A stretch of 34,872 bases of DNA, from contig JAPYPT010000017.1 of assembly GCA_029937535.1 (NCBI GenBank), positions 1 through 34,872 of the forward strand. Direction: 5' to 3'. This stretch comes from Alphaproteobacteria bacterium. GTDB taxonomy: Bacteria > Pseudomonadota > Alphaproteobacteria > GCA-2731375. The position numbers were made by a program, and so were the translations under genes. Of the stretch, positions 1 through 34,872 are shown piece by piece (positions within the stretch are counted from its first letter, which is position 1; each line of letters begins with the position of its first letter). A model generated the notes under the pieces. It had not been told where the DNA came from, did no database searches, and was given only the letters and a program-made list of their open reading frames with translations.

Positions 1-2
1 AG

Positions 3-1184
3 GTCAGCCTGTCCAATCTTGTTCTGACCCTGGGTAAAAGCGACCTGGCCGGCAGCGTCAGCATCGACACCACGGGCAAACTGCCGATGATTACGGCGGA
101 TTTGACGGGCAAACGCCTGGACTTGGGCGAGTTGCAACCGCCCGGGAAAAAGGACGCCGGTGAAAAGGCGCCCGAACCTGGGAAATCGGGCCGTCCTGGA
201 AAGGTTCTGCCCGCCGACCCCCTGTCCCTGGATGGCCTGAAGGCGGCGGAGGCGGCGGTGAACATAGCCTTGGCCGAAGTGGTAACACCGCAAATCACCT
301 TGAGCGCGGTCTCCGCCACGATCAAGCTCGCCAACGGCCACCTGACCCTGGAACCCCTAAAGGTGACCGTGGCCGGTAGCCCGGTGACCATGTCGGCCTC
401 GGTCAACGCGGGCGGAAAAGTGCCCACCGTTGCCCTGAATGTGGCAGCGCCGAATCTGGATTTGGGCCGCTTGCTGAGGGAAACCAAGACCACCGATTTG
501 CTGCAAGGCATGGGCAATCTGAAAATCAAGCTGGCGGGCAAGGGGGCCTCGATCGCCGCCATCGCCCGCAGCCTGCAAGGCGGCACCAATTTGTTGATGA
601 ACCAGGGCAAGATCAAAACCGAGGCCCTGGATATGGCCGTGGGCGGCCTTACGGCTATTGTCGGCATGATGTCGTCGACAAAATCGGAGTGGACGGTGTT
701 GAACTGTATCGCCTCGCGCTTCGACATCAAAAAGGGCGTCGCCACGTCAAGGGTTCTGCTGGCGGATACGGAATATTCCACGGTGGTCGGCGAGGGCAGC
801 ATGGATCTGGGCAAGGAAACCCTGGCCATGAAGGTCTCGCCGCAGTCGAAGTCCGCCACCCTGAACGTTGCCGTGCCCATCAAGATCGGCGGTACGTTCG
901 CCGAGCCCACGTTCCGGCCGGATGAGCTGGCGACGGCGCGGCGTCTGGGCGGCCTGCTGGGCGCCACGCTGTTTCCCCCCGCCGCCTTGCTGGCCCTGGG
1001 AGACCTGGGCAGCGGCGACGACAATCCCTGCCTGAAAATCGCCAAGGGCGGCGGCAAGAAATCCAGCCCGCAGGCGGCCCAACCCGCCACGCAACCGGCC
1101 GCGAAAGCAGTGACGGATGCTATTAAAGCGCCCCTGGATAGCTTGAAAAAGGGTTTGGGTAGTTTGTTCGGTAAGAAGGATTAG
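3..1184 (+). CDS. AsmA family protein, C-terminal part (5' end outside the window)
   Basis: Frame 3 is open from the window start (VSLSNLVLTLGKSDLAGSVSIDTTGKLPMITADLTGKRLDLGEL...), upstream of the listed ATG at 87. Repetitive LxLGKxxLxG / LNVAAPNLDLGRLL patterns are typical of AsmA-like C-termini. Confidence 0.8.
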   Translation, partial: VSLSNLVLTLGKSDLAGSVSIDTTGKLPMITADLTGKRLDLGELQPPGKKDAGEKAPEPGKSGRPGKVLPADPLSLDGLKAAEAAVNIALAEVVTPQITLSAVSATIKLANGHLTLEPLKVTVAGSPVTMSASVNAGGKVPTVALNVAAPNLDLGRLLRETKTTDLLQGMGNLKIKLAGKGASIAAIARSLQGGTNLLMNQGKIKTEALDMAVGGLTAIVGMMSSTKSEWTVLNCIASRFDIKKGVATSRVLLADTEYSTVVGEGSMDLGKETLAMKVSPQSKSATLNVAVPIKIGGTFAEPTFRPDELATARRLGGLLGATLFPPAALLALGDLGSGDDNPCLKIAKGGGKKSSPQAAQPATQPAAKAVTDAIKAPLDSLKKGLGSLFGKKD

Positions 1185-1204
1185 CGGACTGCGTTGAAAA
1201 TGTT

Positions 1205-2752
1205 CTAGTTCACCTGACGATCGTAGCCTTCCCAATAGGGCCGGCGCAATTCCCGCTTGAGGATCTTGCCGGACGGATTGCGCGGCAGCTCGTCCACGAA
1301 ATCCACGGAACGGGGGATTTTATAGCCGGCGATCCGCGTGCGGGCGAAGGTCATGACTTCCGCCGCCGTCAATGTCTCGCCGGGCTTGACCACGATGATG
1401 GCCTTGACGGTTTCGCCCCATTTTTCATCCGGTATGCCAATAACGCCCACGTCGGCGATCTTATGGTGTCCGGCGAGGGCGCTTTCCACTTCCGCCGGAT
1501 AAACGTTCTCGGCGCCTGAGACGATCATATCCTTGACCCGGTCATAGATATAAAGATAGCCGTCCCCGTCGAAATAGCCCGCATCGCCGGTGTAAAGCCA
1601 GCCGTCCCGGATCGCCTTGGCGGTTTCCCCGGCCAGGTTCCAATAGCCCTTGGTGATGGTCTTGCCCCTGACGATAATCTCACCGACCGCATCGGCGGCG
1701 CAATCACGGTCGTTTTCATCGACCACGCGGATTTCGGCCCCCAGCATGACCTTGCCCACGGATTTCATCTTGTCGCTGCCATCGTGATCTTCGGGCGGCA
1801 GATAGGTCACCGCGCCGGTGGTTTCGGTCAGGCCATATAAGTGTCCGAAGCCGCAACCGAACAATTCCACGGCGCGCTCCAATACCGGATACGGAATGGG
1901 TGAGGCGCCATACATGATCATCTTCATTGATGAGAGGTCCGCCGTCTCCACCCCCGGCGTCTGCAACATGAACAGGATCACGGCGGGTACCAGCAACGCC
2001 TGAGTGACGCGATAAGTTTCGATGGTTTTCAGAATGGCCGCCGGATCGACCTCGGGCATTAGGACGTTGCTGCCACCTACATAGAACGCCGTGTAGGACC
2101 AGGTACAGCCGGCGACATGAAACAGCGGGTTGGTCACCAGACAGACATCGCCATCATCCCAGGCGCCCCATTCGTCCATGGCGTTGGGCAGATACTGGAT
2201 GAAATTGTCGTGGCTGATCTCCACCCCCTTGGGGTGGCCCGTGGTGCCGGAGGAGTAGACCTGGATGATGGTATCGTGTTCCGAGGTCTCCGCCCTCGGG
2301 TCAACTTCCGACTGGCCGTCACGCCAGGCCTGGTAGCTGCCGTCGTGCAACGAGATGATCTCCCGCACGCCACTTAGTTCATCGCCGATGCCCGCGATCA
2401 GATCCTCATAGCCCGCACCGACGAATAGCAGTTGGGCCTGGGCATCGTTGATCACATAGGACACTTCCGGCGGCGCCAGGCGGAAATTGATCGGGGCCAG
2501 CACGGCGCCGATCTTGGTCGCGCCGTACAGCAGCTCGTAAAACAGATCGGTATTCTTGGCCAGTATGGCGATCCGCTGACCGCGCTGGATACCTGCCGCG
2601 GCCAGGCCATTGGCCACTTGGTTGGAGCGGCGGTTGAGCTCTTTATAGGTCGTCTCCCGGCCTTCGAAGATCACGGCGACATTGTCGCCGCGGGCGCGTG
2701 CATGGTGACGGATCGGGTCCGCCTTGAAGCGGAAGCCATCGCGGTTAGTCAT
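1205..2752 (-). CDS. AMP-dependent acyl-CoA synthetase/ligase
   Basis: YSSGTTGHPKGVEISHDN P-loop, YGLTETTGAV, GWLYTGDAGYFD, DRVKDMIVSGAENVYPAEVE, PRNPSGKILKRELR motifs of the ANL superfamily. Confidence 0.95.
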   Translation of the reverse strand: MTNRDGFRFKADPIRHHARARGDNVAVIFEGRETTYKELNRRSNQVANGLAAAGIQRGQRIAILAKNTDLFYELLYGATKIGAVLAPINFRLAPPEVSYVINDAQAQLLFVGAGYEDLIAGIGDELSGVREIISLHDGSYQAWRDGQSEVDPRAETSEHDTIIQVYSSGTTGHPKGVEISHDNFIQYLPNAMDEWGAWDDGDVCLVTNPLFHVAGCTWSYTAFYVGGSNVLMPEVDPAAILKTIETYRVTQALLVPAVILFMLQTPGVETADLSSMKMIMYGASPIPYPVLERAVELFGCGFGHLYGLTETTGAVTYLPPEDHDGSDKMKSVGKVMLGAEIRVVDENDRDCAADAVGEIIVRGKTITKGYWNLAGETAKAIRDGWLYTGDAGYFDGDGYLYIYDRVKDMIVSGAENVYPAEVESALAGHHKIADVGVIGIPDEKWGETVKAIIVVKPGETLTAAEVMTFARTRIAGYKIPRSVDFVDELPRNPSGKILKRELRRPYWEGYDRQVN

Positions 2753-2758
2753 GGCCGA

Positions 2759-3574
<816 letters not shown>

Positions 3575-3579
3575 GACCC

Positions 3580-4329
3580 TTAGCCGTGCATGGTCAGGCC
3601 GCCGGAGACCGAAATGGTCTGGCCGGTGATGTAGGAGGCATCATCCGAGAGGAAGAACGAGACCAAACCGGGATAATCCTCCGGCTCGGCCACCCGCTTC
3701 ATGGGCACGGCGCGTTCCAGGGCGGCGACGAGTTTCGGGCCTTGTTCCGCCAATAGCGGCGTGTTGGTGGGGCCGGGGCAGATGGTGTTCAGGGTGATGC
3801 CCTTGCGCGCCAGCTCCCGGCTCATGGTCTTGGAAAAGGCGATCAGCCCGCCCTTGCAGGCGGCGTAAACAGCCTCACCGGAGGAGCCTACCCGGCCCGC
3901 ATCGGAGGATATATTGACCACCCGGCCCGCGCCCCGCTCGGACATACCCTTGAGGATCACATGGCACAGGTTCAACGGGCCATACAGATTGATCGCCACC
4001 ACCTTGTGCCAAAGCTCCAGGTCCGTATCCAGGAACGGCATGGATTTATCCCAACCCGCGTTGTTGACCAGGCCATCCACCGGCCCGCAATCGCCCTCGA
4101 ACGCCGCGACGCTGCTTTCGACCACGCCATAATCAGAGATATCGCAGGCATAGGCGTGCGCCGTGCCCCCCGCCGCGCGGATTTTTTCCACCACGCCGTT
4201 GGCGCCGTCGACGTTGAGATCGAAGATCCCGACATTGCAGCCTTCCTCGCCCAAACGCAGGCTGATGGCCTGGCCAATGCCGCTGGCGCCGCCCGTGACG
4301 ATGACGTTCTTGCCTGTTAATCCGCGCAT
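3580..4329 (-). CDS. badH: BadH-like short-chain dehydrogenase (2-hydroxycyclohexanecarboxyl-CoA dehydrogenase type)
   Basis: TGGASGIG, NNAGWD, SSDAGRVGSSGEAVYAACKGG, CPGPTNT, ITGQTISVSGGLTMHG C-terminus as in BadH. Start MRGLTGKN at 4329, preceded by gaggaaa, preferred over the ORF start at 4380. Confidence 0.75.
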   Translation of the reverse strand: MRGLTGKNVIVTGGASGIGQAISLRLGEEGCNVGIFDLNVDGANGVVEKIRAAGGTAHAYACDISDYGVVESSVAAFEGDCGPVDGLVNNAGWDKSMPFLDTDLELWHKVVAINLYGPLNLCHVILKGMSERGAGRVVNISSDAGRVGSSGEAVYAACKGGLIAFSKTMSRELARKGITLNTICPGPTNTPLLAEQGPKLVAALERAVPMKRVAEPEDYPGLVSFFLSDDASYITGQTISVSGGLTMHG

Positions 4330-4460
4330 TTCGGTGTTTCCTCTTCCTTGAACATGAATTTCATCCGAAGATAAGTGCAAACAATCTACGAGTCTCGAAA
4401 TTGTTGGCGGCTGCTACAATCAGCCGCAACAGTCGGGACCAAGAGAAGGAACTGAAAGAT

Positions 4461-5222
4461 ATGACCGTTCGACTATTCGCCATGACCTGCGGCTGGCTGA
4501 CCATGCCCATGCGCGTCGTTCTGGACGGCGAGGAGGGCGAATTGCGCCTGCCCGTGCCCTGTTATCTGATCGACCACCCCAAGGGCCAGGTCTTGTTCGA
4601 CAGTGGCATCCATACGGATCTACAAGACCCCAAAGACGATCGCGCGGCGTTGCTGGTCAAACGCTTCAAGGCGGAATTCAAGGCCGGCGAGGAGTTGGGC
4701 GCGCGCCTGGAACGCTGCGATGTGGACGTGGAAAAGGTGCGCTATCTGGTTAATTCCCACCTGCATTTCGATCACGCGGGCGGCAACCATCAGGTCAAGA
4801 ATGCTCAATTGGTGATCCAGGACCGGGAATGGCACGCCGGCCACGACCCGGACCTCATGGCCGCCAACGGCTATATGGCGGAAGATTACGACCACGGCCA
4901 TGACCTGAAACTTGTCGATGGAGAGCATGATTTGTTCGGTGACGGCAGCGTGGTCTGCGTGCCCACCTATGGCCACACGCCGGGGCACCAATCATTGAAA
5001 GTCCGTCTGGGCAGCGGCGACGTGCTGCTGACGGGGGATGCCTGTTACCTGCGCCAGACCCTGGAAAACCTGCACCTGCCCCGCGTCGTGCATGACCGCG
5101 AGGAGATGTTGGAAAGCCTGCACCGAATCCGCGCCCTGCAAGCGGCCGGCGCGCGCATTTTCTACGGCCACGACGCCGAATTCTGGCAAACCGTGCCGCA
5201 AGCGCCGGCGGAAATTGTGTGA
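4461..5222 (+). CDS. N-acyl homoserine lactonase family metallo-beta-lactamase-fold hydrolase
   Basis: NSHLHFDHAGGN metal motif, YGHTPGHQS, LLTGDACYLRQ, FYGHDAEFW. Start MTVRLFAMTCGW at 4461, with aagga upstream. Confidence 0.85.
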   Translation: MTVRLFAMTCGWLTMPMRVVLDGEEGELRLPVPCYLIDHPKGQVLFDSGIHTDLQDPKDDRAALLVKRFKAEFKAGEELGARLERCDVDVEKVRYLVNSHLHFDHAGGNHQVKNAQLVIQDREWHAGHDPDLMAANGYMAEDYDHGHDLKLVDGEHDLFGDGSVVCVPTYGHTPGHQSLKVRLGSGDVLLTGDACYLRQTLENLHLPRVVHDREEMLESLHRIRALQAAGARIFYGHDAEFWQTVPQAPAEIV

Positions 5223-5308
5223 TGGGTGCCGATGCGGTTTCGGCTGACAGCCAAGACATCTTGAGCAATCAATGCGCTCGATCGACGCCGCCCAAGGCTT
5301 CGAGTCTG
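5148..5308 (+). repeat. Repeat A copy 1: lactonase 3' end plus ~85 bp downstream
   Basis: 161 bp aligning without gaps to 7261..7421 (about 20 mismatches by hand count); partially to 9145..9375. Confidence 0.9.
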
Positions 5309-5380
5309 GTCCACAAGAGACATTTCCCTTTCATCATGAGAACAATTTGCAAGCCCCGCCATATCACCAATAGTCTAACA

Positions 5381-6398
5381 ATGCAGCTTGCCCGCCTCAC
5401 CTCTGATGCCGTGCTCGACGCTGCCTATGCATGGCTGTGCAACCGGCGACGGAATTATCCGGCGGACGCCGATGTCTGGTCGTTCCGGCATCACTGGCCG
5501 GTGGAGAAAAAACGCATTCAACACGACCTATCTGGCGGGGCACTTCCGCTTTGGCCTGTTGGATCGCATCACCTTGGCGGACGGCAGCGACATTGACCTG
5601 TGGTCGGCCCGCGATGCGCTGGTGTTGAAGGCGTTGACAATGGTTCTGGCGGATGTCCTGCCAGTATCTCCCTACTGCACCCACATCAAGGGTCACGGTG
5701 GGGCCAAGGCGGCTGTGCGGCAGGTGATGGCGGGACTTGGCGACAACCGCTTCGTCTTGCGGACCGACGTGAAGTCCTATTATGCCTCCACCGATCATGT
5801 GTTGCTGATGGAGCGCCTTGCCCGTCATATCGTCCGGCGCACCATCCTCAATTTACTGGGTCAGTATATGAAACGCATCTCGGAGCGTGGCGGCCGGTTC
5901 TTCGAGCACGAGCGCGGCATTTCACTGGGCTGCCCGTTAAGCCCGCTAATGGCAGCCTTCTTTCTGCATGAGATTGATATCCGGATGGTACGCACCGGGT
6001 TGTTCTATGTCCGCTTCATGGACGACATCCTGGTCCTTGCGCCAACACGGTGGAAACTGCGTTATGCGGTGAAGGCCGTGAACGAAGTCCTGCAATCACT
6101 TCGTCTGGATAAGCATCCCGACAAGACCTTCGTCGGCAGGATCGAACGTGGCTTCGACTTCCTGGGCCACCATTTCGGCCAGAATGGGTTAACGGCAGCG
6201 GATGCAACAATACGGAAGTTCGTCGCACGTACGGCCCGGCTTTATGAGCAAGGACGGGAGGGACGCATCAGTCCCTCCGCGCTTGGGCTGTATGTCAGGC
6301 GATGGAGCGGGTGGTTGCAAGGCGGGTTGGGAGAACTCAAGGTTCGACTGGCGTTAACCGAGCTTACGACGCCGCCGTGCCAGGACCAGCCCGAGTAA
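5381..6398 (+). pseudogene. Reverse transcriptase (RNA-directed DNA polymerase), N-terminus displaced by a +1 frameshift
   Basis: Frame 2 N-terminus (MQLARLTSDAVLDAAYAWLCNRRRNYPADADVWSFRHHWPVEKKRIQHDL), then frame 3 (LAGHFRFGLLDRITLADGSDIDLWSARDALVLKAL...LRTDVKSYYAS...RGISLGCPLSP...YVRFMDDILVLAP...DKHPDKTF...FDFLGHHF). RT motifs 3-7 are intact. The frame change lies between about 5505 and 5540. Confidence 0.8.
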
Positions 6399-6926
6399 GG
6401 CCAGGCTGAACAAGGTGTTTGTAGCCGGCTCGGGTGTCTGAACTGTGAAAATGTCGGAAATGGCATATAGGTGGAGTGTGGAAGCGTTTGGGAAGGTGGT
6501 GTGGGAAATCCATCCATTGCCGGTCAATGAAGATAATCCAGACTTTGGACTGCCGAATTCCAAGGTTGCTCTGTGTGCGGGTAACCCTTCAAATGTCGTA
6601 CCGGTCCAAACATGATCGGCGATTGTCGCGCCGGTTTCGGCCCTGTTTATAGGTGCTAATAGTGAGCCATCCCATAAATCTGCGTAAGATGTGGCGATCG
6701 CCGTGTTGAAGAGGTTGAAAATCGTGACGCCGCAGGTTGTACATGTGGTGGGGTTGGTGCCTGTGTGATCGCGTGCGGCGAAATTGTTATCGGAGCCGAT
6801 CACACTCCATGTGGTAACTAAGTTCTGTGTCAGAGCACCTGCCGCTGCTGCATTGGCGACTAGGGTATCCTGGACCCACAGCATTGAGGAATACCTGAGG
6901 ACCTTTGCATTCGAGCGCATGGACAA
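6354..6926 (-). CDS. PEP-CTERM sorting-domain protein, apparently lacking a signal peptide (possible 5'-truncated gene)
   Basis: C-terminus VQTPEPATNTLFSLALLGLVLARRRRKLG (PEP motif, TM helix, basic tail). ORF opens with TTG; an in-frame TGA lies 5 codons upstream and no signal peptide is visible. Confidence 0.65.
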   Translation of the reverse strand: MSMRSNAKVLRYSSMLWVQDTLVANAAAAGALTQNLVTTWSVIGSDNNFAARDHTGTNPTTCTTCGVTIFNLFNTAIATSYADLWDGSLLAPINRAETGATIADHVWTGTTFEGLPAHRATLEFGSPKSGLSSLTGNGWISHTTFPNASTLHLYAISDIFTVQTPEPATNTLFSLALLGLVLARRRRKLG

Positions 6927-7085
6927 ATTTGATTTCCTATTTCAATTCAGTGGCCCAATGAAGGCAATGTGAGAGACGCCCGATAGGCCGACAATGATGC
7001 CGTGGACGCCTCCATCCGCCAGCATCCCGGTGACGAAAGGTGTTAGCGAAGCACAATCATATTAGGGAAAATTGATAGTCTCCTG

Positions 7086-7206
7086 TTGGCACAACGCTGC
7101 TGTAAAATGAGCGTATGCCGCAACACTTTATGTAGTGGTGCCGGTTTTAGTCGAATAGATACAGCTGGAACAGAATCCGCGTAAGATATTGCGCCACTCC
7201 GCTGCC
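7086..7206. repeat. Repeat B copy 1
   Basis: Ungapped match to 11219..11339, about 18 mismatches in 121 by hand count; weaker similarity continues about 20 bp further. Confidence 0.85.
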
Positions 7207-7260
7207 GCGGCGGGTGGACTGTGTAAATTGCGGCTTTCGAGATTATAAGTCACCACAATC

Positions 7261-7421
7261 GGCACGCGCATTTTTTACGGCCATTGCGCCGAATTTTGGA
7301 AAACCGTGCCGCAAGCGCCGGCGGAGATTGTTTGAACAGCGCCGATGCGGTTTGGGCTCATAGCCACGACATCTTGAGTAATCAATGCGCCCGGTCGACG
7401 CCGCCCAAGGCTTCGAGTCTG
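7261..7421 (+). repeat. Repeat A copy 2: orphan lactonase tail (GTRIFYGHCAEFWKTVPQAPAEIV*) plus downstream block
   Basis: Ungapped 161-bp match to 5148..5308; the coding part keeps frame and stop but no lactonase gene precedes it. Confidence 0.9.
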
Positions 7422-7540
7422 ACCCGTATGCATCATTCAACAGATTGATCGATCCCCCAGCTTCGAACAGCGAAATCCGAGGACCGGGTCATCATAGTGG
7501 AGTCGCATCTTGTGCATCCGCCGCCCCCGCCGAAGTTCGG

Positions 7541-8578
7541 TCAGACGCTAGTTTTGTGTATTTCCGCTAGGTAGTTAGAGGCAATTTCGCAAACGATTTC
7601 TACAAACAAGGGGGTGAGTTCGCGGGCCATTTCCGTGTTCTGCCGGGTGTGAACCCAACCGAGATAGGTGAGGCCACGCAGCACCATAAACAATGGCAAG
7701 GCATCCAGGTCCGCCTGTGACAAAGGCCTTTCCTCGGTGTAGCCCTTGAACAGCGCGCTTTCAATGGTCGCGAAATCCGGTTCCTGCTGCAGCCAAAACA
7801 GCGCCGTCGCCAGTTCGAACATATGCCAGCCGAAGCCGGCGTCGTCAAAATCGATCAATTGTACCTTGTCGCCCGCCAGCATGACGTTTTCCGGCACCAG
7901 GTCGGCATGGATCAGCCCATAGGATTGCGACGAATGACCATGGACCCGCAGATCCTTGGCCGCGACGACGCGGATCTTCTGCATCAGTTCGGCTTGCTCT
8001 TCCGAGAGCGCGGCAAGTTCCCAGAACCGGCCCCAGAGCGGATCGTCACCGAGCAGGCCATCGTCATCCCAGGCGTGACGCACCATGCTGTTCTGCGCTG
8101 GCCATGCGACCGTCACATTATGCAACCTTGCCGCCGTCCGGCCGATCTCGCCGAACACCTTGGCAAGATTTTCCGGCGCAATATCAAGCGGCTTGCCGAT
8201 CTCGCCCAATTCCCGGCCGGACAGCCAACTCAACATATCCGCATTCCAGGTGCCGGGAACGCTCTCGGAGGTGGCCCTGAACACGGCATTGCCTTCCGTG
8301 GTTAGGATCGGCTTGGGCACGGCAATGCCGCTGTCCGACAACATGGCCATCCAGGTCAGCTCGGACCGCAGGCTTTCGTCACTGTGATAGCCTTGCCGAT
8401 GGACCCGCAGGGCGGCCCGTCCGCCGCCGGGGGCCGTCACCTCGAACACCGCGTTCTCGCGATACTTGATCAATCGCGGCTGACAGTCCGCCACGCCCCA
8501 GGCAGCCAGCGCCTGTTCGGCCAGGACGGTCAGGCGGGCGGCCTGCTCGTCGGCGTCCAACGCGAAAAAATCACTCAT
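7541..8578 (-). CDS. Aminoglycoside phosphotransferase / homoserine kinase II-like family protein
   Basis: GLIHADLVPENVMLAGDKVQLIDFDDAGFGWHMFELATAL: APH-type catalytic HxDxxxxN and DFD motifs. Confidence 0.85.
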   Translation of the reverse strand: MSDFFALDADEQAARLTVLAEQALAAWGVADCQPRLIKYRENAVFEVTAPGGGRAALRVHRQGYHSDESLRSELTWMAMLSDSGIAVPKPILTTEGNAVFRATSESVPGTWNADMLSWLSGRELGEIGKPLDIAPENLAKVFGEIGRTAARLHNVTVAWPAQNSMVRHAWDDDGLLGDDPLWGRFWELAALSEEQAELMQKIRVVAAKDLRVHGHSSQSYGLIHADLVPENVMLAGDKVQLIDFDDAGFGWHMFELATALFWLQQEPDFATIESALFKGYTEERPLSQADLDALPLFMVLRGLTYLGWVHTRQNTEMARELTPLFVEIVCEIASNYLAEIHKTSV

Positions 8579-8788
8579 ATAAAAACCTCATCGTAACCTC
8601 GATGTCGTGCCAGCAGCCGATAAGTCTGCCGACAATCTGCGTTGTGCGCCTTCTGCCATGGGGCAAAGTATAACCACCAGCGGTAAGAATCTGTCCAAGA
8701 CAGATCACCACCACGAAGCGGAAAATAACAACGGTGTATTTTTGCAAGCCGCCTGCTAAATTCAACTCCCAGCAAGGAGGAAACCACT

Positions 8789-9118
8789 ATGTCCGAGAAT
8801 ATCCTAGTCGTGCTCACCAATTCGGTTCCCGGGAAAGAGGACGAATTTAACGAATGGTACTCAAACATTCATATACAGGAAATTTGCCAGCTTTCCGGCT
8901 TCAAATCGGCCCAGCGTTTTAAGCTGGGCGATGCCCAGATGGGGCCAGACGGCGCGCACCGCTATCTCGCAATTTATGAGATCGAGGGCGATCCGGCTGC
9001 TGCTTTGGAAGCGCTGAAGGCGGCGCGGCCAGATTTAAATATGACGGACGCGCTTGATAGCACTTCGACATCGGTCCAAAACTTTGGCGCTATCACCGGC
9101 AAGGTAACGGCGGGTTAG
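8789..9118 (+). CDS. Small dimeric alpha-beta barrel (EthD-like) protein
   Basis: LVVLTNSVPGKEDEFNEWYSNIHIQEICQLSGFKSAQRF pattern; RBS-like agcaaggagg upstream. Confidence 0.6.
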   Translation: MSENILVVLTNSVPGKEDEFNEWYSNIHIQEICQLSGFKSAQRFKLGDAQMGPDGAHRYLAIYEIEGDPAAALEALKAARPDLNMTDALDSTSTSVQNFGAITGKVTAG

Positions 9119-9144
9119 AGATACGGCGTTTATTGGTTGCGTTT

Positions 9145-9375
9145 GGGCGATGGCTGTTAGCTGCGCCAGACCCTGGTAGACCTGCATCGTATCCACGCTC
9201 TGAAAACCGCAGGCGGGCGGGACTATCATGGTCACGACGCCGAATTCTGGAAGGCCGTGCCGCAAGCACCGGCGGAGATTGTGTGATGGGTGCCGATGCG
9301 GTTTTGCCTTACAGACACTACATTTTGAGTAATCAAGCCACTCCGTCGACGCTGCCAAGGGCCCGGGTCTGACCC
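9145..9375 (+). pseudogene. Repeat A copy 3: lactonase pseudogene fragment plus downstream block
   Basis: GDGC*LRQTLVDLH (cf. GDACYLRQTLENLH), an internal deletion, then RIHALKTAG...GHDAEFWKAVPQAPAEIV*, then the conserved tgatgggtgccgatgcggtt...gtcgacgctgccaag...gtctgaccc. In-frame TAG replaces TAC. Confidence 0.85.
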
Positions 9376-9382
9376 GGAGCGG

Positions 9383-11149
9383 TCATTCCGGCAGTCCGGC
9401 TTTGCGCAGCAAATTTTCGTATTGCCGCATTAATTCGGGGTCTTCGTATCCGTCGGTCTGAGAAAGATGGATGATGCGGTACATTGGCTGCTTTTTCAGG
9501 GCTTCCTCCACATGCTGCCGGGCGAGCTCTATTTCACCAATTTCCGCATAAACAGCAGCAAGCCGAATGTCCGAAAATGCATTGTTTGGGTTCATTCCCA
9601 GTCGCTTGTGGTCGGCGTCAATGGCATCGTCATATCTCTTCAACAAACGGTAACTGATGGCCAAGATGCCCAAGTAAAAGTCAGGAAATATCGGGCACAG
9701 GCGCATCGCTTCATTGATCAATCGGGCGGCTTCGCGCGGTTTGTTGCGCATATTGAGCGTCAGCGCCAGCGGCAAGCGGCTATCCGCGATGTTCGGACCC
9801 AGCGCCACCGCCCTACGTTGGATCGTCTCGGCCTCGTCATGATATCCTTGAGCCAATTTGAAGCTGCCCAGCATGGCCAGAATATCGGAATTGTCAGCGG
9901 TTATCTCCATTGCGCGTTCGATGACCCTGAGCCCTTCAGCCATGGCCTCATCCCGAGATGGGCTCCACGGTAACCGCGTTTCGACAAGGTAAGTCCATGC
10001 CAACAAAGCCAACGCGGTTACGAACCCCTTGTCGTGGTTCAGCGCCGCAATGGCCTGTTCGCGGGCCAAGGCATTGTCGCCAGGGGTAAACCGGCGCATA
10101 TGATATTGCGCTTGTTGATGTAATTGCCAGGCAGGAATTGAGGCGGTCTGGTCGCGCCGTATTCTGGCTTGTTGGCCTTCGGTCAAACGAACTTCCAATG
10201 CATTCGCGATCTTCGAGGTAATCTCATCCTGAAGCTCGAATATATCCGTGAGTTCGCGGTCATAGCGTTCCGCCCACAGATGTGATCCATCGGACCCATC
10301 AATCAATTGTGCGGTAATTCGGACCCGGGCGCCGGCACTCCGCACACTGCCTTCCAAAACGTAATGTACACCTAGATCGCGGGCGACCTGCCGCACATCC
10401 GGGTTCTGGCCCTTATAGGAAAAGCTTGAGTTGCGGGCGATGACCAATAATTCATGAATATGCGAAAGGCTGGTAAGGAGATCTTCCGCGATGCCATCGG
10501 AGAAATACTCTTGCTCGGGATCACCTGACATATTGTCGAACGGCAGCACGGCGATAGAGGGCTTGTCGGGCAAAGGTAGAGACTCGTCCGGTCCGGCGAC
10601 GATGGTTTCAGCGGGCGTCTGTTGATCGGGCGACCACCGCCAGACCCTCACGGGCCGGGCGATGTTCTTCAATTCCTGATCGCCGTCATCGGCAAACTCT
10701 GCGTCGACGCGCCCGCCTACACTGTTGTGTGCGTCGCCAGAAAGAGTAACGCCTTCAGCTTCGCCAATCTCTTGAAGTCGTGCTGCGATGTTTACACCGT
10801 CACCGAAGATGTCGTTTCCTTCGACAATCACATCGCCGAGGTGAACACCGATACGGAAGACGATGCGTTTGTCTTCATCGACCGCCTCGTTGCGTACTGC
10901 CATGGCTTGTTGCACGTCGATCATGCACTGAGCGGCATCCACGACAGAAGGGAACTCCAATAGCAGGCCATCGCCCATGGTCTTGACGATGCGGCCGCCG
11001 TGTTCGGCGATCTTGCCGTCGATCAATTCCGCCCGATGGTTTCGCAACGCCGCCAACGTGCCCACTTCGTCCACGCCCATCAGGCGCGAATAGCCAACCA
11101 CGTCAGCCGAAACGATGGCGGCTAATTTGCGTTGAATTCCTTCTGTCAT
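9383..11149 (-). CDS. Class III adenylate/guanylate cyclase domain protein with TolB-like and TPR regions
   Basis: RKLAAIVSADVVGYSRLMGVDE, KTMGDGLLLEF, GVHLGDVIVEGNDIFGDGVNIAARLQ; then SIAVLPFDNMSGDPEQEYFSDGIAEDLLTSLS; TPR-like C-terminus. Start MTEGIQRK at 11149 preferred. Confidence 0.9.
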   Translation of the reverse strand: MTEGIQRKLAAIVSADVVGYSRLMGVDEVGTLAALRNHRAELIDGKIAEHGGRIVKTMGDGLLLEFPSVVDAAQCMIDVQQAMAVRNEAVDEDKRIVFRIGVHLGDVIVEGNDIFGDGVNIAARLQEIGEAEGVTLSGDAHNSVGGRVDAEFADDGDQELKNIARPVRVWRWSPDQQTPAETIVAGPDESLPLPDKPSIAVLPFDNMSGDPEQEYFSDGIAEDLLTSLSHIHELLVIARNSSFSYKGQNPDVRQVARDLGVHYVLEGSVRSAGARVRITAQLIDGSDGSHLWAERYDRELTDIFELQDEITSKIANALEVRLTEGQQARIRRDQTASIPAWQLHQQAQYHMRRFTPGDNALAREQAIAALNHDKGFVTALALLAWTYLVETRLPWSPSRDEAMAEGLRVIERAMEITADNSDILAMLGSFKLAQGYHDEAETIQRRAVALGPNIADSRLPLALTLNMRNKPREAARLINEAMRLCPIFPDFYLGILAISYRLLKRYDDAIDADHKRLGMNPNNAFSDIRLAAVYAEIGEIELARQHVEEALKKQPMYRIIHLSQTDGYEDPELMRQYENLLRKAGLPE

Positions 11150-11218
11150 GGGATGGAGTGTAGCTGCCAGCACCTAAGGAATCCATGCGCCTGCTTGGCA
11201 GGGCTGCATTTCCGTTTA

Positions 11219-11339
11219 TTGACACAACGCTGCTATAAAATGAGCGTATGCGGCAAGCCTATATGTAGTGGTGTCGGTATTGGTCAGGTAGATACGGCTG
11301 GAACAGCATCAGCGTAGGAAATTGCGCCACTCCGCCGCC
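11219..11339. repeat. Repeat B copy 2
   Basis: See copy 1 at 7086..7206; same orientation, offset 4133 bp. Confidence 0.85.
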
Positions 11340-11427
11340 GCTGCGAGTGGGCGGTGTCTACTTGCTGGGCCCTTGGGGCGGCGTTACCATCAAAACCGCA
11401 GAATGCGGAATTGAAAGAGGTGGGGTT

Positions 11428-12282
11428 ATGCCAGGTTCCATAGACGTTCGTCCGGGCGTCTTTTTGCGTCACGACCCGGTGGCCGCCGCCGTCCCGGTGC
11501 TCGTCGATGTGTCTCGCAGCGGGCGTGAATATCCTCATGATTTCCGCTCGCCCATTGCGTTTTCGGTTCTGCACGATAACGTCTCGATGTATGTCGAGGA
11601 ACTATGCGCCAAGGCCCCGGAACTGGGCGCGACCATGCTCTACGCCAGCTTTCCCAATACCTATATCGATACCAATCGCAGCGCGGCGGATATCGATGAA
11701 CGGCAGATTGACGGTAAATGGCCTGGCGCCATTGAACAAAGCGATTTTACCGAACGCGGTCTTGGCCTGATAAAGCGGCTATCGCGCTATGGCGAGGAAA
11801 TGCAGGAGCGAAAATTGACCGTCGGGGAGGTCCAGGCGCGGCTCGATAATTACCACGAACCCTATCACCGGGAACTGGCGCGCATTCTCGCAGAGATGAA
11901 GGCGGCGCATGGCCGCGCCTTTCAGGTCTCGTGCCATTGCATGTCCGCCATCGGCGCCCCGACCCACGCCGATCCGGGCGAAGCGCGCGCCGACTTCAAT
12001 CTTGGCGACGTTCATGGCACGACCTGTACGCCCGAATTCCTGGCATTCGTGACCAAAACACTTGAAGGCCTTGGCCATTCGGTCAGTATTAATTTTCCCT
12101 ATTACGGCGGTTATCTCACACGGCGGCATAGCGATCCGGCAAATGGCGTGGAGAGCATTTTCGTTGAAATCAACAAGCGTATGTTCATCGACATCGAAAC
12201 ATTCAAGCGGACGGATGGCTTTCCGGCGGTCAGGGCGGCGATGGATCATCTGATCCAGGAAATCTGCCGCTACGCAGTCTAA
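11428..12282 (+). CDS. N-formylglutamate amidohydrolase family protein
   Basis: VPVLVDVSRSGREYPHDF, YASFPNTYIDTNRSAADID, VSCHCMSAIG, NFPYYGGYLTRRH. Start MPGSIDVRPG at 11428 after aaagaggtgg. Confidence 0.8.
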   Translation: MPGSIDVRPGVFLRHDPVAAAVPVLVDVSRSGREYPHDFRSPIAFSVLHDNVSMYVEELCAKAPELGATMLYASFPNTYIDTNRSAADIDERQIDGKWPGAIEQSDFTERGLGLIKRLSRYGEEMQERKLTVGEVQARLDNYHEPYHRELARILAEMKAAHGRAFQVSCHCMSAIGAPTHADPGEARADFNLGDVHGTTCTPEFLAFVTKTLEGLGHSVSINFPYYGGYLTRRHSDPANGVESIFVEINKRMFIDIETFKRTDGFPAVRAAMDHLIQEICRYAV

Positions 12283-12307
12283 GAATTAGGAACCGTGAAG
12301 ATCGTGG

Positions 12308-12685
12308 CTACTCTACGATTTTCCAATAGGCATCCTTCAGAATGGCCTTGCCGTTCCGGAATTCATAAAAATCACAGCCGTCCACGTCGATCTTCCTGCC
12401 CTCCGGCGTCGTGCCCGTCAGCCGCCATTTAGAGATCCCGGTATTGCCGCAAACATAATGACCGGCAGCCTCATAATGTACGTCGGGTAAACCTTTGAAC
12501 CGTGAAGCGAGACCGTCTCGGACGGCCTCCTTGCCCTCGCAACGGGCGCCGTGGGGATGGGGTCCCCGTGGCATCCGCAGGACGCAGTCATCTGCAAAGT
12601 ACGCCATGATGCGATCCAAATCATGATCGTTGAAAGCGTCCAATAGGGCTTCAAGCGTCGCGGCAATATTGGTGTTGTCACTCAT
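12308..12685 (-). CDS. SnoaL-like / NTF2-fold protein
   Basis: LEALLDAFNDHDLDRIMAYFADDCVLRMPRGP...GKEAVRDGL pattern. Confidence 0.8.
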   Translation of the reverse strand: MSDNTNIAATLEALLDAFNDHDLDRIMAYFADDCVLRMPRGPHPHGARCEGKEAVRDGLASRFKGLPDVHYEAAGHYVCGNTGISKWRLTGTTPEGRKIDVDGCDFYEFRNGKAILKDAYWKIVE

Positions 12686-12982
12686 GGCCGATATCTCCCT
12701 CCTGACTTTCTATCCGATAGGCGCTGGCCGGGTTTCGTGGCGTTATATTAGCATAACGAACTCCTAACCATTTTAAGATAGGTTAGCGTCTTGGTGATGC
12801 TCAAACGTTGGCCGGTGCACGCAACCCGCCACGGCGAACTGGTTTCTTGGGCCACAATATACTGTACGGATTATGGAGACTTCGATTGGCGACCCTCAGG
12901 CTTGTACTCATGCGTTTTGTTAAAAAAATTCTGAATATCTACCATCCCGAAAAGAAATATATGCGCGGTTGACCGGTTAGGT

Positions 12983-13645
12983 TCAGCCACCAGGATTGGG
13001 CAAGCTTGCCGGATCGATGGCTTGATTAACGTAGTAGTCCATCTGTGGCTGATAGGTTTCCCACAGGAACCGAAGTTCGGTTAGCGGTGAGCGGTCGTAC
13101 TCGACGCGGAGATCGACGAGTGGAAACGACTGCTCGTGTACCACCAGCAGCACCGCCGATTTGATTTGCTTGAGCTCCCCGCCCGCGGCGTATCCGGCTT
13201 CCAGCGCCAGGAGCAAGCGTTCCGCCAGATGAGCATCCGCCCGTTCTTCGAAAGCGCCGACCATGCTGCGTGGAACATCCTCGTTACGGATGATGTTGCC
13301 GATGGCGCAGCAGCCATTCCCCGTTGCGGCCCCATGGATCGAGGTTATGCGATCGCCGTTATGGAAGTCGGTGCCGCCATCGCGGTCAACAACGGCGAGC
13401 TGGCGCCAGCCGATGGTTGGGTTATGGGCGGCTAGGGCCTCGATCACCTGGGGCGCGGCCTTGCCGTCCTCCAAATGCTTAATGCCCAGCGGGCCGAGGC
13501 GGTTATCCGTCAGATGTTGGGTCAGCACCGCGCCGATGCCAGCCTTGGCATGGGCGCACCGGGCGCCGACGTTTATGCTCGATGTTGTCACCGCGGCGCC
13601 GAACATGCCGGTCCGCCCGCACTTGCCGACCAGGGAATAGGTCAT
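12983..13645 (-). CDS. DUF1028 domain protein (Ntn-hydrolase-like)
   Basis: MTYSLVGKCGRTGMFGAAVTTSSINVGARCAHAKAGIGAVLTQ...TNRLGPLGIKHLEDG... matches the DUF1028 N-terminal pattern. Confidence 0.8.
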   Translation of the reverse strand: MTYSLVGKCGRTGMFGAAVTTSSINVGARCAHAKAGIGAVLTQHLTDNRLGPLGIKHLEDGKAAPQVIEALAAHNPTIGWRQLAVVDRDGGTDFHNGDRITSIHGAATGNGCCAIGNIIRNEDVPRSMVGAFEERADAHLAERLLLALEAGYAAGGELKQIKSAVLLVVHEQSFPLVDLRVEYDRSPLTELRFLWETYQPQMDYYVNQAIDPASLPNPGG

Positions 13646-13674
13646 CCAATATCCTCCGTTAGCCTAAAAATACA

Positions 13675-14916
13675 CTAACTCTGTATCACCGCCTCAACAT
13701 CAATCTCGACCAGGAACTGCGGGTTGGCCAGACCATCAACGATCAGGCCGGTGCCACAGGGATGCACCCCCTTGAGATGCCGGCCGACCGATTGGTAAAC
13801 CGCCTCGCGATGGCCGCGATGCAGGATATAGGTCGTTATCTTGCAGATATCGTTGCGCGAGGCGCCGGCGTCTTCCAAAAGCGTCATGATGTTCTTCATC
13901 GCCTGATCGGCCTGGGCGCCGGGATCGCCAAGTCCAACGAAATCGCCATCAAGGCTCATGCCGGTTTGACCGCGCAGGTAGACGCGGTCGCCGGCGCGTA
14001 CCGCCTTGCAAAACCGGCTGCCGAGGTTCTGGCCGTCCTTGTAGGCCTCGTCGGTGTGAAATTTCCGCAAACGCCGGTGCGGCGCGCCCTTCGCCAAGGT
14101 GATGGCAATGTCGATCTCGAACAGGATCTCGGGCCGCGCGAAGCCGCGCACGATAAGGCCGGTCGAACACGGGTGGGTGTCGCCAAAATGCTTGCCAATG
14201 ACCTGATAGATGGGCTCCCGGTAGGCGCGGTCGCCGATGTAGACGCGGATCTTGCAAACATCGTCGAAGCTTGAGCCTGCCTCTTCCAACAAATCGCGGG
14301 CGTTCGTCATGGCCTGCTCGGCCTGGGCCGCGGCGTCTTGCTGCCTAAAGCCGAGGCCAAACATCTCGGAACCGTCCAGTTCACATCCCGTTTGGCCTCT
14401 CAGGTAAATCTCGTCGCCGGTATTGATGGTCATGCAGGTTTCCCGGTTGATCCCGGTTTGGCCGAACCAATCGCCGGTGTTCAATAGCCGAAACTTCCTG
14501 TGCCCGCCCCCAGCCGGGATCACCGCCTCAAAGTCGAGTTCGACCTTCATATCCGCCATGGCCAGGCCCTTGACGATGAGGCCCGTGGCAACAGTAGGAT
14601 TGCCTTTCAGATGGCGGCCAACGGTATTGTAGACCTCCGTGCGATAGGCGGGATCGGTCAGGTAGGTCGTCACCTTGCAAACATGCGCCAGGCTGGAGCC
14701 GGCCTCCTCCAACAGCACCTTGGCGTTTTGCATGGCCTGGTCAGCCTGCGCCGCCGCGTCGTTGGGGTTGACCATTCGTTGGTCCAGGTCCAGGCCGGTC
14801 TGGCCACGCAGAAAGATGCGGTTGCCGGCCTTGACGGTCATGCACATGTCGTTATCGAGCGCGCCGCCGGGATAGACGTCGCGGGTATTGAACTTGCGGA
14901 ACCTCTCGAGTTTCAT
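13675..14916 (-). CDS. Triple-domain RidA/YjgF-like fusion protein
   Basis: Three tandem units each with [IV][FY]LRGQTG, DAAAQADQAMxNAxxLLEEAGSS..VCKxxxYxxDxxYR..(I/V)Y..(V/I)G.H and TGLIV.G.A. Confidence 0.85.
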   Translation of the reverse strand: MKLERFRKFNTRDVYPGGALDNDMCMTVKAGNRIFLRGQTGLDLDQRMVNPNDAAAQADQAMQNAKVLLEEAGSSLAHVCKVTTYLTDPAYRTEVYNTVGRHLKGNPTVATGLIVKGLAMADMKVELDFEAVIPAGGGHRKFRLLNTGDWFGQTGINRETCMTINTGDEIYLRGQTGCELDGSEMFGLGFRQQDAAAQAEQAMTNARDLLEEAGSSFDDVCKIRVYIGDRAYREPIYQVIGKHFGDTHPCSTGLIVRGFARPEILFEIDIAITLAKGAPHRRLRKFHTDEAYKDGQNLGSRFCKAVRAGDRVYLRGQTGMSLDGDFVGLGDPGAQADQAMKNIMTLLEDAGASRNDICKITTYILHRGHREAVYQSVGRHLKGVHPCGTGLIVDGLANPQFLVEIDVEAVIQS

Positions 14917-15068
14917 GCCATCTTGCTCCCATCACGGCAGATACGTGATGCTAATCCACATTATTCGTGACGGCCACCGGCTTTGCGCGATGGGCGAAAG
15001 CTTTAGCTCGCGACAGGATTTCGTAGTATCCATGGGCGACCACAAAGCGATGGCACGGAGCACGGAAA

Positions 15069-15872
15069 ATGGCCACGATCGCCGCCAACACGTCCGCCAA
15101 TGCTGCCGAAACCGTTCGCGCCCATATCCGCCATGGCCGCCACACTACGGTGACGACGGGGCTGGCGCCGGGAATTTTGCAGGCCAACCTGGTCATCCTG
15201 CCCGCCGACTGGGCCGATGAGTTCGGGGCCTTCTGCGCCGCCAATCCCAAACCCTGCCCGCTCATGGCCCAAAGCGAGGCCGGCGACCCCACGCTGCCGG
15301 CACTCGGCCACGATATCGACGTGCGCACGGATCTGCCGCGCTATCGGATCTTTCATGACGGCGTGCAGACATCCGAAGAAACCTCCATCTCCGCCCTGTG
15401 GCGGGATGACCTTGTCGCCTTCGCGCTGGGCTGCTCCTATTCATTCGAGGCTGCCTTGCTGGATGCGGGCGTCCCCATCCGGCATATTGAGCAAGGCAAA
15501 AAGGTCTGCACCTACCGCACCGGGATCGATACCGTCCCCGCCGGGCGCCTCCACGGCAAAATGGTCGTGTCCATGCGCAATTTCACCACCCCCAACGCCA
15601 TCCGCGCCATAGAGATCACCTCCCGGTTCCCAAGCGTGCACGGCGCGCCGATACACTTTGGCGATCCATCCGCCATCGGCATCGTCGACATCGACAAACC
15701 TGAATTCGGCGGCGAGCCGGACATCCGGCCCGGCGAGACGCCCCTGTTCTGGGCCTGCGGCGTCACGCCCCAGTCCGTCATCGAGGCGGTGAAACCGCCC
15801 TTTTGCATCACCCACAAGGCCGGGCACATGCTGATCACGGACCGCCTGAACGAGGAATTCCGCGCCAGTTGA
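15069..15872 (+). CDS. DUF1445 family putative hydro-lyase (D-glutamate cyclase-like)
   Basis: FCAANPKPCPLMAQSEAGDP, FALGCSYSFEAALLDAGVPIRHI, CTYRTGIDTVPAGRLHG, MRPF-like VVSMRNFTTPNAIRAIEITSRFPSVHGAPIHFGDP. Confidence 0.85.
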   Translation: MATIAANTSANAAETVRAHIRHGRHTTVTTGLAPGILQANLVILPADWADEFGAFCAANPKPCPLMAQSEAGDPTLPALGHDIDVRTDLPRYRIFHDGVQTSEETSISALWRDDLVAFALGCSYSFEAALLDAGVPIRHIEQGKKVCTYRTGIDTVPAGRLHGKMVVSMRNFTTPNAIRAIEITSRFPSVHGAPIHFGDPSAIGIVDIDKPEFGGEPDIRPGETPLFWACGVTPQSVIEAVKPPFCITHKAGHMLITDRLNEEFRAS

Positions 15873-15929
15873 CGCCGGCGTATAGGCGATTGACCGCCAT
15901 TCCCTTGCCTCCCGGCGCGGGCGGTGTAT

Positions 15930-15959
15930 GTTGCGGCCTTCGGAATTAGATGCCGCAAC
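15930..15959. other. Inverted repeat gttgcggc-N14-gccgcaac (hairpin or operator)
   Basis: Perfect 8-bp arms between the DUF1445 stop and the SDR start; no T-tract follows. Confidence 0.4.
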
Positions 15960-16001
15960 GCAACGGAATAAATTTGGGCGCGCGTATCCGCGCCATGGAG
16001 G

Positions 16002-16946
16002 ATGGAACAGATCATGACAGAGCAAATTCAAACCGGCGAAATGTTGAAAGACAAAGTCATTCTGGTCACCGGCGCGGGCCGCGGCGTGGGCCGTGATATC
16101 GCGCTTTTGGCCGCCGCGCAGGGCGCCAAGGTGATCGTCAACGATCTGGGCGGCCAGGCCGATGGCGAGGGCGAGGACAAGACGCCGGCCATGGAAGTGG
16201 TCGGCGATATCAAGGAAGCGGGCGGCGAGGCGGCGGCCAACTATGGCTCCGTCGCCGATTTTGACGCGGCCGAGGCCATGGTGCAGCAGGCCATCGATAC
16301 CTATGGCCGCATCGACGGCGTCGTCAACAACGCCGGCATTCTGCGCGACGTGATCTTCCACAAAATGACCGAGGAAGAATGGGATATCGTTATCGCCGTG
16401 CACCTTAAGGGCTGCTTCAACGTCGCCCGGGCGGCGGCGACCCACTTTCGGGCCCAGCAGAGCGGCTCATACGTGCACATGACTTCGACGTCCGGTCTGA
16501 TCGGCAATTTCGGCCAGGCCAACTATGCCGCCGCCAAGCTGGGCATCGCGGGATTGTCGAAATCCCTGGCCCTGGATATGTCCCGCTTCGGTGTCCGCTC
16601 CAACTGCATTTCGCCCTTCGCCTGGAGCCGCCTGATCGGCACCATTCCCATTGCCTCGGAGGAAGAGGCGGCCCGGGTCGAGAAGATCAAGGCCATGACG
16701 CCGGCGAAGATCGCCCCCATGGCGGCCTTCCTGCTGTCCGATGCGGCCAACGAGGTCAGCGGGCAGATTTTTGGCGTGCGGCACAACGAAATCTTTCTGT
16801 TCAGCCAGCCCCGGCCCATCCGTTCCGTGCAACGCTCGGAAGGCTGGACGCCGGAAACCATCGCCGAACATGCCCTGCCGGCCATGCAATCCAGCTTCAT
16901 GCCACTGGAGCGCAGCGGTGATGTATTCAGCTGGGACCCGGTCTAG
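16002..16946 (+). CDS. Short-chain dehydrogenase (MFE-type 3-hydroxyacyl-CoA dehydrogenase-like)
   Basis: VTGAGRGVGRDIALLAAAQGAKVIVNDLGG, NNAGILRD, YAAAKLGIAGLSKSLALDM. Confidence 0.9.
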   Translation: MEQIMTEQIQTGEMLKDKVILVTGAGRGVGRDIALLAAAQGAKVIVNDLGGQADGEGEDKTPAMEVVGDIKEAGGEAAANYGSVADFDAAEAMVQQAIDTYGRIDGVVNNAGILRDVIFHKMTEEEWDIVIAVHLKGCFNVARAAATHFRAQQSGSYVHMTSTSGLIGNFGQANYAAAKLGIAGLSKSLALDMSRFGVRSNCISPFAWSRLIGTIPIASEEEAARVEKIKAMTPAKIAPMAAFLLSDAANEVSGQIFGVRHNEIFLFSQPRPIRSVQRSEGWTPETIAEHALPAMQSSFMPLERSGDVFSWDPV

Positions 16947-16988
16947 GCGGGTTCCGGTGTCGTTGCGCGATAGCTGGGCCGGCGTTTC

Positions 16989-18056
16989 ATGATGCCGGCC
17001 CCGCAGCCTCGCCATGCCGTTGGTGATCTGGTCCGCTACGCCACCGAACTGTTCACCGCCGCCCGTATGCCCGGCGCGCGCGCGGCGGTGGTGGCGGAAC
17101 TGCTGGTGGAGGCGGATGCCATGGGCCACGACACCCATGGTCTGAACCTGGCCGCCAAGTATCTGGATCATTTGCAAACCGGCCTCATGGCGGCGGCGGG
17201 CGAGGTGGAGGTGGTGTCCGACCGTGGCGCCGTAGTGGTCTGGGACGGCGGCTATCTGTCCGGTGTCTGGCTCACCCAGCAGGCGATCGGGGTCGGGTGC
17301 GAACGGGCCCGGGAATTCGGTACCGCCACCATTTCCATTCGCCGCAGCCATCATATCGCCTGCCTGGCGGCCTTCCTGCCCCTGGCGACGGAGCGGAATT
17401 TGATGATCACCCTGGCCAGTTCGGACCCCTCGGTGGCCGCCGTCGCGCCGCACGGTTCCTACCAGGCTCTCTACACCCCCAATCCCCTGGCGGTCGGCAT
17501 TCCGACGGGTGGCGATCCGATCCTGATCGATATCTCCGCCTCCGCCACCACCATGGGCCTGTCCGACCGCGCCCGGGACGGCGAGAGCCGGCTGCCGGGG
17601 CCATGGCTGATTGATAACCAAGGCCGCCCCAGCGACGATCCGGCGGTGCTGGAAACCGAGCCGCCAGGCGCGCTGCTACCCCTGGGCGCTCCCGATCGCG
17701 GCCATAAGGGTTTCGCCATGGGCATCATGATCGAGGCCTTGACCTCCGCCCTGCCGGGCTTTGGCCGGGCTGACGGTCCGACCAATTGGGGCGCCGGCGT
17801 TTATGTGCAAATCACCGATCCGGAAGCCTTTGGCGGGCTGGAAAATTTCACCCGCCAGACCAGTTGGTTCGCCGACCGTTGCCGCGCCGCGGCGGTGCCG
17901 GAAGGCGCCGACCCGGTCCGTATGCCCGGCGACGGCGCCCTGGCCCGCAAACGAGAGGCCCTGGCCAACGGCGTCGCCCTGTACCCTACCATTCTGGACA
18001 GCCTGGCCCCCTGGGCGGAACGGTTCGGCGTGACAGCGCCAACGGCATCCGTATAG
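16989..18056 (+). CDS. Ldh/YlbC-type malate/L-lactate dehydrogenase family oxidoreductase
   Basis: EADAMGHDTHGLNLAAKYL, SHHIACLAAFLPLATERNLM, NPLAVGIPTGGDPILIDISAS, LGAPDRGHKGFAMGIMIEALT. Confidence 0.9.
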   Translation: MMPAPQPRHAVGDLVRYATELFTAARMPGARAAVVAELLVEADAMGHDTHGLNLAAKYLDHLQTGLMAAAGEVEVVSDRGAVVVWDGGYLSGVWLTQQAIGVGCERAREFGTATISIRRSHHIACLAAFLPLATERNLMITLASSDPSVAAVAPHGSYQALYTPNPLAVGIPTGGDPILIDISASATTMGLSDRARDGESRLPGPWLIDNQGRPSDDPAVLETEPPGALLPLGAPDRGHKGFAMGIMIEALTSALPGFGRADGPTNWGAGVYVQITDPEAFGGLENFTRQTSWFADRCRAAAVPEGADPVRMPGDGALARKREALANGVALYPTILDSLAPWAERFGVTAPTASV

Positions 18057-18114
18057 GATTTCGTAAAGTAATTTTAGGACCGAATAGGAACGGAAGATGC
18101 GAGGTAAATAGTCC

Positions 18115-19092
18115 ATGCCCAAACTATTGCTGGCCGGCCGCTTCCACGCCGATACCGAGACATTGTTGGCGGCACGGCCGGACGTCGAGGTTGTCACGCT
18201 GGTGGAGCCGACGGAGCAGGAACTGATCGACGCCATTCCCGGCTGCCATGGCCTGGTCCTGCGGACCACGCCGTTCGGCGCGGCGGCCTGCGCCAAGGCG
18301 GACAAGCTGTTGGTGATCTCCCGCCACGGGGTCGGCTATGACAACGTTGATGTTGAGGCGGCGACGGCCCATGGCCTGCCCGTCGCCGTGGTCGGCGAGG
18401 CGAATTCCAACGCCGTCTGCGAACACGCCTTCATGCTGATGCTGGCGACGGTGAAGGACGCCCTGCCGCTCGATAACGCGGTGCGCAAACAGGATTATGC
18501 CCGGCGCAACGCCATGACCTCGGGCGAGGTGGCGGACAAAACCATTCTGATCGTCGGCTTCGGCCGTATCGGCACCCGCATGGCGCGGCGTTGCGCCGCC
18601 TTTGATATGAAGGTGATCGTGGCGGATCCGTACGTGCCGCGCCGGGTGGTTCAGGGCCAAGGCTATGAATTCGTCGAGGATTTCCGCGACGCCCTGGACC
18701 GGGCCGATATCCTGTCCCTGCACCGGCCCGGCAACCACGACGGCAGCCCGGTCATGACGGGTCAGGAATTCTCCCGCATGCGCAAGGGCGCGGTGCTGAT
18801 CAATACCGCGCGGGGCACCTTGTTGGACGAGGATGCCTTGTACCAGGCCCTGACCAACGGCCCCCTGGCCGCCGCCGGGCTGGATGTCACCCGCGACGAG
18901 CCACCCCGTGCCGATCTGCCCTTGCTGGGCCTGGATAATGTTTTGTTCAGCCCCCATATCGCCGGCGTGACGCGGGAGGCCTTCCGCGCCATGGGCCTGC
19001 GGGCGGTGCAGAATTGCCTGGACGCCTTCGACGGCAAGCTGGATGACTATTATCTGGTCAATCCGGAAGTGTTGCAGGGCCCCGCCGGCTGA
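18115..19092 (+). CDS. D-isomer-specific 2-hydroxyacid dehydrogenase (phosphoglycerate dehydrogenase-like)
   Basis: ISRHGVGYDNVDVEAAT, ILIVGFGRIGTRMARR, LHRPGNHDG, LINTARGTLLDEDAL, FSPHIAGVTREA. Confidence 0.9.
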   Translation: MPKLLLAGRFHADTETLLAARPDVEVVTLVEPTEQELIDAIPGCHGLVLRTTPFGAAACAKADKLLVISRHGVGYDNVDVEAATAHGLPVAVVGEANSNAVCEHAFMLMLATVKDALPLDNAVRKQDYARRNAMTSGEVADKTILIVGFGRIGTRMARRCAAFDMKVIVADPYVPRRVVQGQGYEFVEDFRDALDRADILSLHRPGNHDGSPVMTGQEFSRMRKGAVLINTARGTLLDEDALYQALTNGPLAAAGLDVTRDEPPRADLPLLGLDNVLFSPHIAGVTREAFRAMGLRAVQNCLDAFDGKLDDYYLVNPEVLQGPAG

Positions 19093-19094
19093 AG

Positions 19095-19733
19095 ATGGCC
19101 ATGCCGCCGCCGCATATCGATGAAGACGGCGTCTGGGTCGAAATTCTGGGCGAGCGGCGGGCCGCGCCGGCCTTGTTTTTGGACCGGGACGGCGTCGTGG
19201 TCGTGGAAACCCACTATCTGCATGAAGTCGAGAAGACCGAGCTGATCCCCGGCGCCGGCGAGACCATCGCTCTGGCCAACCGCCGCGGCCTGCACGTGGT
19301 CCTGGTAACCAATCAGTCCGGCGTCGGGCGGGAGCTGTACGGATGGCCTGAATTCGCGGCGGTCCAGGACCGCATAAAGGCGGATCTGGCGGCTTTCGGC
19401 GCCCACCTTGATGCTGTCTGCGCCTGCCCCTATCACCCTGACTTTGGCGGCCAACAGGGCCGCAACCATCCCGACCGCAAGCCCAATCCAGGCATGCTGT
19501 TGAAGGCGGCCAGGGCGCTGGATATAGATTTGGCGCCGTCCTGGATCGTCGGCGACATGCATACGGACATGGCGGCCGGCCGCAATTGCGGCCTGGCCGG
19601 CGCGGTCCATGTGCAATCCGGCTGGCCCGGCCTGCGGGACCAGGCCCTGGCCGAGGCCCGCGACAATTTCCAAGTCTTCGGCGCCGACAGTATTGACGAG
19701 GTTCGCAAACTTATTCCGCTGTTGTCGGGATGA
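19095..19733 (+). CDS. HAD-IIIA family phosphatase, GmhB-like
   Basis: ALFLDRDGVVVVETHYLHEVEKTELIPGAGE, VTNQSGVGRELY, CACPYHPDF, CRKPNPGM-like DRKPNPGML, IVGDMHTDMAAGRNCG. Confidence 0.85.
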   Translation: MAMPPPHIDEDGVWVEILGERRAAPALFLDRDGVVVVETHYLHEVEKTELIPGAGETIALANRRGLHVVLVTNQSGVGRELYGWPEFAAVQDRIKADLAAFGAHLDAVCACPYHPDFGGQQGRNHPDRKPNPGMLLKAARALDIDLAPSWIVGDMHTDMAAGRNCGLAGAVHVQSGWPGLRDQALAEARDNFQVFGADSIDEVRKLIPLLSG

Positions 19734-19827
19734 AATGGCTTCTCATTGACTGGAAACGCAGCACCGTCTGGTATCTTTATCAAGCTGCTGAAAAACGATT
19801 TGAAGCATCCGATATCTCAACGGATTG

Positions 19828-19859
19828 GTCATTCCCGCTCCGGCTTTCGGGAGAATGAC
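19828..19859. repeat. REP-like imperfect palindrome gtcattcccg...cgggagaatgac
   Basis: GTCATTC/GAATGAC arms with CCG/CGG inside. Confidence 0.5.
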
Positions 19860-19887
19860 GTTTTAGGCATCGATCTATGTTAGGAGT

Positions 19888-21471
19888 ATGCGGGATATGG
19901 TGAGTCCGGAAAAATACCAATTCATGGCAGACCCGATCCGCCATCACGCCCAAGTACGGGGCGACAAGGCAGCCTTGATCTTCGAGGGCCGGGAAATCTC
20001 CTACCGCCAATTGGATCAACGCTCCAATCAGGTGGCCAATGGCTTGCTCGCGGCGGGCGTCGAACCTGGGCAGCGGGTCGCCATCCTGGCCAAGAACATC
20101 GATTTGTTTTTCGAGATCTATTATGGCGCCACCAAGGCCGGCGCCGTGCTGGTACCGGTCAATTTCCGCCTTGCGGCGCCCGAGGTGGCCTTTGTTCTGA
20201 ACGACGCCGCGGCCAAGGTGCTGTTCGTCACCGATGAATACCACGACCTGGTGGCGGCCATCGCCGATGAGCTGAGCACTGTTTCCTTGATCGTTTCCCT
20301 GACCGTTACTTCGCAGGACGGCCGCGATGACTGGCCCGCTCATGTGGACTGGCGCGATGCGCAGAACACCGGCGATCCGCATCGGGAAGGCAGCGCCGAG
20401 GCAACGGCGTTGCAGCCCTATTCCTCGGGCACCACGGGCCATCCCAAGGGTGTGGAGATGACGCACCAGAATTTCGTGCAGTTCGTGCCCCACGCCCTGG
20501 CGGATTGGGGCGATTGGATGGTGGAGGATGTCTCTCTTGTCGCCATGCCGCTGTTTCATGTTGGCGGCTGTGTCTGGGGCTTTATCGGCCTCTATGTGGG
20601 CACCACCAATATTTTGCTGCCCGAAGTTGACCCACCGGTGATCCTCAAGGCCATTGAACGCCACGGGATTACCCAGGTGTTTTTCGTCCCCGCCGTGATC
20701 TTGTTCCTGCTGCAAACGCCAGGCGCGGCGGAAACGGATGTCTCCTCCGTCCGGCATGTGATGTATGGCGCCTCGCCCATTCCCTATCCGGTCCTCCAGC
20801 GCGCCGTGAAGATGTTCAATTGCGGTTTCGCCCAGTTGTATGGTCTGACCGAAACCACCGGCGCGGTCACCTATCTGGCGCCCGAGGATCATGACGGCGG
20901 CGAGAAAATGAAATCCTGCGGCAAGCCCATGCGCGCGGCGACGGTCCGCGTGGTGGATGCCCATGACCAGGATTGTCCGCCCGGCACCGTGGGCGAGATC
21001 ATTGTGTCGGGCAATCAGGTCATGAAGGGTTATTGGAATTTGGCTGCGGAAACCGCCAAGGCCATTCGCAATGGCTGGTTCTATTCCGGCGATGCGGGTT
21101 ATTTTGATGGGGACGGATATTTGTACATCCATGACCGGGTCAAGGATATGATTGTCTCGGGCGGTGAAAACATCTACCCGGCGGAAGTGGAAAGCGCCCT
21201 CGCCGGGCACGAAGGCATCGCCGATGTGGCGGTGATCGGCGTGCCCGACGAAAAATGGGGCGAAACCGTCAAGGCCATCATCGTGGTCAAGCCTGGCGAA
21301 ACTTTGACGGCGGAGGAAGTCATGACTTTCGCCCGCGCGCGGATTGGCGGTTTCAAGATCCCCCGCTCGGTCGATTTCATGGACGAATTGCCGCGCAATC
21401 CCTCGGGCAAAATTCTAAAACGGGTACTGCGCGAACCCTATTGGCGGGGCCACGACAGACAGGTGAACTAG
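19888..21471 (+). CDS. AMP-dependent acyl-CoA synthetase/ligase, paralog of 1205..2752
   Basis: YSSGTTGHPKGVEMTHQN, LYGLTETTGAV; near-identical C-terminal domain to the minus-strand ligase, ending in DRQVN in both. Confidence 0.95.
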   Translation: MRDMVSPEKYQFMADPIRHHAQVRGDKAALIFEGREISYRQLDQRSNQVANGLLAAGVEPGQRVAILAKNIDLFFEIYYGATKAGAVLVPVNFRLAAPEVAFVLNDAAAKVLFVTDEYHDLVAAIADELSTVSLIVSLTVTSQDGRDDWPAHVDWRDAQNTGDPHREGSAEATALQPYSSGTTGHPKGVEMTHQNFVQFVPHALADWGDWMVEDVSLVAMPLFHVGGCVWGFIGLYVGTTNILLPEVDPPVILKAIERHGITQVFFVPAVILFLLQTPGAAETDVSSVRHVMYGASPIPYPVLQRAVKMFNCGFAQLYGLTETTGAVTYLAPEDHDGGEKMKSCGKPMRAATVRVVDAHDQDCPPGTVGEIIVSGNQVMKGYWNLAAETAKAIRNGWFYSGDAGYFDGDGYLYIHDRVKDMIVSGGENIYPAEVESALAGHEGIADVAVIGVPDEKWGETVKAIIVVKPGETLTAEEVMTFARARIGGFKIPRSVDFMDELPRNPSGKILKRVLREPYWRGHDRQVN

Positions 21472-21486
21472 GAAGAGGCACCAGGC

Positions 21487-22623
21487 ATGATCGCCACGGC
21501 AGAACAAGTCATGATCCGCGATATGGCCAGGGCCTTCGCGGCCGAACGGATCGCGCCCCATGCCGCCCAGTGGGAGGACGAGGCGCGTTTCCCCCGGGAG
21601 GTCTTCGAGGCCATGGGCAAGCTGGGGCTGATGGGCATGACCGTGCCGGCGGAATGGGGCGGTGCCGGCCTGGATTATGTGACTTACGCCATGGCGCTGG
21701 AGGAGATCGCGGCCGGCGACGGCGCCGTCGCCATCGTCATGAGCGGCCATAATTCGGTGGGCTGCATGCCGATCCTGGAATACGGCACGGATGGGCAGAA
21801 ACAACGCTACCTGCGCGCCCTGGCCCAGGGCGAGCTGCTTTCCGCCTTCGCCCTGACCGAGGCCAAGGGCGGGTCGGATGCCGGCGCCCTGACCACCCGC
21901 GCCGTGCGCCAGGGCAACGGCTATATGATCAATGGCGCCAAGCAGTTCATCACAACCGGGAAGAACGCCGATCTGACCCTGGTCTTCGCCGTCACCGACC
22001 CCGAGCAGGGCAAGCGCGGTATCTCTGCCTTCATCGTGGCCACGGATACACCGGGTTACGAGGTGGTGCGGGTGGAGAAAAAGATGGGTCTGAACGCCTC
22101 GGATACCGCGCAACTGGCGTTCAACGACATGGCGGTGCCCGCCGATAGCCTGCTGGGGGAAGAGGGCCAGGGCTACCGCATCGCGCTGGGCAATCTGGAA
22201 GGCGGGCGCATTGGCATCGCCGCGCAAGCCGTGGGCATGGCGCGGGCCGCCTATGAGGTGGCGCTGGCTTATGCTCAGGAACGGGAGGCGTTCGGGAAAC
22301 CGATCATGGAACATCAGGCCGTGGCCTTCCGCCTGGCCGACATGGCAACGCAATTGGAGGCCGCCCGTCAGTTGATCTGGCATGCCGCCGCCCTGCGCAG
22401 CGCCGGGCAAAAATGCCTGAAGGAAGCCTCCATGGCGAAACTGTTCGCCACCGACATGGCCGAGGCGGTCTGTTCCGATGCTATCCAGACCCTGGGCGGG
22501 TATGGCTATCTCAAGGATTTCCCCGTGGAGCGGATCTATCGGGGCGTCCGCGGGGCGCGTATTTACGAGGGCACCAATGATATTCAAAAACTGGTCATTG
22601 CCCGTGATCTGATAGCTGATTAG
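21487..22623 (+). CDS. Acyl-CoA dehydrogenase
   Basis: FALTEAKGGSDAGALTTRA, YMINGAKQFITTG, LNASDTAQLAFNDM, LGGYGYLKDFPVERIYRGVRGARIYEGTNDIQKLVIAR. Confidence 0.95.
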   Translation: MIATAEQVMIRDMARAFAAERIAPHAAQWEDEARFPREVFEAMGKLGLMGMTVPAEWGGAGLDYVTYAMALEEIAAGDGAVAIVMSGHNSVGCMPILEYGTDGQKQRYLRALAQGELLSAFALTEAKGGSDAGALTTRAVRQGNGYMINGAKQFITTGKNADLTLVFAVTDPEQGKRGISAFIVATDTPGYEVVRVEKKMGLNASDTAQLAFNDMAVPADSLLGEEGQGYRIALGNLEGGRIGIAAQAVGMARAAYEVALAYAQEREAFGKPIMEHQAVAFRLADMATQLEAARQLIWHAAALRSAGQKCLKEASMAKLFATDMAEAVCSDAIQTLGGYGYLKDFPVERIYRGVRGARIYEGTNDIQKLVIARDLIAD

Positions 22624-22635
22624 GGGGCGGCGGGG

Positions 22636-23841
22636 ATGGAACTTGAACTATCGGCGGACTTGCGGGACTTCCAAGGCGACGTGCGCGGCTTTCTGGCCGC
22701 TAACTTGAGCCCGGAAGTCCGCGAGGCGGCGCGCCTGTCGACCACCATTTTGGCGGAACATGGCGCCACCCAGGATTGGCACAGGATCATGTATCACCAA
22801 GGCTGGGCCGCGCCGTCCTGGCCGGTGGAACATGGCGGCCCCGGTTGGGACCCCATGCGCCGTTATCTGTTCGCCACGGAATATGCCCGGGCCGGGGCGC
22901 CGATCCTCTCGCCCTTGGGATTGAGCATGGTGGGCCCCGCTATCATGGGCCACGGCAGCACCGAACAGCAGGCCTATTATCTGCCACGCATTCTGTCCGG
23001 CGAGGATGTCTGGTGCCAGGGCTATTCGGAACCGGGCGCGGGCTCTGATCTGGCATCGTTGCAATGCCGGGCCGTGGCGAGGGGTAATGACTACATCATC
23101 AACGGCACCAAGATCTGGACCACCAATGCCCATAACGCCAACCGCATGTTCTGCCTGGTCCGCACCGCCACCGACGGTAAGCCACAGGCCGGCATCACAT
23201 TCGTGTTGCTGGAAATGGACAGCCCCGGCATTACCGTGGAGCCGATCCATATTCTGGGCGGCGATCACGAATTCAATCAGGTGTTCTTCGACGATGTGCG
23301 GGTGCCCCAGTCGAACCGCATCGGCGCTGAAAACGACGGCTGGACCGTGGCCAAGTATTTGTTGGAATTCGAGCGCGGCGCGGCTGCCCAATCGGCCGCC
23401 CTGCGCGTTCGTCTGGAAGATATCCGGATCATGGCGGCGGGGCGGCGAGGGGGCAATGGACAAAGCCTCGGCACCGAGCCCGCTTTCGCACAGGCCCTGG
23501 CCGGCCTGGAAATTGCACTGACCACGCTGGAATTTACCGAGCACCGCACCATGGCCGAAATCGCCAAACGTGGCAGCCAGGGCCCGGCGTCCTCCATGCT
23601 GAAGACCAAGGCCACGGAGGTGCAAATGGCCGTCAGCGACCTGGCCGTGCAGGCCATCGCCTATTACGCCGCACCCCATCAGCCCGAAGAGCGTCTCGCA
23701 GGCGCCAATCTCGCACCCATTGGCGAACGTGATGAAATGTCGATAACCGCGCGCTATCTAAACGACCGGGCCGCCGCCATCTACGGCGGCTCCAACGAAA
23801 TTCAGCGCAACATCATGGCAAAGCTGGTGCTCGGACTTTAG
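22636..23841 (+). CDS. Acyl-CoA dehydrogenase
   Basis: GYSEPGAGSDLASLQCRA, YIINGTKIWTTNAHNANRMFCLVRT, YGGSNEIQRNIMAKLVLGL C-terminus. Confidence 0.95.
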   Translation: MELELSADLRDFQGDVRGFLAANLSPEVREAARLSTTILAEHGATQDWHRIMYHQGWAAPSWPVEHGGPGWDPMRRYLFATEYARAGAPILSPLGLSMVGPAIMGHGSTEQQAYYLPRILSGEDVWCQGYSEPGAGSDLASLQCRAVARGNDYIINGTKIWTTNAHNANRMFCLVRTATDGKPQAGITFVLLEMDSPGITVEPIHILGGDHEFNQVFFDDVRVPQSNRIGAENDGWTVAKYLLEFERGAAAQSAALRVRLEDIRIMAAGRRGGNGQSLGTEPAFAQALAGLEIALTTLEFTEHRTMAEIAKRGSQGPASSMLKTKATEVQMAVSDLAVQAIAYYAAPHQPEERLAGANLAPIGERDEMSITARYLNDRAAAIYGGSNEIQRNIMAKLVLGL

Positions 23842-23920
23842 AGCATAAATACCAGGACCGGCAGCAGGGCCAAGGCCATGTTGGGGAAGTCCGCGAGCGT
23901 AGGCATTCTGCCACCCTTCA
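23793..23920 (+). repeat. Repeat C copy 1 (acyl-CoA dehydrogenase 3' end plus 79 bp downstream)
   Basis: 128-bp ungapped match to 25206..25333; about 10 mismatches, all left of a perfect 53-bp block (23868..23920). Confidence 0.95.
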
Positions 23921-23988
23921 CGATCAAAACGGTAGCGACCCATTATGGCTCCCCCTTTTGGCTCGCAGACCTTTGCAGGACACAGTAG

Positions 23989-24081
23989 CCTTCATTGACG
24001 ATGGATCGCTATGGGCACTTGTTTCCATCGGACGACCTCAAGGCGGCTATGGATGCGATTGCTGAGGAGTTGATAGGATGA
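23989..24081 (+). pseudogene. Tyrosine recombinase (phage-type integrase) C-terminal remnant
   Basis: In-frame after TAG: PSLTMDRYGHLFPSDDLKAAMDAIAEELIG*, the catalytic-Tyr block (TMxxYGHLFP) typical of phage-type tyrosine integrases. Confidence 0.8.
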
Positions 24082-24287
24082 CAAAAAGGGAAATCTTGAT
24101 TGCGAAAAGGGAGATGCTTGTGACGCGCCTTCATGAACTCGAAGACGAGTTCCGCATCGCGATTGATGCATACGCCTCTATCCAAGATAAGTATGAGGGG
24201 ATTGGAAACGATAGCGATACCCTGAAAAGACACACCGAGCGTTACCGGCAAGCTGCACAAAACATCGACGACCATCGGAAGCAATGA
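24078..24287 (+). CDS. Small charged/coiled hypothetical protein (69 aa)
   Basis: ATG overlaps the stop of the integrase remnant (ATGA); MTKREILIAKREMLVTRLHELEDEFRIAIDAYASIQDKYEG... Confidence 0.55.
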   Translation: MTKREILIAKREMLVTRLHELEDEFRIAIDAYASIQDKYEGIGNDSDTLKRHTERYRQAAQNIDDHRKQ

Positions 24288-24460
24288 GATGACGCTGTAT
24301 CCGAACTAACGGAACTGATCCTCTCCGGTGACGATTAACCGCTGGACTTTAACGAGGACGCTATCCTTTTAACTCCTTTACATAGCAACTGAACGGCGCG
24401 GTGAGCTCGTGATGATCAGTAAGGAATTTTGTAAATAACATTTTTTATGTGTAAATAAAG

Positions 24461-24489
24461 TTGACAGCCATACGGTATTGCCGTATGAT
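24461..24489 (+). promoter_or_regulatory. Consensus sigma70-type promoter with operator-like inverted repeat in the spacer
   Basis: TTGACA - 17 bp - TATGAT; the spacer contains ATACGG-tattg-CCGTAT; start codon of the toxin at 24495. Confidence 0.8.
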
Positions 24490-24494
24490 GGAGA

Positions 24495-24779
24495 ATGGAT
24501 ATTGTTTCGATCAGCCACAGAGGTTTGAGGGATTTCATTGAAAAAGGAACCTCAAGGACTTTGCCACAAGACAAGGTTGTTCGAATTCAGTCCGTATTGA
24601 CCGCTCTATTGGTCGCGGCGGATATGGATGAATTATCCGGCCCGCCTGGTTGGCGTATCCACCAACTGAGAGGGGACCGGACGGGTGTTTGGTCGATCTC
24701 GGTAAGCGGCAATTGGCGGCTGACGTTCAAAATAGAAAACGGCGATATCGCCGAACTTAATTTGGAGGATTATCACTGA
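24495..24779 (+). CDS. higB: HigB/RelE-superfamily toxin
   Basis: HRGLRDFIEKGTSRTLPQDKVVRIQSVLTALLVA...GWRIHQLRGDRTGVWSISVSGNWRLTFKIENGDIAELNLEDYH. Confidence 0.9.
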   Translation: MDIVSISHRGLRDFIEKGTSRTLPQDKVVRIQSVLTALLVAADMDELSGPPGWRIHQLRGDRTGVWSISVSGNWRLTFKIENGDIAELNLEDYH

Positions 24780-25084
24780 TGGCAAGGGAAAAAATTCCAG
24801 TCGGGATGACCCCATCCCATCCAGGCCAGTTTATCCGAACGGAGATCATTGAGGAACTTGGCCTCACGATCGATCGTGCCGCGACGCTGCTGGATGTGCG
24901 GGCGGCAACCCTGTCCGATCTAATCAATGAAAAATCGTCACTCTCTCCAGAAATGGCGCTCAGGATCGAACTGGCCTTCGATGTGAAGGCGGACCTGCTT
25001 TTGCGCATGCAAGCCTGGTATGACAGCGTCGCCATTCGAACCAAGGCAGGAGAACTCAACGTTCAGCGCTACCAACCCACGTGA
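24779..25084 (+). CDS. higA: HigA-family antitoxin (HTH)
   Basis: MTPSHPGQFIRTEIIEELGLTIDRAATLLDVRAATLSDLINEKSSLSPEMALRIELAFDVKADLLLRMQAWYD; start overlaps the toxin stop. Confidence 0.92.
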   Translation: MAREKIPVGMTPSHPGQFIRTEIIEELGLTIDRAATLLDVRAATLSDLINEKSSLSPEMALRIELAFDVKADLLLRMQAWYDSVAIRTKAGELNVQRYQPT

Positions 25085-25205
25085 TGGCGCAAGAAGACTT
25101 TGAACTGGTCCGGGGCAGCGGCAATATCTTCCGTGACTTTGATGGTCCAGCCCCGATTTGAAACAGGCCAAGGCGATCCTTGCCGCCCAAATCATCGGCT
25201 TTATT
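25084..25205 (+). pseudogene. Truncated and frameshifted second XRE/HigA-like antitoxin N-terminus
   Basis: MAQEDFELVRGSGNIFRDFDGPAP / frame change / DLKQAKAILAAQIIG, then broken at the start of repeat C copy 2. Confidence 0.65.
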
Positions 25206-25333
25206 CAACGAAATTCAGCGCAACATCATGGCCAAATTGGTGCTGGGTCTTTAGAGCATGAATACCAAGACCATCAGCAAGGCCAAGGCCATGTTGGGGA
25301 AGTCCGCGAGCGTAGGCATTCTGCCACCCTTCA
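25206..25333 (+). repeat. Repeat C copy 2 (orphan acyl-CoA dehydrogenase tail NEIQRNIMAKLVLGL* plus downstream)
   Basis: 128-bp ungapped match to 23793..23920; the coding part differs only at synonymous positions. Confidence 0.95.
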
Positions 25334-25413
25334 GAAAATTCCACTGACATCAGTATTATGGAAATATTTCCGTGATGCAGTGATGGGCATCACCGGCGGG
25401 TGGGTTTCGGCGG

Positions 25414-26427
25414 CTATCTATTTTTCTTGCGGAAGGCGTAGCGGCGATAGGTGCGCATGATCAGGCCCATGACGCCGTCGGGCATGAAGAAGACCACCGC
25501 CAAGGCCATGAAGCCGATGGGCATGAAGGCCAGGCTGGTGGGCAGGGAGGCAGGCAGGTAGAGCACCAGAAAACTGCCGATCAAGGCGCCCCATACGGAT
25601 CGGATTCCGGCCATCACCGCGCCGACCAACAAAAGTATGGAAAAAAACAGGCTGTAGGAATCCGGCGCCACGAAATCCGCCAACAGGCCGGTCAAGGCGC
25701 CGCCGACGCCGGCGTACATGGCGGATACGCCGAATATGGTGGTCTTGAACAAGGCCACGTTGATGCCCATGGGCGCGGCGGCGATTTCGTTGTCGCGAAT
25801 GGCGGCCAGCGCCCGGCCGGTTCGGCTATTGAATAAATTTTGGGCGAGCCAGATCAACCCCAGCAGGATGACCAAGGTCACGAAATACCAATATTGATCG
25901 TCATTGAGGTTCAGCCATTGTGGCGGTTCCGGCCGGTCCAGATAAACGCCGCTGACGCCCCCGGTCCATTTTTGCAGGGCATCCAGCTTGAGGAATTGCG
26001 GCAGGGCCAGGGACAGGCCCCAGGTCATCAACATAAGATGCACCAGGCTGAGGCGGAGCGCCGGCCAGCCGAACAGAAAACCCGCAATGAACGATACCAT
26101 CGCCGCCAGGGGCAGGGAGCTATAGGCGGTGAGGCCGCCGTGGGACATGGCGATGGAGGTGGTGTAGGCCCCGATGGCGAAAAACGCCCCATGGCCGATG
26201 GAAAATTGCCCGCTCAACCCGGTCAGCAAATTGATCCCAAGAATGGCGATGGCCAAGGCCCCGACCATGGCTAGGCGATAGGTGGAATAGCCATCAAGAA
26301 CGAATGGAAGTACCACCGCCACGGCTAAAAACAGGGCCAGCGCCGTCCATCGCCACGAGCGGGGAATGACGTTCGGATCCCGGTCCGCTGGAACCCGGCG
26401 ATCGGTGTGTGCGCGAGGGTCGTTCAA
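25414..26427 (-). CDS. livM: Branched-chain amino acid ABC transporter permease, LivM-type
   Basis: ILGINLLTGLSGQFSIGHGAFFAIGAYTTS, GRALAAIRDNEIAAAPMGINVALFKTTIFGVSAMYAGVGGALTG. Confidence 0.9.
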   Translation of the reverse strand: MNDPRAHTDRRVPADRDPNVIPRSWRWTALALFLAVAVVLPFVLDGYSTYRLAMVGALAIAILGINLLTGLSGQFSIGHGAFFAIGAYTTSIAMSHGGLTAYSSLPLAAMVSFIAGFLFGWPALRLSLVHLMLMTWGLSLALPQFLKLDALQKWTGGVSGVYLDRPEPPQWLNLNDDQYWYFVTLVILLGLIWLAQNLFNSRTGRALAAIRDNEIAAAPMGINVALFKTTIFGVSAMYAGVGGALTGLLADFVAPDSYSLFFSILLLVGAVMAGIRSVWGALIGSFLVLYLPASLPTSLAFMPIGFMALAVVFFMPDGVMGLIMRTYRRYAFRKKNR

Positions 26428-26586
26428 GGGATCGGTATCGGGCCCGTAAGGCCGGCGTGAAGGCCGGCGCGGGCCGCCAGCAAGGATGAAAATGTCACAT
26501 TGACCCCGAAATACCGCTTACAAAGATGTCACCTTATAGCGGGGGGCGGGGGCCAAGTCACCCCGGTGTCCGGAGACTTGATAGTA

Positions 26587-27225
26587 TTATTCCGCCGCGT
26601 CCGAGGCCTCCATGATCAAGGCGCGGTATTCGTCCGTGTAGTCGCCGCGTTTTTCCGACAGGGTGGCGTCCCGCATGTCGTGGCCGTTGCCGCCATGGGC
26701 GGTCATTTGCGCCACGGGGGTCGGATTTGTCACCTTCGGCCAATGGCCCGATTGCGGAAAGGCGCCCTCGGCGACGATGTCGAGGGGTTGATCATCGGCC
26801 ACGGCGGGCGGCCGGGTGATCTTCATGATGTCCCAGCTAATTTCCAAGGGAATATTGTTGGGATCAAAGAAATAGATCGACCACAAGATACCGTGATCCA
26901 CCGCGCCCGAAACCTCGAACCCGGCGGCTTCCAGCCGGTCCTTGTGGGCGAACAGTTCCTCGCGGCTGTTGGTGGTCAGGGAAACATGGTCAAAGCCGAG
27001 GGGTTCATGGCTGGGCGAGCCATGGTTCTTGGCCCGCATGGGCTGTGCGCCCTCGTAGGCGAAAAACGCCACCTGGGCCTCGCCGGCACGGAAGAAATAA
27101 TGACGGTAGCCGTCATGGCCCACGCCGGCCTCCAACGTCATGCCGAGAAGATCGCGGTAAAACCGGATCGTGGCATCCAGATCGTGGGTGATGAAGGCGA
27201 GGTGATTGATCCCCGTGATGGTCAT
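26587..27225 (-). CDS. VOC family (glyoxalase/extradiol dioxygenase-like) protein
   Basis: GINHLAFITHDLDATIRFYRDLLGM ... GFDHVSLTTNSREELFAHKDRLEAAGFEVSG...IYFFDPNNIPLEI. Confidence 0.9.
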   Translation of the reverse strand: MTITGINHLAFITHDLDATIRFYRDLLGMTLEAGVGHDGYRHYFFRAGEAQVAFFAYEGAQPMRAKNHGSPSHEPLGFDHVSLTTNSREELFAHKDRLEAAGFEVSGAVDHGILWSIYFFDPNNIPLEISWDIMKITRPPAVADDQPLDIVAEGAFPQSGHWPKVTNPTPVAQMTAHGGNGHDMRDATLSEKRGDYTDEYRALIMEASDAAE

Positions 27226-27367
27226 GGTCAGGTCCTTTCCCCAAACAGGTTGTTGCCACTATAGCGAATTTTCGCGGTCGTGGGACAACTCACTTCATGT
27301 GATACAAGCCGCCGAAAACACAACCACCAAATGCGGAAACAATCTGTTTGCGTGAACAGGCCAAACG

Positions 27368-27393
27368 AAAAGCCGGCCAAATTGACCGGCTTT
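27368..27393 (-). terminator. Hairpin AAAGCCGG-N10-CCGGCTTT
   Basis: Perfect 8-bp arms; minus-strand reading continues ...CCGGCTTTTCGTTT, downstream of the minus ORF ending at 27424. Confidence 0.6.
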
Positions 27394-27423
27394 CCCTGAA
27401 TTCAGTGGTCGCTGCTCGTCCGG

Positions 27424-27663
27424 TCAGCGGCGCAAAAAGGGCTCCGTGACGAAATTGCCGGGCACCATGACCATGGCCACGTGGGGCGCGTGCAAGGGGC
27501 CGGGCTTGATGGCTTGACGAGGCTGCCGTTTGCCGAGCCGGGATGACAGGGAAATCACGGCGTTCGCGGCGGCAACGGCAATCGGCGCGATAGTCTCGCT
27601 CAGGGCGGAAACCAAAAGAGCGCTCGGGGCACTGGCGGCGGCGTTGAATTTTTCGGCGGTCAT
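27424..27663 (-). CDS. Small hypothetical protein
   Basis: ORF MTAEKFNAAASAPSALLVSALSETIAPIAVAAANAV...; followed by a terminator-like hairpin. Confidence 0.45.
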   Translation of the reverse strand: MTAEKFNAAASAPSALLVSALSETIAPIAVAAANAVISLSSRLGKRQPRQAIKPGPLHAPHVAMVMVPGNFVTEPFLRR

Positions 27664-27901
27664 GGCAAATCTCCCTGAATGGGCAAGTGTTGAGCCCTGT
27701 TTCCTGGCGCTCATATAGGTTCAATTACGGTCCAGGGAATGCGCTAATTTTGCAGGGCTGGGTTGCAAAATTTGCATGGTTTGGCGGGCCGTTGATTCCA
27801 AATGACCGCATCGAAATTTCTGTGCTAATGTTTCTAAAATATTGAAGAAAATCCAGGTGTTGCAATAACGCCGGACAAAAAAAGCAGGGTGGTGGGTGTA
27901 G

Positions 27902-28996
27902 ATGGCAAAAGCGTCCGATACGCTGGTCAAGTTCGAGTCCGTGCAAAAAAGCTATGACGGCGAAACGCTGGTCGTAAAGGATTTCAACCTTGAAGTCGCC
28001 CGCGGGGAATTCGTTACCATGCTCGGGCCCTCGGGCTCCGGCAAGACCACCTGTCTGATGATGCTGGCGGGCTTCGAGCCGGCGACCCATGGTGAAATCT
28101 ATCTCGATGGCGTGCCCATCAACAAAGTTCCGCCCCATAAGCGGGGTATTGGCATGGTGTTCCAGAACTACGCCCTGTTCCCCCATATGACCGTGGCCGA
28201 AAACCTCGCCTTCCCCCTGGAAGTGCGCCGCATGGGCAAGGCGGAAATCTCCGAAAAGGTGAACGACGCCCTGGACATGGTGCGCCTGGGCGGCTTCGGT
28301 GATCGCCGGCCCTCGCAATTGTCCGGCGGCCAGCAACAGCGTGTCGCCGTGGCCCGGGCCCTGGTGTTCCGGCCGCAACTGGTGCTGATGGACGAGCCCT
28401 TGGGCGCCCTGGACAAAAACCTGCGCGAAGAGATGCAGTACGAGATCAAACACATCCACGAGGAACTGCAGGTCACGGTGGTCTATGTGACCCATGACCA
28501 GTCCGAGGCCCTGACCATGTCCAACCGCATCGCCGTGTTCGACGATGGTATCGTGCAGCAATTGGCCCCGCCCGACGAATTGTATGAAAAGCCCGAAAAT
28601 GCCTTCGTCGCCGGCTTTATCGGCGAGAACAACCGTCTGTACGGCGAGGTCAAGGCCATCGACGGCGACTTCTGCCAAGTGGAACTGGAAGGCGGCGGCG
28701 GCATGGTGAAGGCGCTGTGCGTCAATGTGGACGGCGTCGGATCGCGCACTACTTTATCATTACGTCCCGAACGGGTGACCATCGGCGTATCGGAAGGGCA
28801 ATCAACGAATTCACTCGAGGCGAAAGTGGAGGAGTTGATTTACCTGGGCGATCACATCCGCAGCCGGGTCAGCCTGTCCGGCAATGATGAGTTCATCGTC
28901 AAGGTACCCAATTCACACGGTCACGTGCATCTGAAAGAAGGTGAGGTTACCCGGATCGGTTGGGAAGCGGAGGATTGCCGGGCGCTGGACGCCTAA
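27902..28996 (+). CDS. potA: Spermidine/putrescine-type ABC transporter ATP-binding protein (PotA-like)
   Basis: Walker A GPSGSGKTT, signature LSGGQQQRVAVARAL, Walker B LVLMDEPLGALD, C-terminal TOBE-like region. Confidence 0.92.
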   Translation: MAKASDTLVKFESVQKSYDGETLVVKDFNLEVARGEFVTMLGPSGSGKTTCLMMLAGFEPATHGEIYLDGVPINKVPPHKRGIGMVFQNYALFPHMTVAENLAFPLEVRRMGKAEISEKVNDALDMVRLGGFGDRRPSQLSGGQQQRVAVARALVFRPQLVLMDEPLGALDKNLREEMQYEIKHIHEELQVTVVYVTHDQSEALTMSNRIAVFDDGIVQQLAPPDELYEKPENAFVAGFIGENNRLYGEVKAIDGDFCQVELEGGGGMVKALCVNVDGVGSRTTLSLRPERVTIGVSEGQSTNSLEAKVEELIYLGDHIRSRVSLSGNDEFIVKVPNSHGHVHLKEGEVTRIGWEAEDCRALDA

Positions 28997-29117
28997 CGAG
29001 ACTATCAATATTGGAAGCTTGAAGATTGTTTGATTAGCCAAACCAACCTGAATCCATCCAGAGTAGCGGGTGAAAAACAACAGTAACGCTGAATTGCAAT
29101 TAGGGAGAACCAACGCA

Positions 29118-30224
29118 ATGAAGAAAATCTTAAAGACCACTTTGGGATCTGCGGCGATCGCGATCGCCAGCCTTGCCATTTCCGGCATCGCAACCTCGGC
29201 CGCACAGGCCGGTGAATTGAATGTCGTATCCTGGGGCGGCGCCTATACCGCCAGCCAAATGAAGGCGTATCACAAGCCCTACACGTCGAAGACCGGCACC
29301 AAGATCAATTCCATCGACTACAGCGGCGGTCTGGCCGAAATGCGGGCCCAGACGGAAGCCAACAACGTCACCTGGGACGTGGTCGATGTGGTCATTTCCG
29401 ACGCCATCACGGGCTGTGACGAAGGTATGTTCCGGCCCATCGATATCGACAAGGAAATGGCCAAGGCGCCCGACGGCACACCGGCCTCCAAGGATTTCCT
29501 GGACGGTACCCTGCAATCCGAATGCTTCGTGCCGCTGATCATCTATTCCACGGTATTCGCCTATCGTAGCGATGCCTGGAGCGGCAAGAAGCCGACCTCG
29601 ATCAACGATGTGTTCGACCTCAAGAAATTCCCCGGCAAACGCGCCCTGCAAAAAAGCCCGGTGAACAATCTGGAATGGGCCTTGTTGGCCGATGGCGTGC
29701 CCCTGGCCAAAATCTATGACGTTCTCGATACCGATGAAGGCAAGGACCGTGCCTTCGCGAAATTGGACACCATCAAGGAAAACGTCATCTGGTGGACGGA
29801 AGGCGCCATACCGCCGCAGCTTTTGGCCGACAAGGAAGCCGTCTTTGGCACCGGCTATAACGGCCGCTGGTTTTCCGCCATCGCCGAGGAAAAACAGCCC
29901 TTCTCCATGCTGTGGAGCGGTCAGGTTCTCGATATTGACGGCTATGTGGTCTCCGCCAAGTCCAAGAACCTGGACGAGGCCATGAAATTTCTGAAATTCG
30001 CCACCGATACCCAACGGCTGGCGGATCAGGCCAAGTACATCTCCTACGGTCCGGCGCGTAAGTCGTCCGGCCCCATGGTTTCCAAGCATGCCGAATTGGG
30101 CATCGACATGGCGCCACATATGCCGACAGCCTATGCGGATCAGGGCTTCCTGACCAATTTCAAATGGTGGGCTGACAACGCCGACGAAATGAAAGAACGT
30201 TTCGCGGCCTGGCTGCTTCAGTAA
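29118..30224 (+). CDS. potD: Polyamine-type ABC transporter substrate-binding protein (PotD-like)
   Basis: Signal peptide MKKILKTTLGSAAIAIASLAISGIATSAAQA; GELNVVSWGGAYTASQMKAYHKPYTSKTG. Confidence 0.88.
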   Translation: MKKILKTTLGSAAIAIASLAISGIATSAAQAGELNVVSWGGAYTASQMKAYHKPYTSKTGTKINSIDYSGGLAEMRAQTEANNVTWDVVDVVISDAITGCDEGMFRPIDIDKEMAKAPDGTPASKDFLDGTLQSECFVPLIIYSTVFAYRSDAWSGKKPTSINDVFDLKKFPGKRALQKSPVNNLEWALLADGVPLAKIYDVLDTDEGKDRAFAKLDTIKENVIWWTEGAIPPQLLADKEAVFGTGYNGRWFSAIAEEKQPFSMLWSGQVLDIDGYVVSAKSKNLDEAMKFLKFATDTQRLADQAKYISYGPARKSSGPMVSKHAELGIDMAPHMPTAYADQGFLTNFKWWADNADEMKERFAAWLLQ

Positions 30225-30316
30225 GACGCGTTGTTTGGTGTGCGGGGCGGGGTAACCCGTCCCGCCGCCAATTTTTTGAAATTTTCCCAAATTATTGACT
30301 GTGCGGGATTGATGGC

Positions 30317-31576
30317 ATGACGGATCAAACAGCGGGTGGGGTTGTTCTTGCCGCCGACGGCACGCCGCTGAAGGCCAGCCTGAACCGCGCCCTGCGCAAA
30401 AGCCGCATTCGCGCCCTGTTGCTGGTGGCGCCGCTGCTGTTGTTTATTTTGTTTTCGTTCCTGATCCCGATATTCGACATGATGTTCCGCAGTGTCGATA
30501 ACTGGCATGTGGGCACCTTGATGCCCAAGACCTCGGCCGCCCTGGCCGATTGGGACGGCAAGGCGCTACCGGAGGAACCGGTTTTCGCGGCCCTGGTGGC
30601 GGATTTGCAGGCCGGCGCCAAGTCGCGCGAGATCGGCAAGGTTGGCCGGCGCCTGAACTATGAAAAATCGGGCATGCGCAGCATGGTGGTCTCGTCGGCC
30701 CGGAAATCGAAGCGGCTCAAAAACGGACCTTACAAAGCCAAGGTCCTTAAAATGCACAAGAAATGGCGGGATCTGGAAACCTGGACGGTGATCAAGCGGA
30801 ACACCGCGCCCTACACCATCGGCTATTACCTGAACGCCGTGGATATGAAGTATGACAAGAATGGCGATATTGTCATGCAAAATAAGAACCGGCGTATTTA
30901 CGGCAAATTATTCCTCCGCACTTTTGCCATCAGCCTGGCGATCACGGTTATCTGCGTGATTTTGGCTTACCCTATATCCTTTCTGCTGGCGACCTTGCCC
31001 CTGCGTTATTCCAACCTGCTGATGATTTTTGTCCTGCTGCCGTTCTGGACATCGCTGCTGGTGCGTACAACCGCCTGGATCGCCATGCTGCAAAGCCAAG
31101 GCGTGCTGAACGATCTGTTCGTTTTCTTCGGCTTCGTGGCGGAGGAAAACCGTCTGCAGCTGATCCATAACCTGACCGGCACCATTATCGCCATGACCCA
31201 TATTCTGCTGCCGTTCATGGTATTGCCGCTCTACAGCGTGATGAAGACCATTCCGCCGACCTATATGCGCGCGGCCTTGTCCCTGGGCGCCAATCCGGTG
31301 GTGGCGTTCGTGCGGATCTATATGCCGCTGACCCTGGCCGGCATTGGCGCGGGCAGCATCCTGGTCTTTATTCTATCCATTGGCTACTACATCACGCCGG
31401 CCCTGGTCGGCGGCACGGGTGGCACGCTGATTTCGAACCAGATCGCCTACCACATGCAGTCGTCCTTGAACTGGGGATTGGCCGGCGCCTTGGGCGCCAT
31501 TCTACTGTTCTCGGTACTGGGCTTTTATCTGCTGTACAACAAAATCGTCGGCATCGATAACATGAAGCTGGGATAG
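30317..31576 (+). CDS. potB: Polyamine-type ABC transporter permease (PotB-like) with a large insertion between TM1 and TM2
   Basis: Permease core plus EAA-like loop YMRAALSLGANPVVAFVRIYMPLTLAGI. Confidence 0.88.
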   Translation: MTDQTAGGVVLAADGTPLKASLNRALRKSRIRALLLVAPLLLFILFSFLIPIFDMMFRSVDNWHVGTLMPKTSAALADWDGKALPEEPVFAALVADLQAGAKSREIGKVGRRLNYEKSGMRSMVVSSARKSKRLKNGPYKAKVLKMHKKWRDLETWTVIKRNTAPYTIGYYLNAVDMKYDKNGDIVMQNKNRRIYGKLFLRTFAISLAITVICVILAYPISFLLATLPLRYSNLLMIFVLLPFWTSLLVRTTAWIAMLQSQGVLNDLFVFFGFVAEENRLQLIHNLTGTIIAMTHILLPFMVLPLYSVMKTIPPTYMRAALSLGANPVVAFVRIYMPLTLAGIGAGSILVFILSIGYYITPALVGGTGGTLISNQIAYHMQSSLNWGLAGALGAILLFSVLGFYLLYNKIVGIDNMKLG

Positions 31577-31580
31577 AACC

Positions 31581-32432
31581 ATGCCCCCTCCCGCCTACGC
31601 CGGCCCCGTCGAGACCACCTGGTACTATGGCTTCCGGCTGATCTGCGCCTTCATTTTCATATTTCTGATCACGCCGATCCTGATCATCGTTCCACTGAGT
31701 TTCAATGTGGAGCCGTATTTCACCTTTACCCAAGGCATGCTGGCCTTTGACCCGGACGCTTATTCCCTGCGCTGGTATGAGGATTTCATCTCCAATACGC
31801 AATGGACACACTCGGTCCAGAACAGCTTCATCATCGCCATCGCGGCGACCGTTCTGGCCACCGTCCTGGGCACTTTGGCGGCGCTGGGGTTGAGCAATGC
31901 GAACATGCCCTACCGGGCCCTGACCATGGGGCTGCTGATCTCGCCGATGATCGTGCCGCTGATCATCTCCGCCGCCGGCATGTATTTCTTTTATTCCAAC
32001 ATCGGCCTGGATCAGACCTACCTTGGCATCATCCTGGCCCATACGGCGCTGGGTACGCCGTTCGTGGTGATTACCGTGACCGCGACCCTGGTCGGTTTCG
32101 ACCATTCCCTCACGCGCGCCTCCGCCAATCTTGGCGCCGGCCCCACGACGACCTTTTTCAAGATCACCATGCCGCTTATTCTGCCCGGCGTGATTTCCGG
32201 CGCCCTGTTCGCCTTCATCACCTCGTTCGACGAGGTCGTGGTGGTGTTGTTCCTGGCCGGTTTCGAGCAGCGCACCATTCCCAGGCAGATGTGGTCGGGT
32301 ATCCGCGAACAAATCAGCCCGACCATCCTGGCCGTGGCGACGATCCTGGTGATGATCTCCATCGCCCTGCTGGCGACCCTGGAACTGCTGCGCCGCCGCG
32401 GCGAACGCATGCGCGGTATCAGCCCCGGTTAG
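31581..32432 (+). CDS. potC: Polyamine-type ABC transporter permease (PotC-like)
   Basis: TRASANLGAGPTTTFFKITMPLILPGVISGALFAFITSFDEVVV. Confidence 0.9.
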   Translation: MPPPAYAGPVETTWYYGFRLICAFIFIFLITPILIIVPLSFNVEPYFTFTQGMLAFDPDAYSLRWYEDFISNTQWTHSVQNSFIIAIAATVLATVLGTLAALGLSNANMPYRALTMGLLISPMIVPLIISAAGMYFFYSNIGLDQTYLGIILAHTALGTPFVVITVTATLVGFDHSLTRASANLGAGPTTTFFKITMPLILPGVISGALFAFITSFDEVVVVLFLAGFEQRTIPRQMWSGIREQISPTILAVATILVMISIALLATLELLRRRGERMRGISPG

Positions 32433-32488
32433 ACCCCATTGATCTATTTGGCGGGCATGGTGGTGCGATATTTTTTTGAGACTAAGAG

Positions 32489-33394
32489 GTGGTGAGAATG
32501 GCGAATGTGGCGGTAAACGACATCCATATGGAGTATGAGATTTGGGGCGAAGGTAATGCGCAGCCATTGCTGCTGGTCGGCGGACTGGGCGTTCAGCTTA
32601 CCAGATGGTCCAAATCGTTCCGTGACGCCCTGGTGGCGCGCAATTTCAAGGTCATCGCCTATGACAACCGCGATACAGGTTTTTCCACCAAGCACGATGA
32701 CTGGGGCCCGGCGGATACCAAGGCGGCCTTTGCCCAGGCGCGGGCGAAAGAAGCCGTATCGGCGCCTTATACCTTGGCGGACATGGCAGGCGACGCGGCC
32801 GGCCTGCTGGATGCGTTAGGCATCGAAGCGGCCCATGTCATTGGCAGTTCCAACGGCGGTGCGGTCGCACAGATCATGGCCATCGAATATCCGGAGAAAG
32901 TCGCGACCATGGTAGCCGTCATGGCCACCTCCGGCCGCCGTGGTTTGCCGCGACCCGAGGGCGAAGTTGCGGAATGGCTGACCCGTCCCCGCAATCCCGC
33001 CGGGACCCGCGAAGGCGCGATGGATGAAGCGGTCGATACGGCCCGCATCATCGGCAGCCCACTTTTCCCACGGCCCGAGGCGGACCTGCGCCGGGAGGCG
33101 GCGGAGCAGTTTGACCGTTGCTTTTATCCGGCAGGCAGCAGCCGGCATCTTTTGGCCTCCATCGCATCCGGTGACAGCCGTGTGGCGCGGTTGTCCGAAA
33201 TCACCGCGCCGACCCTGGTCATTCATGGCCGTGATGATCCCCTTATTCCCCTTCCCGGCGGCGAAGACATCAAGAACTCCATTTCCCACGCCGCGCTATT
33301 GGTGATCGACGGAATGGGCCACGACTATCCGGACGAGCTCATCCCCGAAATTGCCGACGCCATGGAGAAGAACGCCCTGCGCGGCCTCGTATGA
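32489..33394 (+). CDS. Alpha/beta hydrolase
   Basis: YDNRDTGFSTK, HVIGSSNGGAVAQIMA nucleophile elbow, APTLVIHGRDDPLIPL, GMGHD. Confidence 0.93.
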   Translation: MVRMANVAVNDIHMEYEIWGEGNAQPLLLVGGLGVQLTRWSKSFRDALVARNFKVIAYDNRDTGFSTKHDDWGPADTKAAFAQARAKEAVSAPYTLADMAGDAAGLLDALGIEAAHVIGSSNGGAVAQIMAIEYPEKVATMVAVMATSGRRGLPRPEGEVAEWLTRPRNPAGTREGAMDEAVDTARIIGSPLFPRPEADLRREAAEQFDRCFYPAGSSRHLLASIASGDSRVARLSEITAPTLVIHGRDDPLIPLPGGEDIKNSISHAALLVIDGMGHDYPDELIPEIADAMEKNALRGLV

Positions 33395-33400
33395 CCCGGT

Positions 33401-34872
33401 TTAGCCCTTGGACGTGTCGATTTTTCCTGGGCTGACGCCGTAGACCTTCGAGGCGGTTTGAGACGATATGCGGTCCTCTCTTAAATCCCGCAATGTCAAT
33501 TCGGGATCCCGTTCGCCGGGCGGGCCATAACCGCCCGCGCCCGGCGTTACGATGGATATGGACTGGCCGTCGGATAAAGACCCGATGCTCATCTCAAGGG
33601 GCGCGACGCCTTCGCTGCTCTCGACTGAATACCGGCCGCCTTCATGGCCGCCGAACAACCCCCATGGCGCCGTCGTCTTGCGGGTCCCGCGAACATTGAC
33701 GCGGCAGTCATGGCCAAGCACACGGATTTGACGGCGCAGCCCCATGCCGCCACGGGTGCGGCCGGGGCCGCCCGAATCACGAACCAGTTCGTAACGCTCC
33801 ACTTGCAAGGGATACTCGGGCTCCAAACCTTCGATCGGCAGATTGGAGGTATTGGTGATGTGAACCTGTACGCCATCCAAGCCATCCTTGCTCGCCCGCG
33901 CGCCGAAGCCGCCGCCAAGGGTTTCCAGATAGACATAAAATTTGCCCGTGCGCGGATTGATGCCGCTGAATGTCGAGGCGACGACAGCGCCGTTACACGC
34001 GGCAATAAGGCGATCCGGCACCGCCTGGGCCAGCGCGCCATGGACCAGATCGACCACGCGCTGGCAGGTATTGGTGCGGCCATTGACGGCCGCGGGCGCC
34101 ACCGCGTTAAGGATTGAGCCCGGCTCCGCCGTCACCTTGATGGGGCGAAACAGACCGGCATTGGGCGGCGCCTCCGGGTCCGTGACGGTTTTGATGGCAT
34201 AGTAGACCGTCGCGAGCAAAGCCGTTTCGACCATGTTCAAGCCGGCGCGGACTTGGGCTGGATTGTTGGAAAAATCGAGATCGATCTCGTCGCCCCTAAC
34301 CTCCACCTTGACGCGGAAGATCAAGGTTTCTTCAAGCTCATCGCATTCGAACTTGTCTTCGAATTCATAAACCCCATCGGGTATGGTACTGATGCCGGCG
34401 CGCATGCGGCGTTCCGCATAATCCAGTAATTCATCGAAGACGCGGTTCAGAAAAGGCACGCCGTAACGTTCGCAGAGTGCCTGAAAGCGTTTGACGCCAA
34501 ATCGATTGGCCGCGATCTGCGCCCGAATGTCGGCGCGGCGTTCGTCCGGCACCTGGCAATTCAAAAGGATCAGATCCAGTACGTCCTGCTGTGTCTCGCC
34601 GGCGCGCTGCAGGCGGATCGGCGGAATGCGCAAGCCTTCCTGGAAGATGTGGGCATGGCCCCGATCGACGAAATCCGCATGGTGGGCGAGGTTGGTTGCC
34701 CAGCCGACAAGCTGGCCGTCATAAAAAATCGGCGATGCCAGTACGATGTCCGGCAGGTGCGTGCCGCCGCCATTGTAGGCATCGTTGCCAATAAACATGT
34801 CCCCTTCGGCGAGTGCCGAAACATCATGGCGCTCGACAATGGCTTCGATCACGCCCATGAGCGAGCCTAGGT
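33401..34872 (-). CDS. Hydantoinase B/oxoprolinase family protein (5' end outside the window)
   Basis: GDMFIGNDAYNGGGTHLPDIVLASPIF, GLNMVETALLATVYYAIK, LETLGGGFGARASKDGLDGVQVHITNTSNLPIE, GGPGRTRGGMG; frame stays open upstream (LGSLMGVIEA) to the window edge. Confidence 0.92.
   Translation of the reverse strand, partial: LGSLMGVIEAIVERHDVSALAEGDMFIGNDAYNGGGTHLPDIVLASPIFYDGQLVGWATNLAHHADFVDRGHAHIFQEGLRIPPIRLQRAGETQQDVLDLILLNCQVPDERRADIRAQIAANRFGVKRFQALCERYGVPFLNRVFDELLDYAERRMRAGISTIPDGVYEFEDKFECDELEETLIFRVKVEVRGDEIDLDFSNNPAQVRAGLNMVETALLATVYYAIKTVTDPEAPPNAGLFRPIKVTAEPGSILNAVAPAAVNGRTNTCQRVVDLVHGALAQAVPDRLIAACNGAVVASTFSGINPRTGKFYVYLETLGGGFGARASKDGLDGVQVHITNTSNLPIEGLEPEYPLQVERYELVRDSGGPGRTRGGMGLRRQIRVLGHDCRVNVRGTRKTTAPWGLFGGHEGGRYSVESSEGVAPLEMSIGSLSDGQSISIVTPGAGGYGPPGERDPELTLRDLREDRISSQTASKVYGVSPGKIDTSKG

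Follow-up and report, generated by a model that had tools for sequence, protein, structure and literature searches.

A probable mobile-element scar with a toxin-antitoxin pair at the junction of an acyl-CoA dehydrogenase gene and a convergent candidate microprotein gene

In an alphaproteobacterial genome, the 1285 bp at 23921-25205 of the window (the whole stretch of DNA that was analysed, 34,872 nucleotides) are an insertion, because relatives show an acyl-CoA dehydrogenase gene joined directly to the counterpart of the right flank. The inserted island is probably an old mobile-element scar with a toxin-antitoxin pair, and the direct repeat at its borders is a duplication of the junction at which two convergent genes meet end to end. 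These are the dehydrogenase gene and a gene of 22 codons, and one whole copy of each remains. As a scar it is of an ordinary kind; the microprotein gene within the repeat is the fresher observation. The features of the region, with coordinates in the window and strand where one applies, are as follows:

22636-23841, plus: acyl-CoA dehydrogenase gene (ACAD2), 401 aa, intact, with Pfam N, M and C domains and genus orthologues at 73-81%
23793-23920: left copy of the 128-bp direct repeat, from the repeat comparison, joined to the native dehydrogenase body
23838-23906, minus: microprotein ORF of 22 codons in its left copy (MPTLADFPNMALALLPVLVFML), separated from the native upstream region
23966-24080, plus: C-terminal remnant of a tyrosine integrase (QTFAGHSSL, then LTMDRYGHLFPSDDLKAAMDAIAEELIG), lacking the 5' part and with a 1-bp frameshift near 23992
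24078-24287, plus: 69-aa ORF of no confident family
24495-24779, plus: HigB-type toxin, 94 aa, intact (PF05015, E 3e-13; phrog_3066)
24779-25084, plus: HigA-type antitoxin, 101 aa, intact (TIGR02607 above cut-off; phrog_1381)
25084-25205, plus: second antitoxin gene, 5' fragment with a 1-bp frameshift, cut at the right repeat
25206-25333: right copy of the direct repeat, from the repeat comparison, contiguous with the native right flank
25251-25319, minus: microprotein gene of 22 codons (MPTLADFPNMALALLMVLVFML), presumably the functional copy, conserved in relatives
25380-25393: GTGA-N6-TCAC palindrome with CRP/FNR-like half-sites, in front of the microprotein gene, conserved in relatives
25414-26427, minus: LivM-type ABC permease gene (PF02653), the native right neighbour by synteny

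The initial annotation had proposed a comparison with related genomes for an empty site, and such a site is present in four genomes of the same genus (G003, G005, G006 and G007). In these, the dehydrogenase gene stands directly before the counterpart of 25334 onward in the synteny ACAD1-ACAD2-microprotein-permease-glyoxalase, and the counterpart of the right repeat copy lies at most about 110 bp past the dehydrogenase stop, followed by the native right flank. The gene order of G005 (AMP-ligase, ACAD1, ACAD2, permease, glyoxalase) is shared by G006 and G007 from ACAD1 onward, within the stretch examined, and is found in G003 with one extra dehydrogenase copy. The neighbour likewise matches in G010, but the permease gene appears broken there. 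Tandem sets of two to three acyl-CoA dehydrogenase genes, at this locus or one like it, were seen on G003:C113, G010:C326 and G012:C108. Elsewhere in the window, positions 5388-6395 (plus strand) encode a reverse transcriptase matching PADLOC RT_UG4 (E 1e-94), a defence-type enzyme of the unknown-group class.

The same comparison bears on an assembly join, between two strains or loci, in this metagenome-assembled genome. An assembly of 534 contigs, in which the longest exact block shared by the repeat copies is 53 bp, would leave room for such a join, but collinearity with relatives extends over both outer sides, and final assembly word lengths typically exceed 53 bp; we regard it as highly improbable.

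The G+C content of the island is 42-53%, as against about 60-65% outside, and, of the contents previously listed between the repeats, sequence comparison bore out the integrase remnant, HigBA and the broken second antitoxin. About 38 codons of the integrase are left, with GHSS and DRYGHLFP boxes, and they match a Bradyrhizobium plasmid over 34 aa (E 2e-6) and the full-length integrases of G191 (74% over 35 aa) and G120 (68%), both from further genomes of the class. The broken antitoxin gene has 88% DNA identity to an intact gene of the same genome (G000:C325) and 83% to G006:C172; compared with the intact gene, it has a 1-bp gap and its 3' end is cut off. HigB and HigA are predicted to form a toxin-antitoxin module, as adjacent and abutting ORFs, toxin first, which match family models. 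Toxin-first order and the HigB-like_toxin and HigA models are common to this pair and to known type II HigBA modules, and by sequence the pair is ordinary, without notable difference from them. Homology searches with the 69-aa ORF gave no usable match. The 45 bp at 23921-23965, from the left repeat to the integrase remnant, match nothing found; they contain a CATAAT box whose spacing from the microprotein ATG equals that in the right copy. Homology of this segment to the native right flank was considered and rejected as chance, since ATTATGG lies at equal distance but only 2 of the 21 preceding bases agree by eye. A weak collinear match of LPPFTIKTVATH to the integrase LPPKTVQTFAGH across the left border was likewise set aside as too short for reliance.

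The two repeat copies align over 128 nt without gaps at 92% identity, and direct comparison confirmed the earlier description of ten mismatches lying to the left of a perfect 53-bp block, at repeat positions 28, 31, 32, 40, 43, 55, 63, 68, 69 and 75. Five of the mismatches fall into dehydrogenase codons and, as had been stated, all five are synonymous. Their clustering is suggestive and not decisive, because ten random mismatches per 128 bp would leave a mismatch-free run of at least 53 bp with p of about 0.04 anywhere and about 0.007 at an end. Throughout the source genome (5.58 Mb, 534 contigs), full-length matches to the repeat occur at two sites, with no third, and the next-best matches are the tails of other acyl-CoA dehydrogenase genes. 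The block is therefore not a genome-wide repeat unrelated to integrases; such a repeat is what the initial annotation had named as counting against its reading. At positions near consensus in the relatives (repeat positions 40 and 43 and the second base of microprotein codon 16), the right copy agrees and the left copy deviates; the right copy has the common base at three of the four polarised positions, and repeat position 32 points in the opposite direction.

Illegitimate insertion of a stray mobile-element fragment during break repair, with a staggered host duplication of 128 bp, could account for the fragment-like content of the island, which is cut at both edges. Copies that arose in this way should start identical, yet ten mismatches lie within 48 bp and 53 bp are perfect; furthermore, break-repair duplications of 128-bp size are unusual, and we consider this origin quite unlikely.

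The repeat does contain the last 15 codons and the stop of the dehydrogenase gene, as first annotated, but the 79 bp described as downstream sequence hold a complete 22-codon ORF on the minus strand. This ORF is convergent with the dehydrogenase gene, and the stop codons of both overlap. The intact copy of the dehydrogenase gene is the left one, with its native body, and that of the microprotein gene is the right one, with its native upstream region, where a ribosome-binding-like AAGGGTGG precedes the ATG. The left microprotein copy is without the palindrome and has a Pro within the hydrophobic stretch. A "downstream spacer" within a repeat can thus hide an unannotated, conserved tiny gene.

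The microprotein ORF is complete in G002, G003, G005, G006, G007 and G010, and a contig end cuts the copy of G008. In eight aligned rows, 14 of the 22 residues are invariant, and variable columns at codon positions 1, 2 and 3 amount to 10, 1 and 18 of 22. Together with a pairwise pN/pS of 0.145, this codon-position pattern indicates purifying (coding) selection on the gene across the genus. The 22-aa product is a predicted membrane microprotein and is presumably produced as a protein. In the window and in G002, G003, G005, G006, G007 and G008, the ORF follows the LivM-type permease gene at a distance of approximately 97-130 nt, and the palindrome stands between the two. The full GTGA-N6-TCAC is found in seven of eight genomes, including G010, which keeps it beside the broken permease gene, and G008 has a one-base variant (GTTA). 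The microprotein accompanies the permease rather than the dehydrogenase, because in G002 the 117 bases beyond the microprotein stop are without a dehydrogenase tail. Searches outside the genus, by DNA pattern in 385 genomes of the class and by profile in 289, gave no convincing match; weak and partial microprotein-like matches were set aside, and a match in the source genome at C140 was rejected as not being a microprotein. What emerges is a testable candidate, found genus-wide beside a LivM-type permease gene and with a conserved GTGA-N6-TCAC in front.

For the origin of the island, we give about an even chance to a decayed integrase-type element which inserted at the dehydrogenase/microprotein junction and carried an allelic copy of that junction. 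Such a horizontally acquired element would have inserted where the dehydrogenase gene and the convergent 22-codon gene touch, its end bringing an allelic copy of the junction, by which each gene would have kept one whole copy. After insertion, the left side would have had the whole dehydrogenase tail and the right side the microprotein gene together with its upstream region. Subsequent deletions may then have taken away the greater part of the element, the integrase losing its 5' part and the second antitoxin its 3' part, while HigBA would have been left in place and may have favoured retention of the island. That the repeat copies are attL and attR made by the integrase of the remnant, where the crossover lay and why HigBA was retained is what we infer from this arrangement.

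Support for an integrative element comes from the empty site, from the integrase remnant 45 bp from the repeat and from the low G+C of the island. Direct repeats stand at both borders and the target is restored, the dehydrogenase and microprotein genes each being intact once. If the left repeat copy was imported with the element, in the manner of e14 in icd, and the right one is the host's own, the right copy is expected to match the relatives, as it does at three of the four positions. Synonymous divergence, expected of a carried gene end under selection, is also in line with this reading; however, the all-synonymous pattern, which the initial annotation had found to fit a carried end, is no distinguishing mark, since two gene copies diverging under selection would be expected to show the same. 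Of the earlier proposal of an element carrying the 3' end of its target gene, the foreign insertion, the empty site, the integrase remnant, the toxin-antitoxin cargo and the intact flanking genes stand. Site-specific integration may plausibly have used the dehydrogenase 3' end, but not this end alone as its target, the repeat being made of the ends of two genes which converge and overlap. A more specific version, in which the attachment site is the overlap of the dehydrogenase gene and the gene for the predicted 22-aa membrane microprotein, and the element carried both ends and preserved both genes in one insertion, is doubtful. If this were a true attachment site, it would be a new target, protecting two overlapping genes in a single insertion.

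Other evidence weakens the integration reading. A truncated gene lies at each inner edge of the island, and thus the borders may mark where deletions ended, in place of att sites. Repeat position 32 is polarised in the opposite direction, and the perfect 53-bp block lies within the microprotein stretch, for which a carried dehydrogenase tail would have no need. The repeat is also not tied to the integrase of the remnant: the remnant is frameshifted and without its 5' part, no complete integrase of the element stands at the site, and the repeat lies 5' of int, whereas two relatives with complete integrases, G120 and the distant G151, have a tRNA-Met 116 bp and about 320 bp, respectively, beyond the int 3' end. 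These tRNA genes are only a hint against the repeat as att site, and none was seen beside the G191 or the Azospirillum plasmid integrase in the results examined. The complete integrase of G120 (L208, G120:C29, 8102-9511) has its tRNA-Met in the same direction, with the 5' end facing the integrase, and no direct repeat of at least 24 bp was found near it. Among the integrases listed for 11 genomes of the genus, none lies near this locus. Neither an attP nor a second insertion at the same site appeared: a pattern search of viral contigs gave no attP, and the genomes and viral contigs examined had no further occupied copy of the site. One viral contig, L192, does contain a dehydrogenase tail, but it was rejected as attP, as it carries a full dehydrogenase gene in another neighbourhood, beside phage-like genes.

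A substantial rival, to which we give clearly less credence than to the decayed element, is that a dehydrogenase-microprotein segment was duplicated in tandem, or integrated by Campbell-type homologous recombination, and that deletions and capture of mobile-element debris followed; the 128 bp would then be the remainder of two longer, separately evolving copies. In its favour, both inner island edges are gene truncations at the repeat, the two repeat copies differ almost exclusively at synonymous sites in both coding parts, as two once-functional copies would, and the same dehydrogenase occurs in tandem at this locus in G003 and G010, other dehydrogenase arrays being frequent in the family. 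Yet the island has no trace of a second dehydrogenase body, and at least one duplication, one insertion and two deletions would be required. Furthermore, the single-copy orthologues of G007 and G006 are the closest sequences to the ACAD2 of the window, in a tree read without rooting and for ingroup nearness alone, its outgroup rows (G012, G002 and G000C40) being wrong-strand ORFs.

The decayed integrase-type element can be compared with known systems. Among the elements which insert at, and replace, the 3' end of a protein-coding gene is e14 in icd. Elements of this kind have been described in general terms (PMC12884075). The island has in common with the e14/icd type that the host gene is intact, that a diverged, mostly synonymous copy of the gene end flanks the insert and that an integrase lies near one end. 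Unlike that type, its integrase is a remnant, the repeat extends across a further gene in convergent orientation, and neither an active nor a second copy is known. A literature search, conducted without the main catalogue of integration targets, found no report linking a dehydrogenase 3' end to integration. The initial annotation had not recognised such a gene end as an attachment site; for a dehydrogenase gene there is, however, a precedent in Mycobacterium abscessus, where the serine-integrase prophage prophiT49-3 resides mid-gene at attB-21 in a fadE gene (PMC9934374). In contrast to the island, prophiT49-3 uses a serine integrase, inserts at about position 280 of 1140 and likely inactivates the gene; with the proposed integration of the island it shares an acyl-CoA dehydrogenase gene as attachment site (PMC9934374).
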